NCBI GenBank assembly: GCA_018402445.1
Contig: JAGYIT010000007.1
Location: forward strand, 558,001-622,000
Direction: 5' to 3'
Length of the DNA: 64,000 nt
Origin: Akkermansiaceae bacterium
GTDB lineage: Bacteria > Verrucomicrobiota > Verrucomicrobiia > Verrucomicrobiales > Akkermansiaceae
Below the pieces are notes generated by a model. That model saw nothing but the letters and a program-made list of their open reading frames with translations, was not told where the DNA came from and made no database searches. The position numbers and the translations under genes are program-made. Below, one piece after another: positions 1 to 64,000 of this stretch (position 1 is its first letter; each line of letters starts with the position of its first letter).

Positions 1-363
1 ATGCGGGCAGCAGGTGTAAACCGGATCCTTGCCCACGGTCAGTGACGGGATCGTCCGCCCCACTTCCACAATCGGCACATTGGGAAGACTGGCGCGGATG
101 CGGTCCAGATACGACTCAAGGTTTTTGCCACCGGCAAGAATCAGCGACGAAGACGACATCTTCTTGAGATCCGATGGTTTTGGCTCGAAGCGATGCGGAT
201 TACCTCCCGCGCCAACCAAATCGAAAACTGTCACTCGTGCGCCGCCCACTTGCTTCGCAAGATCCGCCATCAAAGGGTGAAGCGCAGAGACTTTCACCTC
301 CGCTGCGGAAAGCGAAACGACCAGCAATGCCCAGCCGAGAAATAATTTGCAGATGCCTTTCAT
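1..363 (-). CDS. Zinc-type ABC transporter substrate-binding protein, N-terminal part (cut by window edge)
   Basis: The reverse strand is open from an ATG at 363 to the window edge and gives 121 residues beginning MKGICKLFLGWALLVVSLSA, a clear signal peptide. It continues with VKVSALHPLMADLAKQVGG and then GNPHRFEPKPSDLKKM. This last segment matches the first metal-ligand region of the cluster A-I (TroA/ZnuA) binding proteins, in which a His sits in a G-x-D-P-H-x-[YF]-E-P-x-P-x-D motif; here Asp is replaced by Asn. The family captures Zn2+ or Mn2+ in the periplasm for an ABC importer. The remaining ligands and the C-terminal lobe lie outside the window, so the metal cannot be assigned. The fragment ends in Cys-Cys-Pro-His. 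Confidence 0.8.
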   Translation of the reverse strand, partial: MKGICKLFLGWALLVVSLSAAEVKVSALHPLMADLAKQVGGARVTVFDLVGAGGNPHRFEPKPSDLKKMSSSSLILAGGKNLESYLDRIRASLPNVPIVEVGRTIPSLTVGKDPVYTCCPH

Positions 364-450
364 GCCGAAACCCTAGTCAACAGCTTCCCGAACGCAAGCT
401 AATAACGCAAAAAAGTCGCTTTAAACGATGAATTGCAAAAACCTGCGGAA

Positions 451-950
451 TCAATGCCGGGTTAACCGGGTGCGCCAGAGCGCGGGGTCGGAGAGCTTGC
501 GGGAATGGAGGGCGGCAAGGTAGGCCAGCGGGGGGATGGCGGGGAGGTGTGACAAAGACCAAGCATACGCGGCGTGCTCAAGGGACGCCGCGGAATCGCC
601 CGACCGCAGGCTGGCGGCGGAGGCTTTGGTGTGCTGGCAGGCGGCGGCGCGGGCGGCAGCGGCTTTGGTGAGATCGCACCCGCAGCACGGACAAATCGGG
701 GATTCCTCGCTGACGAGACCCTTTGCTATCATCTCATTGGCGAGGCCGAGATTCGCCTCAATGAGCAGCGGGAGAGCCTGTGCGGATTGGGATTTGTTGA
801 GGGCTTTGAAGGCATCCCGTGCCTTGCGGAATTTTCCCGCCCGCATGAATTCGAGCCCGGATGCTCGAGGGCGAGTTCGGCGGGTTTCAGGGGCGCATCG
901 GGCATTTCCAAAAAATTGAGGTTTCCCGGCTCACCGACAAGGGTAGACAT
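451..950 (-). pseudogene. Hypothetical protein, apparently split by a one-base frameshift
   Basis: Two reverse-strand frames read as one plausible protein. The first starts at an ATG at 950 (MSTLVGEPGNLNFLEMPDAP...) and reads well to about 860. The second, one base out of phase, carries EFMRAGKFRKARDAFKALNK and continues to a stop at 451. Restoring one base near 850-860 would join them into about 166 residues. The middle is helical and resembles a tetratricopeptide-type helix pair (ARDAFKAL...LPLLIEANLGLANEMIAKG); the later part has a CPCCGC cysteine cluster. Third codon positions are GC-rich, as in neighbouring genes. I do not recognise the family. It lies between the divergent binding-protein gene and uvrB. 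It may be a real gene with a sequencing indel, a true pseudogene, or not coding at all. Confidence 0.4.
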
Positions 951-1030
951 GCGGTTCCGAATCTCCGTAGGGTTTTCCGGAAAATTTCCCCGCTGGAAAT
1001 ATCCGCACGAAGCCCCATCTTCCCCGCCAC

Positions 1031-3211
1031 ATGCCCTTCCGTCTCTCCAGCGAATACAGTCCCCAGGGCGACCAGCATCAGGCCATCGAGAAACTGGTGA
1101 AATCGCTCAGGGCGGGAAACAAGCACCAGACGCTGCTCGGTGTGACCGGTTCCGGGAAAACCTTCACCATGGCGAACCTGATCGCGCGCCACGGCAAGCC
1201 CGCTCTGGTGATGAGCCACAACAAGACCCTCGCCGCGCAGCTTTACTCCGAGTTCAAAAACTTTTTCCCGCACAACGCGGTCGAGTATTTCGTCTCCTAC
1301 TTCGATTACTACCAGCCCGAGGCCTACATCCCGCGCTCCGACACCTACATTGAGAAGGACTCGTCGATCAACGAGGAGATCGAGCGGCTGCGGCTTTCCA
1401 CCATGGGCTCGCTGCTCACCCGCGAGGACACGATTGTCATCGCCTCCGTTTCCTGCATCTACGGCTTGGGTTCGCCCGAGGATTACAAGGACATGATGTT
1501 CCCGGTGTGGGTCGGCCAGCAAATCACCCGCGAGGAGCTTCTAACAGCTTTGGTGGGCCTGCTTTTCGAAAGGAACGACATCGCCTTCGGTCGCGGGAAA
1601 TACCGGGTGCGCGGCGATGTGGTCGAGGTGCATCCCGCTTATCTCGACGAGACGGCGATCCGCATCGAGTTCTTCGGCGACGAGGTGGAGCGCATTTCTT
1701 CCATCCATACGGTCAGTGGGAAAGTGATCGAAGTGTTGGAAAATCACACGCTTTACCCCGCCAAGCAGTTCGTCACCGCAGGCGACAAGATGAAGACCGC
1801 GATCACCAAGATCCGCGAGGAGCTCGACCAGCGCATCCCGGAACTGGAAAAGGGCGGCAAGCTCATCGAGGCGCAGCGCCTGCGGATGCGGACAGAGTAT
1901 GACTTGGAGATGATGTCGGAAATGGGTTTTTGCCAGGGCATCGAGAACTACTCACGCCATCTAACAGCCCGCCCGCCCGGCTCGCGTCCCCACACCCTGC
2001 TCGATTTCTTTCCCCGCGATTTCCTCCTGCTCGTCGATGAATCCCACGCCACGATCCCGCAGATCGGCGGCATGTTCGAGGGCGACAAATCGCGGAAGAC
2101 CACCCTTGTCGAGCACGGCTTCCGCCTCCCATCCGCGATGGACAACCGCCCGCTGCGCTTCGACGAGTTCATGGAAATGACGAATCAGCGCGTCTATGTT
2201 TCCGCCACGCCGGGGCCGTTCGACATCGTCAACTCACGGCCCGAAAACAAGAAGTTCATCGCCACGAAAGGCAGGCTCGGCGAGGACGGGCTGACTCCCT
2301 TCGATTTCAAGAAAATCAAGGTCAAGCCCTCGGGCAATGAGGAGGCCATCGCCGATTTCCATCCGGAGAAACGGGGCACGCCGCTCGTGGTGGAGCAGAT
2401 CATCCGTCCCACCGGCCTGCTCGATCCCATCCTCACCCTCCGTCCGCTCAAGGGCCAGATCGACGAGACCATCGAGCTCTGCCGCAAGCGGGTGGAAAAG
2501 GGCGAGCGGGTTCTCGTGACCACGCTCACGAAAAAGACCGCCGAAGACCTCGCGGATTACCTTTCATCCACCGGCCTCAAGTGCCGCTACCTGCATTCCG
2601 ACATCGATGCGATCGAGCGCGTGGAAATCCTCCGCCAGCTCCGCGCTGCGACGTTTGACATCCTCATCGGCATCAACCTCCTCCGCGAAGGCCTCGATCT
2701 CCCGGAGGTTTCCCTCGTCTGCATCCTCGACGCTGACAAGGAAGGTTTCCTCCGCAACGAAACCTCCCTCATCCAGACGGCGGGTCGCGCTGCCCGGCAC
2801 CTCAACGGCGAATGCGTGCTTTTCGCCGATGTCGTCACCGATTCCATTCAGACCCTGATCAACGTCACGGAATACCGCCGCGCGCGCCAGATCGCGCACA
2901 ACGAGGAGCACGGCATCACCCCGCAATCGGTGATCCGCTCCGTGCAGCAGAGCCTGCATTCCTACGAAAAGGGCAAGCAGCACGCCGAGAAACTCAACGC
3001 CTCACTCGTTGCAGAAGACGAGACCGCCTACGACAAGCTTCGCGTCATCGCCGAGCTGGAGCAGGAAATGCGTGAAGCGTCCTCCAAGCTGGAGTTCGAG
3101 CGAGCCGCCCACCTCCGCGATCAGATCGCCACGCTGAAAAACGCCACCCCGGTGATGCCGCCGCAGAAGAAGGTCAATTACGGAAGGAAGAAGGTTCGTT
3201 CCCTCGAATGA
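1031..3211 (+). CDS. uvrB: UvrABC system protein B (excinuclease subunit)
   Basis: UvrB is the damage-verifying helicase-like subunit of nucleotide excision repair; it receives damaged DNA from UvrA and recruits UvrC. The 726-residue product has Walker A GVTGSGKT near residues 38-45, the DNA-gripping beta-hairpin region YFDYYQPEAYIPRSDTYIEK near 93-112, the DESHATIPQIGGMFEGDK motif, helicase motif VI QTAGRAARH, and a C-terminal UVR domain (LEFERAAHLRDQI) for UvrC contact. It is longer than the usual roughly 670 residues because about 45 extra residues sit between SATPGPFDIV (near 397) and VVEQIIRPTGL (near 453). The start at 1031 gives the expected N-terminus. A diverged copy of its last 222 bp lies at 6720-6942. 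Confidence 0.97.
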   Translation: MPFRLSSEYSPQGDQHQAIEKLVKSLRAGNKHQTLLGVTGSGKTFTMANLIARHGKPALVMSHNKTLAAQLYSEFKNFFPHNAVEYFVSYFDYYQPEAYIPRSDTYIEKDSSINEEIERLRLSTMGSLLTREDTIVIASVSCIYGLGSPEDYKDMMFPVWVGQQITREELLTALVGLLFERNDIAFGRGKYRVRGDVVEVHPAYLDETAIRIEFFGDEVERISSIHTVSGKVIEVLENHTLYPAKQFVTAGDKMKTAITKIREELDQRIPELEKGGKLIEAQRLRMRTEYDLEMMSEMGFCQGIENYSRHLTARPPGSRPHTLLDFFPRDFLLLVDESHATIPQIGGMFEGDKSRKTTLVEHGFRLPSAMDNRPLRFDEFMEMTNQRVYVSATPGPFDIVNSRPENKKFIATKGRLGEDGLTPFDFKKIKVKPSGNEEAIADFHPEKRGTPLVVEQIIRPTGLLDPILTLRPLKGQIDETIELCRKRVEKGERVLVTTLTKKTAEDLADYLSSTGLKCRYLHSDIDAIERVEILRQLRAATFDILIGINLLREGLDLPEVSLVCILDADKEGFLRNETSLIQTAGRAARHLNGECVLFADVVTDSIQTLINVTEYRRARQIAHNEEHGITPQSVIRSVQQSLHSYEKGKQHAEKLNASLVAEDETAYDKLRVIAELEQEMREASSKLEFERAAHLRDQIATLKNATPVMPPQKKVNYGRKKVRSLE

Positions 3212-3405
3212 ACACGGCTCGCTCCACCTCGAAGCCACGCCGTCACAGCAAAACGTTTCCGTTACAAGATGTATGCGCGATCATTTCGCAGGGCGGAATG
3301 CTTTTACGTCAGCGCTCCGGGAAACCTATCCTTGGCATGTGCGCCCGTGAGCCTATGATGCCCGTCGGCCCGATGATTTCCCACCAACCCCAAACCCTTT
3401 TTAGA

Positions 3406-3430
3406 GAATCCCCCGTTTTTCGCGGGATTC
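3406..3430. promoter_or_regulatory. Hairpin in the uvrB to chimeric ABC gene spacer
   Basis: An inverted repeat (gaatccc ... gggattc, with additional C/G pairs inside and a T-rich loop) sits 10 bp upstream of the next start codon. It may be a terminator remnant or a leader hairpin. There is no T-tract after the stem, so it is not a typical intrinsic terminator. The rest of the spacer, 3212-3405, shows nothing I can name. Confidence 0.35.
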
Positions 3431-3440
3431 CGACGAGCTG

Positions 3441-4193
3441 ATGATTGAGCTGACCGATGTCACAAAAGTTTTCCCAGGAATGGAAAAACCTGCGGTGCAC
3501 TGTGTTTCCTTCTCCATCGGAGCCGGGGAAACCGTTGTGCTCCTAGGCTCCTCCGGCTGTGGCAAGTCAACCACGCTCAAACTGATCAACCGCCTACTCG
3601 AACCGGATTCGGGCGCGATCCGCATCGGCGGGGAGGCAACAAGCGGACAAGCGTTGCCGGAATTACGGCGCTCGATCGGCTATGTGATCCAGAACGTCGG
3701 CCTGTTTCCGCACTGGACGGTGGAGGAAAACGTCGGCGCAAAACTGCGCAACGCAGGGGTGCCGCGCGCGGAACGCAAAAAATCCGTGCGCGAACTCATG
3801 GATCTGGTGGGAATGGATCCGGGGAAATATCGCATGGATTTTATGCAGGTCAGCGACCTCGGCCCCGAGCTGATGTATCCCGCCATCGCCCGCGGGGATG
3901 TGGATGTAATCGGCGCATTCTCGACGGATGGTCGCATCATCGAATTCGACCTCAAGCCGCTCGCCGACGATAGGGAATTTTTCCCGCCCTACGAGGCGCT
4001 GCCCGTGGCCCGAGGGGAAATCCTCCGCCGCTACCCGCCGCTGGAAGCCGCCCTGCGCGAACTCGGCGGCATCCTCGGCAACAAGACCATGGCCGCACTC
4101 AACCACGAGGTGGACGTCGCCAAGCGCAACCCGCGCGACGTCGTCCGAGATTTCCTTAGAAACCATTCTCCCGAAAAACCAACCAACAAATAA
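3441..4193 (+). pseudogene. In-frame chimera: osmoprotectant ABC ATPase N-half joined to binding-protein C-half
   Basis: Residues 1 to about 131 are the N-terminal half of a ProV/OpuCA/OsmV-type glycine betaine or choline ABC ATPase: Walker A GSSGCGKST at 36-44 and the Q-loop VIQNVGLFPHWTVEENV at 82-98. At GMDPGKYR, where the family would run into LSGGQ, the sequence switches to the C-terminal part of an OpuCC/OsmX-type substrate-binding domain: VSDLGPELMYPAIARGDVDV, then STDGRI and FFPPYEALPVARGEIL. The LSGGQ signature, Walker B, H-loop, the whole permease and the N-lobe of the binding domain are missing. A deletion from ATPase to binding protein in an ancestral operon explains this; it left the frame open for 250 residues. 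ATP hydrolysis and transport are not expected. An assembly collapse is the alternative. Confidence 0.8.
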
Positions 4194-4199
4194 ACACAT

Positions 4200-5009
4200 A
4201 TGATGCCAATACCCACACTCAAGAGCCGCTATCGCGTCCAATTCCCCGCTAACGGAGCCCACTCGCTGGGTCAGGACGAGGTTACTTTCCGAATCATCGA
4301 GCAAGGAGGCCGCGAAGTGCCCATCCGCTTCCATGACTACGACCAGATCTATCTGCGCCCCGGCCTCTACGAACAGCTCTTTTACGACCGCCTGAAATGC
4401 GTCTCCCCCGCCAAAGTCGGCGAGCTACTGGAGGCGTCCCTCAAGGCCGGCGGGAAAAACATCACCGAGTTGCGCGTGCTCGACCTCGGCGCCGGCAACG
4501 GCATGATGGGCGAGGTGCTCAAGGATAGTCACGGCGTGGCTCGCCTCGTCGGAGCCGACATCATCCCCGAGGCTCGCGACGCGGCTTACCGCGATCGCCC
4601 CGACGTCTATGACGAATACTACGTCGCGGACTTCACCGACCTCTCCGCCTCGGACACCGAGCAGCTCCAGGACTGGAATTTCAACTGCCTCACCTCCGTC
4701 GCCGCGCTTGGCTTCGGCGACATCCCGCCGCGCGCCTTTTTCAACGCGCTGCAGCTCGTTAAGAAGGATGGTTGGTGCGCCTTCAACATTAAGGAAACCT
4801 TCCTCGACCGCGCCGACCAATCGGGCTTCTCGCGTTTCATCCGCGAGCTGATCTTTTCCAAATACCTCGACGTCTATCACCTCGAGCGCTACTGCCACCG
4901 CCTCTCAATGGAAGGAATCCCGCTGTATTACTTCGCCCTCGTTGTCCGCAAGACCGGCGACATCCCCGACGATTTCCTCGATCAGATCGAGGTGGAGTCC
5001 GGGCAGTGA
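4200..5009 (+). CDS. Class I SAM-dependent methyltransferase, substrate unknown
   Basis: The 269-residue product has a Rossmann-type SAM site: motif I VLDLGAGNGMMGE near residues 93-105, an acidic motif II (VGADIIPEARDAA) and a motif III/IV-like stretch YYVADFTDL. The N-terminal 80 residues (HDYDQIYLRPGLYEQLFYDR) are typical of methyltransferases that act after a small substrate-contact domain. The gene begins six bases after the stop of the chimeric ABC gene, so the two are probably co-transcribed. ATG codons at 4200 and 4203 are adjacent and either could be used. Small-molecule, lipid and protein substrates are all possible; the sequence does not decide. Confidence 0.75.
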   Translation: MMPIPTLKSRYRVQFPANGAHSLGQDEVTFRIIEQGGREVPIRFHDYDQIYLRPGLYEQLFYDRLKCVSPAKVGELLEASLKAGGKNITELRVLDLGAGNGMMGEVLKDSHGVARLVGADIIPEARDAAYRDRPDVYDEYYVADFTDLSASDTEQLQDWNFNCLTSVAALGFGDIPPRAFFNALQLVKKDGWCAFNIKETFLDRADQSGFSRFIRELIFSKYLDVYHLERYCHRLSMEGIPLYYFALVVRKTGDIPDDFLDQIEVESGQ

Positions 5010-5115
5010 GCGATGGCGAGGCGGTGGGGCTAGGCGGGCGCATAGGCGGCGGGGTTCGATGATCCTACGGCTGATTAGGCAGGGTTTGGCGCTGATGCGT
5101 CGGGTGTTTTGTGAT

Positions 5116-6195
5116 CTATACGGGATTTACGGGAGCGTTGATCGGCGGGCGTTCGAGGAAAAGCGTCTGCGTCGGGTAAGCAAACTCGATGTCCTCGCGC
5201 TCGAATGATTCGTGAATGTGAAGGTTTATGCCCTGTTGAATGTCCATGTAGGTATTGTAATCGGGCACCGCGACGTAATAGACGGTCTCGAAATCCAAGG
5301 AAAAATCGCCGAATTGATGAAAGTGTGCGCGATCAAAACGAGTTCCGGGCTGTGCTTCAATGGCCTCGCGAATCATGCCGGGAATTTTACCCAGCTTCTC
5401 GCGTGGCGTTTGATAAGTGACGCCGATTGCGAAGACGATGCGGCGCTCTTTCATGCGCCCGAAGTTGCGGATGCGGCTATTGAGCAATTCCTTATTTGAA
5501 AAGACGAGCTGCTCGCCCGAGAGGCTGCGGATGCGGGTGGTTTTGAGTCCGATGTGTTCGACGCCGCCCATAAGGTCATCAACGATGAGGAAGTCCCCAA
5601 CGACGAATGGTTTGTCGAGGATGATGGAAAACGACGCGAGGAGGTCTTCGAGAATCGCCTGCACCGCGAGTGCGAGTGCAAGGCCACCGACTCCGAGACC
5701 GGCAAGCAGCGGCGCAATTTCGATGCCCGCGTTGGCGAGAATGAGCAGCGCAACAAGGAGCCACACAAGCCCGCGAGCGAGGACGGCGATGGCGCCGAGC
5801 GACGTCACCGCCGCCGGATTTTTTTCTATGTTCCTGGCCCGAGTCTCATGAACAAACAGGGTGATGGCATGGCCTGCCCATAGCCCCAACTGCACGATCC
5901 CGAGCACAATCACTGCGTGGAGGATAAAATTGTTCGTGCGTGCGCTGAGTTCGAGGATTTGCGAGCCACCCCAAATCGACAATGCGATCAGTAAAAATGC
6001 ACGTGTGCGAGGAATGCATTTGGCGACGACGTGGTTCCACAAAATCTTGGTTTTATCAGCCAGCTTCGATGCGGTAGCGGCGGCGATGCGACGGGCGGCA
6101 AGAAGCGCAATCCAGATGACCATGGATAAGGCGAGGGCAAACAACCATGACGTCAGGCTATTTCCGAGAAGTTCGTGAGAGAGTAGATCAGGCAT
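5116..6195 (-). CDS. MscS-family mechanosensitive channel
   Basis: This 359-residue membrane protein has four or five hydrophobic segments followed by the MscS pore helix and beta domain. The pore-lining helix is the glycine/alanine-rich LLAGLGVGGLALALAVQAIL, followed by LASFSIILDKPFVVGDFLIV, the standard TM3b to beta-domain transition. The cytoplasmic alpha/beta domain runs to the C-terminus (FGRMKERRIVFAIGVTYQTP). The family opens under membrane tension and releases solutes during hypo-osmotic shock. It faces the chimeric osmoprotectant transporter locus across the methyltransferase gene. The gene is convergent with the methyltransferase gene. Some relatives carry signalling inputs, but none is seen here. 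Confidence 0.9.
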   Translation of the reverse strand: MPDLLSHELLGNSLTSWLFALALSMVIWIALLAARRIAAATASKLADKTKILWNHVVAKCIPRTRAFLLIALSIWGGSQILELSARTNNFILHAVIVLGIVQLGLWAGHAITLFVHETRARNIEKNPAAVTSLGAIAVLARGLVWLLVALLILANAGIEIAPLLAGLGVGGLALALAVQAILEDLLASFSIILDKPFVVGDFLIVDDLMGGVEHIGLKTTRIRSLSGEQLVFSNKELLNSRIRNFGRMKERRIVFAIGVTYQTPREKLGKIPGMIREAIEAQPGTRFDRAHFHQFGDFSLDFETVYYVAVPDYNTYMDIQQGINLHIHESFEREDIEFAYPTQTLFLERPPINAPVNPV

Positions 6196-6719
6196 GACAA
6201 ATGAGCCCCCTCATTTTTCGTGTTAGCGGGGACACGCCGATGTGGCGTGCACGAAGCATACCATTTCAGCGCGACGATGCAAACTCTAGCTAACCCGCGA
6301 GTCGAAATGGAACGCCACCCCCGGTTCCATTGAAACCGGGAAGAAGAAATCCAAGCGCACTCGGGTAGCCGAGATCTTCGCATGGGTCTCAGCAACCGGA
6401 GGAGCGGGTGGCTTTCGCCCAATCCCACACCCAGGAGGAATGGCGTGCCGCGTTAGGTGATTCATTGATTAGGGACGAGCCGATCCAACTGGCTCCGAAG
6501 CGACCCCGCCATTTTCCATTCAAACCGGTCAAGCTTCCCTGGTGAGATGCTGTCATCCTCAAAACAGCCGTTCAGCCTTGCGGATTTCAGTCCTTTCCTG
6601 CGGATAAAATCGCAAGGCTTTGCAACGCATTGCGCCGACACTTGGGGTGAACAGGAAATGCGTTGGAAACGGAGGGGCGAAACGCGTGCTGATCCTCTTG
6701 ATCTGCGGGTGGGCGTATA
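6196..6719. other. Intergenic stretch with no supported gene
   Basis: About 520 bp between the MscS start and the uvrB remnant. A short hairpin with the arms cccggtt and aaccggg lies near 6321-6341. I see no coding pattern on either strand and no RNA gene. The sequence may be decayed coding DNA, since a truncated uvrB copy begins exactly at its right end. Confidence 0.5.
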
Positions 6720-6942
6720 GAAACTCAACGCCTCCCTCCTCGCCGAGGACGAGGGCAGCTACGACAAGCTCCGCGTCATCGCCGAGCTGGAGCAGGAAAT
6801 GCGCGAGGCGTCCTCCAAGCTCGAGTTCGAGCGAGCCGCCCACCTCCGAGACCAGATCGCCACGCTGAAAAACGCCACACCGGTCATGCCGCCGCAGAAG
6901 AAGGTTAATTACGGAAGGAAGAAGGCGAAGCCCTCTCGGTAG
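6720..6942 (+). pseudogene. uvrB: Truncated second copy of the uvrB 3' end (UVR domain)
   Basis: This segment aligns without gaps to 2990-3211, the last 222 bp of uvrB, and keeps the same stop position. It encodes KLNASLLAEDEGSYDKLRVI and continues through the complete UVR motif to GRKKAKPSR. Most differences are synonymous third-base changes, with a few substitutions at the start and in the last four residues. Homology begins immediately after an in-frame TAG, and nothing resembling the rest of uvrB precedes it. The substitution pattern implies the copy diverged while still under protein selection, so it is probably the tail of a former second uvrB. The two copies are direct repeats flanking 3.5 kb. 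Confidence 0.9.
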
Positions 6943-7027
6943 GCTGTGCTTTTTTGCGCCATTTTTTGTTGCGGTGAATTCCCATGGTTCTAGGATCTGC
7001 AAATGTAATCACATCATTACATTCCCC

Positions 7028-9415
7028 ATGAAACCCAAATTCCCCCGCCAACTCCTATCGCGCACGCTTCGTGCAGCCTTTTTCGCACCTGCGATCTCCT
7101 GCGCCGCCGACGTCACCAGCATCGGCAACAACGCACTGAGTCAAAGCTGGGACACGGCTGAGGATTGGAGCGACAACCAGCCCGCCAGCGCCGGAAACAA
7201 TTATTCCATCACCAACGGTTTCACGATCCGCACCCCCGACGGTTCCGGAAATTTCCTCTTCCCGGGCGATTCCCTCACCATCTTGACCGGCGGAACCCTA
7301 GCGTTGAAAAACAAATCGCCGATCACGGCAAACATCATCGGCGCGGGTGGTCAGATCAGCCAGTTCAGCATCAGTCAGACTCCGGATATTGCGGTGATCC
7401 GGGGGACGGCTCTCCTTGCGGGCGATCTCATCCTCAACAGCAGCGCAAGCAACCGAACCATCACGCTCGAATCGGACATATCCGGCACCGGAAACATCAT
7501 CAAGAGAGGGGCTGGCATCCTTGTGCTGTCCTCGGGCAACAACACTTTCTCCGGAACCACGGTGATCGAAGCGGGCACCGTCCAGCTCACCGGAGGGGCG
7601 GACCGCCTTCCCACCTCATCAAGCGTCAATTTCACCGGCACGAGCACGCTAGACCTGACAAACACGAGCCAGACGATCTCGCGCCTAATCGTCCCCACTC
7701 TCACCGATGTGGACATCACCATGGCCGGTGCCAACGGCTCCCTCACCGTGAACGGGGACTTCGATCTCCAGATCGGTCCGGGAACGGGTGTCAACGCGGA
7801 CAAGGTAACCTCCGGCATCGCGGTTGATATGAACTTTTCCGGCCTGTCCACATTCACCTATGACAGATCTGACAAAAACTTCCGCGTGGGGATCAGGCCA
7901 GGCTCCGGCAACGTCGGCACTCTCGGAAATGTGGCCACGGTAAACCTCGCCGGCTCGAACAACATCACCGCGAACATGCTCGCTGTGGGCGATGTGTCAG
8001 CCAACAACCACGGCGGCACCTCCACCCTGAATCTCGGCGCCGCCAACGACATCAGGGTCAACACCATCAACAACGGCTCCAGCGGCCGCTCCAACTCCAA
8101 CTTCGGCTTCGCCTCCGGACTCACCGACCCGAGCGCAACAATCCGCAACACCGACGGGACAAGCCCGGTCGCCAATTGGTTGGTGGGAAATGTGGCCACC
8201 TTCTCGAACACGACCTGGACGGACACCGTGGTCTTCACGGACGGGACGCTGGATGCCCTCGTCACCAATCTCACCGTGGGCAGCGCCAGCATTGCGGCAC
8301 AAACCGGCCGCGGCGGCACCGAGAACGCCTCATTCGCCATGGCAGCAGGCACCCTGGAAGCAGGCACGATCACCCTCGGACTGATCAGCGGAACCAGCGC
8401 AAGCGGAGTCGGCAGCAGCCTGAACGCGAACGGCACTTTTACCCTCGACCATGCGGACGGGGTCGTGAAGGCGGCCACGCTGATTTTTGCCGGAAACACG
8501 ATCGCCTCGACATCAGGAACAAAATCGGTGAGTGGTACCTTCAACCTGCTGAACGGAACCCTTGAGGCGGGAAGCATCGAGCTGGGCAGCCAAACTGGCA
8601 CCGCCACCGCCACCGGCACCTTCAACTGGACGAACGGCACGATCCGCAACGCCACCGGGGCGGATCTCACGATCACTTCCGTGCCCATCACCCTGATATC
8701 CGGAACCCACACGTTCCAGACATCGGGAACGAACACGATCACGGCGGACTCGAACTCCGCGATCAGCGGCAGCGGCGGGCTCGTGAAAAGCGGAACGGGA
8801 ACACTCCGGCTCAAGGCGGCAAACACCTACGACGGCGGCACACAGGTGACGGAAGGCACGCTGGAGCTGGGATCCTCGGCCTCGCTGGGCAATGCCTCGG
8901 TCACCGTGTCCTTCGGCGCAACCCTCGGCGGGGGCGGGACCATCAACGGAGCCACCACGATCCAGGGCATCCACGCGCCCGGCTTCAGCCCCGGCGTCCA
9001 GAATTTCACAAACGGGCTCGCCTATGCGGCCACCTCCACCTTCCAGTGGGAGTTCGTAGGAGACACCCTCTCGGTGGCGGGAACCGATTACGATTTCGTC
9101 AGTGTCAGCGGCGGCAATCTCACGCTCGATGCGGGGGCGACAATGGCACTGTTCGGCAGCAATGTGGACTATTCGCAGACCGAGTGGGCGAGCGCCCGGA
9201 ATTTCACCGTGATCGATTTCTCCGGTGCCGGGACTTCGTCGGGGAATTTCCAACTCGACACATCCGCGGCGGGTTCCTTCGCCTCGTTCGGCTCATGGTC
9301 GTCGCAAAACACCGGTGGTGATATCGTGCTCAGCTGGACGCCGGTGCCGGAACCGTCGTCGGCGATCCTTGCCACCGTATTGTCCGCGCTCCTTTGCGCC
9401 CGGCGCAAGCGCTGA
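7028..9415 (+). CDS. Secreted autotransporter-type beta-strand-repeat protein with PEP-CTERM signal
   Basis: The chosen ATG at 7028 gives MKPKFPRQLLSRTLRAAFFA, a signal peptide, and 795 residues; an in-frame ATG at 6974 would only add 18 residues without signal character. The body is Gly/Thr/Ser/Asn-rich with repeated short beta-strands. Autotransporter-associated beta-strand repeats are visible as GTGNIIKRGAGILVLSSGNN near residue 160 and as SGSGGLVKSGTGTLRLKAAN near 580. The tail is VPEPSSAILATVLSALLCAR followed by basic residues: a Val-Pro-Glu-Pro sorting motif, one hydrophobic helix and an Arg/Lys end, which is PEP-CTERM. Exosortase/archaeosortase processing and export to the surface or matrix are expected for this class. 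No beta-barrel autotransporter domain is present. The cargo function is unknown. Confidence 0.88.
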   Translation: MKPKFPRQLLSRTLRAAFFAPAISCAADVTSIGNNALSQSWDTAEDWSDNQPASAGNNYSITNGFTIRTPDGSGNFLFPGDSLTILTGGTLALKNKSPITANIIGAGGQISQFSISQTPDIAVIRGTALLAGDLILNSSASNRTITLESDISGTGNIIKRGAGILVLSSGNNTFSGTTVIEAGTVQLTGGADRLPTSSSVNFTGTSTLDLTNTSQTISRLIVPTLTDVDITMAGANGSLTVNGDFDLQIGPGTGVNADKVTSGIAVDMNFSGLSTFTYDRSDKNFRVGIRPGSGNVGTLGNVATVNLAGSNNITANMLAVGDVSANNHGGTSTLNLGAANDIRVNTINNGSSGRSNSNFGFASGLTDPSATIRNTDGTSPVANWLVGNVATFSNTTWTDTVVFTDGTLDALVTNLTVGSASIAAQTGRGGTENASFAMAAGTLEAGTITLGLISGTSASGVGSSLNANGTFTLDHADGVVKAATLIFAGNTIASTSGTKSVSGTFNLLNGTLEAGSIELGSQTGTATATGTFNWTNGTIRNATGADLTITSVPITLISGTHTFQTSGTNTITADSNSAISGSGGLVKSGTGTLRLKAANTYDGGTQVTEGTLELGSSASLGNASVTVSFGATLGGGGTINGATTIQGIHAPGFSPGVQNFTNGLAYAATSTFQWEFVGDTLSVAGTDYDFVSVSGGNLTLDAGATMALFGSNVDYSQTEWASARNFTVIDFSGAGTSSGNFQLDTSAAGSFASFGSWSSQNTGGDIVLSWTPVPEPSSAILATVLSALLCARRKR

Positions 9416-9814
9416 GCCGGCTGTCGGGTGGGAGCGCGCGGAAGCATCCTTCGAGGTGGCTGTATTTGGGATTCTTCCGGATCGATATCTTCAAGTTGGC
9501 AGATCAAAAATCAATGCGAAAGGACTCCAATAGAAAAATCTGACAACAAAGTAGAGTGCGCCGCAGGCTCTGGACTGCTGTGATTCTTCATTCACAGGTC
9601 TCAAGGGCGGCTTTGTTTTGCGGGACGACGGGTTGTTACCGGGTTACTTTGTTTATCCATCACGAACCCAAAAAGCGGCGGCTGAGAACGCCGCAGTCAA
9701 AAGCCTTCGGCGGCATGGATATACGCAGGGACTTTTGGTAAATGGTCTAAGTGTTTGAATGCCGTCACAGTTTCCGATTGTCCGTAAAAAGCCGGCTGGA
9801 AGCGCGGCTCTCCG
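9416..9814. other. Spacer with repeat-like palindromes between convergent genes
   Basis: About 400 bp between the PEP-CTERM gene and the U32 gene, both of which end here. It contains short inverted repeats (for example gcggcggctgagaacgccgc near 9676) and a segment near 9790 of the form gccggctggaagcgcggctc. I see no ORF with protein-like composition. Confidence 0.4.
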
Positions 9815-12313
9815 TTACGCGAGGGTGCCTTCGGTGACGCCGAGTTTTTCGGTGGCGTGGATTTCGTTGAGGAGTGTGGCGGGGGAGATTTTATCCGAAA
9901 GGAGATCCTGATAGGAGCGGATGGTGGATAGGGCGTCGGTTTGGTTTTCGTCGAGGAGCTCGATGCGGAAATGGCGGAGGCCGGAGGCGAGGAGTTGGGG
10001 GAGGAAGCGGGCGCCGGTCTGGGCGCGGCCGTTGAAGAGGGTGTTGCGGCAGCCGACATCGGCCTGCAGGCGGTGGAGCTGGCCGACGCGGTCGCGGAGG
10101 TGGACGGTGTGTTTCTCGCAAGGGCGGCCGCAGTCCTTGTAGGTGGTGCCGGAGCTGAGGAAGGTGCAGAATACGCAGTGCTCCATATGGAACATGGGCA
10201 TGTGCTGGTGGAGAGTGATTTCCATCCAATCGGGCGGGGTTTTTCCTAACAGGTCGATGACTTGGGAGATGTTGAGATCGTAGGAGATGGTGAGGCGGTC
10301 GAGGCGGGCGGACTCGCGGAGGATTTTCGCGGTGAGGGGGTTGGCGACGTTGAGGGAGAAATCTCCGATGCGGATGAGTTCGCTACGGTCTTTGTAGTAG
10401 TTGAGCGCGGCGAGGTTTCTCAAAAGCAGGCCGTCGGGTTCGGCGCGTTCGATGAGTTTCAGGTAACCGGTTTCGCCGGGTTTGATGATGCGCGGGGTGG
10501 CGAGGATGATTGTAGAATGAGGATTGAGGATTGATGATTTGAAGAGGGAAACCGCTTCTTTGTAACGGCGGGGGTCTTCGAAATCGCAGTAGATTTGCGG
10601 GATTTCGGCTTCGAGGGCGGCCTCGAGCTGGGGGAGGGTGCGGGTGAGGATGGCTAGTTTTGGAGTGCCGGGTGATCGGTGATCGGTGATCGGTGGGAAG
10701 AGGGCTTGGGTTGTGGTGAGGGAAGATTGACGATTATTGATTGTTGATTGCTGATTTTTGATTTGCGAGAGGTTGGTGACGAGGTCGCGGCGGAGTTGGT
10801 TGAGGGCGGAGAGGGGGAGGTGGCAGTTGCCTTGGATGTGGTTTTCGAGAGAGGCGAATTCGTAGGGGGTATCGCCGAGGCGGGAGAGTTGCTTTTCTAG
10901 GGTTTCGGTGGTGAGGGGGTGGGTGGTGGCGGGTTCGAGTGGGATGGTGGTGGATGCTTGGGCATGGCGGATGCAATCCGCCGCCACGGTCGCGGTCAGC
11001 GGTTCGCCGGGTTGGCCGGTGAGGGTGATGTGGATGGGGGTTTTCTTGATTTTCGGTTTGGCGGATTGCCAGAATTTGCGGATTTCGGATTCGAGGGCGG
11101 GGTCGGCGGTTTTGTAGAGGGTGACGCCGGGGCGGATGCGGTCGAAATTGATGCCGGAATAGGTGCGGTGGAATATGATGCGGTCGTTCTCGATTTTCCA
11201 GATCGAGGCTCCCTGTTCGAGATCGCGGTTCTCGCCCGCGTCGAAGACGATGCCGTCGCCGGCCTTGAGCGGCGGGGTTTGTTGGGAAGGCGGGGTGTTG
11301 AGGCGGATCCAGCCGTTTTGTGCCTCGATGATCGTGCCGAGAAAGGGGCCGCGTTTTTTTCCGAATTTTCCGTGGGTTAGGTAGGGGTGGTTGGTGCCTG
11401 CGAGCCAGCCGGTGGTTAGGCCGCGGGAGAAAGTCATTTCTAGGGCGTAGCGGTCGCTTTCGTTGATAGTCGGGACAGGATGTCCCGACGACGGACTGGG
11501 ACTGCAAGTCCCAGCCACGGGGCAAGAGTCGAGCGCCTTGCGGTAGACGCGGGTGACGGCAGCGACGTATTCCGGGGTTTTGAGGCGGCCTTCGATCTTG
11601 AAACTTTTCACGCCCGCTTTGACGAGATCGGGGATGAGGTCGACGGCGGCGAGATCCTGCGGGGAGAGGAGGTAGCGGTGTTCACCGAGGTCTTGGGTGA
11701 CGCCATCGACGACGATCTCGTAGGGCATGCGGCAGGCCTGGGCGCACTCACCGCGGTTCGCGGAGCGCTGGCCGAGGCTTTCCGAGGTGAGGCACTGGCC
11801 GGAGTAGGCGACGCACAATGCGCCGTGAACGAACACCTCTAACGGGGTGTTTGAACCGGCGAATTTTTCGATTTCCCTGACGGAAAGTTCGCGGGCGAGG
11901 ACGGCGCGTTCCATGGGGAATATCGTTTCCAAGAAAGCGAGGCCTTCGGGGGAGGTGATCGTCATCTGGGTGGAGGCGTGGAGTTCCACATCCGGCGCGA
12001 TGGTGCGGGCCATTTTCGCGAGGCCGATGTCCTGGATGATGAGTGCGTCCACACCGGCGTCTGCGATCAGGCGGAGCTGGCGTTCGGCGGCCTCCAGTTC
12101 ACCGGTGAAGATGAGGGTGTTCATCGCGACGAAGCCTTTCACGCCGTGTTTGTGCAGGTAGGCCATCAGCTCGGGCAGGTCGGCTTCGGTGAAATTGTCG
12201 GCGCGGAGGCGGGCGTTGAATTTCGGCAGGCCGAAGTAGATGGCGTCTGCGCCAGCGGCGACGGCGGCCTTGGCGCAGTCCCAGTTTCCGGCGGGTGAGA
12301 GGAGTTCGGTCAT
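9815..12313 (-). CDS. Peptidase U32-family protein, RlhA-like
   Basis: The first 280 residues are a classic U32 domain: MTELLSPAGNWDCAKAAVAA, DAIYFGLPKFNARLRADNF, then VFVHGALCVAYSGQCLTS and NRGECAQACRMPYE, the cysteine-bearing U32 signature. In Escherichia coli the U32 protein RlhA makes 5-hydroxycytidine in 23S rRNA; others act in tRNA hydroxylation or ubiquinone synthesis. At 832 residues this protein is longer than RlhA. It adds a DUF3656-like middle region and a C-terminal half with a second Cys group (HCVFCTF...CGRPCEKH). Three linkers carry residues translated from short repeats typical of spacers (11469-11514, 10671-10765, 10510-10545), all in frame. The peptidase name is historical; rRNA or tRNA hydroxylation is my inference. 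Confidence 0.85.
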   Translation of the reverse strand: MTELLSPAGNWDCAKAAVAAGADAIYFGLPKFNARLRADNFTEADLPELMAYLHKHGVKGFVAMNTLIFTGELEAAERQLRLIADAGVDALIIQDIGLAKMARTIAPDVELHASTQMTITSPEGLAFLETIFPMERAVLARELSVREIEKFAGSNTPLEVFVHGALCVAYSGQCLTSESLGQRSANRGECAQACRMPYEIVVDGVTQDLGEHRYLLSPQDLAAVDLIPDLVKAGVKSFKIEGRLKTPEYVAAVTRVYRKALDSCPVAGTCSPSPSSGHPVPTINESDRYALEMTFSRGLTTGWLAGTNHPYLTHGKFGKKRGPFLGTIIEAQNGWIRLNTPPSQQTPPLKAGDGIVFDAGENRDLEQGASIWKIENDRIIFHRTYSGINFDRIRPGVTLYKTADPALESEIRKFWQSAKPKIKKTPIHITLTGQPGEPLTATVAADCIRHAQASTTIPLEPATTHPLTTETLEKQLSRLGDTPYEFASLENHIQGNCHLPLSALNQLRRDLVTNLSQIKNQQSTINNRQSSLTTTQALFPPITDHRSPGTPKLAILTRTLPQLEAALEAEIPQIYCDFEDPRRYKEAVSLFKSSILNPHSTIILATPRIIKPGETGYLKLIERAEPDGLLLRNLAALNYYKDRSELIRIGDFSLNVANPLTAKILRESARLDRLTISYDLNISQVIDLLGKTPPDWMEITLHQHMPMFHMEHCVFCTFLSSGTTYKDCGRPCEKHTVHLRDRVGQLHRLQADVGCRNTLFNGRAQTGARFLPQLLASGLRHFRIELLDENQTDALSTIRSYQDLLSDKISPATLLNEIHATEKLGVTEGTLA
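10510..10545. repeat. Low-complexity ATTGAGGATTGATG insertion inside the U32 gene
   Basis: Short AT-rich near-repeats (gaatgaggattgaggattga) encode FKSSILNPHSTII in the U32 protein. The composition differs sharply from the flanking GC-rich codons. Confidence 0.5.
10671..10765. repeat. Tandem GGTGATC repeats and ATTGATTGTTGATT tract inside the U32 gene
   Basis: Three direct copies of ggtgatc at 10671-10694 are followed at 10724-10765 by an AT-rich tract built from gattgac/gattatt/gattgtt/gattgct units. Together they encode a 30-residue Ser/Thr/Asn/Gln-rich linker (NQQSTINNRQSSL...ITDHRSPGTP) and do not break the frame. Confidence 0.6.
11469..11514. repeat. Double palindrome inserted in frame in the U32 gene
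   Basis: Two perfect palindromes lie side by side: nine-base arms gtcgggaca/tgtcccgac at 11469-11489 and eight-base arms ctgggact/agtcccag at 11496-11514. They encode the linker CPVAGTCSPSPSSGHPVP. Twin hairpins of this type look like a spacer repeat rather than selected coding sequence. Confidence 0.6.
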
Positions 12314-12398
12314 GGATTCGTAAAAAAAAGTAGGCGAACTTCAGGAAACGCGCAACCGTAGCGGCTTGGTGGTGTTTCTCCGTTACAAGGAGACAGTC

Positions 12399-13910
12399 AT
12401 GTTACCGCCAGCAAAAGGAAATTGGACGAGGGGAGAGGCAAGGCACCTGTTGAGCCGGGCGGGTTTCGGCGGCTCGCCGGATGAGATCGGGCGCTTCCAT
12501 GCGATGGGCAGGGAGAAGGCGGTGGATTTCCTGCTCAATCCCGAGGAGCGGGTGGAGGCGCATCCGAAGCCCGAGTGGGCTGACTTGAAAACCGCGATGG
12601 CCGATATGGCGGAGATGATGATGGAGCGGCGCGAGATGATGGCGGAGACGCGCGGCCTATCTGCGGAGGAGGCGGAGAAAAAGCGGCGGGAGATGCAGCG
12701 GGAAATCCAGCAGGAATCCCGCAGGCAGGGCTTGGAGGCGCAGCATTGGTGGTTCAACCGGATGCTGAAAACGAAGGCTCCGCTGCGCGAGAAGATGACG
12801 CTTTTCTGGCACGACCATTTCGCGACCTCGATCCAGAAGGTGAGGCAGCCGGTGCTGATGTTGAAACAGAACGATCTGTTCCGCGACCACGCGTTCGGGA
12901 ATTTCCGGGAACTCACGCAACAGGTCGTCCGTGATCCGGCGATGATGCTGTATCTCGACACGCAGCGCTCCAGCAAGTCGAAGCCGAACGAGAACTTCGC
13001 GCGGGAGATCATGGAACTTTTCACGCTCGGCGAGGGCAACTACACCGAGGAGGATGTGAAGCAGGCGGCGCGGGCTTTCACTGGTTATCAACTGAACCGA
13101 CTCAACGGCGAGGTGATGCAGAGCGCACGGGCGTGGGATGATGGGGAGAAAACGATTTTCGGCAAGACCGGTCCCTACAACGGCAAGGACGTGGTGAACC
13201 TGATTTTCAAGAAGGACGCCTGCGCGAAATTCATGGCCGTGAAGCTGTGGGAATTCTTCGCGTATGAAAAACCCGTGGACTCGGCGATGGAGGATCTCGC
13301 CGCGACTTTCCGGAAATACGATTACGAACTGAAGCCAGTGCTGCGGGAAATTTTCCTTTCCCGTGAGTTTTATGGCGAGAAGGCGATGACTACCCAGATC
13401 AAATCCCCGATCCAATATCTCGTGCAACTTCTCAAGGAGCTGGAGATGGAGTCCGCGCCGATGGGTTTCCCGATCATGGGCCAGACCCAGCTCGGGCAGG
13501 TGCTGTTCATGCCGCCGAACGTGGCGGGGTGGGATTGGGGGAAAGCGTGGATCAACACCAACACATTGCTCACGCGCTACAATCTTGCGGGGAGCCTGAC
13601 CAAAGGAAACACGGGGAACGGGATGAGTCGAGGCGGCGGCGCAATGAAGAGAATGGCCGAGAGACGCGGAAAGCTTAACGGTGGGATCGCTCCCGATTTC
13701 GCGAAGATCGCCGTGGAGTCCGAGCGCAACGACACCACGAAGCTCGTCGATGACCTGATCGTGCGGTTTTTCTGCGTGGCCATCCCGGCGAAGGCACGGG
13801 AATCATTCATCGCTTACGCGGATACGAAGAAGGGCGTGAGTTTCACGGATCAGGAACTCGGCGAGCTCTGCCACCTAATGCTGAGCACGCCCTATTACCA
13901 GCTTTGCTAA
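12399..13910 (+). CDS. DUF1800 family protein
   Basis: The start at 12399 is preceded by AAGGAG nine bases upstream, a good ribosome-binding site, and gives MLPPAKGNWTRGEARHLLSR. A longer reading from 12366 lacks one. The 503-residue product has the DUF1800 landmarks: ARHLLSRAGFGGSPDEI, FWHDHFATSIQKVRQP, NENFAREIMELFTLGEGNYT, and YLVQLL...FMPPNVAGWDWGKAWINT. A helical, charged segment rich in Met/Glu/Arg lies at about residues 60-110. It is followed 13 bp later by a DUF1501 gene, a pairing common in Verrucomicrobia, Planctomycetes and other environmental bacteria. The biochemical function of DUF1800 is not established; the pair is probably exported and used at the cell surface. Confidence 0.9.
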   Translation: MLPPAKGNWTRGEARHLLSRAGFGGSPDEIGRFHAMGREKAVDFLLNPEERVEAHPKPEWADLKTAMADMAEMMMERREMMAETRGLSAEEAEKKRREMQREIQQESRRQGLEAQHWWFNRMLKTKAPLREKMTLFWHDHFATSIQKVRQPVLMLKQNDLFRDHAFGNFRELTQQVVRDPAMMLYLDTQRSSKSKPNENFAREIMELFTLGEGNYTEEDVKQAARAFTGYQLNRLNGEVMQSARAWDDGEKTIFGKTGPYNGKDVVNLIFKKDACAKFMAVKLWEFFAYEKPVDSAMEDLAATFRKYDYELKPVLREIFLSREFYGEKAMTTQIKSPIQYLVQLLKELEMESAPMGFPIMGQTQLGQVLFMPPNVAGWDWGKAWINTNTLLTRYNLAGSLTKGNTGNGMSRGGGAMKRMAERRGKLNGGIAPDFAKIAVESERNDTTKLVDDLIVRFFCVAIPAKARESFIAYADTKKGVSFTDQELGELCHLMLSTPYYQLC

Positions 13911-13923
13911 AAAAATCAAAACC

Positions 13924-15231
13924 ATGAAAACGAGAAGGGACTTCATCAGATCGGCCGTGCTGGGCGCTTCGGCGACGTGGACGCTGCCGGGATTTATCGA
14001 CAGGACGTTTGCGGAGCTCGGCGACGAGGCACGCGACCGGTCCACTCAATTCACCACCGGCAAGGACGGCACGATCTTGGTCGTGCTTCAGCTTGCGGGC
14101 GGGAATGACGGGCTCAACACGCTCGTCCCGTTTGGCGATGACGAATATCACAAGGCCCGTCCGCGGCTTGCGAAAAAGGAGAAAGACCTGATCCGGCTTG
14201 CCGATGGGATCGGTCTCAACAAGTCGATGCCTTTCCTTGGATCGCTTTTCAAGGAAGGCCGGCTCGGCGTCGTGCAGGGCGTGGGTTACCCGAACCCGAA
14301 CCGTTCGCATTTCGTCTCCACCTCGATCTGGGAAACGGCGGACACCACGAACCGCGCGAACACCGGCTGGCTGGGCCGCTATTTCGACAACGCCTGCGAG
14401 GGTGTCGATCCTACGGTCGGCATGAGTTTCAACAAATCGACGCCGGAAAGTTTCGGAGCGATGCGGAATCCGGGCGTGAGCCTGAGCTCGCCGGAGCTTT
14501 ACCGTTGGATCCACAGCGGCGGCAACCAGGCGCAGGCGGAGGAGTTTTTCTCCGAGCTGAACCAACCCGGGCACTACGATGACGGGCCGACCGACGGAGG
14601 CTCCATCGAAATGGCCGCCGGTGGAAAGGTGGGAGCCATCGCCGGGGAGTCGAACCTGGATTTCCTCGAACGCGTGGCGTTGGATGCGCAGGTCAGCTCG
14701 AAGAAGATCTTGGAAATCGCCGCGAAGCACCGGACGAACGTGCAGTATGACGGAACACCGGTCGCACGGAACCTGAACCTCGTCTCGCGGATGATCGCCG
14801 GAGGGATGCCGACGCGCGTCTATTACGTGAGCCACGGCGGTTTCGACACCCACAACGGCCAGATCAATTCGCACGACCGTCTGCTCGGCCAGCTCGATTC
14901 GGCGCTGAAATCGTTTTTCGCGGATCTCAAGCAGCAGGGCAACGACAAGCGCGTGACGCTGATGACCTTCTCGGAATTCGGACGCCGCGTTTCCGAAAAC
15001 GCGAGTGCGGGCACCGACCACGGCAAGGCGTCCTGCATGTTTGTCGCCGGCGGCGGCGTGAAAGGCGGACTATACGGGAAATATCCCAGCCTCACCGATC
15101 TCTCTCAGGGCGACCTACAGCACACGGTCGATTTCCGCAGCGTCTATGCCGATCTGCTGGGTGCTTGGCTGAAGGCTCCGAATATTGGGAAAATCCTTGG
15201 TGGGGATTATAAGCCGGTTGGGATGATTTGA
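13924..15231 (+). CDS. DUF1501 family protein, Tat-exported
   Basis: The N-terminus MKTRRDFIRSAVLGASATWT is a twin-arginine signal (RRDFIRS), so folded export across the inner membrane is expected. The 435-residue body has the DUF1501 pattern, a relative of the alkaline phosphatase/sulfatase fold: VVLQLAGGNDGLNTLVPFGD near residue 55, YYVSHGGFDTHNGQ, LMTFSEFGRRVSENASAGTD with HGK following, and MFVAGGGVKGGLYGKYPSL. It forms an operon with the DUF1800 gene 13 bp upstream. Substrate unknown; the metal-site residues (FDTH, EFGRR, TDHG) appear intact. Confidence 0.92.
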   Translation: MKTRRDFIRSAVLGASATWTLPGFIDRTFAELGDEARDRSTQFTTGKDGTILVVLQLAGGNDGLNTLVPFGDDEYHKARPRLAKKEKDLIRLADGIGLNKSMPFLGSLFKEGRLGVVQGVGYPNPNRSHFVSTSIWETADTTNRANTGWLGRYFDNACEGVDPTVGMSFNKSTPESFGAMRNPGVSLSSPELYRWIHSGGNQAQAEEFFSELNQPGHYDDGPTDGGSIEMAAGGKVGAIAGESNLDFLERVALDAQVSSKKILEIAAKHRTNVQYDGTPVARNLNLVSRMIAGGMPTRVYYVSHGGFDTHNGQINSHDRLLGQLDSALKSFFADLKQQGNDKRVTLMTFSEFGRRVSENASAGTDHGKASCMFVAGGGVKGGLYGKYPSLTDLSQGDLQHTVDFRSVYADLLGAWLKAPNIGKILGGDYKPVGMI

Positions 15232-15267
15232 AATCTCCGCACCGCGGGCGGCGACCGAAGATCGCCG

Positions 15268-16803
15268 CTACGCCAGCAGCGATTTTCCCGTCATCTGCTC
15301 TGGTTGATCAAGACGGAGCATTTCGAGTAGGGTGGGGGCGACGTCGGCGAGGATGCCGTCGCGCATTTGGCGGGATGAAGCGTCGTCGGCGACGTAAATG
15401 ATTTCGACGGGATTGGTGGTGTGGGCGGTATTGGGGGAGCCGTCGGGGTTGCGCATGAATTCGCAGTTGCCGTGGTCGGCGGTGATGAGGAGCTTGCCGC
15501 CGAGGCGGAGGGTCTGCTCGACGATGGCTTGCACGGACGCGTCGATGGTCTCGACCGCTTTCACCGCGGCTTCGACGACACCGGTATGGCCGACCATATC
15601 CGGGTTGGCGAAATTAAGGATCACGAGGTCGAATTGCTTGAGGTTTTCCACCACCGTGGAGGTGACCTCCTCAGCGGACATCTGCGGCTTTAGGTCATAG
15701 GTTGCGACCTCTTTCGGCGAGGGGATGATGAAGCGTTTCTCGCCCTTGTTCTCCTTTTCGATCCCGCCGTTGAAGAAATAGGTGACGTGGGGGTATTTCT
15801 CTGTCTCCGCAATGCGCATCTGCTTCATGCCGGCGGCGGCGACGGTTTCGCCCAGGGTCATGTCGAGAGTCTGCGGTGAGAAGATGGCCTCGCAGGGGTA
15901 GGTCTCGTCATAGACCGTGAGGGTCACGTAATGGACTTTCGGGACGGCTCCGCGGTCGAAGTCGGAGAAGTCCGGTTTCAGGAAAGCTTCGGAAAGCTCA
16001 CGGGCGCGGTCGGCGCGGAAGTTGAAGAACAGCACCACATCGCCGTCGCGGACGCGCTGCGTGTCCGGCTCGGTGAAGACCATGGCGGGCATGAACTCAT
16101 CGGTTTTCGCCTGCGTTTCATAGATCTCGGCAACGGCTTCCGAGGCGAGGATGTCCTTTTTCGCGCCGATGCCGTGCACGATGGCGTCCCATGCGAGTTT
16201 CACGCGGTCCCAGCGCTTGTCGCGATCCATCGCGAAGTAGCGGCCCACGACAGTGGCGATCTTCGCGCCGACCTTTGCCGTCTCGTCCTCGACCCTAGAA
16301 ATGAAAGCTGCACCGCCGGTGGGGGAGGTGTCGCGTCCGTCGGTGATCGCGTGGATGAAAATATCCTTCACCCCCGCCGCGCCCGCGAGCTTGGTGATGG
16401 CGATGAGTTGATCCTGATGGGAATGCACGCCGCCGTCGGAAACCAACCCGATGAGGTGCAATCGGCTGGATATTGCCGTTTGTAGCGCGCGTTTGAAAGT
16501 ATCGTTTTCAGCGATGGTTCCCTCGGCGATGGCCTTGTTGATGCGGGTGAAATCCTGATAAACGACGCGCCCCGCGCCGAGGTTGAGGTGGCCGACTTCC
16601 GAATTTCCCATCTGCCCCTCCGGCAGCCCGACATCGAGGCCGGAGGCGCTGAGGAGGGAATGCGGGTATTGGGAGAGCACCTCGTCGGTGAAAGGGGTGT
16701 TGGCGAGGATCACGGCGTTGCCGTCCTTTTTCGCCGTCGCCTTGCCGCCGGGATTCGTGCCCCAGCCGTCGCGAATGATGAGAACCACTGGTTTTTTCGA
16801 CAT
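15268..16803 (-). CDS. gpmI: 2,3-bisphosphoglycerate-independent phosphoglycerate mutase
   Basis: GpmI interconverts 3- and 2-phosphoglycerate in glycolysis and gluconeogenesis using two Mn2+ ions and a phosphoserine intermediate. From the ATG at 16803 the protein is 511 residues starting MSKKPVVLIIRDGWG, the family's usual length and N-terminus; an upstream ATG at 16839 adds only 12 unlikely residues. The metal-binding Asp is in RDGWG (residue 12), and the catalytic Ser 68 is in GQMGNSEVGHLNLGAGR. Also present are GLVSDGGVHSHQDQL, ITDGRDTSPTGG, FNFRADRARE and the C-terminal metal motif ITADHGNCE. It lies opposite the DUF1501 gene and is convergent with it. Confidence 0.96.
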   Translation of the reverse strand: MSKKPVVLIIRDGWGTNPGGKATAKKDGNAVILANTPFTDEVLSQYPHSLLSASGLDVGLPEGQMGNSEVGHLNLGAGRVVYQDFTRINKAIAEGTIAENDTFKRALQTAISSRLHLIGLVSDGGVHSHQDQLIAITKLAGAAGVKDIFIHAITDGRDTSPTGGAAFISRVEDETAKVGAKIATVVGRYFAMDRDKRWDRVKLAWDAIVHGIGAKKDILASEAVAEIYETQAKTDEFMPAMVFTEPDTQRVRDGDVVLFFNFRADRARELSEAFLKPDFSDFDRGAVPKVHYVTLTVYDETYPCEAIFSPQTLDMTLGETVAAAGMKQMRIAETEKYPHVTYFFNGGIEKENKGEKRFIIPSPKEVATYDLKPQMSAEEVTSTVVENLKQFDLVILNFANPDMVGHTGVVEAAVKAVETIDASVQAIVEQTLRLGGKLLITADHGNCEFMRNPDGSPNTAHTTNPVEIIYVADDASSRQMRDGILADVAPTLLEMLRLDQPEQMTGKSLLA

Positions 16804-16871
16804 GCGAGACGCTGTAAAGGGTCTCCGCCAGATGGGCAAGGCGGGATTGAGAAAGGCTTATGGATGAAGAG

Positions 16872-17002
16872 TTCACCGCAGAGGCGCAGAGGTCGGGGAG
16901 GGGGCGCCGAGGAAGAAAAAGATTTGAAACGATTCTCCGGAAAAGCAGGTGCCGGAGCTCTGCGACCCTTTGCGACCCTTTGCGACCCTTTGCGGTGAAA
17001 AA
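16872..17002. repeat. Dispersed CACCGCAGAGGCGCAGAG element with three tandem 10-mers
   Basis: The left end reads ttcaccgcagaggcgcagag; the right end (tgcggtgaaaaa) is complementary to it. Inside, tgcgaccctt is repeated three times at 16961-16990. A related element is at 39045-39246. It fills the spacer between gpmI and the dCMP deaminase gene. Confidence 0.6.
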
Positions 17003-17446
17003 TCAGGGGGTAACCGTCCCCGAAATTGGGAAATCCGTTACCTGTTCCAGCTTGATTCCGTAAAGTTCGGCGATCTCGGGGGCGTCGGAGGCGTGGTAGA
17101 TTTCCTGGAAATAGATTTCCTTGATGCCGTATGCGCAGAGCGTCTGCATGCAGGCGGTGCAGGGCATGGTGGTGGTGGCGACGATCTTTGCCTCGCCCCG
17201 TTTGAAAAGGGAGCAGAGGTTGATCTCCGCGTGGAGCATGAATTTCTGGCGGCCTTCGCGGTCGGCCCAGAAATCGTCCGGCGCGTTGAAGCCGGGGGCA
17301 AGGCCGTTGTAGGCGGTGGCGATCACGCGGTTGTCGTGGTCGAGCGCGGCGGCGCCGACCTTGCGGTAGGGATCCTCGGAGCGGAGGCTCGCGACATGGG
17401 CGAGCGCCATCGCGTAACGCGGGATGCTGATGCGGTTTTCGGACAC
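17003..17446 (-). CDS. Deoxycytidylate (dCMP) deaminase family protein
   Basis: This 147-residue enzyme has the zinc cytidine-deaminase motif split as usual: HAE at residues 72-74 and PCTACM at 95-100, where His and two Cys bind zinc and Glu shuttles the proton. The N-terminus (RYAMALAHVASLRSEDPYRK) and TAYNGLAPGFN match the dCMP deaminase/ComEB group, which makes dUMP for thymidylate synthesis. It stands alone between dispersed-repeat spacers. A broader nucleoside-deaminase specificity cannot be excluded. Confidence 0.85.
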   Translation of the reverse strand: MSENRISIPRYAMALAHVASLRSEDPYRKVGAAALDHDNRVIATAYNGLAPGFNAPDDFWADREGRQKFMLHAEINLCSLFKRGEAKIVATTTMPCTACMQTLCAYGIKEIYFQEIYHASDAPEIAELYGIKLEQVTDFPISGTVTP

Positions 17447-17458
17447 GCGGAAAACCCT

Positions 17459-17485
17459 AAATTTTAAACTTTAAACTTCAAGGGG
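17459..17485. repeat. Short AT-rich repeat before rarD, also before the mini-kinase gene
   Basis: The sequence aattttaaactttaaacttc followed by aaggggaag recurs with few changes at 53954-53982 (attttcaaacttcaaacttc then aaggaag). Both copies stand just upstream of plus-strand genes. Confidence 0.45.
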
Positions 17486-17505
17486 AAGAACGCGGAGCGA
17501 TTGCA

Positions 17506-18399
17506 TTGTCGGTATCGAAGGGCTACTGGAAAGGCGTGACGGGCGGCGCGAAGGGCTTGTGGGCGGGGATATTGGCTTTCGGGCTCTGGGGGATCTTGCC
17601 GATTTATTGGAAACAGCTCGAGTTCATGGGAGCCACGAGCCTGGTGGCGCAGCGGACTTGCTGGACATTCCTTGCGCTGTGGCCGCTGTTGCTGTGGCGG
17701 CAAAAAGGCATCAGCGCCAGCGGCCGGGTGATCGCATGGCATTTCCTCTCCGGCGCGCTGATCGGAGCGAACTGGCTGCTCTATGTCTGGGCGACGGTGA
17801 ACGACCGCATGATCGAGGGCGCGCTGGGTTATTACATCAACCCGTTTTTCAACATGCTCTTCGGCGCGCTTTGGTTTGGGGAAAGGCATAGCCGCCTCCA
17901 ACTCGCGGCCATCGCGACGGCGTTTTCCGGGGTCTTGCTGCAGGTGCCGGGTGTTGGCCATTTCCCGTGGGTGGCCTTGGCGCTGGGGATGTCCTTCTCG
18001 CTGTATGGGGTGGTCAGGAAACGTTCGCCGCTGGGCGCGCTCGATGGCTTGGCGGTGGAGACGACCGTGCTCGTGCCTTTCGCGCTCGCTTGGCTATTCA
18101 TGGCACATTCCAGTGTGCCGGAGTCTTTCGGAAACAGCTGGCCGCACTCGCTGCTGATCGCCGGGACGGGGCTTGTTACTGCTGTGCCACTGCTGCTTTT
18201 CGCCTTCGCGAGCCGCAACATCCGCCTCAGCACCCTCGGCATGCTCCAGTTTATCGGACCAACCATCCAGTTCTTCATCGGCTGGAAAATCTACGGTGAG
18301 CCGATGACCACCTTGCGCCTTCTTTCCTTCGGGCTGATCTGGCTGGCCATCGCTCTTTACGGCTGGGATTCGCTGCGTCGGCGTCCCTTACCCAAATAA
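17506..18399 (+). CDS. rarD: EamA-family transporter RarD
   Basis: A 297-residue polytopic protein with about ten hydrophobic helices and two EamA repeats. The RarD landmarks are GLWAGILAFGLWGILPIYWK, LVAQRTCWTFLALWPLLLW, ALIGANWLLYVWATVNDRMI followed by EGALGYYINPFFNMLFGALW, and TAVPLLLFAFASRNIRLSTL. The family is an inner-membrane drug/metabolite transporter; its best-known phenotype is chloramphenicol resistance, but the natural substrate is uncertain. The reading frame begins with TTG at 17506; no ATG lies close to the first helix, so a TTG or GTG start is likely and the exact start is uncertain. Confidence 0.88.
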   Translation: MSVSKGYWKGVTGGAKGLWAGILAFGLWGILPIYWKQLEFMGATSLVAQRTCWTFLALWPLLLWRQKGISASGRVIAWHFLSGALIGANWLLYVWATVNDRMIEGALGYYINPFFNMLFGALWFGERHSRLQLAAIATAFSGVLLQVPGVGHFPWVALALGMSFSLYGVVRKRSPLGALDGLAVETTVLVPFALAWLFMAHSSVPESFGNSWPHSLLIAGTGLVTAVPLLLFAFASRNIRLSTLGMLQFIGPTIQFFIGWKIYGEPMTTLRLLSFGLIWLAIALYGWDSLRRRPLPK

Positions 18400-18412
18400 A
18401 TGAAGAGAATCC

Positions 18413-18541
18413 AACCGCAGATGGACGCAGATTCACGCAGATGTAAGAGAAGAGATGTGGAGAATCTCTTTTAGAAGTTAGGTTTTTGGGCGTATGGCCG
18501 GTCTTATCTCATTCACGTCCATCTGAGTCCATCTGCGGTTC
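18413..18541. repeat. Dispersed inverted-repeat element (CCGCAGATGGACGCAGAT family)
   Basis: The arm aaccgcagatggacgcagat at 18413 is matched in reverse complement by the arm ending at 18540 (gtccatctgcggtt), enclosing about 65 bp. A relative sits at 36460-36568. Such elements are expected to fold into long hairpins when transcribed. Confidence 0.6.
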
Positions 18542-18586
18542 ATTGCTCTTCGTGAAGGAAACGTCGCTGCCATTTCGGGTTCTTGA

Positions 18587-20761
<2,175 letters not shown>

Positions 20762-20832
20762 GTCTTATATGTCCCCCGTCCTAAAACCCTAAGCTTGCTG
20801 GGTCTTCGTTCCCCGACTTGATCGTCCTCTGC

Positions 20833-21944
20833 CTACTCCTGTGGTTCCGCGAACCAGTCCAAGGCCAGGCCGAGGCTCGCCGCGACTAATCCGCCGCGTC
20901 CGGGGTGGACTTCGTGACGCACCTCTTCCACACCCGCCTCGCGGATCGCCTCTGCCTGCTTGAGGCTCTGCCCCTTGGAGACGAAATGATCGTTCTCTCC
21001 CTGCGAAACGAAAACCTTGAGTTTTCTCAACGCGCTCTTGGAGGGCCTGAAGACGCGGACGGATTTCGTGATGTCCTCGCGCTTGAGGGAGCTGACGAAT
21101 ACGCCGCGGACATCAAAGCCCTCCTTGATCAGCGCGCCGGTTGCGAGCGTGGCGCGCCCGGCTCCCAGGGAATTTCCCGCGATGTAAAGAGGCCATTTTT
21201 CGGCACCCGCGTGTTGGCTGGCGAGATGGCGCATCCCAGCTTGGATCGCGGCGGCGTAGAGACCGTCGGTGCCGAATTCGTCGGGCGTCGGGCAATTCGC
21301 GATGACGGTGACCCAGCCCTTCGGCGCAGCCGCTTCGGCATACTGCCTCGTGAGTTTTTCCAGATCCGCCTCGCTTACGAAATCCGGCACGACGACGAGG
21401 ACGCGCTGGGTTTCAGAGGGCTTGAAATCCTGCGGGAGGGCGATGACCACCTTGGCCGTTTCGGGGACGAAACCGGACGGCGATTTCCCCGCGAGGCGGA
21501 CATCCTTCTTGTCCATCGCGACATCGACCGGCTCGATCCCGAAGGCGGCGGGCGCGGTTTTTTCGGGAGCGGGCATCTCCGGGGTGCCGGGTTTCGGTGC
21601 GGGCGCTGTGCCGGAGAGGCGGATGGAATCCGGGGCTTTCAGGACGATCTGCGGGCTGCCGTTATAAAGCTCCACGGTGCCGGTGACCTCCACGTCCTTG
21701 CCGTCGAAAGCTCGGAGGGTTTCCCCTCGACCACGCCGGGTTTTCCCACGGCGGTGAAAGCGTCCGCCGCGCCGCGCGCGCCGAAATTCACGAAGGTCAT
21801 GCCGGAGGCGATGGTGCGCACGTTGGAGACTTGGCCGGTGACGGTCACTTCCTGGCCGACGTGCTTGCCCGCCTCCGCGTAGGCGATGGTGACCGCATGG
21901 AGCGGAGATCCGAGCAAAAGGGCGGTGAGGATGATCCTGAACAT
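20833..21944 (-). pseudogene. Secreted OB-fold plus alpha/beta-hydrolase-like protein, split by a one-base frameshift
   Basis: The first frame starts at the ATG at 21944 with a signal peptide (MFRIILTALLLGSPLHAV) and an OB-fold-like strand set (GKHVGQEVTVTGQVSNVRTI). Near 21724, in a GGGGAAACCC run, it must slip to the other frame, which continues the same domain (LRAFDGKDVEVTGTVELYNG) and then an alpha/beta-hydrolase-like domain. That domain has the nucleophile elbow AGNSLGAGRATL, an acidic residue in GENDHF and a late His in EVHPGRGG. Adding one G would restore a single protein of about 370 residues. The frame loss may be a sequencing indel or genuine decay. The hydrolase substrate is unknown. 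A few bases separate it from the yqeY gene upstream. Confidence 0.75.
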
Positions 21945-21991
21945 GACTGCATAGGATACGTTTACGGGCTGCAAGGCAAGCGACAGATTGG

Positions 21992-22447
21992 TCACGCAAG
22001 CCGTTTCATCACGGCGGCGGAGAGCAGTTTGCCGTCGGCGCGGCCCTCGGAAAGCTCCTGGGCGCGCTTCATCGCCTTGCCCATGTCCGCCTTCGTGGAC
22101 GCACCGGTTTCAGAAACCGCCTGATCGACGATCCCAGAGATCTGCTCTTCCGTCAGCGCAGCGGGGAGATATTGGGAAAGAATCCCAATCTCCGTCTTCT
22201 CATTCGCGGCAAGCTCCGCTCGCCCGGCCTTCTCAAACTGCTCAATGGAATCCTGACGCTGCTTGATCTGCTTACGGATCACCGCGAGGATTTCCGGCTC
22301 ATCCAGCACCGTGCCCAGCCCGCCCTTCTCGATGGCGGCGTTAGTCATCGCACTCTTCAGCGCGCGCAGGGCGTTAAGTGCGGTCGAATCCCTCGCCCGC
22401 ATGGCGTTCTTGATGTCATCGGAAATGCGTAGTGTCGTGTTGCTCAT
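21992..22447 (-). CDS. yqeY: GatB/YqeY-domain protein
   Basis: A 151-residue protein matching YqeY over its full length: DDIKNAMRARDSTALNALRA, LKSAMTNAAIEKGG, IRKQIKQRQDSIEQFEKAGR, and EKTEIGILSQYLPAALTEEQ. The fold is the C-terminal helical domain of GatB, the tRNA-dependent amidotransferase subunit, and a tRNA-linked role is usually inferred; the exact function is not known. It is upstream of the frameshifted OB-fold gene on the same strand. Confidence 0.92.
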   Translation of the reverse strand: MSNTTLRISDDIKNAMRARDSTALNALRALKSAMTNAAIEKGGLGTVLDEPEILAVIRKQIKQRQDSIEQFEKAGRAELAANEKTEIGILSQYLPAALTEEQISGIVDQAVSETGASTKADMGKAMKRAQELSEGRADGKLLSAAVMKRLA

Positions 22448-22691
22448 GGGGGGAGGATAGGCGGCGGGGGGCGGAGATCAATTCCGCAGTTGGTTGGACA
22501 CGGCGATCAAGCTAAGGGATATCCAAGCCCAGATTTCCTTTGTGGACGCGGGATGGGCCGGATTGTGCAGGGATGGAAGAATTTCAACCACGGAGGGCCG
22601 GAGAACACGGAGGTGGGGGTTGAAAATTACCATGCCGTCTGGAAGGACGGCACTCTTGATGGGGGGTAGGCATCCCGATTTTCCCGATCAC
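22448..22691. other. Spacer with a short hairpin downstream of the toxin gene
   Basis: A perfect inverted repeat (gccgtc ... gacggc) lies at about 22633-22650. A fragment of the form accacggagggccggagaac near 22588 resembles dispersed spacer repeats. No gene is seen. Confidence 0.4.
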
Positions 22692-23129
22692 TCAGGGCTT
22701 CAGGAGCAAGAGGTCGAGGTTGTTGAAGCGCTGGAAATCCGTGTCGAAGGAAACCAGGCGGTTGCCGGTGGAAATGGCGAGGGCGGCGAGGTAGGCGTCC
22801 GTCCAAAGGCGGTGGGGAAGGGTTGGACCCGTGGTAAGGGCCGCGAAGGTGGTTTCCAAGGCGCTCGGCTCAGGCAAGAGACGGATGATGGGAAGATTCC
22901 GATACGTCCGGTAAATATCCCACGCTTCATCGTGGGTGTAGGGTAGGCCGGACATCACCTGCGGGCTGGTGACCAAACGGAGCAGTGCCAGCATAGTGAC
23001 GCGGCAGAAGGCGATTTCACCCGCCCGCATTTCGTCCCAATATTTTCGCGCCGCATGGTGGTGGACATGTCGATCATCCGTGAGGGCCAGCCATACGTTG
23101 GCGTCGGGGAGATCGATGGGCGCATTCAC
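22692..23129 (-). CDS. PIN-domain toxin, VapC family
   Basis: The 145-residue product has PIN-domain acidic residues in the expected order: Asp 9 in DLPDANVWLAL, a central acidic region, WTDAYLAALAISTGNRLVSF and the closing DTDF. PIN toxins are Mg2+-dependent ribonucleases that cut specific tRNAs, rRNA or mRNA when freed from their antitoxin. The start codon overlaps the antitoxin stop by four bases (ATGA), so the pair is translationally coupled, antitoxin first. All core acidic residues look present, so the toxin may be active. Confidence 0.88.
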   Translation of the reverse strand: MNAPIDLPDANVWLALTDDRHVHHHAARKYWDEMRAGEIAFCRVTMLALLRLVTSPQVMSGLPYTHDEAWDIYRTYRNLPIIRLLPEPSALETTFAALTTGPTLPHRLWTDAYLAALAISTGNRLVSFDTDFQRFNNLDLLLLKP

Positions 23130-23386
23130 GGGCGGGCGGAGCCTATTTCCTCCCGCTCAAGGAGTTCGAAAAGTTCGGCGTTCGATCTCGCGGGGATCGC
23201 CGCTCCGCTTGCCCTGCGAAACACCGGCAACGGCACGTACTCCCGGCGCAGGGGGGCTGCATCCCGTCCGCGCAAGCCCGCCTCAATGTATTGCGCCACC
23301 AGATCCTTGAATTTCACACCGCTTTGGACGGCTTGGGTTTTCGCTTCCCGGAAAAGCGAATCGGGTAGATCAATCGTCGTCCTCAT
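23126..23386 (-). CDS. Ribbon-helix-helix-like antitoxin, VapB type
   Basis: From the ATG at 23386 the protein is 86 residues, starting MRTTIDLPDSLFREAKTQAV, a ribbon-helix-helix N-terminus (beta-strand then helix) that binds operator DNA and dimerises. The C-terminal part (LPVFRRASGAAIPARSNAEL followed by FELLEREE) is the usual toxin-binding tail. An upstream in-frame ATG at 23422 would add 12 residues and is less likely. It precedes and overlaps the PIN toxin gene. Autoregulation by the complex at a promoter in 23387-23434 is expected from the family; I see no clear palindrome. Confidence 0.85.
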   Translation of the reverse strand: MRTTIDLPDSLFREAKTQAVQSGVKFKDLVAQYIEAGLRGRDAAPLRREYVPLPVFRRASGAAIPARSNAELFELLEREEIGSARP

Positions 23387-23434
23387 GGGGATGAAACTCG
23401 CATTTTTATGCTTTGCTGTCAAAATGCTTTTTGC

Positions 23435-25615
23435 TCACAAGCCCAGTTCCTTCAGCTTCGGCGCCAGTGCTTCGGCCCAGATGTTGTAGGCGGCGGGGGA
23501 GAGGTGGAGGAGGTCCGGAAGGAGATCTTTGTTGAGAGTGCCTTCGGAATCCATGAAGGCAGAGTTGATATCTAACAGATGGATACGCTTGCCATCGGCG
23601 AGGGATTTCAGCTGCTCATTGATCTCGTTATTGATCTTGCGGAGGGGGTTGTCGGCCTTTTCGGCACGGGGGAAGATGGACATGAGGACGATCTGTGTGT
23701 CCGGCCATTTCCAGGCGAGGTCTTCGAGGGTGCGTTGGATCCCGGCAACTGTCTCGGCAGCGGGGCGCTGACTTTGACCGGTGTTGTTGGTGCCGATGAG
23801 GATCACTGCGGCCTTGGGTTTGACACGTTGGATATCACCGTTTTGCAAACGCCAGATGAGGTGTTCGGTGCGGTCACCGGAGTAACCCCAGTTGAGAGCG
23901 CCGAGAGGAGCGAAGTGCTTATCCCATGCCGCTTTTCCAGCATCCTCCCATGCTTGGGTGATGGAGTCTCCGAGGAAAACGACCTGTGTATCCTTGGCAT
24001 CCTTTGCCTCCTTGTTTTTCCGATCCCAGCGGTCTTTCCACCATTTTTCAGCCCAGCGCTGGTCGGGGTAGGTCGAGGGGCTAATCTGATATTTTTCCCG
24101 CAAGGAAGCGTAGAGCGCGCGCATCTCTTTGAGGATGGGCGCATAGCTTTGCTCTGTGGCAACATTCCTCATTTCCTGCGGATCCTTTTCTAGGTCGAAG
24201 AGCATCCACTCGTCGGTGGCGGGGAAACGCATGAGCTTGTAGCGGTCGTTGCGGATGCCGTCGTGGCGGGCGACGGCGTGGGTGTGCTCGCCGGAGTATT
24301 GGTAGTGGATCGCGTCGCGCCAATCGGCGGGGGTCTTGCCTTCGTTTTTCAGGACGGGCACCAGGCTTTTCCCCTGAATGTCGTCGGGAATGGGGGCTCC
24401 CGCAACATCGAGGAAGGTGGGGGCGTAATCGATGTTCTGGATCATCGCTTTGGTGCGGACGCCGGGTTTCACGACGCCGGGCCAGCGGATGATGAAAGGC
24501 ATGGCGAGGGATTCCTCGAACATCCAGCGCTTGTCGTACCAGCCGTGCTCGCCGAGGTAAAAGCCCTGATCGGAGGAGTAGATGACGATGGTGTTTTCGG
24601 CGAGGCCGGATTCCTCCAGATATGCGAGGATTCGGCCGATGTTCTCGTCCACGGCGCGGATGGTGCGGAGATAGTTCTTGATGTAGCGCTGGTATTTCCA
24701 GCGGGTGAGATCCTCGTCGGACATGCCTTTCGCGAGGCTGTCGATGAGGGCGGCGTTCTCGTCCCCGTAGGCGTCGTCGAAGGCCTTTTTCTGCATCGGG
24801 TTCATGCGGGAGTATTCGGGATTCCCCCAATCATTTTTCGTGAAGCGGGGATCGGTGGCCTTGCCGTGCAGGAGCATGTCATGGCCCCAGTGGAAATCCT
24901 TGGCGATGGACATCTTCTGTTTCGCGACCGCGCCGATGCGGTTCTTGTAGTCGTCGAAAAGCGTTTCCGGCTCGGGCAGATCCATGCCGTCGAAGAGATC
25001 CATGTGGCGGATGGCGGGCACCCAGTTGCGGTGCGGGGCTTTTTGCTGGGTCATCAGGACGAAGGGCTTGGATTTGTCCTTCCGGTTCTTCAGCCAATCG
25101 AGGGATTTGTCGGTGACGATGTCGGTGCAGTAGCCCTCGAAGCGTTTCAGCGAACCGTCCATCTGGATGAAATCCGGGTTGTAGTAGCTGCCCTGGCCGG
25201 GGAGGACTTCCCAGTGGTCGAATCCGGTGGGATTGGAGACGAGATGCCATTTCCCGATGACGGCGGTCTCGTAGCCGGCCTTCTGGAGCATTTTCGGAAA
25301 GGTCGGCTGGTTGCCATCGAAGCGGCTGAAGTTGTTGTCCATGAAGCCGTTCAGGTGGGAATGCTTGCCGGTGAGGATGGTGGCGCGGGAGGGGCCGCAG
25401 ATGGAGTTTCCGCAGTAGGAGCGCTCGAAGAGCATGCCTTCCTTGGCGAGGCGATCAATGTTCGGGGTGGGAGCCATTTCGGCGTAGCGGCTGCCGTAAG
25501 CGGAGATGGCCTGGAGGGCGTGGTCGTCGGTGAAGATGAAGACGATGTTCGGGCGCTCGGCGGCGAGGGCGCAGGTGAAGAGGAGGGCGAGGACGAACTT
25601 AATGGGGAAACGCAT
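23435..25615 (-). CDS. Secreted sulfatase fused to an SGNH hydrolase (copy 1)
   Basis: From the ATG at 25615 (signal peptide MRFPIKFVLALLFTCALAAE) the protein is 726 residues. The first 500 are an S1-type sulfatase: RPNIVFIFTDDH supplies metal-binding Asp residues, and SICGPSRATILTGKH carries Cys 73, which formylglycine-generating enzyme would convert to the catalytic formylglycine. Also seen are GKWHL and SSDQGFYLGEHGWYDK. The last 190 residues are an SGNH/GDSL hydrolase of the PAF-acetylhydrolase type: FLGDSITQAW, GYSGDRTEHLIWRLQNG, ILIGTNNTGQS and DLLHLSPAAY. The combination suggests removal of sulfate and an acyl group from the same polysaccharide. A close paralogue follows upstream at 25819-27993. 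Confidence 0.93.
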   Translation of the reverse strand: MRFPIKFVLALLFTCALAAERPNIVFIFTDDHALQAISAYGSRYAEMAPTPNIDRLAKEGMLFERSYCGNSICGPSRATILTGKHSHLNGFMDNNFSRFDGNQPTFPKMLQKAGYETAVIGKWHLVSNPTGFDHWEVLPGQGSYYNPDFIQMDGSLKRFEGYCTDIVTDKSLDWLKNRKDKSKPFVLMTQQKAPHRNWVPAIRHMDLFDGMDLPEPETLFDDYKNRIGAVAKQKMSIAKDFHWGHDMLLHGKATDPRFTKNDWGNPEYSRMNPMQKKAFDDAYGDENAALIDSLAKGMSDEDLTRWKYQRYIKNYLRTIRAVDENIGRILAYLEESGLAENTIVIYSSDQGFYLGEHGWYDKRWMFEESLAMPFIIRWPGVVKPGVRTKAMIQNIDYAPTFLDVAGAPIPDDIQGKSLVPVLKNEGKTPADWRDAIHYQYSGEHTHAVARHDGIRNDRYKLMRFPATDEWMLFDLEKDPQEMRNVATEQSYAPILKEMRALYASLREKYQISPSTYPDQRWAEKWWKDRWDRKNKEAKDAKDTQVVFLGDSITQAWEDAGKAAWDKHFAPLGALNWGYSGDRTEHLIWRLQNGDIQRVKPKAAVILIGTNNTGQSQRPAAETVAGIQRTLEDLAWKWPDTQIVLMSIFPRAEKADNPLRKINNEINEQLKSLADGKRIHLLDINSAFMDSEGTLNKDLLPDLLHLSPAAYNIWAEALAPKLKELGL

Positions 25616-25660
25616 GACGGTGCTAGGTTCGTGCTGGGGGCAAGGAGGGACAAGGAAAAA

Positions 25661-25797
25661 GGGGGGCACATGCGCCTTCGCGCTCCGCTGGCTGGGAAGA
25701 TCTTGTGCCCCGTGAAGTGGAAAGAAGTCCGACGATTTGCGGGCCATGTTTCCGGCGGGGGCGCCGGAAACGACACGCGAGGGCGCGTGTGCTCCCC
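25661..25797. repeat. Dispersed palindromic element (ACACGCGAGGGCGCGTGTGCTCC family)
   Basis: The right arm at 25753-25797 (cgacacgcgagggcgcgtgt then gctcccc) matches the element at 32145-32267 with few mismatches over about 42 bases. The left arm at 25662-25684 (gggggcacatgcgccttcgc) is a degenerate complement. It lies between the two sulfatase-SGNH genes. Confidence 0.65.
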
Positions 25798-25818
25798 GCC
25801 TGCTGCGCGGGCGGAACT

Positions 25819-27993
25819 CTATCTCACGCCGATCTCCCTGAGCTTCGGCGCGAGGGCTTCGGCCCAGATGTCGTAGGCGGGGGGGGAGAGGTGGAGGAGG
25901 TCGGGGAGGAGTTCCTTGTTGAGGGTGCCTTCGGCGTCCATGAACTCGGCGTTGATGTCAAGGAGGTGGATGCGCTTGCCGTCGGCGAGGGTTTTGAGCT
26001 CTTCGTTGATCTCGTCGTTGAGTTTGCGGAGGGGGTGGTCGGCTTTTTCGGCGCGGGGGAAAACGGACATGAGGACGACCTGGGCGTCGGGCCATTTCCA
26101 GGCAAGGTCATCGAGGGTCTGGTGGATGCCGGTGAGGGTTTCGGCGGCGGGGCGTTTGCTTTGGCCGGTGTTGTTGGTGCCGATGAGGATCACGGCGGCC
26201 TGCGGGCTGACGCGCTGGATGTTACCGTTCTGGAGGCGCCAGATGAGGTGCTCGGTGCGGTCGCCGGAGTAGCCCCAGTTCAGCGCACCGAGGGGGGCGA
26301 AGTGCTTTTCCCAGGCCGCCTTGCCGGCGGTTTCCCATGCCTGGGTGATAGAGTCTCCGAGGAAAACGACTTTCACGTCCTTGGCTTGGGAAGTTTGCTT
26401 GTTTTTCGCGGCCCAGCGCTCTTTCCACCAGCCTTCCTTGTTGCGGTGCATGGGGAAGGTGGAGTCGTTGACGGTGTATTGTTTTTTGAGATCCGCGTAG
26501 AGGGTTTTCATTTTCCCGAGGACATCGGCGTAGGCGGGATCGGCGAAGAGGTTCTTCATTTCCTGGGGGTCTTTCTCGAGGTCGAAGAGCATCCACTCGT
26601 CGGTGTCGGGGAAACGCATGAGCTTGTGGCGGGAGTCGCGGACGCCATCGTGGCGGGCGACGGCGTGGGTGTTCTCGCCGGAGTATTGGTAGAAGACGGC
26701 GTCGCGCCAGTTGTCCGGGGTTATGCCGTTGTTTTTGAGGATGGGGAGGATGCTCTCGCCCTGCATGTCAGCGGGGATGGGTGCTCCGGCCATTTCGAGG
26801 AAGGTGGGGGCGTAGTCGATGTTCTGGATCATCGCGGCCGGGACGGATCCGGGTTCGATAACGTTAGGCCAGCGGATCACGAAGGGCATGAAGAGGGATT
26901 CCTCGAGCATCCAGCGTTTGTCATACCAGCCGTGCTCACCGAGGTAGAAACCTTGATCCGATGAGTAGATAACGATGGTGTTTTCCGCGAGGCCGGATTC
27001 CTCAAGGTAGTCTAGGGTGCGGCCGATGTTCTCGTCCACGGCGCGGATGGTGCGGAGGTAGTTTTTTATGTAGCGCTGGTATTTCCAGCGGGTGAGATCG
27101 TCGTCCTTCATGGTGGGAAGGGCGGCGATGAGCTTCTCGTTTTCCGGGCCATAGGCGGCGTCGAACTCGGCCTTCTGGGCGTCGTTCATGCGCTTGTATT
27201 CCTCGTTGGCGAGGCCGCCCATGAAGCGTTTGTCGGTGGGTTCGCCGTGGAGGAACATGTCCCAGCCCCAGAAGAAATGGCGGGCGATGGTCATCTCCTG
27301 CTTTTTCAGGGCATCGATGCGATTCGAGTAGTCGTCGAAAAGCGTTTCAGGCTCGGGCATCTCGATGCCATCGAAGAGCTTGTAGTGGCGCGGGGCGGGC
27401 ACCCAGCTCCGGTGCGGGGCTTTGTGCTGGGTCATCAGGACGAAGGGTTTCTTCTTGTCCTTGCGATTCTTGAGCCAGTCGAGGGTCTTGTCGGTAACGA
27501 TGTCGGTGACGTATCCCTCGAAGCGTTTTCGGGAGCCATTCATCTGGATGAAATCAGGATTCACGTAGCTGCCCTGGCCGGGGAGGATTTCCCAGTGGTC
27601 GAAGCCGGTCGGCTCGGAGACAAGGTGCCATTTTCCGATCAGCGCGGTCTCGTAGCCGGCTTTCTGGAGGAGCTTGGGGAAGGTCTGCTGACCGCCGTCG
27701 AAGCGCCCGGAATCGTTGTCGATGAAGCCGTTCCGGTGGCTGTGCTTGCCGGTGAGGATGGAGGCGCGAGAGGGGCCGCAGATCGAGTTGCCGCAGAAGG
27801 AGTTGCGGAAAATCATGCCTTCATTGGCGAGGCGGTCGATGTTCGGGGTCGGAGCGATTTTCGTGAAACGTCCCCCGTAGGCGGAGATGGCCTGGCGGGC
27901 GTGGTCGTCGGTGAAGATGAAAAGGATGTTGGGGCGCTCGGAGGCGGAGGCGGGCAGGGTAAGCGCGAGAAGGGCTGTTATCAGGCGTTTCAT
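25819..27993 (-). CDS. Secreted sulfatase fused to an SGNH hydrolase (copy 2)
   Basis: A 724-residue paralogue of the next gene, alignable from end to end with almost no gaps. It has a signal peptide (MKRLITALLALTLPASASER), metal-site FIFTDDH, Cys 72 in the formylglycine motif ICGPSRASILTGKH, SSDQGFYLGEHGWYDKRWML, and the C-terminal SGNH blocks FLGDSITQAWETA, WGYSGDRTEHLIWRLQNG and DLLHLSPPAYDIW. The two genes arose by tandem duplication and diverged mainly in surface loops, so they may act on related linkages. The start faces a winged-helix regulator gene across 67 bp, a natural place for shared control. No formylglycine-generating enzyme is in the window. Confidence 0.93.
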   Translation of the reverse strand: MKRLITALLALTLPASASERPNILFIFTDDHARQAISAYGGRFTKIAPTPNIDRLANEGMIFRNSFCGNSICGPSRASILTGKHSHRNGFIDNDSGRFDGGQQTFPKLLQKAGYETALIGKWHLVSEPTGFDHWEILPGQGSYVNPDFIQMNGSRKRFEGYVTDIVTDKTLDWLKNRKDKKKPFVLMTQHKAPHRSWVPAPRHYKLFDGIEMPEPETLFDDYSNRIDALKKQEMTIARHFFWGWDMFLHGEPTDKRFMGGLANEEYKRMNDAQKAEFDAAYGPENEKLIAALPTMKDDDLTRWKYQRYIKNYLRTIRAVDENIGRTLDYLEESGLAENTIVIYSSDQGFYLGEHGWYDKRWMLEESLFMPFVIRWPNVIEPGSVPAAMIQNIDYAPTFLEMAGAPIPADMQGESILPILKNNGITPDNWRDAVFYQYSGENTHAVARHDGVRDSRHKLMRFPDTDEWMLFDLEKDPQEMKNLFADPAYADVLGKMKTLYADLKKQYTVNDSTFPMHRNKEGWWKERWAAKNKQTSQAKDVKVVFLGDSITQAWETAGKAAWEKHFAPLGALNWGYSGDRTEHLIWRLQNGNIQRVSPQAAVILIGTNNTGQSKRPAAETLTGIHQTLDDLAWKWPDAQVVLMSVFPRAEKADHPLRKLNDEINEELKTLADGKRIHLLDINAEFMDAEGTLNKELLPDLLHLSPPAYDIWAEALAPKLREIGVR

Positions 27994-28060
27994 GTGAGGG
28001 ATAACCTCGCCCGATGCGCCCGCTCGACAAGGAAAAAACCCCGGTTAGGCTAGAGGCACG

Positions 28061-28738
28061 GTGACAGTGCCGCGTTTCCCGATGTTCCATCCCGCCTTCC
28101 ATGATCTGCTCAAGCCGCAATGGCTGACCACGCTCGCCGAGCTGAAAGTTTCCGGAGGGATGGCGGTGAGCGAGCTGTCGCGTCGGCTGGACTCCAGCTA
28201 CATGACGGTGAAGCAGCATTGCGAGGATCTCACCAAGCTCGGTTATCTTCAACGCTCCCGGGTGCCGCGCACGGAGATCGGGCGGCCGGAGATTTTCTAC
28301 CGGCTCTCCGATAAGGCGGAGGGCATGTTTCCCGGGATTCCGGAGGGTTTCACGCTGGAGATGCTCGACCAGATCCAGCGCAGCTTCGGCGAGACTGCTC
28401 CTGACCGCTTGCTGTTCCAGTATTTCCAGAAGCGCGAGGAGGAGTGGAAAGAGAAACTCAGCAAGGGCACAACCCTGCTCTACAAGGCTCAGCTTTTCGT
28501 GAAGATCCGGTCGCAGGAAGGGCTTTTCCTCCGCTGCCTGCATGATGATGCGACAGGGGTGATCACGCTGCGCGAGTTTCACCATCCGCTGGCGAGGGTG
28601 TTCGCCAAACATCCGCGCGCCATCGAGATGGAACGCCGCGCGGTCGAGGGAGCGCTGGGTGTGAAAGTGTCCCGCGCCCCCGGCGAAGGGGTGGGGGACG
28701 CTCCGCCACATGTAGATTTCATCCTCTCCACGGCATGA
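28061..28738 (+). CDS. Winged-helix transcriptional regulator
   Basis: The N-terminal 90 residues form a winged helix: FHPAFHDLLKPQWLTTLAEL, then the helix-turn-helix GGMAVSELSRRLDSSYMTVK and QHCEDLTKLGYLQRSR, and a wing near GRPEIFYRLSDKAEG. This resembles ArsR/SufR-like regulators, but no C-terminal cysteine cluster is present, so iron-sulfur sensing is unlikely. The C-terminal 120 residues are an uncharacterised effector-type domain. The start is GTG at 28061 or ATG at 28082. It is divergent from the sulfatase-SGNH pair, and regulation of those genes is the natural hypothesis. The product is 225 residues from GTG or 218 from ATG. Confidence 0.75.
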   Translation: MTVPRFPMFHPAFHDLLKPQWLTTLAELKVSGGMAVSELSRRLDSSYMTVKQHCEDLTKLGYLQRSRVPRTEIGRPEIFYRLSDKAEGMFPGIPEGFTLEMLDQIQRSFGETAPDRLLFQYFQKREEEWKEKLSKGTTLLYKAQLFVKIRSQEGLFLRCLHDDATGVITLREFHHPLARVFAKHPRAIEMERRAVEGALGVKVSRAPGEGVGDAPPHVDFILSTA

Positions 28739-28962
28739 TATTTTCACGGCGTAAGGATTTTTGAATGAGAAACGGCCTTCAATTATCCAAGGCCCAGCAG
28801 CATGAAAAACCGCATACTCTCATTTTACGCCGCCAGCGCCGCGCATGGACGCGGATTGGAACCACGCACTGAGCCCGCAAGGGGTGAACCGCGATCTCGG
28901 CCGCGTGGATATCGAAAGAACGCGTGAACTTTCCAGAAATGGGGTCAGATGCGGCGTTGAAA

Positions 28963-29300
28963 TCAAGGGGTAATTTGTGCTTTTTTGAGGATGTCGGGGT
29001 TGAAGGGTTTTTGGTTTTTTAAGACTCCATAGATCAGGTGGAGGAGCTTGGTCATAACGGCTCCGATGATGACGATGGAGGGTTTGCCTTTCTCCTTGAG
29101 GCGTTCGGCGAAGGCTTTGCAGATGGGGTTGAAGCGCATGGCCGACATAGCAGGAAAGAACAGCGCTTTGCGGATGTGGCGGTTGCCCGCCTTGCTCATC
29201 GGGGTGCGCGTTTTGCCACTCGTGCCGCTTTGGAAGATGCGCGGCGTGACTCCCGCGTAGGCAGCAAGCTGACCGGCCGCCTCGCGCGATGCCAGGGCCG
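28963..29300 (-). pseudogene. IS110-family transposase, C-terminal remnant
   Basis: The reading frame encodes the Transposase_20 (helix-hairpin-helix) C-terminal domain of IS110/IS116/IS902 elements: LAAYAGVTPRIFQSGTSGKT, MSKAGNRHIRKALFFPAMSA, and LKEKGKPSIVIIGAVMTKLL, ending at the native-looking stop at 28963. The N-terminal DEDD catalytic domain is absent; homology stops near 29290, right at the end of the acetyltransferase gene. No IS ends are recognisable. The neighbouring spacer 28739-28962 holds no gene I can see. Confidence 0.85.
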
Positions 29301-29302
29301 GA

Positions 29303-29776
29303 TCAGCCGCGCGGAAACAGGAGTTCCAGCACCTCATAGCCGGTTTCGCTGAAGCCGAGGCGTTGGTAACTCAGGCGGGCGCCCTCGTTTTCCCGCTCCA
29401 TGTAGAGGCGTATGCCGCAGCAATCCGCGTCGGCTTCGCCCAGTTCCCTGACATGCGAGAAAAGCGCCCGGAAAACGCCGCGGCCGCGATGGAGCGGCTG
29501 CACATAGACGCTCTGGATCCACCAGATTTCGCCGTTTCTCCAATCGCTCCACTCAAAGGTATGTGCCGTCTGCCCCACCACCTCGCCATCGATCAACGCC
29601 ACGAAATACCGGCCTCGCGCCGGTTCGGAAACGAAACGCCGCACGCCCTCCGATACCGTCGCAGGATCAAGCTCGCGCCCCTCCGTCTCGCGGCACAGCG
29701 CGATGTTAAAGTGGGCGATGATTTCAATATCAGCAGGTATCGCTTGTCTGATCTTGATCATCACTTCTTTCATCAA
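29303..29776 (-). CDS. GNAT-family N-acetyltransferase
   Basis: The 157-residue product is a complete GNAT domain: IKIRQAIPADIEIIAHFNIA at the start, the strand-turn VALIDGEVVGQTAHTF, the acetyl-CoA site VQPLHRGRGVFRALFSHV (motif A, Q/RxxGxG/A), and MERENEGARLSYQRLGFSET near the end. The acceptor substrate is unknown. The C-terminus YEVLELLFPRG is complete, although the stop codon at 29303 directly abuts the IS110 remnant. The start may be the ATG at 29776 or at 29761. Confidence 0.88.
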   Translation of the reverse strand: MMKEVMIKIRQAIPADIEIIAHFNIALCRETEGRELDPATVSEGVRRFVSEPARGRYFVALIDGEVVGQTAHTFEWSDWRNGEIWWIQSVYVQPLHRGRGVFRALFSHVRELGEADADCCGIRLYMERENEGARLSYQRLGFSETGYEVLELLFPRG

Positions 29777-29789
29777 AATTGGAATGGGA

Positions 29790-32123
29790 TCACTTCACGG
29801 GTGTCAAAATGAAGTCCTTGATGGTGACACCGCGGCCTCCCTCGGCGATGACGAAATGGAGGGTGTTTCCGCCGCTCTTGAGTGTGACCGGGATCGCTTC
29901 GGTGGTTTGCCAGAGGCCGAGGGTGTAGGGCGCGGGTTGTTCCACGGGCTGCGAGTCGTTCACGGCGAAAAGGAACTTCTGGCCGGTCTGGGCCGTGGCG
30001 ACCTTGGCGGTCAGCAGGTAGTTCCCCGATCTCGGGGCATTGATCTTATACTCCGCCTTGAAGCCGCCGAAGGCGTGGATCTGCATGCCACCCGTGAATG
30101 AGCGCATTGCGGCCGACTTGCCGGAGGTTTCCTTGTGGGCGACGGACGGGACGGTGATCACGCCGTCGGTTTCCTGGATCTCAAGGTCGGCCTTATCGGC
30201 GGTTTCCGAATGGAGTTTCTGCTCCTTTTCGTTGGCCTCGGCGAGTTCCTCACCCAGCGGCCCGAGGGCGGCGGTGCTTGAGGCGAGAACGCGGGACTGC
30301 TGGATCGCGAAATTGCTCCACGATCCGCCCTGCTCGTTGCCGCGCTCGTTGTAGGCCTTTTCACCGAGGATGCGGCTGACCATTTGCGAGCGCACGATGC
30401 GGATGTAATCGTCCTTGTGGGCGCGGGCCTGGGTTTCGAGGAGAAACTGGTTGCCGGAGAGTTTCACATCGTCCTTGTCCCACCAGCTGTGCGGGAAGCC
30501 GGCTCCGAGATTGACCACCCAGCCTTTCGGCGTCCAATGGCTGAGGGCGGCGTGGGCTTTCTGCGTGACACCCCAGGTCGGGATCCCGAAGGAACGCAGA
30601 ATGAAGCGGCCGAAAAACGCGCGGCGTCCGCAGACCCCGCCGTTGAGCATGATGTTCTGCATCTGGTGATTCGAGGAAATGTCATACTGCACGTTCTGCG
30701 AGCCGTAGGGGACTTCGCTGCGGACGCTGTTCACATAACGCCAGCCGTAGTCGGGGTTGTAGATGTGGTCGGGCCGGTAGGTGCGCAGCATCTCGCGGCC
30801 CCAGGCGAGGATCTCGTCGGGGTCTGCGCTGTTCACGACGAAGCGCATTTCCCATGCGGTCAGAATTTTGAAAGCGGGATCCAGTTCTCCGCCGAGAAAT
30901 GCCTTCTCGAAATGCAGGTAGCGCTTCACGGGATGGACGTGGGCGGATGGGTCTTTGACGTTGGGGCTGTTGTTCTGTTTGACGGGATTGGCGTGCTCGA
31001 GGCTGGTGGCCAGCGCGAGGCGGCGCAAAACCCCTTTCTTCGCACCGGGGCTGATCTTCTGGATCGTGGAGAAAATCTCGGCCGCCTCGCCGAATTTCCC
31101 GTAGCGTGCGCCGCCGGCTATCATCATCTCCATCATCAAGGCCTCGTCGGAAAGCAGTTGCTCCACAGCGGCGGCCTTTTCGGAGCTTTGCTCGGCGAAA
31201 TCGGCGAGAGCGTCCGGCGTGGCCGCGGTGAGGATGAATGCCTTGGCGAGTTTCCCGTCGAGGGCGGAACTGGATAGAAACGAATCCAAGGAACCCAACA
31301 ATTTTTTGGCGGTATTCGCTTCGTGGGATTTCGCTTTGGCCAGCGCGGCCTGCGCCTGCTCGTGGGCGCGCTTCAATTCCGGTTCGTCGGCTTTGGCCTT
31401 TTCATAAAGAGCCGTGCGCTCCTTGAGCGCGGCCTCTCCTTCGGCAAGGTTCTTTTTCGCGGCGTCGAGCCGGCTTTCGGCGGCTTTCTTATCGGCGGAG
31501 GTCTTGGCGTCCTTCAGCGCGGCCTCGGCGGCGGCGATCTCCTTTTTCGCGCCGCCGATCCATTTGCCGTTGGCGTGGTCGATCAAGCCCTTAGCCGAAG
31601 CGATCTGACCGAGACCCTTCTGCGCGGCATCCGCCTTCGCCGCCGCTTCGGCGGTGGCCTTCACCGCGCTTTCGAGATCCGCGAAACCGTTGCCGCCGAT
31701 CTTGGGAAGCGCGCGGGAAATTTCCTCTTTGAGCGATTTCAGATCGGACGCGAAGCCGGACTCCAGTTTCCTGCCGCGATAGGGCGATTCGTCCTGCGGC
31801 GGCCACACCTTGGGAATGTCCTCAACATTTACGGCGGATATCGTAGGTGCCGGCTTGTTGCGGTTTTCCTCGAGATAGGTCTTGAGGTAGGCGACATCCG
31901 CGGCGGACAGCTTGTCCTGCTCGAAATGCATGCTGGAACCGTTGGACAGCGCCACGGTGACCACCCCGATCCTCGGATCATAGGACTTGAGTTCGCCTTC
32001 AAAGGTCTTGGCTCCGTCGGAGCTGGTCCATGTCCTGGCGTGGGCGCCGGTGAGTAATAGGCTTGTGATCGCAGCCAGAATCAAGCGGCTGGATGTGAGG
32101 TATTTGTGTTGCTTGTTTTTCAT
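29790..32123 (-). CDS. Secreted SHD1-domain, coiled-coil, transglutaminase-like protein
   Basis: From the ATG at 32123 the protein is 777 residues with a signal peptide (MKNKQHKYLTSSRLILAAIT, then SLLLTGAHA). An SHD1-like domain follows (RTWTSSDGAKTFEGELKSYD...LSAADVAYLKTYL). Next is a long Ala/Lys/Glu coiled coil, about residues 130-280 (AAEAALKDAKTSADKKAAES). The middle-to-C-terminal part is transglutaminase-like: NGGVCGRRAFFGRFILRSFG holds the candidate catalytic Cys, and QKAHAALSHWTPKGWVVNLG the candidate His. The C-terminal 130 residues resemble a carbohydrate-binding beta-sandwich (GGFKAEYKINAPRSGNYLLT). An extracellular cysteine peptidase or crosslinker is plausible; activity is inferred. 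A fragment of a similar SHD1 gene is found just upstream at about 32400-32480. Confidence 0.75.
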   Translation of the reverse strand: MKNKQHKYLTSSRLILAAITSLLLTGAHARTWTSSDGAKTFEGELKSYDPRIGVVTVALSNGSSMHFEQDKLSAADVAYLKTYLEENRNKPAPTISAVNVEDIPKVWPPQDESPYRGRKLESGFASDLKSLKEEISRALPKIGGNGFADLESAVKATAEAAAKADAAQKGLGQIASAKGLIDHANGKWIGGAKKEIAAAEAALKDAKTSADKKAAESRLDAAKKNLAEGEAALKERTALYEKAKADEPELKRAHEQAQAALAKAKSHEANTAKKLLGSLDSFLSSSALDGKLAKAFILTAATPDALADFAEQSSEKAAAVEQLLSDEALMMEMMIAGGARYGKFGEAAEIFSTIQKISPGAKKGVLRRLALATSLEHANPVKQNNSPNVKDPSAHVHPVKRYLHFEKAFLGGELDPAFKILTAWEMRFVVNSADPDEILAWGREMLRTYRPDHIYNPDYGWRYVNSVRSEVPYGSQNVQYDISSNHQMQNIMLNGGVCGRRAFFGRFILRSFGIPTWGVTQKAHAALSHWTPKGWVVNLGAGFPHSWWDKDDVKLSGNQFLLETQARAHKDDYIRIVRSQMVSRILGEKAYNERGNEQGGSWSNFAIQQSRVLASSTAALGPLGEELAEANEKEQKLHSETADKADLEIQETDGVITVPSVAHKETSGKSAAMRSFTGGMQIHAFGGFKAEYKINAPRSGNYLLTAKVATAQTGQKFLFAVNDSQPVEQPAPYTLGLWQTTEAIPVTLKSGGNTLHFVIAEGGRGVTIKDFILTPVK

Positions 32124-32144
32124 GGTTTGGATGCTGGAAATCTT

Positions 32145-32267
32145 GGGGAGCACACGCGCCCTCGCGTGTTGTTTCCGACGCCCCCGTCAGAAACCGCGTG
32201 GAATGGCTTGACGGCCAGTCTTCGGCGAGGGCGCCAAAGACAACACGCGAGGGCGCGTGTGCTCCCC
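32145..32267. repeat. Dispersed palindromic element with perfect 28-bp arms
   Basis: Arms at 32145-32172 and 32240-32267 are exact reverse complements (ggggagcacacgcgccctcg and so on), enclosing 67 bp. The same arm recurs at 25753-25797. It lies directly upstream of the SHD1/transglutaminase-like gene and could form a very stable hairpin. Confidence 0.85.
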
Positions 32268-32309
32268 TTGGAGCGCTCCGCGCCCCTACCGTATCCATCA
32301 CTTTGAACT

Positions 32310-32693
32310 TTACGAGACATTAGGGTGCGGGAGAAATTTTCGACCACGGTTGGAACGGATAATTACGGATAAGAAGGGATTGGATCGACGTCTTTTTCTG
32401 ATTTTCCCATCAGCGTTCGTCCACGTGCGGCCGAAGGCACCGGACACGGCGAGGAGCGTGATGGCGATGAAGCAAGTGATGTGGGATTGGATGGGGGATT
32501 TTATGCGATGGGGTCGGATTCCCTCCACCTCATCGCTGGTGAAAAGGTCGAGATCGTAGGAGCGGCGGTGATCTAAATAGAAGAGCGCGAGAGCGCTGCC
32601 TCCGGTGAGGAAAAATCTTTGTTCCTCAGCGAACCAAAGGCGCAAAAAATCCCGCTTGAGCGGAGTGCAGGCGTTAGAGTCTTCCCAATTCAT
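32310..32693 (-). pseudogene. Truncated AbiEii-type nucleotidyltransferase fused to an SHD1-gene fragment
   Basis: The N-terminal 56 residues match the nucleotidyltransferase AbiEii/AbiGii toxin family: LKRDFLRLWFAEEQRFFLTG followed by GSALALFYLDHRRSYDLDLF, which contains the GGS...DLDLF catalytic pattern. After TSDEVEG the similarity ends, and about 13 residues later the frame reads AITLLAVSGAFGRTWTNADG. That is a signal peptide plus the first residues of an SHD1 domain, like those of the 29790-32123 product. The rest is unrelated. So a deletion joined a toxin gene to an SHD1-protein gene. Loss of most of the nucleotidyltransferase makes it inactive. Confidence 0.75.
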
Positions 32694-32946
32694 GAGCGGC
32701 GCGAAGCAGGTATTCCCAGAGATGGTGGCGGCGGTCCAGCATCGGGCGCAACTGCGGAAAGGAATCGGCGACCTGCCGCAGGGTGAGAAATTGCCAGACC
32801 TCGTCCGTCCGCGCCTCGCGCATTAGCCAAGCAGCGGTGCGCAGCCACTCGGGCGTAGGTTCGCCCGCGAGCTTCAACCACAAGGTTTCCGCCGTCTCGG
32901 CACGATCCCACGCGTAATCGAGATTGTCTGCGGACAACACATTCAT
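32674..32946 (-). CDS. Small helical protein, probable partner of the AbiEii-like gene
   Basis: A 90-residue protein (MNVLSADNLDYAWDRAETAE ... TPEWLRTAAWLMREARTDEV ... LLRAAHELGRL), rich in Trp and predicted helices. Its 3' end overlaps the start of the truncated nucleotidyltransferase gene by 20 bp, the usual layout of a two-gene toxin-antitoxin pair. I infer an antitoxin or accessory role from this context only. With the toxin truncated, the gene is probably an orphan. Confidence 0.55.
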   Translation of the reverse strand: MNVLSADNLDYAWDRAETAETLWLKLAGEPTPEWLRTAAWLMREARTDEVWQFLTLRQVADSFPQLRPMLDRRHHLWEYLLRAAHELGRL

Positions 32947-32992
32947 CGTTTAGTTTCCTAGCTCTTGATCGTGGCTCGGTAAAGGCTAAGTC

Positions 32993-33316
32993 GTGGCATC
33001 ATGGGAAATTCCCTTGCTCCGGCGAATCGATCACCTGATGAGGGGCGGTCGCACCGGGGAAATCGACTACCTACTCGAACTCGACGGGCGCATCCTCCCG
33101 GTTGAGGTGAAAATCGGTGCCGCCGGCTCGATGAAAAGCCTGCACCAATTCATGCAGGAAAAACGGCTGCCCCTCGCCATACGCCTTGACCGCAACCCTC
33201 CCTCCCTGCAGGCGATTCATGTTTCCACTACACAGGGACAGCCCGTGCGATACCAGCTTCTCAGTCCTCCGCCGCTGAAAGCATGCTGTCTCGCGAAAAG
33301 CTACAGCAGGCTGTAG
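32993..33316 (+). pseudogene. C-terminal remnant of a DUF4143-type AAA ATPase
   Basis: Residues from about 20 on (GRTGEIDYLLELDGRILPVE, VKIGAAGSMKSLHQFMQEKR, LPLAIRLDRNPPSL) match the DUF4143 domain at the end of a family of predicted AAA ATPases. The catalytic EIDYLL...VEVK pattern recalls a nuclease-like fold. The ATPase domain and the DUF4143 N-terminal part are missing, and the C-terminus (KACCLAKSYSRL) does not look native. The frame opens with GTG at 32993. This is a decayed fragment beside another decayed toxin-antitoxin locus. Confidence 0.65.
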
Positions 33317-33340
33317 TAGTCCAAGGCCATCGGCGGCACG

Positions 33341-33375
33341 AAAAAACCGCCCCTCGCGCGGTGGCGTGGGGCGGC
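33341..33375 (-). terminator. Intrinsic terminator of ppdK
   Basis: On the minus strand a seven-base stem (ccgcccc/ggggcgg) with a GC-rich loop is followed by six T residues, about 40 bp after the ppdK stop. A small palindrome (ctacag ... ctgtag) lies beside it at 33301-33316. Confidence 0.75.
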
Positions 33376-33415
33376 TTGTGATGTTTTTCAGGGGCTTTTC
33401 AGCGCCCGATTCGGA

Positions 33416-36280
<2,865 letters not shown>

Positions 36281-36624
36281 TCCGCTGCCATATCTCGATA
36301 CAGGAAAATAATTCCTTTTACCGTGGAGCGGGCGCGGGAGGCTAGCAGGAGCGACTTACCTGTCAACCGGTCAATGGCGGAAAAACCAAGCATTCACGAC
36401 TCCCACTTCGGAAGAGACTCAAACACAGATCCGACTTCGCTAAAGCTACGACGGACAGGTGAACGGGATGAACTCAGATAAGAATGAACAGTGATAGGAA
36501 AGGAATGATTCGGGGCAGCCGATGTGGAGGTGTGTTGGCATCCTCTCCATCTGCGTCCATCCCGTTCATTTGCCTGCGGCCATCTCCGCTGCGCTACGGT
36601 TGTGGTTGGCCTTCTCTTCTGTGA
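36281..36624. other. Spacer between ppdK and the TonB receptor gene
   Basis: About 340 bp. Apart from the inverted-repeat element at 36460-36568 and the promoter expected for ppdK in 36281-36400, I see nothing I can name. Confidence 0.5.
36460..36568. repeat. Dispersed inverted-repeat element (TGAACGGGATGRAC family)
   Basis: The arm tgaacgggatgaactcagat at 36460 pairs with catctgcgtccatcccgttc ending at 36568, with a few mismatches, across about 68 bp. The inner halves of the arms resemble the element at 18413-18541. Confidence 0.6.
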
Positions 36625-38856
36625 TCAGAACGTGGCCTCTACACCGGCGTAGATCATGCGCGGCGCGTTGGCACGCGGGCCGAGCGGGGCGCGACTGACG
36701 ATCTTCTGGGTGTCGAACAGGTTCAGTATGCCGCCGACGAGCTTGAGGTTTTCGTTGAGCTGGTAGTGGCCGGTGAGATCGACGAGGAAGAGAGAGTCGA
36801 TTTTTCCGTCCACGGCGCTCGGGTTGCCCGGAAGTGCGGTGAGGTTATCGATGCGGACGTCGTCATTATAACCGGTGCCCCATGTGGAGGTGGTGAACGA
36901 AGCGTCGAGGTTGATGCCCCATTTTTCTGTGATGTAAGAGATGCCTGCCGCGAGTTTCCAGTCAGGGAGATAGGGAAGCTGGCTGCCGCTCTGGGCACCG
37001 GAGAAGAGTCCGGCGGTGTTGGCGAGGAGTCCGTTGATGTCCTTGAACTCGGCCTGGGTGTAAGTGGCGCTGATATAAATAGGTAGGCCGTAGCTTGCGC
37101 CCATCGCTTGGCCGAAGTCGTATTCCAAAAGGCTCTCAAGGCCCCATGCTTGCGCCGCGCCGGCGTTGCGGGAAGGGCTGAGGCCGCCGATAACATCGAA
37201 CTGCGGGGCGATGAGGTTGTCGTAATCGGTGTAAAAGGCGACGAGCTCGGTGCGGAGCGCGTCCTTGCGGTGACGGTAGCCGAGCTCGAAGCCGAGGCTT
37301 TCCTCGCTGTCGGTGCCTCCGAGATAACCCGAGGGATTGGCAGGCGACTGCCCGCGGTAGATGCCGCCGAAGAGGGAGTTTTCCGCATCGAAATCATAGG
37401 TCGCGCCGATGCCGCCCATGATGAGGTGTTCGTCGCCGGATGTGTTCACGCCCGCCGCCGTGGTGTTCTCGACTTCGAGATGCTCATAGCGGATGCCGGG
37501 GCGGAGGGTGAGGGCGCCGATCTTGATTTCATCCTCAAGATACAGCGCGGTGGCGAAGACCTCCTGAAGGCCGGCCGAGCCGATCGCTCCGGGCGCAGCC
37601 GGGCCGAAGCCGCCGGTTCCGTTCGAGGTGTAGAAGATCTGCTGGTTGGTGCCGCCCGCGCGGTCGTAGTGAAGGCGGAGCCCGACGGCGAGATCGTGAG
37701 ATACGGAGCCGGTGTCGAAGCGAAAATTGGCCTGGTTTTGCCAGCCGTAGGATTCGTGGTCGCGGAAGGCGTCGCGCGTGAAGATTTCACCGGCGCCTGT
37801 GCCTTGGAGAACGGCGAGCGAGGGGTCGTGGAGCAGGGCTTCGGCGACATTGGTGCGGAGCCCGGCACCGCGCAGGCCGTCGAGCTTGTCCCAGCTGCGC
37901 TCGAAGGAATTGAAGTAAACAGCGGTTTCGAAACGGAGGGCGTCGGAAGGTTCGGCGATCCATTTCAGGTAGGTTCGGAAATGCTCGGCGGTGTGATGGT
38001 CAAACTGAGTGGAGGAGTAGCGGCGGTTCGCATCGCGGCGAAGATCCGGGACGGTTAGGCCGCCGTAGGTTTCGTTCGCGTCGAAATCAGAGAAGCCGAC
38101 CTTGAACTCGAAGCGTTGCTTGAGGTCGGTGTTCGGCTCGTAGAAAAGCTTGAGCATCGGCTCGATGAGGTCGAAGCCGGAGTTTTTCGAGGTGCCGTCG
38201 ATGTCACGGAAGCCATCGGTGGTCATTGCGTGGAGTTCGAGAAGGTAGCCGAAGGTTCCGGCGTCCGTGGTCTGGGTGTCGCCGTACCATGTGTGGTTGA
38301 AAAAGGTCTGGTCGGTGCCGAAAGTGGTGCGGGAGAAGAAGTTGTTTTCGCCGTCGGCGGGAATTTCAGTGGAGAGAAAATTGACGACACCGCCGGTGGT
38401 TTGCGGGCCGTATCTCACCAGGGACGAGCCTTTTAGGAACTCGATGCCGGACATGCGCGCGGCGCGAGGGGAGTAGTAAGCGGCCGGGGCGGAGTAGGGC
38501 GAGGGCGCGGAGAGGATGCCGTCCTCCATGATCGTGACCTTGCTGCTGCGAGTGCTATCGACCCCACGCATGGCAATGTTGGGAAAATTTCCGTAGCCAT
38601 CCTCGTCCCGCACGAAAACGGATGGCACTTTGGCGACAATGCGGGCGAGGTTGGTATGGCCGCGCGAGCGGAAGCCCTCGGCGCTCAAAAATGCCGCCGA
38701 TCCGGGGAGCTGGAACACCTCGTCGTCCCCGCCCACCACCGTCAACGGAGCCAAAGTCCGCAGCGCGTCCTGCGCCCCGGCCTGTCCCGCCACCATTACT
38801 CCCGCCAATGCCAGCGGAACGACCTTTCCTGATTTCCTGCGATTCGTGTTTTTCAT
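36625..38856 (-). CDS. TonB-dependent receptor, FecA-like
   Basis: From the ATG at 38856 the protein is 743 residues: signal peptide (MKNTNRRKSGKVVPLALAGV), plug domain and a 22-strand-type barrel ending in MIYAGVEATF with the terminal Phe typical of outer-membrane barrels. The plug reads PSVFVRDEDGYGNFPNIAMR, then KVTIMEDGILSAPSPYSAPA and SSLVRYGPQTTGGVVNFLST, very like FecA, the ferric-citrate receptor. The N-terminal signalling domain of FecA and nearby fecI/fecR genes are absent, so it is a plain transporter. Substrate may be ferric citrate or another chelate; this is inference. A Fur-box-like site overlaps its upstream region. Confidence 0.9.
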   Translation of the reverse strand: MKNTNRRKSGKVVPLALAGVMVAGQAGAQDALRTLAPLTVVGGDDEVFQLPGSAAFLSAEGFRSRGHTNLARIVAKVPSVFVRDEDGYGNFPNIAMRGVDSTRSSKVTIMEDGILSAPSPYSAPAAYYSPRAARMSGIEFLKGSSLVRYGPQTTGGVVNFLSTEIPADGENNFFSRTTFGTDQTFFNHTWYGDTQTTDAGTFGYLLELHAMTTDGFRDIDGTSKNSGFDLIEPMLKLFYEPNTDLKQRFEFKVGFSDFDANETYGGLTVPDLRRDANRRYSSTQFDHHTAEHFRTYLKWIAEPSDALRFETAVYFNSFERSWDKLDGLRGAGLRTNVAEALLHDPSLAVLQGTGAGEIFTRDAFRDHESYGWQNQANFRFDTGSVSHDLAVGLRLHYDRAGGTNQQIFYTSNGTGGFGPAAPGAIGSAGLQEVFATALYLEDEIKIGALTLRPGIRYEHLEVENTTAAGVNTSGDEHLIMGGIGATYDFDAENSLFGGIYRGQSPANPSGYLGGTDSEESLGFELGYRHRKDALRTELVAFYTDYDNLIAPQFDVIGGLSPSRNAGAAQAWGLESLLEYDFGQAMGASYGLPIYISATYTQAEFKDINGLLANTAGLFSGAQSGSQLPYLPDWKLAAGISYITEKWGINLDASFTTSTWGTGYNDDVRIDNLTALPGNPSAVDGKIDSLFLVDLTGHYQLNENLKLVGGILNLFDTQKIVSRAPLGPRANAPRMIYAGVEATF

Positions 38857-38878
38857 CGTGTTGTGTTTCTTATTATTG

Positions 38879-38895
38879 TTGCGACTCAATCTCAA
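38879..38895. promoter_or_regulatory. Candidate Fur box upstream of the TonB receptor
   Basis: The 17-mer ttgcgactcaatctcaa is partly palindromic (TTGnGA...TCnCAA) and resembles Fur boxes of the TTGCGAATnATTCTCAA type. It lies 23 bp upstream of the receptor's start codon. The match is by eye only. Confidence 0.35.
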
Positions 38896-39044
38896 TAAGT
38901 GTTATGTACACTTGAATGTGTGGGAGAGGGGGTCGTCAACGCGAAAAAATGGGAATGGTGTGAAATGTCGCCGTAATCGCTGCCGGAGAAAGGGAGCGAG
39001 GAGCTAGGGCGAGATCAACCTAAAATCCGCAGTTCAAACGAAGA

Positions 39045-39246
39045 TTTTCACCGCAAAGGCGCAGAGGTCGCAGAGGGAACGCTGAGAAGAGTTTGTGTTT
39101 CGGGATAGTGCAGGGCATTTTTCACGGCAATTCCATTTCACCCATTGGGTGAACCATGCAGTTCCATCGTTTTTCCAAATTTTCTATCTTCCCACATGCA
39201 AGGCTCTGCGTTCCTTTGCGACCTCTGCGACTCTGCGGTGAAAAAT
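39045..39246. repeat. Dispersed inverted-repeat element (CACCGCAAAGGCGCAGAGG family)
   Basis: The left arm ttttcaccgcaaaggcgcag at 39045 continues gaggtcgcagaggg; the right arm at 39203-39246 ends ctctgcggtgaaaaa and is its complement. It is related to 16872-17002. The rest of the 38896-39524 spacer has no visible gene. Confidence 0.6.
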
Positions 39247-39524
39247 TGATACCCAACTGCGGTATTTAGGATCAAGCTGGGGGAGGAGAGGAACCGCGAA
39301 GGAACGCGAATCTTGGGTTGGTTGATGACATTGCCCTTATTCCATTTTCCGAAGCTATATGGATCCGCGTTGAGCCGCCGGCGAATCCCTAACCGCCTAC
39401 CAACTGCGTTTTCAACATGATAGTTTGATTGCGCCAGAGAAGAAGACCACGGATAAAAATGGATGACCTTCAATTCATGTGTTAAGCCATCAGCACCTCT
39501 TTTTGAGATTTGGGATTTGAGTTT

Positions 39525-39830
39525 TCACATCCCCGGGATGCCGAGGCCACCGGTGAGTTTTTTCATCTCCGCAGCGGCCTGCGACTTGCCTTTTTCGATC
39601 GCTTCCTGGACGCCCTTGAGTACGAGGTCTTCGAGAAACTCCACATCCGACGGATCAACGACGGCGGGGTCGATTTTGATTTCAAGCACATCGCCCGCGC
39701 AGGTGGCGCGGACTTTCACCTTATCGCCGCCGACGGAGACCTCGACCTCGCGCGAGGCGAGTTCTTCCTGCTTCGCGGCCAGCCCCGCCTGCATCTGCTG
39801 GGCCTGTTTCATCAGTTTCTGTATGTTCAT
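39525..39830 (-). CDS. Nucleoid-associated protein, YbaB/EbfC family
   Basis: A 101-residue protein with the family pattern: MNIQKLMKQAQQMQAGLAAK, REVEVSVGGDKVKVRATCAG and LEDLVLKGVQEAIEKGKSQA, ending in GGLGIPGM. The dimer binds DNA and influences nucleoid structure. It is 16 bp downstream of dnaX on the same strand, the dnaX-ybaB order conserved in many bacteria. Confidence 0.93.
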   Translation of the reverse strand: MNIQKLMKQAQQMQAGLAAKQEELASREVEVSVGGDKVKVRATCAGDVLEIKIDPAVVDPSDVEFLEDLVLKGVQEAIEKGKSQAAAEMKKLTGGLGIPGM

Positions 39831-39846
39831 GATTTTGTCGTAAGGT

Positions 39847-41322
39847 TCAGTTTTTCACGAATTCCGCCTCGAATTTCACCAAGGCCGCCTGGATCAGCGG
39901 ATCCTTGTAAAAGGCATCCTCCTGCACGGGTTCCTCGGCTATCGGGGCGGGCGCGGGTGCGGCGGGTTCCGCTTTCGGGGCGGCGGCAGGGGCGGGGATT
40001 TCATCCTCATTATCGCCGTCGGGAGCGCTTTCGATGAGGGCGTCGAAGGCGGAAAGCGCGTCGCCGGTTTTCTTCGCGGGAGCCGCGGGCTGGGGAGTGG
40101 GCTTGGCGACCGGGGCGGGCATTTCCTGCACCGGCGGTGCAGCGGGCGCGGCAGCAGGAGCGGCATGGGAAAGGTGATCCGCGCCTTTCGTGAGCACGCT
40201 GATCACATCGGTGATGCGGACTTCGGAAAGTGTCTGGGTGGCCTTGATCATGCCGAGTTCGAAATGCAGGCGCTTGTTCGTGGCCCATTTCATGCGGCCT
40301 TCCGTTTCCGCGAAGACATCGATGGCGGCGAGGATGCGCTCCGGAGCGTATTCGTCGGCGTCGGACATGAGTTTGTTCCAGATCGCTTCCGGGATGCCCT
40401 CGCCATCGGCGGTGGGGTCGAGTTTCGCGACCAGCAAGCCGCGCAGGCAGCCGATCAGTTCGCCGAGAAGCTGGGAAAGCTCGCGGCCGCTTTCCGCCTC
40501 GTTCTGGATCAGCTTGAGAGCGCCGGGTGTGTCGCGGGAAAGCAGCTTCGTAGTCAGCGCGGCGACCTTTTCCCGCGAGGTGAAGCCGAACACATCGAGC
40601 ACATTCTCCTCGTGGATCGTCTCCCCGCAGAAGGCGACGAGCTGGTCGAGCATGGATTGCGCGTCGCGCATTCCGCCGTCCGCACCCTTGGCGATCGCCC
40701 ATGCGGCGGTGGCATCGAGGGTAATGCCCTCTTCCTTTGCGATATGGAGGAGGTGATCCGCGATGGTCTGCGTGGGGATGGGCCGCAGGTCGAAGCGCTG
40801 GCAGCGGGAGAGGATGGTGGGCAGGATTTTCTGCACCTCGGTGGTCGCGAAAATGAATTTCACGTGCTCGGGCGGCTCCTCTAGCGTTTTCAGCAGTGCG
40901 TTGAACGCGGCGTTCGAGAGCATGTGCACCTCGTCGATGTAGTAGATCTTGTATTGTCCGCGGGCCGGGGCGTATTTCACGGATTCGCGGAGGTCGCGCA
41001 CCTGCTCGACGCCGTTGTTCGAAGCACCGTCGATCTCCAGCACGTCAAGCGAGCGCCCCTCGGCGATCTCGCGGCAGACGTCCTCTTCGGGATCGAAGTC
41101 GATTTTCGGGCCGCCGGTGCAGTTCAGCGCCTTCGCGAGGATGCGGGCGGTGGAAGTCTTGCCGGTTCCGCGCGGGCCGACGAAAAGGTAGGCGTGCGCG
41201 AGGCGTTTTTGCTCGATCGCGTTGCGAAGCGTGCGGACGACATGATCCTGCCCCAGCACATCGGCAAAGGTCTTGGGACGGTACTTTCTGGCGAAAACCT
41301 GGTAACTCACGGAGGGGAGCAT
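39847..41322 (-). CDS. dnaX: DNA polymerase III subunit gamma/tau
   Basis: DnaX is the ATPase of the clamp loader. From the ATG at 41322 (MLPSVSYQVFARKYRPKTFA) the protein is 491 residues. It shows FADVLGQDHVVRTLRNAI, Walker A FVGPRGTGKTSTARILAKAL, the DEVHML Walker B, TLEEPPEHVKFIFATTEVQK and the sensor region ILSRCQRFDLRPI. The C-terminal 120 residues are Ala/Pro-rich and end in a short helical segment, like a compact tau tail. The zinc module is unusual: the family has four Cys between the P-loop and CREIAEG, while here only the first (LNCTGG) and last (DVCREIAEG) remain, with an acidic stretch in place of the central CxxC. An upstream ATG at 41346 is also in frame. Confidence 0.95.
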   Translation of the reverse strand: MLPSVSYQVFARKYRPKTFADVLGQDHVVRTLRNAIEQKRLAHAYLFVGPRGTGKTSTARILAKALNCTGGPKIDFDPEEDVCREIAEGRSLDVLEIDGASNNGVEQVRDLRESVKYAPARGQYKIYYIDEVHMLSNAAFNALLKTLEEPPEHVKFIFATTEVQKILPTILSRCQRFDLRPIPTQTIADHLLHIAKEEGITLDATAAWAIAKGADGGMRDAQSMLDQLVAFCGETIHEENVLDVFGFTSREKVAALTTKLLSRDTPGALKLIQNEAESGRELSQLLGELIGCLRGLLVAKLDPTADGEGIPEAIWNKLMSDADEYAPERILAAIDVFAETEGRMKWATNKRLHFELGMIKATQTLSEVRITDVISVLTKGADHLSHAAPAAAPAAPPVQEMPAPVAKPTPQPAAPAKKTGDALSAFDALIESAPDGDNEDEIPAPAAAPKAEPAAPAPAPIAEEPVQEDAFYKDPLIQAALVKFEAEFVKN

Positions 41323-41415
41323 AGGGCTCTCGCGGCGTTTGTCCAAAACAGATCTGCGCGGAGTGGAAAACCCAAATTCCTAGACTCCCGGCAGCGGTGG
41401 CCTTATCCTGCTCGT

Positions 41416-42270
41416 ATGAACGCGGCGATGGAACTGGGGGGCACGAAAACGGTCGTGGCGGTGGGCGGGAGCGACGGCGCGCTAGTGGAGGAATTCCGTT
41501 TCCCGACCACCACCCCGGAGGAAACGCTGCGGCGGGCGGTGGAGTGGTTTTCGGAAAAAGGAACGCCGGAAGCCATCGGGATTGCGGCGTTCGGGCCGGT
41601 GCGGATCGATCCCAAGGCGGCGGATTGGGGCGCGATGCAGGCGACGCCGAAGCCGGGCTGGGGCGGGTTTTCGATCACGGCGACGCTCCTTCAAGCCTTT
41701 CCTGCCGCGAGGATCGCTTTGGAAACGGATGTGAACGCCGCCTGCCTCGCAGAGGCGCGGATCGGGGCGGCGGAGGGATTGGAAAACGTCGCTTATATCA
41801 CCATCGGCACCGGGATCGGCGCGGGGATTCTTTGCGACGGGCGGCTGCTGCACGGCGCCCTGCACCCGGAATTCGGCCACATCCGCGTGCCCCGGCGGAA
41901 GGGCGATGACTTCGCGGGTGTCTGCCCCTTCCATGGCAATTGCCTGGAGGGCATGGCGAGCGGGCCGGCCATCGAGAAACGCTGGGGAAGACCCGCGCAT
42001 GAGCTTCCCGCCGACCATCCGGCGTGGGACATGGAGGCATGGTATCTGGCGCACGGCATCATCGGGCTGCTCGCCATTTCCCCGCCCGAGCGGGTGGTGA
42101 TCGGCGGCGGGGTATCGCAGGCGGCGGGGCTTCACGAAAAAACCGACGCGCTCGTCCGAGAGCTGGCGGGCGGGTATTTCCCGGCGGTGAACGGCGGGCC
42201 CTACGTTGTCCCGCCGAAGCTCGGTCAGGAGGCGGGGATACGTGGGGCGCTGATGTTGACGCGGCTTTGA
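41416..42270 (+). CDS. ROK-family sugar kinase, fructokinase-like
   Basis: From the ATG at 41416 the protein is 284 residues starting MNAAMELGGTKTVVAVGGSD, the ATP-phosphate loop of ROK kinases. Further motifs are ALETDVNAACLAEARIGAAE, ITIGTGIGAGILCDGRLLHG, and the ROK zinc signature EFGHIRV...CPFHGNCLEGMASGPA with one His and three Cys-type ligands. The latter matches the ScrK/Mak-like fructokinase group. Phosphorylation of fructose or a related hexose is the likely reaction. It is divergent from dnaX; the region between them is short. Confidence 0.88.
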   Translation: MNAAMELGGTKTVVAVGGSDGALVEEFRFPTTTPEETLRRAVEWFSEKGTPEAIGIAAFGPVRIDPKAADWGAMQATPKPGWGGFSITATLLQAFPAARIALETDVNAACLAEARIGAAEGLENVAYITIGTGIGAGILCDGRLLHGALHPEFGHIRVPRRKGDDFAGVCPFHGNCLEGMASGPAIEKRWGRPAHELPADHPAWDMEAWYLAHGIIGLLAISPPERVVIGGGVSQAAGLHEKTDALVRELAGGYFPAVNGGPYVVPPKLGQEAGIRGALMLTRL

Positions 42271-42274
42271 AAAA

Positions 42275-42591
42275 TTATTCGCCCTCCGGCATTACATCGA
42301 CGGCCACACTGAGCCGCTGGCCGCCCGCGCCGAGGGTCACGCCACGCAAAGGGCTTACATCCGAGAAATCCCGGCCCCACGCGACTGTGATAGGGCGCTC
42401 GCCGGGGAGGAGGTTGTTGGTGGGATCAGCATCGACCCAGCCGGCCGCCTCGCCGCAGAAAACGGAGACCCATGCGTGCGACGCGTCGGCGCCGGTGAGG
42501 CGTTCCTTGCCCTCCGGCGGCCTGGTTTCGAGGTAACCGCACACGTAGCGCGCGCCGCGGATGTATCCCGCGCCTTTCCGCGTGTCGATCT
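42275..42591 (-). pseudogene. C-terminal fragment of a transglutaminase-like protein
   Basis: The minus-strand frame reads GARYVCGYLETRPPEGKERL, then ADASHAWVSVFCGEAAGWVD and ADPTNNLLPGERPITVAWGR, ending DVMPEGE at 42275. This is the end of the bacterial transglutaminase-like family: the His of SHAW and Asp of VDADPTN are the second and third catalytic residues. The catalytic Cys region and everything before it are missing. Similarity stops near 42590, where the sulfatase gene ends (stop at 42592). The fragment is a deletion scar between the ROK kinase and the sulfatase. Confidence 0.8.
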
Positions 42592-44349
42592 TTACCGCCC
42601 GCCGAGATGCTCGACCTCCACGAAATACGCGCCCCGGCTCACGCCGTCCTTCCCGTCGAGCCATGTCTTGATCTGCGTGCGGCCTACGGGCAGCTCCACC
42701 TCGAAGCGCACGCCCGTCGCACCCTCGGGAATGGGTTGCGAAAGATCCGCCATGCCGGTGATCCGGAGCTTGGCGGTTGTGGCTGTTAGAGGGAAATCGC
42801 TGGCCGCCGGGCGTTCGCGGAGAGTCAGCGCGTAGCTTCCCGCGCGGGCGGCTTGGACATGCCATGTGCCGTTTCCGACCGGACGGCGGAGGATGTGCGG
42901 CTGGTTCCACGGGGGTGTGCCGCCTTCCGAGGGTGGCATCCAATCATGGGCGTTGAGTTGCACCGGATTTTCCTGCTCCGCGCCGATGTAGAGAGGGGTG
43001 GTTTCGGCATGGCGGCGGCTCACGTCCTTCCACCAGCCCTCGTAGAAGTCCGACAGTTTCGCGGCGACTTCCGGGTGCTCCTTGATAACGTTGTGCGCCT
43101 GGCCGGGGTCGGCGGCCATGTCGTAGAGTTCCTTGTTGTCGATGAAACGCCAGCGGTCGGTCATGATGCTGGTGTTGCGCCATTTCACGGGGTCGATCAC
43201 GCGCTGGTTTTCCACCACCAAGGTGCGCTCCGGCCATGTCTTGTCGTCCGGTTTTTTCAAAAGGGGGGTTAGCGATGTCCCGTCGAACTCCAGCCCTTCC
43301 GGCGGCTTGATCCCGCAAAGATCCAATAGGGTAGGCAGTAGATCAAAGTGGGCGGCGAGGCGGCGGACTTCGCGACCGGAGGCGAGGCCGCCGGCCGGAT
43401 GGTGGACGAAGCAGAACAGCCGGTGCCCACCGTCGTAGTGCGAACCTTTGCCGCCGCGCATCCCGGCGTTGAACGTTTCCGACCATGTGGCCTGCTGGTT
43501 TTTCGGATAAGCTCCCTGACCCATCGTACTGCCGTTGTCTCCCATGAAAACCACGATCGTGTTGTCCAATTTTTTCCAATGCTCGAGGCGGTCGAGCAGC
43601 ACGCCGAGGTTGTCGTCGATGTTCTCGATCATGCCCCAGTAGGTTTTCAGGGCTTCGCTGGTATCGACATCGGCGAAGCGCGCGCGGTAGCGCTCGGCGA
43701 CGTGTGATCGGGTCTGGTGCGCGGCGTTCGTGGGCAGGTAGAGGAAAAACGGCTCGTCGCGGCTCTCGCGGATGAAGCGCAGCGCCTCGCGAAACCACAC
43801 GTCCGTGCAGTAGCCTTGGAAGGGCCGCCAGCTGCCGTTGTCGTTGTAGTGGTCTTCGAAATAATCGTTGCCCCAGAAATCGGGCGTCTGCCCCACGCCG
43901 CCGCCGCCATGGACGATGGCGTCGTCGAAGCCCCGGAAGCGCGGCGCGTAGGGATAGGTGTCGCCGAGATGCCATTTCCCGAAAACTCCCGTGCGATAGC
44001 CAGCCGCGCGGAAAAGCTGGCCCGCCGTTGTCTCGTCCTCGCGCAGCATGTTGCGCCCCATGATCGTGTGCCACACGCCGACGCGGCCGGAATACCGCCC
44101 GGTCATCAGCGCGGAGCGGGTGGGCGAGCAGGTGGGATCGACGTGGAAATTTTCCAAGCGCACTCCCTCGCGCCGGAGGCGATCCATGTTCGGTGTTTTC
44201 AGATGCGGATGGCCGTGGGCGGCGATCTCGCCGTAGCCCTGGTCATCGGTCATGATGAGGATCACGTTCGGCCTCTCCGTCCGGATTTCCCCTGCGGCGA
44301 GCGATGCCGCGCAGGCCATCAGCAAGCATCCGAATTTTTGCATATCCAT
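42592..44349 (-). CDS. Secreted arylsulfatase (S1 family)
   Basis: The start is the ATG at 44349 (or 44343), giving a 585-residue protein with a signal peptide (MDMQKFGCLLMACAASLAAG). Sulfatase features: ERPNVILIMTDDQGYGEIAA with the metal Asp pair, Cys 74 in DPTCSPTRSALMTGRYSGRV (the CxPxR formylglycine motif), GKWHLGD, and VFMGDNGSTMGQGAYPKNQQ. The C-terminal 90 residues form a beta-rich accessory domain (WHVQAARAGSYALTLRERPA). A longer reading from 44712 runs through the divergent protease gene and is not used. The 3' end abuts a transglutaminase remnant, but the final domain looks complete. Confidence 0.9.
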   Translation of the reverse strand: MDMQKFGCLLMACAASLAAGEIRTERPNVILIMTDDQGYGEIAAHGHPHLKTPNMDRLRREGVRLENFHVDPTCSPTRSALMTGRYSGRVGVWHTIMGRNMLREDETTAGQLFRAAGYRTGVFGKWHLGDTYPYAPRFRGFDDAIVHGGGGVGQTPDFWGNDYFEDHYNDNGSWRPFQGYCTDVWFREALRFIRESRDEPFFLYLPTNAAHQTRSHVAERYRARFADVDTSEALKTYWGMIENIDDNLGVLLDRLEHWKKLDNTIVVFMGDNGSTMGQGAYPKNQQATWSETFNAGMRGGKGSHYDGGHRLFCFVHHPAGGLASGREVRRLAAHFDLLPTLLDLCGIKPPEGLEFDGTSLTPLLKKPDDKTWPERTLVVENQRVIDPVKWRNTSIMTDRWRFIDNKELYDMAADPGQAHNVIKEHPEVAAKLSDFYEGWWKDVSRRHAETTPLYIGAEQENPVQLNAHDWMPPSEGGTPPWNQPHILRRPVGNGTWHVQAARAGSYALTLRERPAASDFPLTATTAKLRITGMADLSQPIPEGATGVRFEVELPVGRTQIKTWLDGKDGVSRGAYFVEVEHLGGR

Positions 44350-44437
44350 GAGCCGAGTTAGGGACGGCGAAAATGTCGGGTCAAGCACCCGTTCCGCGCG
44401 GCTTGACATCACGGCGGGCATCGCGAGCCTTTTTCCC

Positions 44438-45427
44438 ATGAACAAAACGGCATTACTCCGTTTGGCGGTGGCTCTGACGCTTTCGCAAACCGCATGGGCG
44501 CAAGGGGTGGGCACGCCCATCGTTGACCAGACGCCGGACGGCATCAAGAAGGCGGACGCGGCGCTCATCGCGAAGATCCGGCCATTGATCGACGCGAAGA
44601 AACCCTTATCGCGCGACGAGGTGAAAAAGCGCCTGCTCGAACCCGCGCCACAGGCCATCACCCTGCTTCCCGTGAAAAAGGAGCCGCTTTCCCGCGAGGA
44701 GGTCGCCGCCACGGCCCGCGCCGCGAACCTGCGCGTCGGCTACTGCTACCTCTGCGAGAACTGCGACGACTGGCACGTCAGCTTCGCCGGCGGTTATCCC
44801 ATCGCGCCCGATATCGTCGCCACTTGCGATCATGTGATCGATAGCTCCCGGAAAATGCGGGAGGGCTATCTCATCGTCGCCGACCAAGAGGGCAACGCCT
44901 ATCCGGTGACATCGGTGATCGCCCGCAGCGCCGCCATGGACGCCGCGCTGATCCGGGTGGAGGGCGCTGATTTCAAGCCGCTGGCGCTCAACGGGGAGGT
45001 CGGGCAAGGCGCTTCCGCGTATTGCTACAGCTCGCCGCTGGGCCAGCTCGGCTATTTCAGCGAGGGCATTGTGAACCGCTTCGTATGGGATCGGAAATAC
45101 AAGGGCGGCGACAAGGACAAGCTCGATGTCGCGCGGTATCTGCGGGTGAATTTCAGCACGGACTGGGCGCCCGGCAGCAGCGGCTCGGCCGTGCTGGATC
45201 ATGCGGGCAACGCCATCGGCCATGTGTCCCAGATCGCGGGTCTTTCGGGGGGGAAGAACAAACAGCCGATGATTACCCTTCACACGGGTATTCCCGCCCA
45301 TGTCGTGCGGATGCTGGCGCAGGCCAGCGCGGAGGAAATCAAAACGCTGGCCGTGTTGGAGGCCGGGGAAACGGGAGGGAAACCCAAAGAGGCCGCTGAA
45401 TCCAAGGACGACGGGGCGGAGGAATGA
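44438..45427 (+). CDS. Secreted trypsin-like serine protease
   Basis: From the ATG at 44438 the protein is 329 residues: signal peptide (MNKTALLRLAVALTLSQTAW), a 70-residue N-terminal region, then a chymotrypsin-fold protease. The triad can be placed: His 132 in DIVATCDHVID, Asp 168 in AAMDAALIRVEG, and Ser 248 in WAPGSSGSAVLDHAG. A cysteine-rich stretch (YCYLCENCDDWH) precedes the catalytic His. No PDZ domain follows, so it is not a standard DegP. The C-terminus is Lys/Glu-rich. It is divergent from the sulfatase gene. Role unknown; extracellular processing of surface or secreted proteins is likely. Confidence 0.82.
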   Translation: MNKTALLRLAVALTLSQTAWAQGVGTPIVDQTPDGIKKADAALIAKIRPLIDAKKPLSRDEVKKRLLEPAPQAITLLPVKKEPLSREEVAATARAANLRVGYCYLCENCDDWHVSFAGGYPIAPDIVATCDHVIDSSRKMREGYLIVADQEGNAYPVTSVIARSAAMDAALIRVEGADFKPLALNGEVGQGASAYCYSSPLGQLGYFSEGIVNRFVWDRKYKGGDKDKLDVARYLRVNFSTDWAPGSSGSAVLDHAGNAIGHVSQIAGLSGGKNKQPMITLHTGIPAHVVRMLAQASAEEIKTLAVLEAGETGGKPKEAAESKDDGAEE

Positions 45428-45438
45428 TTCTAGGAAGC

Positions 45439-45882
45439 CTGGCGGACAGAGAGGGATTGCCTGCGGCTGTGCTAGTTTGCGCTTTGCGGTAGGAATGTTT
45501 TGCTCGCGAAGCTCACCCCTGCGCTCGAACCCTGAAGATGCTTCGCAGGGGTTCTCATCCCTCTGATGGAGTTGGGTATTTGAGAGCTGGCGGACAGAGA
45601 GGGATTGCCTGCGGCTGTGCTAGTTTGCGCTTTGCGGTAAGAATGTTTTGCTCGCGAAGCTCACCCCTGCGCTCGAACCCTGAAGATGCTTCGCATGGGT
45701 TCTCATCCCTCTGATGGAGTTGGGTATTTGAGAGCTGGCGGACAGAGAGGGATTGCCTGCGGCTGTGCTAGTTTGCGCTTTGCGGTAGCAATGTTTTGCT
45801 CGCGAAGCTCACCCCTGCGCTCGAACCCTGAAGATGCTTCGCAGGGGTTCTCATCCCTCTGATGGAGTTGGGTATTTGAGAG
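45439..45882 (-). repeat. Three 148-bp tandem repeats in the 3' trailer of tRNA-Ser
   Basis: Units start at 45439, 45587 and 45735, exactly 148 bp apart, and differ at only a few positions (near 45492, 45640, 45695 and 45788). Each begins with ctggcggacagagagggatt, which is identical to 45883-45902, the last 20 nt of the tRNA-Ser gene read on this strand. The tRNA end therefore forms a partial fourth copy, 3.13 units in all. Being downstream of the tRNA in its own direction, the units would lie in the precursor trailer. Each unit can fold: acccctgcg pairs with cgcaggggt, and atccctctg can pair with the tRNA-like cagagaggga end. Confidence 0.95.
45472..45558 (-). other. Possible 28-codon ORF, present in each of the three repeat units
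   Basis: On the minus strand each unit holds an ATG-initiated ORF of 28 codons: here 45558 to 45472, then 45706 to 45620 and 45854 to 45768. It begins [20 protein letters not shown] and ends LPQSAN. Between units, one change is synonymous (CTA/TTA) and two alter a residue (Pro/His and Phe/Leu). A GAGGG sequence abuts the ATG, too close for a good ribosome-binding site. Translation is speculative. Confidence 0.2.
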
Positions 45883-45883
45883 C

Positions 45884-45973
45884 TGGCGGACAGAGAGGGA
45901 TTCGAACCCTCGGTAACATTGCTGCTACACACGCTTTCCAAGCGTGCTCATTCGACCACTCTGACATCTGTCC
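45884..45973 (-). tRNA. tRNA-Ser (anticodon GGA)
   Basis: The reverse complement folds as a class II tRNA: acceptor GGACAGA/TCTGTCC, discriminator G, and encoded CCA. The anticodon arm is CACGC-TTGGAAA-GCGTG with GGA at positions 34-36, there is a long variable arm as in serine tRNAs, and the T arm is GAGGG-TTCGAAT-CCCTC. It reads UCC and UCU codons. The 3' 20 nt are repeated in the array that follows it. Confidence 0.97.
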
Positions 45974-46164
45974 CTGGAGGGCGGGAAGCTAGGTAGGGCG
46001 CAACGGGTGGGCAAGCTCATTTTTCGCCGAATCAACGATCGGAGATTCAGGCAACGGAGGGAGTGCCTCCGAAAGCGGTGCGGGCGGCGGGGATGAGCGG
46101 GTTCATGATTTGGGATCGGGGGCTTCCCTGTTGACAAGATGATGGATTCGCCATCCTTTGTGTG

Positions 46165-47733
46165 ATGCTTGCACGTAAGGCTGGACGATACGCCGGACTC
46201 TTCTCTCTGCTCATTTTCCCGCTGGCGGTCGCGGAGGAAAAGCCGAACATCCTGTTCCTTTTCGCCGACGACTTGGGGCGCTACGCTTCCGCCTACGCCG
46301 ATCCCGCGCTGGCCTCGCCGAACGACATCCTGAAGACTCCGGTGCTCGACCGGATGGCGGCGGAGGGCGCGCGTTTCGACAACGCCTTCGTCTCCGTTCC
46401 GTCCTGCACGCCCTCGCGCGGGGCGCTGTACACGGGTCGCCACTTTTTCCGCAACGGCTCCTTTTCCCAGCTACACAGCCGCTGGACGAAAGGCACGCCC
46501 GATCCTTCCGATGCGCTTATCGGGATGCCGGTGTCCCTGCAAAGCGCCGGGTACCACATCGGCTGGAGCCACAAATCGCACATCCCGGAAAGGTTGCTGG
46601 GCGGCAAGGAGCGGCAGTATTCACCCGCCGGAAACCGCATCAGCACGTTCTCTCAGCAGGTCACGAAAAACCCAGACGCACGAGAGAAGATTTTCGGCGA
46701 GGTGCGGAAGAATTTCCAAGCCTTCCTCGCCGACCGCAAGGAAGCGCAGCCGTTTTTCTATTCCTTCAACCCCACCAACACCCACCGCACGTGGGTGCAG
46801 GGATCGGGCAAGGCGCTGTGGGGGCTGGATCCCGATGCGCTGAAAGGGAAGCTCCCGCCCTTTCTCCCCGACAACGAGGTCGTCCGCGAGGATATGGCCG
46901 ATTACCTCGGCGAGGTGATGGCCTTCGATGAGGCCTGCGGCGTGATCATTGCGGAACTCGCGGCCATGGGCGAACTCGACAACACCCTCATCGTCATCAG
47001 CGGCGATCACGGCGTGCCTGGTTTCCCGCGCGGGAAATGCAACGTCCATGATTTCGGCTCCGCGGTGCCGCTGATCCTCCGTTGGCCGGGCCGCATTGAG
47101 GCCGGGCGTGTCGAGAAAACACCGGTCTCGCTGATCGATCTCGCGCCCACCTTTCTCGCCGCCGCCGGGACGGAATCGCCCGACGATCCCGACGGCCAGA
47201 ACTTGCTTCCTGCCCTTGCCAAAGGTGCCGGGGAAAAACTGCGCGGCTGGGCGCTGATCGGGCGCGAAGTCCACGTCGGCGGCGGCCGCGAGGATTACAT
47301 GCCCTATCCCGTCCGCGCCCTGCGCACGGCGGATTTCCTCTACGTGAAAAATTTCAAGCCCGAGCGCTGGCCCATGGGCGATCCCAAGGCCGCCGCCGGC
47401 GACGCCATGCCCGATGCGAAGGCTCTTGATAACACGCGCACCGCCTATGCCGATATCGACGCCTCGCCGACGAAAACCTGGCTGATCCACAACCGTTTCA
47501 AGAAAGGTCTCGAAACCATCCTGCGGGAGGCATGGGAAAAGCGCCCTGAGGAGGAGCTATACATCCTCTCCGATGATCCGCACCAGATCCGCAACGTCGC
47601 CGCCGACCCCGCCCATGCGGCCACGCTTGAAAAACTCCGCGCCCAGCTCATGGCTGAGTTGGAGGCGAAACAGGATCCGCGCCTCACCGACGCCTTCGAC
47701 CGCCCGCCTTACCTAGACAAGTCGCGGGAGTGA
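46165..47733 (+). CDS. Secreted sulfatase
   Basis: From the ATG at 46165 (a GTG lies one codon upstream) the protein is 522 residues with signal peptide MLARKAGRYAGLFSLLIFPL. It has EKPNILFLFADDLGRYASAY, Cys 81 in SVPSCTPSRGALYTGRHFFR (formylglycine motif CTPSR), FFYSFNPTNTHRTWVQG, VISGDHGVPGFPRGKCNVHD and PLILRWPGRIEAG. This layout matches heparan-N-sulfatase-like members of the S1 family, but the natural substrate cannot be read from sequence. The promoter lies in the spacer after the tRNA gene. Confidence 0.9.
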   Translation: MLARKAGRYAGLFSLLIFPLAVAEEKPNILFLFADDLGRYASAYADPALASPNDILKTPVLDRMAAEGARFDNAFVSVPSCTPSRGALYTGRHFFRNGSFSQLHSRWTKGTPDPSDALIGMPVSLQSAGYHIGWSHKSHIPERLLGGKERQYSPAGNRISTFSQQVTKNPDAREKIFGEVRKNFQAFLADRKEAQPFFYSFNPTNTHRTWVQGSGKALWGLDPDALKGKLPPFLPDNEVVREDMADYLGEVMAFDEACGVIIAELAAMGELDNTLIVISGDHGVPGFPRGKCNVHDFGSAVPLILRWPGRIEAGRVEKTPVSLIDLAPTFLAAAGTESPDDPDGQNLLPALAKGAGEKLRGWALIGREVHVGGGREDYMPYPVRALRTADFLYVKNFKPERWPMGDPKAAAGDAMPDAKALDNTRTAYADIDASPTKTWLIHNRFKKGLETILREAWEKRPEEELYILSDDPHQIRNVAADPAHAATLEKLRAQLMAELEAKQDPRLTDAFDRPPYLDKSRE

Positions 47734-48008
47734 TTTTGGGGTCATGCGAATTTGAACATGGCGGGATGCAGATATGTTGGTCGGTATGTTCGGGGGTGTC
47801 GCTCGTGCCTCGCTCAATCCCCGGCTATAATCTGTAAAGCCTCTGGCTTGCCCAGAGCCATGGCGAGAGAGAGGATGAGGCACGAGAGCAGACGAGGTGA
47901 CCTGACGTTTTCCTCTACGAAGGTCGGCATGAAAATGTTGCGGTGTCACAGGGCGGTTGTTTTTACTTGAGGTGCGTTTCCCTAGTCCCGAAGATGACGT
48001 TCGAAGTT
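47734..48008. other. Spacer before the PhoD-like gene
   Basis: A perfect 10-bp inverted repeat (ctcgtgcctc/gaggcacgag) at 47802-47811 and 47877-47886 encloses 65 bp that contain a second small hairpin. No gene is seen. Confidence 0.4.
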
Positions 48009-49673
48009 ATGAAAACTGTGGTTTTATTTTTCCTGTCCATCGCCACCGCCTTATCCGCCGAGCATGGCGAGCCGCCGGTGAAATTCAGTTTTGCGAAGGG
48101 CGAGGACTCGCTTTCCATCAACGACTGGTGGAACCGCCCCACCGGCGAGATCATCGATCTCAAGGTGCCGCGCGAGCAGGTCGTCTGCTTCGGCATCTAC
48201 ACCGTGCACAACCGCGTGCTCAAGCTTTCCGCCCAGCTCTATCCGCTCTATCCGGCCGAGACGCGCGAGGTGCGGCTTGAGATCGAGAAAGACGGCGAGT
48301 GGACGGAGATCGCGCGGCAGAACGTGAACGATCTGGGCTGGGTCGCCACCTTCCGCATCGGGGATTGGGATGACGCCACGGATATCAAATACCGCCTGCG
48401 GCACGCCGAGAAGGCTTCCTTCGAGGGACTCATCCGCAAGAACCCGGTGGACAAGGACGAGATCGTTGTCGCCGCGCTATCATGCAACTCGAACAGGGAT
48501 CGCGGCCTGCGCGAGGAATACACGCGTAACATCAACCACCAAGATCCCGATCTCGTGTTCTTCGCCGGGGATCAGTCCTACGACCACAAGCAGCACACCG
48601 CTGCGTGGCTCAAGTTCGGCCTCGCGTTCAGGGAAATTTTCCGCGAGCGCCCCTGCGTCACTATCCCCGATGATCACGACATCGGGCAGGGAAACCTGTG
48701 GGGTGAAAACGGGAAGGAATCGAAGACGGGAGCCGGGCACGACGGCGGGTATTTCTTCGACCCTGAGTATGTGAAAATGGTCGAGCGCCAGCAAACCGCG
48801 CACCTTCCCGATCCCTATGATCCTACGCCGGTGGAGCGCGGCATCGGAGTTTACTACACGCGGCTGCTGTTAGGCGGCGTGGATTTCGCGATCCTGGAGG
48901 ACCGCAAGTTCAAGACCGGGCCGGAAGGGCGGCATCCGATGAAAGGGCCGCGGCCCGACCACATCCTCGATCCGAAATATGATCCCAAGGTGATTGATAC
49001 CCCCGGCCTTGAGCTGCTCGGCAAGCGTCAGGAGAAATTCCTCGCCGACTGGGCGGAGATGCGCGACGGCGTGGCGATGAAGGCGGTGCTTTCGCAAACC
49101 GGATTTTGCGGCGGCGCGCACCTCCACGGCACGCACAACAACCGCCTGCACGCCGACCTCGATTCCAACGGCTGGCCGCAGAGCGGACGCAACCGCGCGG
49201 TGGAACTCATCGGAAAGGCAAAGGCCGTCCACATCGCGGGGGATCAGCACCTCGCGACCCTCATCCGCCACGGCATCCGCGAGCACGGCGACGGGCCGTG
49301 GGCATTCGTGATGCCCGCGATCGTGAACACCTATTACGGCCGCTGGTGGTGGCCGGAGGAGGAGAAACCCGGAGCCAACCCTGTGCCCGGTTCACCGCTG
49401 CCGTGGACGGGCGATTACCTCGACGGCTTTGACAACAGGATCAGCATGATCGCCTACGCGAACCCGAATCCCAAGCGCAAGGGGATCCAGGCCTGGAAGG
49501 TCGAGGACAACACCGGACTCGCCCCCAAGGAGGGCTGGGCCGACGGCTGGGGGCTGATCCGTTTCCGGAAGAAAACCGGCGAGGTGACTTTCGAGTGCTG
49601 GCCGCGTTTCGCGGATGTCACCAAGCCCGGCGCGGAGCAGTTCCCCGGTTGGCCGGTGACGGTGAAGCCTTGA
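48009..49673 (+). CDS. PhoD-like phosphatase/phosphodiesterase, secreted
   Basis: From the ATG at 48009 (MKTVVLFFLSIATALSAEHG, a signal peptide) the protein is 554 residues. The first 140 are a beta-sandwich domain. The rest is a PhoD-type metallophosphatase: ALSCNSNRDRGLREEYTRNI, DPDLVFFAGDQSYDHKQHTA, PCVTIPDDHDIGQGNLWGEN, ILEDRKFKTGPEGRHPMKG and the late metal site HIAGDQHLATLIRHG. PhoD enzymes release phosphate from diesters and wall polymers. In this sulfatase-rich cluster it may act on phosphorylated glycans; that is inference. Confidence 0.88.
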   Translation: MKTVVLFFLSIATALSAEHGEPPVKFSFAKGEDSLSINDWWNRPTGEIIDLKVPREQVVCFGIYTVHNRVLKLSAQLYPLYPAETREVRLEIEKDGEWTEIARQNVNDLGWVATFRIGDWDDATDIKYRLRHAEKASFEGLIRKNPVDKDEIVVAALSCNSNRDRGLREEYTRNINHQDPDLVFFAGDQSYDHKQHTAAWLKFGLAFREIFRERPCVTIPDDHDIGQGNLWGENGKESKTGAGHDGGYFFDPEYVKMVERQQTAHLPDPYDPTPVERGIGVYYTRLLLGGVDFAILEDRKFKTGPEGRHPMKGPRPDHILDPKYDPKVIDTPGLELLGKRQEKFLADWAEMRDGVAMKAVLSQTGFCGGAHLHGTHNNRLHADLDSNGWPQSGRNRAVELIGKAKAVHIAGDQHLATLIRHGIREHGDGPWAFVMPAIVNTYYGRWWWPEEEKPGANPVPGSPLPWTGDYLDGFDNRISMIAYANPNPKRKGIQAWKVEDNTGLAPKEGWADGWGLIRFRKKTGEVTFECWPRFADVTKPGAEQFPGWPVTVKP

Positions 49674-49719
49674 GTTTTATCCGGTAAGGGATGAATCTTG
49701 CCGTCGTAAACCCAATGCC

Positions 49720-51075
49720 TCACCGGTCGAGAGCCTTGTTCGGGAAGATCGGCGAGGGTGTGCGGCGTTTTTCTATGATCTCTATCATTGCGGCGACGCG
49801 GTCGGGCTGCTCCGCCGCGAGGTTTTTGGTTTCCGCTAAGTCCTTGGCGAGGTTAAACAACTGGGGTTTCCCGTTTTTATCGAGGTCGTATTGGACGAGC
49901 TTCCAATCGCCTTGGAGCAATGCCCGGCGGGTGCCTTGTTCGTGGAACTCCCAGTAGAGGAAATCGTGGGCGCGCTGCTCGCCCTTGCCGGTCAGCGTCG
50001 GTGCGAAGGAAATGCCGTGAAGACCTGCGGGCGCCTCGATGCCGGCGAGTTCGCAGGCGGTGGGCAGGAAATCCCAGAACGCGCTGATGTGGCCGCTGTC
50101 GCCGGGCTTGGTGATTCCGGCGGGCCAGTGGGCGAGGGTCGGCACGCGGATGCCGCCTTCGTAGAGGTCGCGCTTGCCGCCGCGCAGGGGGCCGGAGGAG
50201 TTGAGCATCTTCGGGTTGTAGCCGCCCTCGAAGTGGGGGCCGTTGTCGCTGGTGAAAAAGATGAGGGTGTTTTTGGCGACACCTTTTTCCTCTAGCGCGG
50301 CGAGCAAGCGACCGACGTAAGCGTCCATCGCCTCGACCATCGCCTGGTAATGCGCGGCGGGATCTTTCACCTGCGTGTAGTGGCCTTTCTTGTGCTTCAT
50401 GCCCGCCCCACCCGGCACCGACCCCTCCGGCCCGAGCACGGCGGCGTGGGGGATGGGGTAGGAGAGCAATAGGAAAAACGGGTCTTTTGTTTCCTTGATG
50501 AATTTCTCGGCGCGGACGGTGTAGAGTTCCGCGTCATAGTGCTTTCCGGTGTGAAAAGCGTTGCCCTCCAGTTCGACACGCTGGGTCTGGTCGTAAACGA
50601 ATTCCGGGTAGCGGAAGTGGCCATTCTTGTGGCTGGTGGTGCCGTAGAAGACATCGAAGCCCTTGTTGAGAACGTGCTGCGGGTTCTGGGTGTTGCCGGA
50701 AATGCAGGACTTGCCGACCATGGCGGTGCGGTAGCCCGCGCCTTTCAGCAGGGTGGCCACCGTGATGTCCTCGGGGTCGGGCCGCAGCTCGAACTCGCCG
50801 TTGCCACGCAGCCAGGTGCTGCCGGTGTCTAGGCCGGTCATCAGGGTGCTGCGGGCGGGTGCGCAGACGGTGGAGCCGGAGTAGTGCTGGGTGAAACGGA
50901 TGCCCCCGGCGGCGAGCTTGTCGAGCACCGGGGTCTTGATCGTTTTCTGGCCGAAGCAGCCGAGATCGCCGTAGCCGAGGTCATCTGCGATGATGTAGAT
51001 GATATTCGGTTTCTCGGCGGCGGAAAAAGTGAATGTGGAGATGAATGCGGCGAGTATGACGAGGGCGGGTTTCAT
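49720..51075 (-). CDS. Secreted arylsulfatase
   Basis: A 451-residue protein with a signal peptide (MKPALVILAAFISTFTFSAA), AEKPNIIYIIADDLGYGDLG, Cys 71 in STVCAPARSTLMTGLDTGST (CAPAR fits the CxPxR formylglycine motif), GKSCISGN in place of the usual GKWHLG, LIFFTSDNGPHFEGGYNPKM and GTRRALLQGDWKLVQYDLDK. The GKWHLG position is altered (Trp-His to Ser-Cys), so substrate contacts may differ. It follows another sulfatase gene on the same strand with 45 bp between them, so the two are probably one operon. The gene is convergent with the PhoD-like gene. Confidence 0.9.
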   Translation of the reverse strand: MKPALVILAAFISTFTFSAAEKPNIIYIIADDLGYGDLGCFGQKTIKTPVLDKLAAGGIRFTQHYSGSTVCAPARSTLMTGLDTGSTWLRGNGEFELRPDPEDITVATLLKGAGYRTAMVGKSCISGNTQNPQHVLNKGFDVFYGTTSHKNGHFRYPEFVYDQTQRVELEGNAFHTGKHYDAELYTVRAEKFIKETKDPFFLLLSYPIPHAAVLGPEGSVPGGAGMKHKKGHYTQVKDPAAHYQAMVEAMDAYVGRLLAALEEKGVAKNTLIFFTSDNGPHFEGGYNPKMLNSSGPLRGGKRDLYEGGIRVPTLAHWPAGITKPGDSGHISAFWDFLPTACELAGIEAPAGLHGISFAPTLTGKGEQRAHDFLYWEFHEQGTRRALLQGDWKLVQYDLDKNGKPQLFNLAKDLAETKNLAAEQPDRVAAMIEIIEKRRTPSPIFPNKALDR

Positions 51076-51120
51076 GAGATGATGGTGATTACGGAATACG
51101 CTTCCAAGTGACGGGATTGA

Positions 51121-52479
51121 TCATTGACCTTTTTCCTGCGATTTCCCAATCCCTTTTTTCGGGCTGTGCCAGGCGTCGATTTTTTTGCGAAGCTTGGCGA
51201 CGATCCCGGGATGGGCAACCGACAGCTCGTTTTCCTCGTGGGGATCGTCCTTGAGATTGTAAAGTCGGACGGGCTGCGTGTCCCAGATATGGATGTTCTT
51301 GTATTGGGTGGTATCGGTGCCGTGGTGGCGGACGAGGAGTTTCCAATCTTCGGAGACGCACCACAGATATTGCAGCGCTCCGTCGCTGTCGCCGGGAGTC
51401 ATGTTATGCACCGAGTGGGAGACGCCGAAGACCGTATCGCGGCCTTTCCGGGCAGTTTCATCCATCAGGTTGATGCCGGGCAAATCCTCCGGTGCCCTGA
51501 TGCCGGTCGCCGCGGCGATGGTGGGGAAAAGGTCGATGGCGTGGGCGAGATCCGCTGGGCGCGAGGGTTCGAGGCGGCGCGGCCATGAAAGCATGATGGG
51601 CGTGCGAATGCCCATCTCGAAGGGCGAGCTTTTCGTGCGCAGTGCGTAGCCTTTCCAGAGCTTTTGGTTCGGGTCGGCGGCGTTTCCGCTGGTGGCTGCC
51701 CAGCCGTTGTCGCAAAGGTAGATGACAAGGGTGTTTTCGCCCAGGCCACGGCGTCCAAGGTCATCCAACAGCTCGCCGCAGGTTTCGTCGAACCACTCGC
51801 ACATCGCGTAATACCTGGCGACATCGTCGGCGCGGCCGGGCTTGGTGTATTTTTCAAGCAGGCGTGGCGGCGGGTTGTGCGGGGTGTGGGGGAGGAAAGG
51901 GGCATACCATAGGAGGAAGGGCTTTTTCTCTGCGGTCGCGTGGTCGAGGAAGTCGGTGATGGGTTTCAATCCTTCGCGGCCGATGGTGAGTCCCGCGTCG
52001 CCGTGGCGGCCGCCGCGTTCGGGATCGCCGTGGGTCATGCCGTGGGTGAAGCCGCCGTCCGCGAACGAGCCTTCCCACCACTTGCCCGATTGGTGGGCGA
52101 GATAGCCGTCGGCGGTGAGGAGTTTCACGAAGCTGGGAAATTTCTGGAAGGCCTCGCGCACGGGGATGTCGAGCGTGGCGCGGTTGTTTTTTCCGTCCAC
52201 ATCATTTCCGGTGACCCCGTGGTCGAATGGCATGCGCCCGGTGATGACCGAGGCCAGCGAGGGACGGCAAAGCGGGGAAGCGACGTAGCCGCGCCCGAAC
52301 ATGACGCTGCGTTGCGCGAGTTTATCGAGGTGGGGCGTTTTGATGTCTTCGTGGCCCATGAAGCCGTAATCCGTCCATCCCTGGTCGTCGGACATGATGA
52401 TGACGATATTGGGTTTTTCGGCGGCGGTTAAGGAAAGGGTGTGGAGTGCGGCGATCAGGGCGATGAGTCTTTTTTTCAT
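51121..52479 (-). CDS. Secreted sulfatase with a CRPSL active-site motif
   Basis: A 452-residue sulfatase: signal peptide MKKRLIALIAALHTLSLTAA, EKPNIVIIMSDDQGWTDYGF, active-site segment SPLCRPSLASVITGRMPFDH, and YLCDNGWAATSGNAADPNQK. Cys 71 is in CRPSL, so the Arg of CxPxR is Leu. Such CRPSL variants occur among environmental sulfatases, and whether formylglycine still forms is uncertain. It probably forms an operon with the sulfatase gene downstream (45 bp). Confidence 0.88.
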   Translation of the reverse strand: MKKRLIALIAALHTLSLTAAEKPNIVIIMSDDQGWTDYGFMGHEDIKTPHLDKLAQRSVMFGRGYVASPLCRPSLASVITGRMPFDHGVTGNDVDGKNNRATLDIPVREAFQKFPSFVKLLTADGYLAHQSGKWWEGSFADGGFTHGMTHGDPERGGRHGDAGLTIGREGLKPITDFLDHATAEKKPFLLWYAPFLPHTPHNPPPRLLEKYTKPGRADDVARYYAMCEWFDETCGELLDDLGRRGLGENTLVIYLCDNGWAATSGNAADPNQKLWKGYALRTKSSPFEMGIRTPIMLSWPRRLEPSRPADLAHAIDLFPTIAAATGIRAPEDLPGINLMDETARKGRDTVFGVSHSVHNMTPGDSDGALQYLWCVSEDWKLLVRHHGTDTTQYKNIHIWDTQPVRLYNLKDDPHEENELSVAHPGIVAKLRKKIDAWHSPKKGIGKSQEKGQ

Positions 52480-52535
52480 GGAGTGGGGCTTTGGTGTGGT
52501 TTTTAACAGGGGGTGGCGGGTTGGTTTCGCATCAG

Positions 52536-53366
52536 CTAATTCAACCGAATCCCCGTCTCCGTTTGTGTCACGAGGCGCTTTTTCAACAGCGCCCCGAGCG
52601 TTTGCTTGAAAGTGCGTTTGGAGACGCCGAGTTCCTCGTAGATTTCGGCGGCGGGGGTTTTGTCGGTGAGGAGCCAGAAGCCGCCGCGGGCGACGAGCTC
52701 GCCGAGGATGCGTTTTTCTAGGTCATCGACGCGGGTGCGGCCGGGAGGCTGTAGGGTGAGGTCGATCTTGCCGTCGCTGCGGAGGGCGGCGACGTAGCCA
52801 GTGAGTTTCTCGCCGTGGGCGAGATCCTGGAAGACCTCGTTGGAGAAGAGCAGGCCAGTGTGGGTGCCGTTGACGATGGCCTTGTAGCCCATCGGGGTTT
52901 TCCCATAGACGGTGAGGGCGACCTCCTCGCCGGGCTCGAAGGAGGGCGGTGTGAGATCGATGTGGCGGGTGATGCGGGTGGTGGCGACGAGGCGGCCGGT
53001 GGCGTCATCGACGAGAACTTTCACGAGGTAGCGCTTGCCGATCTCCATGCGGGTTTTCTGCTCGCGGAAGGGGACGAGCAGATCCTTGGGCAGCCCCCAC
53101 TCAAGGAACGCGCCGACCTCCGTGAGGGCGGTGCAGCGGAGTTTCCCGAAATCCCCGGGCATGACATTCGGTTGTTTCAGCGTTGCGACGAGCCTGTCCT
53201 CGGAATCGCGGTAGAGGAAGACATCGATCTCCGCGCCGACGGCCCATTCCTTCGGCATCTCGCGGCGGGGCAGGAGGATCTCGCCGAGGTTATGGGCATC
53301 AAGGAAAAGGCCGACCGGCTTTTCCCGCAGGACGGTGAGGGAGGCTCTGGTGCCGATGGTGATCAT
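52536..53366 (-). CDS. S1-domain RNA-binding protein, CvfB/YitL family
   Basis: A 276-residue protein with tandem S1-like OB domains and a C-terminal winged helix. Motifs are GLFLDAHNLGEILLPRREMP, GAFLEWGLPKDLLVPFREQK, YKAIVNGTHTGLLFSNEVFQ and the terminal helix-turn-helix AEIYEELGVSKRTFKQTLGA. Staphylococcal CvfB is an RNA-binding regulator of virulence genes; the general role is post-transcriptional. It stands alone on the minus strand between the sulfatases and rsmD. Confidence 0.9.
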   Translation of the reverse strand: MITIGTRASLTVLREKPVGLFLDAHNLGEILLPRREMPKEWAVGAEIDVFLYRDSEDRLVATLKQPNVMPGDFGKLRCTALTEVGAFLEWGLPKDLLVPFREQKTRMEIGKRYLVKVLVDDATGRLVATTRITRHIDLTPPSFEPGEEVALTVYGKTPMGYKAIVNGTHTGLLFSNEVFQDLAHGEKLTGYVAALRSDGKIDLTLQPPGRTRVDDLEKRILGELVARGGFWLLTDKTPAAEIYEELGVSKRTFKQTLGALLKKRLVTQTETGIRLN

Positions 53367-53448
53367 GAAGGAAGAGGTTGGCTGGCGGTGGGAGGAGAGA
53401 TGTGGGCGAGGATCAGGATCGCGCTGGAGCCGTATTCGCGGCGGTCGA

Positions 53449-53943
53449 TCAGGCGGAAATGGGGGTGGGCGGGGTGGCCTGGGCGGAGGAAATCTCGATC
53501 ACGAGATAGCCGTCGGCGGCGAGCCTTTGCGGGAAAGTTTCCAACGCAAGCAGCTTTGCGGCGAGGTCGGTGTCGCCGTAGCCTTTCCAGTAGGGCGGGT
53601 CGGCGAGGATGAGATCGTAGGTGGCGGCGTCGCGGCTGAGGAAAGAGAAGGCCTCGGCCTTTACGCAGCGCCCGCCTTCGAGCCGGGCTTTTTTCAGGTT
53701 CTCCTCGGTCACCGCGATAGCCTGCCGGTGCTCGTCCACGAACACGCAGGAGGCCGCGCCTCGGCTCAGCGCCTCCAGTCCCAGCGCGCCGGAACCGCAA
53801 AAAAGATCGAGCACGCGCGCGCCCTCCACCGTTTCCCCGAGGATGGAGAAAATCGCCTGGCGGACGAAGTCCGTGGTCGGCCGAGCGACCGCCGAGGGCA
53901 CCTTGATGGCGGTGCGCCCGGCTTTTCCTGAGATGATCCGCAT
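53449..53943 (-). CDS. rsmD: 16S rRNA (guanine-N2) methyltransferase RsmD
   Basis: RsmD methylates G966 of 16S rRNA. The 164-residue product has the family order: MRIISGKAGRTAIKVPSAVA, RPTTDFVRQAIFSILG, motif I RVLDLFCGSGALGLEALSRG, and motif IV YDLILADPPYWKGYGDTDLA with DPPY. It is slightly shorter than typical (about 180-200). No coaD is adjacent. The start at 53943 gives the standard N-terminus. Confidence 0.93.
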   Translation of the reverse strand: MRIISGKAGRTAIKVPSAVARPTTDFVRQAIFSILGETVEGARVLDLFCGSGALGLEALSRGAASCVFVDEHRQAIAVTEENLKKARLEGGRCVKAEAFSFLSRDAATYDLILADPPYWKGYGDTDLAAKLLALETFPQRLAADGYLVIEISSAQATPPTPISA

Positions 53944-53953
53944 GTGGGGGAAA

Positions 53954-53982
53954 TCTCAATTTTCAAACTTCAAACTTCAAGG
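53954..53982. repeat. Short AT-rich repeat, second copy
   Basis: attttcaaacttcaaacttc followed by aaggaag, matching 17459-17485 with few changes. It lies between rsmD and the kinase-like gene. Confidence 0.45.
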
Positions 53983-54028
53983 AAGAACGGTTGTGCGGGG
54001 CGGCGGATCCGGTTTAGAGCTCGGCGCG

Positions 54029-54436
54029 ATGTCGATTGAACCGATCAAAGACGGCTTGCGATCCCACGTGCGGATCGACTTTTACGGAAATGTCCACAAG
54101 CGGATGCGCGGCAGCGATGTGGAGAACCGCTACGCGACCGAAGTAAAAGTGCTAAAAGTGCTGGAAGAACGGGGCTGCCCCTATGTTCCGAAAGTCGTGG
54201 AAGAGCATCCCGAGGAGTTTTATTTCGTCTCCACGAACTGCGGCCGCCCCGCCCCGCAGATCACCAAGGAGAAGGCCGATTCCCTCTTCGCTGCGCTGGA
54301 GCGGGATTACGGCGTGCGCCACCTCGACGCCGAGCCGCGCAACATCACCTACTCCGACAAGCTCGGGCGCTTCTGCATCATCGATTTCGAGCTTGCGGAA
54401 ATCCTGCCCGATCCCCATTCCTCGGAAAACCCCTGA
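54029..54436 (+). CDS. Minimal protein-kinase-like protein, next to a PP2C gene
   Basis: From the ATG at 54029 the product is 135 residues and carries kinase-fold landmarks in order: Lys 24 (GNVHKRM), Glu 38 in the alpha-C position (NRYATEVKVLKVLEERG), a hinge-like FYFVSTNCGRPAP, the catalytic loop RHLDAEPRNI (His 98, Asp 100, Asn 105) and the metal motif DFE (119-121). The chain stops about 15 residues later, so the C-lobe beyond the DFG position is missing. No glycine-rich loop is evident. It is followed three bases later by a PP2C gene, a typical kinase-phosphatase layout. Either a compact RIO/ABC1-like kinase or a pseudokinase is possible; no close family is recognised. Confidence 0.6.
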   Translation: MSIEPIKDGLRSHVRIDFYGNVHKRMRGSDVENRYATEVKVLKVLEERGCPYVPKVVEEHPEEFYFVSTNCGRPAPQITKEKADSLFAALERDYGVRHLDAEPRNITYSDKLGRFCIIDFELAEILPDPHSSENP

Positions 54437-54439
54437 ACC

Positions 54440-55248
54440 GTGCCGCAGCAACCGAAGTTCCGATGGGCGGGCGCCACCGTGAGCGGCACCCGCAAGCCCC
54501 GCAACGATGACTCATGGATCGTCTTTGCCTCCGACATCCATGGCGCGAAGAAACTCGACGATTCCGGAGATGCTTCCATATCGACGGTTGATCTCGTTTT
54601 CGCCGTATCCGACGGCATGGGCGGCGGCAACGCGGGCGATCTCGCCTCCGCGCTGATCCTAGAGCGGATGACGGCGATCATCCCGGAAACCTTCCGCGCG
54701 GCGGCGGCGGGCTTTTTCCGGATTCCATCGCTCACCTCCAGCAGGCGCTCAAGGAAGTCCACGAGCACATCAACCTAGCCGCGTGCAAGATGGATGACTG
54801 CAAAGGGATGGCCGCCACCCTCGCGCTGGCGTGGTTCACCCCGGAAAACATGTATCTGGCGAACGTCGGCGACTCGCGGATCTACCGGAGCCGCGGCGGG
54901 AAACTGGAGCAACTCACCAAAGACCATACCTCGGCCTGGGCGCAGTGGAAACGCGGCGAGATCCACGAGATCCAATACCGCACCCACCCCCGCCGTTCCG
55001 CGCTCTATGAAGTGGTCGGCGGCGGACATGGGCAGGTTTGCCCCTATTTCGCGGCCGTGAATTACCAGCCGGGCGATCGTTTCCTCGTCTGCTCCGACGG
55101 CCTCATCGACGGTGTCTGGGAGCGTCACATTGCCGAAGCACTCGCCACCGATGCCCTGCCGGAGCAGATCTGCGCGGATCTCCTGAAACGCGCCATCGAC
55201 AACTCGGGAATCGACGATACAACCCTCGTCGTCATCCACATCGCCTGA
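54440..55248 (+). pseudogene. PP2C-family Ser/Thr phosphatase, split by a one-base frameshift
   Basis: The first frame (MPQQPKFRWAGATVSGTRKP) carries RNDDSWIVFASD and DLVFAVSDGMGGGNAGDLAS, the PP2C metal-binding motifs. At about 54712, in GCGGGCTTTTTCC, it leaves phase. The other frame continues FPDSIAHLQQALKEVHEHIN, AATLALAWFTPENMYLANVG, DSRIYRS, FLVCSDGLIDGVWERH and GIDDTTLVVIHIA, ending at 55248. One more T (six instead of five) would restore a single protein of about 269 residues. A real minus-one slip on the T-run or a sequencing indel are both possible. It follows the kinase-like gene with a 3-bp gap and probably reverses its phosphorylations. Confidence 0.85.
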
Positions 55249-55372
55249 ACCGCAAAGCGTGAATAATGGCACGTTTTTTGCTTTAGGGCCTTGTCGATGA
55301 AGTCGGCGGCTGACAAAACGCCTCCGAACCAACGGCAAAAACCATCGCTAACCACGAACAAGAACAACAAAA

Positions 55373-56389
55373 ATGGCTAAATACGTATTAGAATACCTCT
55401 GGCTGGACGGCTACACACCTGTCCCGAACATCCGCGGCAAATCCCAGGTGAAGGAGTATGACTCCTTCCCGAAACTCGAAGAACTCCCGCTCTGGGGTTT
55501 CGATGGCAGCTCCACGCAGCAGGCACCGGGCGGCAGCTCCGATTGTGTACTCAAACCTGTCGCCATCTATCCGGATTCCACCCGTCGCAACGGGGCGATC
55601 GTGATGTGCGAGGTGATGTTGCCGGATGGTACCCCGCATCCTTCTAACGCCCGCGCGACTATTCTCGACGATCCGGGCGCATGGTTCGGCTTCGAGCAGG
55701 AATATTTCCTCTATCAGGACGGCAAGCCCCTAGGCTTCCCGCAGGACGGTTATCCCGCTCCGCAGGGTGAATACTATTGCGGCGTCGGTTACAAGAATGT
55801 CGGTGACATCGCCCGCTCCATTGTCAACGAGCACCTCGACATCTGCCTCGATGCAGGGATCAACCACGAAGGCATCAACGCCGAGGTCGCCAAAGGCCAG
55901 TGGGAATTCCAAATCTTCGGAAAGGGTTCCAAGCGTGCCGCCGACCAGATCTGGGTCGCCCGTTATCTCCTCAACCGCCTTTGCGAAAAATACGGCATCG
56001 ACGTGGAATACCACTGCAAGCCGATCAAGGGCGACTGGAACGGCTCCGGCATGCACGCGAACTTCTCCACCACCTACCTCCGCGAGACCGGCGGCAAGGC
56101 CTACTTCGAAGCTCTCATGGCTCAGTTCGCCAAGAACATGGAAGAGCACGTCGCGGTCTATGGCCCGGACAACCACTTACGCCTGACCGGTCTCCACGAG
56201 ACCCAGTCCATCGACAAGTTCACCTACGGCCTCGCCGACCGCGGAGCATCCATTCGGGTGCCTCACGGCTTCATGAAGGGCGATAAGTATCAGGGCTACC
56301 TCGAAGACCGCCGCCCCAATTCGCAGGGAGATCCCTACCAGATCGCCTCGCGGATTCTCAAGACGATCTCGGAAGTCCCGCTTCCCTGA
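55373..56389 (+). CDS. glnII: Glutamine synthetase type II
   Basis: The 338-residue length and motifs are those of GSII, the short eukaryote-like form also found in some bacteria: VLEYLWLDGYTPVPNIRGKS, LPLWGFDGSSTQQAPGGSSD, WFGFEQEYFLYQDGKPLGFP, INAEVAKGQWEFQIFGKG, IKGDWNGSGMHANFSTTYLR, and LADRGASIRVPHGFMKGDKY. It makes glutamine from glutamate and ammonia with ATP. GSII lacks the adenylylation site of GSI, so control is probably transcriptional. It starts 124 bp after the PP2C gene. A terminator follows at 56427-56458. Confidence 0.95.
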   Translation: MAKYVLEYLWLDGYTPVPNIRGKSQVKEYDSFPKLEELPLWGFDGSSTQQAPGGSSDCVLKPVAIYPDSTRRNGAIVMCEVMLPDGTPHPSNARATILDDPGAWFGFEQEYFLYQDGKPLGFPQDGYPAPQGEYYCGVGYKNVGDIARSIVNEHLDICLDAGINHEGINAEVAKGQWEFQIFGKGSKRAADQIWVARYLLNRLCEKYGIDVEYHCKPIKGDWNGSGMHANFSTTYLRETGGKAYFEALMAQFAKNMEEHVAVYGPDNHLRLTGLHETQSIDKFTYGLADRGASIRVPHGFMKGDKYQGYLEDRRPNSQGDPYQIASRILKTISEVPLP

Positions 56390-56426
56390 TCTGCTCGAGG
56401 GAACGGATCAATTCCCCCCACAGAAA

Positions 56427-56458
56427 GCCGTCTTCCCTCCGGGGGAGGCGGTTTTTTT
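56427..56458 (+). terminator. Intrinsic terminator after glnII
   Basis: An A-rich stretch, a bulged GC stem (ccg ... cctcc/ggagg ... cgg) and seven T residues lie about 40 bp after the stop codon. The spacer 56459-56720 shows nothing else I can name. Confidence 0.65.
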
Positions 56459-56720
56459 GCGCGAAAAGCTGTTGGCGTAGTCACAGGTCTTCGGGTTGCC
56501 GCCCATTTCGCTCCGAAAGGCGGGAAGGTTCCGATCCCTTCGACGGTGAGTCTGCCGGGAAAGGCTTCACCCGGCGATCGGCTACTTGGGGACAAGCGAT
56601 GCCCTGTCCACCACGAATCCGACTTTAGGTTGGTCAAGGAATGGCTCAAAAGACTTTCGTCCTACAGATCCGTGACAGGAGGAGATTGTATTCAGGATAT
56701 CAACCGCGCATGATCCCCCT

Positions 56721-57116
56721 ATGACGGAAGTGGTTTGCGGAGTGATCCAAGACAAGGAAGGAAAGGTGCTGGCCTGCCGACGGGCGGCGGATCGGCATCT
56801 GGGCGGGCTGTGGGAGTTTCCGGGCGGGAAGGTGGAGGATGGCGAGGATCCACGGGCGGCGCTGGCTAGGGAGCTTTCGGAAGAGCTGGGAATCGTGGTG
56901 AAAGTGGGGGCTCGGTTCGACGCGGTGGTGGAGTGGACGGACGGGGTGGTGAGGATTCGGCTTAGCGGGTTCCTTTGCGAGATTGTGGAGGGAAAGGCGG
57001 AACCGCTGGAGCATGAGGAAATTCGTTGGTGCGGGCGCGATGAACTGCCCGGATTGGACTGGGCGAAGGCGGATCTGCCCATTCTGGATGAGCTTCTCGC
57101 CGCGCGTTTTTTTTGA
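56721..57116 (+). CDS. MutT-type Nudix hydrolase
   Basis: A 131-residue protein with a full Nudix box at residues 35-58 (GGKVEDGEDPRAALARELSE followed by ELGI), consistent with GX5EX7REUXEEXGU. The N-terminus (TEVVCGVIQDKEGKVLACRR) and WEFPGG are typical of MutT, the 8-oxo-dGTP pyrophosphatase that prevents A to C mutations. Other (d)NTP substrates are possible. It ends 55 bp before htpG. Confidence 0.9.
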   Translation: MTEVVCGVIQDKEGKVLACRRAADRHLGGLWEFPGGKVEDGEDPRAALARELSEELGIVVKVGARFDAVVEWTDGVVRIRLSGFLCEIVEGKAEPLEHEEIRWCGRDELPGLDWAKADLPILDELLAARFF

Positions 57117-57171
57117 CAAGCCGGGGCGGGTCGGGCTAATTCACGCCCCGCCAAATTTCCCCAACCATATT

Positions 57172-59016
57172 ATGAGCACCACGACGACCGAGAAACACAC
57201 CTTCCAAGCCGAGATCCAACAACTGCTGGATCTGGTGGTTCACTCCCTCTACACCGACAAGGACATTTTCCTGCGGGAGCTGATCTCCAATGCCTCCGAC
57301 TCGATGGAAAAAGTCCGCCACCTAGAGGGCACGGAGAAACTTTTCAAGGATGCGGGCGTTGATCTCCAGATCACGCTGGAACTCGACAAGGAGGCGAAGA
57401 CCATCACGCTCACCGACCGCGGCGTCGGCATGACGCGCGAGGAACTCGTCGAAAATCTCGGCACCATCGCTCACTCCGGCACGAAAGCGTTTTTGGAGCA
57501 GATGAAGGAAACCGGCGGCAGCCCAGCGGGCCTGATCGGGCAGTTCGGGGTGGGTTTCTACTCGGCCTTCATGGTCGCGGACAAGGTCGAGGTTTTCAGC
57601 CGATCCTGGAAAGACGGAGCGCAAAACCTGCGCTGGGAAAGCGACGGCAAAACCGGCTACGAGATCGAGGAAACCGAAGAGCTGCCGCGCGGCGTGCGCA
57701 TCGTTCTGCACCTCAACGAGAAGAGCGCGGACTTCGCCGAGGAATACAAGGTCAAGGGGCTCATCACCCGCTACAGCAATTTCGTGGGCTTCCCCATCCT
57801 GCTCGACGGCAAGCGTATCAACGAGGTCGAGGCGCTGTGGCTGAAGAGTAAATCGGAGATCAGCGACGAGGAATACAAGGCCTTCTACCAGTTCGCGGGC
57901 AAGGCTTTCGACGAGCCGACCTACCGCCTCCATTTCAGCGCCGACGCGCCGATCACGATCAACGCCCTGATCTTCGTCCCCGGCGAGAACCCGGAAAAAA
58001 TGGGTTTCGGCAAGGTCGATGCCAGCGTCGCGCTCTACTGCAAGAAGGTGCTGATCGACCCCGAGCCGAAAGGCCTGTTGCCCGAGTGGCTGCGCTTCGT
58101 GAAAGGCGTGGTCGATAGCGCGGATCTGCCGCTAAACATTTCCCGCGAGACCATGCAGGACAGCGCGCTGGTACGGAAACTCAACGGCGTGATCTCCAAG
58201 CGCATCATCAAGATGTTCGAAAAAGAGGCGGCCGGAGATCCCGCGAAATACCGGGAGTTCTACCGGAAGTTCGAGCGCTTCTTCAAGGAGGGCATCGCCA
58301 CTGATTTCGCCAACAAGGACGCACTCGCGAAGCTGCTCCGTTTCGAGACATCCATGACGGAAGCGGGCGAGGTTTGCGGACTCGCGGATTACGTGGCGCG
58401 CATGAAGGAGGGGCAGGAAACCATCCATTTCATCGTGGGCCGCAGCCGCGACGAGATCGAGAGCGGCCCTTACATCGAGGCCTTCAAGGCGCGCGGGCTG
58501 GAGGTGATCTATTTCACCGACGCGGTGGATGAATACGTCGTCGATTCGCTCGGCGAGTTCGAGGGCAAGAAGCTCGCCTCCATCCGCCACGCAGGGCTAG
58601 AACTGGAGGATGTGGACGGGGCAGGGGAGGCTCTCTCCGAGGAGGAGATGGATGGCCTTTGCGGATTTCTCAAGGAAACCTTGGGCGATGCTGTTACCAA
58701 GGTTTCGGGCGGTAAACGCCTCGTGGACAGCCCGGTCATCGCGCTGGTGCCCGAGGACGGCATGAGCCCCCAGATCCGCCAGATGATGAAGGCGATGGAC
58801 GAGAACTTCAAAGACGAAATCAAGGTGGAACTCGAACTCAACCCGCGCCATCCGCTTGTGAAAAAACTCGCCGAAGCCCGCGCCAGCCAGCCGGATGTCG
58901 CCCAGCTCGTCGCTGCCCAGCTGCTCGACAATGCCCTCATTTCCGCCGGGCTACTCGACGACGCGCGTGGCACCATCCAGCGCATGAATAGCCTCATGGA
59001 GAAGGCGATGAGCTGA
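57172..59016 (+). CDS. htpG: Chaperone protein HtpG (Hsp90)
   Basis: The ATG at 57172 gives MSTTTTEKHTFQAEIQQLLD and 614 residues; a longer frame from 56983 overlaps the Nudix gene and is not used. GHKL ATPase motifs are present: SLYTDKDIFLRELISNASDS, LTDRGVGMTREELVENLGTI, and GLIGQFGVGFYSAFMVADKV. The middle domain has the Arg-bearing NISRETMQDS, and the C-terminal dimerisation domain ends in RMNSLMEKAMS. HtpG is an ATP-driven chaperone. The length is the bacterial norm. Confidence 0.96.
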   Translation: MSTTTTEKHTFQAEIQQLLDLVVHSLYTDKDIFLRELISNASDSMEKVRHLEGTEKLFKDAGVDLQITLELDKEAKTITLTDRGVGMTREELVENLGTIAHSGTKAFLEQMKETGGSPAGLIGQFGVGFYSAFMVADKVEVFSRSWKDGAQNLRWESDGKTGYEIEETEELPRGVRIVLHLNEKSADFAEEYKVKGLITRYSNFVGFPILLDGKRINEVEALWLKSKSEISDEEYKAFYQFAGKAFDEPTYRLHFSADAPITINALIFVPGENPEKMGFGKVDASVALYCKKVLIDPEPKGLLPEWLRFVKGVVDSADLPLNISRETMQDSALVRKLNGVISKRIIKMFEKEAAGDPAKYREFYRKFERFFKEGIATDFANKDALAKLLRFETSMTEAGEVCGLADYVARMKEGQETIHFIVGRSRDEIESGPYIEAFKARGLEVIYFTDAVDEYVVDSLGEFEGKKLASIRHAGLELEDVDGAGEALSEEEMDGLCGFLKETLGDAVTKVSGGKRLVDSPVIALVPEDGMSPQIRQMMKAMDENFKDEIKVELELNPRHPLVKKLAEARASQPDVAQLVAAQLLDNALISAGLLDDARGTIQRMNSLMEKAMS

Positions 59017-59505
59017 TTTTCTGAGGAGTGTGAATAACCTGCGCATATCACGGATTCGCTTCGGGTCTTTCGCTTGATTGAATCAGTTGTTCGATTTATT
59101 TTGGCAGTGGTATGCGCCCGAAAATCAAGGGATTCCTCGAAGTTATCCCCATTCCCATGATTGTGGATAACTGCTGGATATCTCTCTAATCAGTTGTATT
59201 TGATTGAGTTATGATGAAACGGATCCGTCACTAAGAGCTTTTCACAAGTTGTTCACATTCCGTCCGACACGGAACGTCTCAAGGTCTTGGAAATCATTGA
59301 ATTCCGTGCATGATGAGAAATCAGCGTTGTGAGTAACTTGGGAATGATTGATGGAAAGCTGTTCCTACCACGTGGATTTCACGATTTTTTTTGGATCAGC
59401 GAGGATCAAACAGGTGCTTTTGTTCCTCTTTTTCCATTTCCACGACATTGACGGATTGACGAAGTTAACGGAGAACGTAGATTTCCAATTAAGTCCAAAA
59501 ACCCC
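59017..59505. other. AT-rich spacer with several DnaA-box-like sites (candidate replication origin)
   Basis: This 490-bp spacer is visibly richer in A+T than its neighbours. It holds two full matches to TTATNCACA, at 59029-59037 (tgtgaataa) and 59162-59170 (tgtggataa, the perfect box), both on the minus strand. Near-matches lie at 59143-59151 (ttatcccca), 59238-59246 (cttttcaca), 59249-59257 (ttgttcaca) and 59328-59336 (tgtgagtaa). T-rich tracts follow at 59390-59440. No gene is visible. An origin is one reading; a long regulatory region for the next gene is the other. Confidence 0.4.
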
Positions 59506-61416
59506 ATGAAATTCCTGATTCCTTTCTTCGTCGTAGCGTCGCTGGTCGTTCCCGTTTTGGGGCAGGCGAAGACCGCTCCAAAGCCCGGGGATGACATCGA
59601 GTTCCTGCGTAAATCGGCGCTGGAGATCGACCGGCAGATCGCCACGTTTTACCGAGCCAAAAAGCTGTCGGTGCCGGAGCTTACAGACGACGCCACTTTC
59701 CTGCGGCGGGCTTTTCTCGTGGTGATCGGGCGCATCCCGACGGCGGAGGAGGCTCTAGCCTTCATCGAGATCGAGGACGAGGCGAAGCGCGAGGAACTGG
59801 TGGGTTATCTGATGGGTTCGCGGGGTTACTCCAGCCATATGACGAACTGGGCTTTCGACCTTTTGCGCTTGCGAGACGGCCGGCAGGGCAGTCAGGCGAC
59901 GAACGAGCCTTACCGGAACTGGATCCGCAAGGCGATGGACGAGAATATGCCGTGGGACGACTTTGTGACGTCCCTCGTGGCGAGTTCCGGAAACGGTTGG
60001 GATCCTGAGACGGCATCCGTGGGTTACTACACCATCGACCGCGGGATGCCGCTGGACAACCTCTCGAACACGATGCGGATTTTCCTCGGTACCCGTATGG
60101 AGTGCGCGCAGTGCCACGATGATCCTTTCGGAAAAACCGAGCGCAAGGATTTCTACGAGTTGGCCGCTTTCACCAACGGCCAATACCAGCAGAACGAGCA
60201 GCACATGCGCCCACTCTGGAGGGAATATCAGGATGACCAGCGGAATCGCGCCGAGGAATACCGTGTCGCCCAGCTTTTCTGGGACAGGATCTACGGCATG
60301 TCGCTCCGTGGCGGCGGAAAAGGCCGGATCGAGCTGCCCTCCGATTACCAATACCGCGACGGCAAGCCCGGCGAAATCTTGGGTGGGCGGACTCCTTTCG
60401 GAAAAACCGTGCGCCTTTCGGATCGCAAGGACAGCGACGACGGGCGCGAGAAATTCGCGGACTGGATCGTGACCCGGACGGGCGAGCAGTTTGCCGCCGT
60501 GATCGCAAATCGCATGTGGCAGCGTATCATGGGCAAGGGCCTCTACGAACCGGTCGATGACTACATCGAAGCCAAGCAGACCGTTCATCCCGCGCTGATG
60601 AGCCAGCTCGCAAAGCTGATGCACGACCTCGATTACGACATTCGCGCCTTCCAGCACACGTTGATGCTGACGCGGACGTTCCAGTTCGCGACGAACCCGA
60701 ACGCCTCGACGCTGGAAGTCGGGGATGATTTCCACGGACGCAAGATCGCCCGCCTCTCCTCGGAGCAGATCTGGGATTCGCTCATCACCCTCTCCAGCGG
60801 CGATCCCGACAAGAAGCCCGTCCGCACCGCCGACAACCGCATCTTCGTCGGCGGTAGGCCGGTGCTGGTCGGGCAAATGGACATGATCCAGCTCTCGGAG
60901 GATGTGCTCGCGCTCGATTCCGAGGCGGAGGTCAGGAAGTATTTCAACGGCTTCCTCGCCATGGTGAAAAGCGGCGGCGGAAAAAAGGGGGCGGGATCGA
61001 TGTCGATGGGAATGGCTCCCGTGCGGCAATATGGCAAAGACTCGCCGGTGCGCGCCTCCGAGTTGCCATCGCCCGCGCCGCGCGAGCATTTCCTCTACCT
61101 CTTCGGAGCCTCCGACCGCGAAGTGGTCGATGGCGCGAGCAAGGAGCCGAACGTCGGCCAGGTGCTCTCGATGATGAACGGATACGTCCAGCGCCAGCTC
61201 GTGGAGAACTCCGGCGCGCACGTTTACAAAAGCCTTGAGGGAGCAGGTTCCGATGGGGAGAAAATCCGGCGCATCTATCTCGCGATCTTGAATCGCCCGC
61301 CTTCCGATAAGGAAATGGGTTGGATGAAAGAGGAGATCGCTGCCCGCGGTGAGCAGGGATTCCGCAACATCGTCGCCTCACTTGTCATGTCCTCCGAATT
61401 CCTGTTTCTCCAATAA
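59506..61416 (+). CDS. Secreted DUF1549/DUF1553 protein with a CxxCH motif
   Basis: A 636-residue protein with a signal peptide (MKFLIPFFVVASLVVPVLGQ). The DUF1549 part shows FLRRAFLVVIGRIPTAEEAL and TMRIFLGTRMECAQCHDDPF, in which CAQCH is a CxxCH motif. The DUF1553 part shows VRLSDRKDSDDGREKFADWI, FAAVIANRMWQRIMGKGLYE and a C-terminal helical segment ending SEFLFLQ. Such proteins are abundant in Planctomycetes and Verrucomicrobia and usually precede a DUF1501 gene, as here (20 bp). A haem-binding, oxidative role at the cell envelope has been suggested but is not established. Confidence 0.9.
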   Translation: MKFLIPFFVVASLVVPVLGQAKTAPKPGDDIEFLRKSALEIDRQIATFYRAKKLSVPELTDDATFLRRAFLVVIGRIPTAEEALAFIEIEDEAKREELVGYLMGSRGYSSHMTNWAFDLLRLRDGRQGSQATNEPYRNWIRKAMDENMPWDDFVTSLVASSGNGWDPETASVGYYTIDRGMPLDNLSNTMRIFLGTRMECAQCHDDPFGKTERKDFYELAAFTNGQYQQNEQHMRPLWREYQDDQRNRAEEYRVAQLFWDRIYGMSLRGGGKGRIELPSDYQYRDGKPGEILGGRTPFGKTVRLSDRKDSDDGREKFADWIVTRTGEQFAAVIANRMWQRIMGKGLYEPVDDYIEAKQTVHPALMSQLAKLMHDLDYDIRAFQHTLMLTRTFQFATNPNASTLEVGDDFHGRKIARLSSEQIWDSLITLSSGDPDKKPVRTADNRIFVGGRPVLVGQMDMIQLSEDVLALDSEAEVRKYFNGFLAMVKSGGGKKGAGSMSMGMAPVRQYGKDSPVRASELPSPAPREHFLYLFGASDREVVDGASKEPNVGQVLSMMNGYVQRQLVENSGAHVYKSLEGAGSDGEKIRRIYLAILNRPPSDKEMGWMKEEIAARGEQGFRNIVASLVMSSEFLFLQ

Positions 61417-61436
61417 ATTTCCAAAAACCAAACGCC

Positions 61437-62738
61437 ATGAAAGACCTACTCAACAAAGCCGACGAACCGACCCGCCGCCAGTTCATGCAGAACGCCGCGC
61501 GCGCCTACCTTGGCGTACATCTTTTCCCCATGCTCGGCTCCTCCATCGCCAGCGCGGCGGTGGAAGGCGCTGCCAAGGGCGCGAAGGCGAAGCACGTGAT
61601 TTACCTGTTCATGGCCGGCGGCATGAGTCATCTCGACACCTTCGATCCGAAGCCGAAAAAGAAAGATGTGATGGGTCCCGCCGTGGCGATCCCGACCAAG
61701 GCGGACGGCGTGGAGATCAGCGGATACCTGCCGAAGACCGCGGAGGTGACCGATAAAATGTGCATTATCAACTCGCTCAACTCGACCCAGGGCGCGCACG
61801 AGCAGGGCAGTTACATTATGCACACCAGCTACACCCAACGTGGCACGATCAAGCACCCCGCCCTCGGTTCGTGGGTGATGAAACTCGGCGGGCGCCTGCA
61901 CCCGGAACTGCCTGGCTTCGTGGCGGTGAACACCTCTCCGGAATACACCAGCGGCGGTTTCTTCGGCGCGAAATATTCGGCGGCTCCCATCGGCCGTCCG
62001 GAACAGGGACTCCAAGATTCCCACCGCCCCGATGGTGTTTCGCCCGAGGATTTCACCCGTCGCCTTTCCCTGGCGGACAAGCTCAACACTCAGTTCCACA
62101 ACCGTTATCCCAATACCGATGTGAAAGCCTACGAGGAGCTTTATCGCGAGGCGATCGCCCTGATGAACTCCAAGGATCTCAAGGCCTTCGACATCAGCGG
62201 CGAAGACTCGCAGACCCGCGCCCTTTACGGCGGCGGAAACTTCGCGCAGGGCTGCCTGCTCGCGCGGCGGCTCGTCGAGCACGGCGTTCGTTTCGTGGAA
62301 GTTCAGCTCGGCGGTTGGGACACGCACTATGACAATTTCACCGGCGTGGAAGGGCGCTGCCGCGAGTTCGACCAAGCCTACGCCGCCCTGCTCATTGATC
62401 TTGAGAAACGCGGCAAGCTCCAGGATACGCTCGTGGTCGTGGCCACCGAATTCGGCCGCACCCCCGAGATCAAGGCGCAGCACAACGACGGCCGCGACCA
62501 CCATCCCGGTGCCTTCAGTTGCGTGCTGGCTGGCGGTGGCGTGAAGGGCGGCATGAAATACGGCGAGACCGACGCGTCCGGAAACAAGGTCCGGAAGGAC
62601 ATGATCTCTGTCCAGGATTTCAACGCCACCATCGCCTACGCCCTGGGCCTGCCCCACGATCTGATCCTCATGTCCCCGACGAAGCGCCCCTTCAAGATCG
62701 CGGATAAAGGCGCCCCGGTGACCTCGATCTTCGGTTGA
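61437..62738 (+). CDS. DUF1501 family protein, second copy
   Basis: A 433-residue DUF1501 protein. The N-terminus has a twin-arginine-like stretch (EPTRRQFMQNAARAYLGVHL) and a hydrophobic segment, so Tat export is likely. Core motifs: VIYLFMAGGMSHLDTFDPKP, QGAHEQGSYIMHTSYTQRGT, FVEVQLGGWDTHYDNFTGVE, VVATEFGRTPEIKAQHNDGR and HHPGAFSCVLAGGGVKGGMK. It forms an operon with the DUF1549 gene and is a different subtype from the copy at 13924-15231. Relationship to the sulfatase/alkaline phosphatase fold is known for the family; the reaction is not. Confidence 0.92.
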   Translation: MKDLLNKADEPTRRQFMQNAARAYLGVHLFPMLGSSIASAAVEGAAKGAKAKHVIYLFMAGGMSHLDTFDPKPKKKDVMGPAVAIPTKADGVEISGYLPKTAEVTDKMCIINSLNSTQGAHEQGSYIMHTSYTQRGTIKHPALGSWVMKLGGRLHPELPGFVAVNTSPEYTSGGFFGAKYSAAPIGRPEQGLQDSHRPDGVSPEDFTRRLSLADKLNTQFHNRYPNTDVKAYEELYREAIALMNSKDLKAFDISGEDSQTRALYGGGNFAQGCLLARRLVEHGVRFVEVQLGGWDTHYDNFTGVEGRCREFDQAYAALLIDLEKRGKLQDTLVVVATEFGRTPEIKAQHNDGRDHHPGAFSCVLAGGGVKGGMKYGETDASGNKVRKDMISVQDFNATIAYALGLPHDLILMSPTKRPFKIADKGAPVTSIFG

Positions 62739-62832
62739 GCTGCTTCGTGGAAATTCAAAATCCCGGCTTTGCGGGGGCGCAGATCCTCCAATCCGCCCTG
62801 ATTCGCGACATGCGTGGTTTCCCTTTTCTCGC

Positions 62833-64000
62833 TTACTTGCCACCGATCAGCTCGGCGACGACCTTGGTGTAGAGTGCGAAGCCGCCGGCGACGAAGAGGC
62901 CGGCGACGCTTACCCACAGTCCCACATCCCAGATTTTTCCGGGGATGAGGCGGATATCGCAGCGCCGGTAGCGGAAATAGAGCGCCGCCACACCGAGGAG
63001 AGGAAGCATCAGGGCGCCCATGAAGCCGCCGGCGAGGACGAGTTCCTTGGGAGTTTTGAAAAACGCGAAGCTGGCGAGAAAAAGCAGGGGCAGAAGGATA
63101 CAGAAAATCCGCACCCAGCGGCGGTAGGTCAACTCGTCCCCGGTCGAAACTCCGAAGACTCGCAAGGCGTCCGCGCAGACGCGGGCGTGGCTCGCGGTAG
63201 CCACGAAAAAGGTGGAGTAGAGCACGGCGAAGGCTCCGAAAAGGAAGATGGTTTGCGCGGCGGCGCCGAAAACGGGCACATACATCTGGCCAAGGGTGCG
63301 GACCATCTGTTCGCCGCCGGGATCTAGCCCCGTGCGGCCTAGGATGGCGGCTCCGAGCAGGTAGAAGGCGACGGTGGCGAAGGTGTAAACTACCATCGAG
63401 CACCACGCGTCCCATTGCAGCACGCGCACCCAGCCTTTGGCACGCGCCTCCCATTCCGGGGAGTCGTCGCGCGGGCCGGTCCATTTCGCGTAGCCTTTTT
63501 CCAGGCACCAATACGGGTATTGGATGAGTTCGGTGGCACCCACCCCGATGATGCCGAAGGCCGCGAGGGCGACCATGAGACCTTTGCCTTCGGGGACTTG
63601 GAAACTCATCCCGGAAGCGAGGTCGGCCCAGGAAACGCGCCATTCCGGAAGGGCCTGGAGGTAGAGGAGGTTGACTAAAGTGATCAGCGTGAAGGAGGCG
63701 ACCAAGGCGGTGGAGACGTTCTGGATGAGACGGTAGCGGCCGATGACGAGCAGGACGATGGAGATTAGGGTGGTGCCGGTGGCCCAGAGCAGGGAGTCGT
63801 TGGAGGTGGCGGGGGCTTCGCCTTCCCATTGGGCGAGTGCAGCTTCGGCGGCGGCTTTTTCGGCGGCCAGTTCGGCGATTTTGGGCGCCATTTCTGCCTG
63901 TCCCTCGAAGCGCTGGGTGATGCTTTCGGCGACCTGGATCCGGATGATCGCGTCCTGCTGGGCGTTGACCGTTTCGCCGGACACGGTCAGAGGCTGCTGG
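62833..64000 (-). CDS. Nramp-family divalent metal transporter, C-terminal part (cut by window edge)
   Basis: The frame is open to the window edge; the GTG at 63984 is not taken as the start. The visible part begins with a charged helical segment (IAELAAEKAAAEAALAQWEG), likely a coiled-coil loop. At least eight membrane helices follow (LLWATGTTLISIVLLVIGRY, MVALAAFGIIGVGATELIQY with PYWCLEKGYA, and IFLFGAFAVLYSTFFVATAS). GVGATELI and the WxLEKGYAKW context resemble Nramp-type Mn2+/Fe2+ symporters of this phylum. The DPGN helix and the first third of the protein lie outside the window. The gene is convergent with the DUF1501 gene. Confidence 0.65.
   Translation of the reverse strand, partial: QQPLTVSGETVNAQQDAIIRIQVAESITQRFEGQAEMAPKIAELAAEKAAAEAALAQWEGEAPATSNDSLLWATGTTLISIVLLVIGRYRLIQNVSTALVASFTLITLVNLLYLQALPEWRVSWADLASGMSFQVPEGKGLMVALAAFGIIGVGATELIQYPYWCLEKGYAKWTGPRDDSPEWEARAKGWVRVLQWDAWCSMVVYTFATVAFYLLGAAILGRTGLDPGGEQMVRTLGQMYVPVFGAAAQTIFLFGAFAVLYSTFFVATASHARVCADALRVFGVSTGDELTYRRWVRIFCILLPLLFLASFAFFKTPKELVLAGGFMGALMLPLLGVAALYFRYRRCDIRLIPGKIWDVGLWVSVAGLFVAGGFALYTKVVAELIGGK

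Follow-up and report, generated by a model that had tools for sequence, protein, structure and literature searches.

A tandem hairpin repeat behind tRNA-Ser(GGA) in Verrucomicrobiota, built like the rtT repeat of Escherichia coli and one of a class found behind many tRNAs

The rtT repeat of the Escherichia coli tyrT locus, which follows the gene for tRNA-Tyr in units spaced at 178 bp, has so far been treated as a curiosity of a single locus. The corresponding RNA family, RtT (RF00391), has been reported to show covariation as a structured RNA with tandem GA (PMC7657543, PMC8250186), and rtT-like sequences were also found inside BIMEs upstream of several enterobacterial genes (PMC2965389). Further systems that invite comparison are the REP palindromes, the foot of which bears GTAG or CGTC tags (PMC3733652), the integrative elements of tRNA 3' ends (attL/attR), and the quasi-palindromic products of template switching, a process that creates and mends stems and arms blockwise (PMC8794818, PMC7202029).

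The array described here lies in a 64-kb stretch of an Akkermansiaceae genome ("the window", 64,000 nt in total). TRF identified a tandem array at 45439–45902 (period 148, 3.1 copies, 98% matches, 0 indels), and ARAGORN placed the adjacent tRNA-Ser(GGA) on the minus strand, so that the array, from 45883 down to 45439, lies downstream in the tRNA's own sense (Table 1). This agrees with a first-pass annotation of the sequence, which had proposed the exact 148-bp period, unit starts at 45439, 45587 and 45735, the downstream position, and the presence of a copy of the tRNA-Ser 3' end at the beginning of each unit. The 20 nt common to the units (CTGGCGGACAGAGAGGGATT) are indeed the reverse complement of AATCCCTCTCTGTCCGCCA (the end of the T loop, the 3' strands of the T stem and acceptor, and CCA) plus one base. 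The incomplete "0.13" unit of the first-pass annotation is the tRNA's own end, of which the last 18 nt (ATCCCTCTCTGTCCGCCA) recur as identical copies beginning 130, 278 and 426 nt past the CCA. Every unit also contains an inverted copy of the tRNA end (CAGAGGGATGAGAACCC, e.g. 45844–45861), absent from the first-pass annotation. The three units differ by substitutions at unit positions 54, 55 and 110 only, and hence are not identical assembly copies. The tRNA is the only one in the window, with no cloverleaf detected inside a unit by ARAGORN or RF00005. The units carry no integrase or other gene, there is no ORF of at least 100 aa within the array, and one reverse-strand ORF ends within the tRNA gene. 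Our scan detected no intrinsic terminator in the spacer between the CCA and the inverted arm.

Table 1. Features of the tRNA-Ser(GGA) locus, in window coordinates
Feature	Position	Strand	Evidence
tRNA-Ser(GGA), host gene; last 18 nt (45884–45901) = D1	45884–45973	-	ARAGORN; RF00005, 56.6 bits
Array, three 148-bp units downstream of the tRNA	45439–45883	-	TRF; R1 model, 122–126 bits per unit (training sequence included)
Unit 1, tRNA-proximal	45735–45882	-	TRF; folds better than shuffles, DNA z -2.69, RNA z -2.19
Unit 2	45587–45734	-	TRF, unit comparison
Unit 3, distal	45439–45586	-	TRF, unit comparison
Spacer from tRNA CCA to inverted arm, 22 nt	45862–45883	-	Sequence; spacer and terminator scans
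Inverted arm I, unit 1: CAGAGGGAT (pairs with D) + GAGAACCCC (P2 5' strand)	45844–45861	-	Sequence; arm-host match above chance across loci
Inverted arm I, unit 2	45696–45713	-	Sequence
Inverted arm I, unit 3	45548–45565	-	Sequence
GGGTTCGA, T-arm-like P2 3' strand, unit 1	45821–45828	-	Sequence; A1 consensus pairing
Hairpin core, unit 1; common to other tRNA loci and non-tRNA hairpins of the genus	45754–45820	-	A1, R1 hits, core comparison
D copy of the tRNA 3' end (18 nt including CCA), end of unit 1	45736–45753	-	Match to tRNA end
D copy, end of unit 2	45588–45605	-	Match to tRNA end
D copy, end of unit 3	45440–45457	-	Match to tRNA end

A gene for a trypsin-like peptidase (PF13365; 44252–45427, plus strand) is convergent on the array and ends 11 bp short of it; its readthrough would therefore cross both the array and the tRNA in antisense. 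The opposite strand of the array could also be read as a tRNA-primer-binding site (TGG + 16 nt). Elsewhere in the window, a TPP riboswitch (RF00059, 58.5 bits) is present at 18614–18727 on the plus strand.

Read in the sense of the tRNA, the element consists of D1 (the tRNA 3' end), a spacer, I (an inverted copy of the T-arm and acceptor strand, GGATGAGAACC), GGTTCGA, a hairpin core, and D2 (a direct copy with the CCA end). One strand of the window unit reads: 22-nt spacer, CAGAGGGAT GAGAACCCC (I), loop, GGGTTCGA, a core of small hairpins, and CAATCCCTCTCTGTCCGCCA (D2). Covariance folding of the unit, suggested at first pass, gave a consensus fold from an alignment of 13 elements (A1), which comprises P1 (I paired with D2), P2 (GAACC..GGTTC with a GA and GA frame) and several small hairpins; two-sided changes were found, within the genus, in 8 of its 26 pairs. 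The covariance model R1 was built from the same 13 elements. Where a plain inverted T-arm has TCG, I has the triplet GAG in 37 of the 42 readable elements of the genus. An element found with the RtT model and missed by our sequence pattern (L062) has tandem units in which I inverts the T-arm perfectly and keeps TCG (GGGATTCGAACCCAC), and at another locus (L221) the spacer and I, taken together, make up one arm of a single long inverted repeat whose other arm is the tRNA end. A GAUGAG-stem-CGA segment resembles the hammerhead ribozyme, which we rejected, as the conserved U4 and GAAA are missing and there is no Rfam match.

The window array is built like rtT, a likeness already pointed out at first pass. 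The E. coli tyrT locus has the same order D1-I-GGTTCGA-core-D2, its tandem units likewise close with a copy of the tRNA 3' end with CCA (here 18 nt, identical), and both systems have the inverted arm GGATGAGAAC(C), GGTTCGA, AATCC, the tandem-GA frame, C(GNA)G triloops and a variable number of units. The motif succession GGATGAGAACC..AGGTTCGA..AATCC..CCACCA is common to the 178-bp units of E. coli and the 148-bp units described here, and the GGATGAGAACC arm, the GGTTCGA strand and the GA/GA frame are found in the window unit by sequence, Rfam alignment and A1. RF00391 aligns with each window unit over its full length (model positions 1–130 of 130), but with scores of 20.3, 18.6 and 18.5 bits against a gathering threshold of 45, so that the array is not a member of RF00391 by the Rfam cut-off; relatives score up to 31.8 bits (G033) and, at best, 36.9 bits (G041). 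The two systems differ in their hosts, tRNA-Tyr at tyrT as opposed to tRNA-Ser(GGA) in the window and many tRNAs elsewhere, and in the core, which is not alignable with that of E. coli. Since the ends, P2 and the GA frame are common to both but the cores are not alignable, common descent of rtT and the Verrucomicrobiota elements appears likely from their sequences, short of proof.

The resemblance to the other systems is partial. Like REP and BIME sequences, the element is a small dispersed palindromic DNA, but its arms are copies of the host tRNA rather than a fixed REP, and neither GTAG nor CGTC is present at the foot of P1 in the window or in the A1 consensus. As in integrative elements of tRNA 3' ends, the distal border carries a direct copy of this end, but the element consists of gene-less 148-bp units with an inverted arm and a core common to tRNAs with different att sequences. 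As in quasi-palindromes produced by template switching, inverted-repeat arms would be re-copied from each other in blocks; the conserved core and the single fixed niche, the ends of tRNAs, set the element apart.

The first-pass annotation regarded the array as an independent locus. Our searches do not support this, since the array belongs to a class that is spread over the phylum and sits at many tRNAs. A DNA search of 59 relatives, an analysis that the annotation had proposed, revealed the unit in 11 genomes, with most matches 28–80 nt past the CCA of tRNA-Ser (GGA, GCT, TGA, CGA), tRNA-Pro (GGG, CGG) or tRNA-Lys; tandem relatives include 186 bp x 3 in G033 and 189 bp x 2 in G018. The R1 model yielded 86 matches in 30 of 62 genomes of the genus, and, when those cut by contig edges are left out, 57 of 78 have a same-strand tRNA upstream, mostly 36–68 nt away. 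Six of the matches are in the window's own genome: the three units, one element each at Pro-GGG and Ser-GCT, and, away from tRNAs, one weak copy behind a gene. Presence is patchy among tRNA-Ser(GGA) loci of the genus and among sister species. The pattern GATGAGAACC-N4..34-GGTTCGA occurs at 37 places in 18 of 289 genomes of the phylum, and the reversed control pattern at none. A looser pattern matches 51 of 384 genomes of the class, some by chance; its matches within 130 nt of a tRNA cover 19 anticodon types and 12 amino acids, with Leu in addition at 178 nt. The host tRNAs seen are those for Ser, Pro, Lys, Glu, Gln, His, Thr, Leu, Gly, Met, Cys, Ala (on a viral contig, L096) and Tyr, the last in other Verrucomicrobiota (L078, L087). 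The same kind of element is present behind tRNAs of at least 12 amino acids in this phylum, with its ends re-matched to the host tRNA, and the array at tRNA-Ser(GGA) is real, not ordinary, and not unique. Our element search covered the Verrucomicrobiota and E. coli; among open-access papers we found no literature on such elements behind many tRNAs.

Carriage by phages was considered and rejected: 74 pattern matches on viral contigs are about what is expected by chance, with an element behind a tRNA only at L096 (tRNA-Ala) and L146 (tRNA-Ser). An exact-match scan of contigs from Bacteroidota and other phyla returned 33 stretches, of which only those from Verrucomicrobia adjoin tRNAs, while the rest resemble chance or coding matches. 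Several tRNA-Ser spacers (L003, L006, L022, L024, L026, L217, L223, L231) have a common hairpin, TCACCCCAGCCCGG..CCGGGTTGGGGTGATGGCG, the TGGCG of which also pairs with the CGCCA of the tRNA.

Across many tRNA families, I as well as D2 agrees with the tRNA that it accompanies, and the core is common to different tRNAs of one genome. Of positions 4–9 of I, 65.6% pair with its own tRNA, versus 38.7 +/- 2.6% after permutation (maximum of 20,000: 48.9%). All six AGTCC tRNAs are followed by I = GGAC, versus 6 of 55 AATCC tRNAs (p = 1.7e-5); D2 is still AATCC at the AGTCC loci, hence I tracks the tRNA itself and not D2. D2 is identical to its own tRNA end in at least 16 of 18 positions at 38 of 55 loci, including those where I lags (L023, L223). 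Near-equal cores were found within one genome at Leu and Gln (G527), at Pro-GGG and Pro-CGG (G306), and at Ser-TGA and Ser-GCT (G205), and across families the similarity of cores is no higher for the same isotype than for different isotypes (0.55 and 0.56). Related cores also occur in hairpins unconnected with tRNAs, as GGACCGCTCGGA^core^AAGACGGTCCCTGCC within MITE-like repeats of G641, a genome that also has copies devoid of the core, and as GGCGGATCGGA^core^TCCGCC at L271, next to an empty GGCGGATCGGAGTCCGCC; such matches are mostly weak (E 1e-7 to 1e-2).

The MITE-like repeats (G641, L318, L320, L321, L323, L324, L325) have long inverted ends (AAGGCAGGGACCG..CGGTCCCTGCCTT), and their right arm has an RtT-like core inserted in some copies and none in others. 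A subfamily behind protein genes, represented by L294 (in the window's genome, G000:C3:37251-37382), L297 and L299, has the fixed ends CGGCAACGCG...GCATGGACGAAGTCAATCTTCGGTCGCC and the right half of the core in common with the element.

RNA hairpins are more often capped by GNRA or UNCG tetraloops. In the core hairpins, loops of three bases predominate (83 versus 13.9 expected), and these two tetraloop types are rare (GNRA 4, UNCG 2). C(GNA)G triloops reach 9.6/kb in the cores, about 70 times the 0.14/kb of the rest of the window, and are divided 38 to 1 between the tRNA-sense and the opposite strand, with a sense bias in E. coli too; GNA loops with a C-G closure form extraordinarily stable DNA mini-hairpins (PMC4686876). 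Deviations from the I x D1 helix at positions 4–8 are G-T in 15 and A-C in 16 cases, a near-equality that provides no RNA-specific wobble signal. The folding z-scores do not separate RNA from DNA, nor does comparison of the strands: the mean z is about -1.8 as DNA and as RNA, and sense and antisense differ little (p = 0.19 for RNA, 0.013 for DNA). Taken together, the C(GNA)G bias and the paucity of GNRA and UNCG favour a folded tRNA-sense DNA strand while leaving room for RNA, and the folded form is probably this single strand of DNA, exposed in replication and stabilised by C(GNA)G.

Our preferred reading, held with about as much confidence as doubt, is that of an rtT-type, tRNA-anchored hairpin repeat, the arms of which are re-copied by template switching while the number of units changes by slippage. 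I would arise when a hairpin-primed template switch copies the tRNA end, and two such switches in succession would leave the order D1-I-D2. Slipped mispairing of one 18-nt D copy with another could account for D2 and for the number of units and would keep D2 equal to D1; it agrees with the occurrence of tandem arrays, the variation in unit number, the patchiness of the element at tRNA-Ser(GGA) and the lag of I behind D2 (L023, L223). The matching of the arms would then be produced by DNA events, rather than by selection on base-paired RNA alone. The perfect, unmodified inverted T-arm of L062, which resembles a fresh inverted copy, speaks for template switching; the variation from one to three units here, and from 1 to 14 places (median 3) for the rtT motif per E. 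coli genome, speaks for slippage. Against such a reading, conservation of the GAG triplet and the P2/GA motif extends from Verrucomicrobiota as far as E. coli, a sign that a specific structure is under selection. Published covariation supports rtT as a structured RNA with tandem GA (PMC7657543, PMC8250186), and 8 of the 26 pairs have compensatory changes within the genus. The common core is unexplained by a mutational process alone, and its spread among tRNAs would require a further step, recombination or mobility; triloops, moreover, occur in RNA too.

It is possible, though we lean against it, that the element is a functional RNA, i.e. that transcripts run on from the tRNA through the units and are cleaved at every CCA, the units acting as small RNAs, as terminators of the Rho type or as decoys for the enzymes of tRNA ends, in line with proposals made for rtT. 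The P1 helix, with its CCA tail free, resembles a tRNA minihelix, the structure is conserved with compensatory pairs, and the unpaired positions are A-rich on the tRNA-sense strand. The annotation of E. coli lists rtT as an sRNA that is processed from tyrT, a link to the stringent response has been drawn for it (PMC2965389), and in Thioalkalivibrio the level of RtT sRNA is raised at 10 C (PMC8092127). By a simple, loose scan 41 of 55 spacers, including that of the window, are devoid of an intrinsic terminator, but in the other 14 a terminator precedes the element. The RNA reading is also at odds with the lack of a G-U excess, the prevalence of triloops, the patchy occurrence at tRNA-Ser(GGA) loci of the same genus, and the behaviour of position 0, where I agrees with the tRNA instead of with D2, its pairing partner. 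On the preferred reading as a DNA repeat, a use to the cell (termination behind the tRNA, small RNA, tRNA-end decoy) is possible as a secondary feature, given the absence of an intrinsic terminator from the window spacer.

Because related cores also sit in REP- and MITE-like hairpins that have empty copies close by, mobility must be taken seriously as a rival, if quite an unlikely one: the core of ~70–85 nt would be a non-autonomous mobile DNA that enters hairpin loops or 3' arms (T-arm copies of tRNAs, REP-like palindromes, MITE ends) and spreads between tRNAs. The clustering of cores by genome rather than by tRNA and the rtT-like sequences of enterobacterial BIMEs (PMC2965389) are consistent with this, but we found no enzyme and identified neither fixed ends nor a target duplication, the non-tRNA matches are mostly weak, simple insertion does not yield D1-I-D2 at tRNAs, and gene conversion between loci could equally spread the cores. 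We also consider unlikely the broadest version of our own proposal, according to which a class of single-stranded DNA hairpins extending from Verrucomicrobiota to E. coli anchors behind almost any tRNA and rewrites both ends to match the host, and, with the same core in unrelated REP- and MITE-like palindromes, represents an undescribed hairpin-parasitic mobile DNA.

At two same-genus tRNA-Ser(GGA) loci without the element (L222:1507-3033 and L241), an ORF of the tyrosine-recombinase type (PF00589, E 4e-7 in L222) begins directly behind the tRNA, which indicates that this tRNA end is an integration site. The suggestion made at first pass that the array marks a past integration is borne out to this extent in relatives, but the units themselves are without integrase, and an inverted arm and a lineage-specific core are not what duplication of an att site leaves. 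That the array is an ordinary tandem duplication, an assembly artefact or an integration scar of no wider meaning is highly improbable, for although the 18-nt direct repeats favour duplication and an integrase-bearing element uses this tRNA in relatives, three substitutions separate the units on a 1.1-Mb contig, and elements of the same build are found behind many tRNAs in numerous genomes, the reversed control pattern having 0 matches.

What is new is the wider class and its host-tracking ends: the tyrT repeat of E. coli becomes one case of a class found at many tRNAs. Two properties of this class are invisible from E. coli alone, namely that the arms vary with the identity of the host tRNA and that the core is common to the tRNAs within a genome, and together they make function and origin testable by comparison. 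They also carry a warning, as covariation of arms beside tRNAs may reflect the copying of DNA and not selection on RNA.
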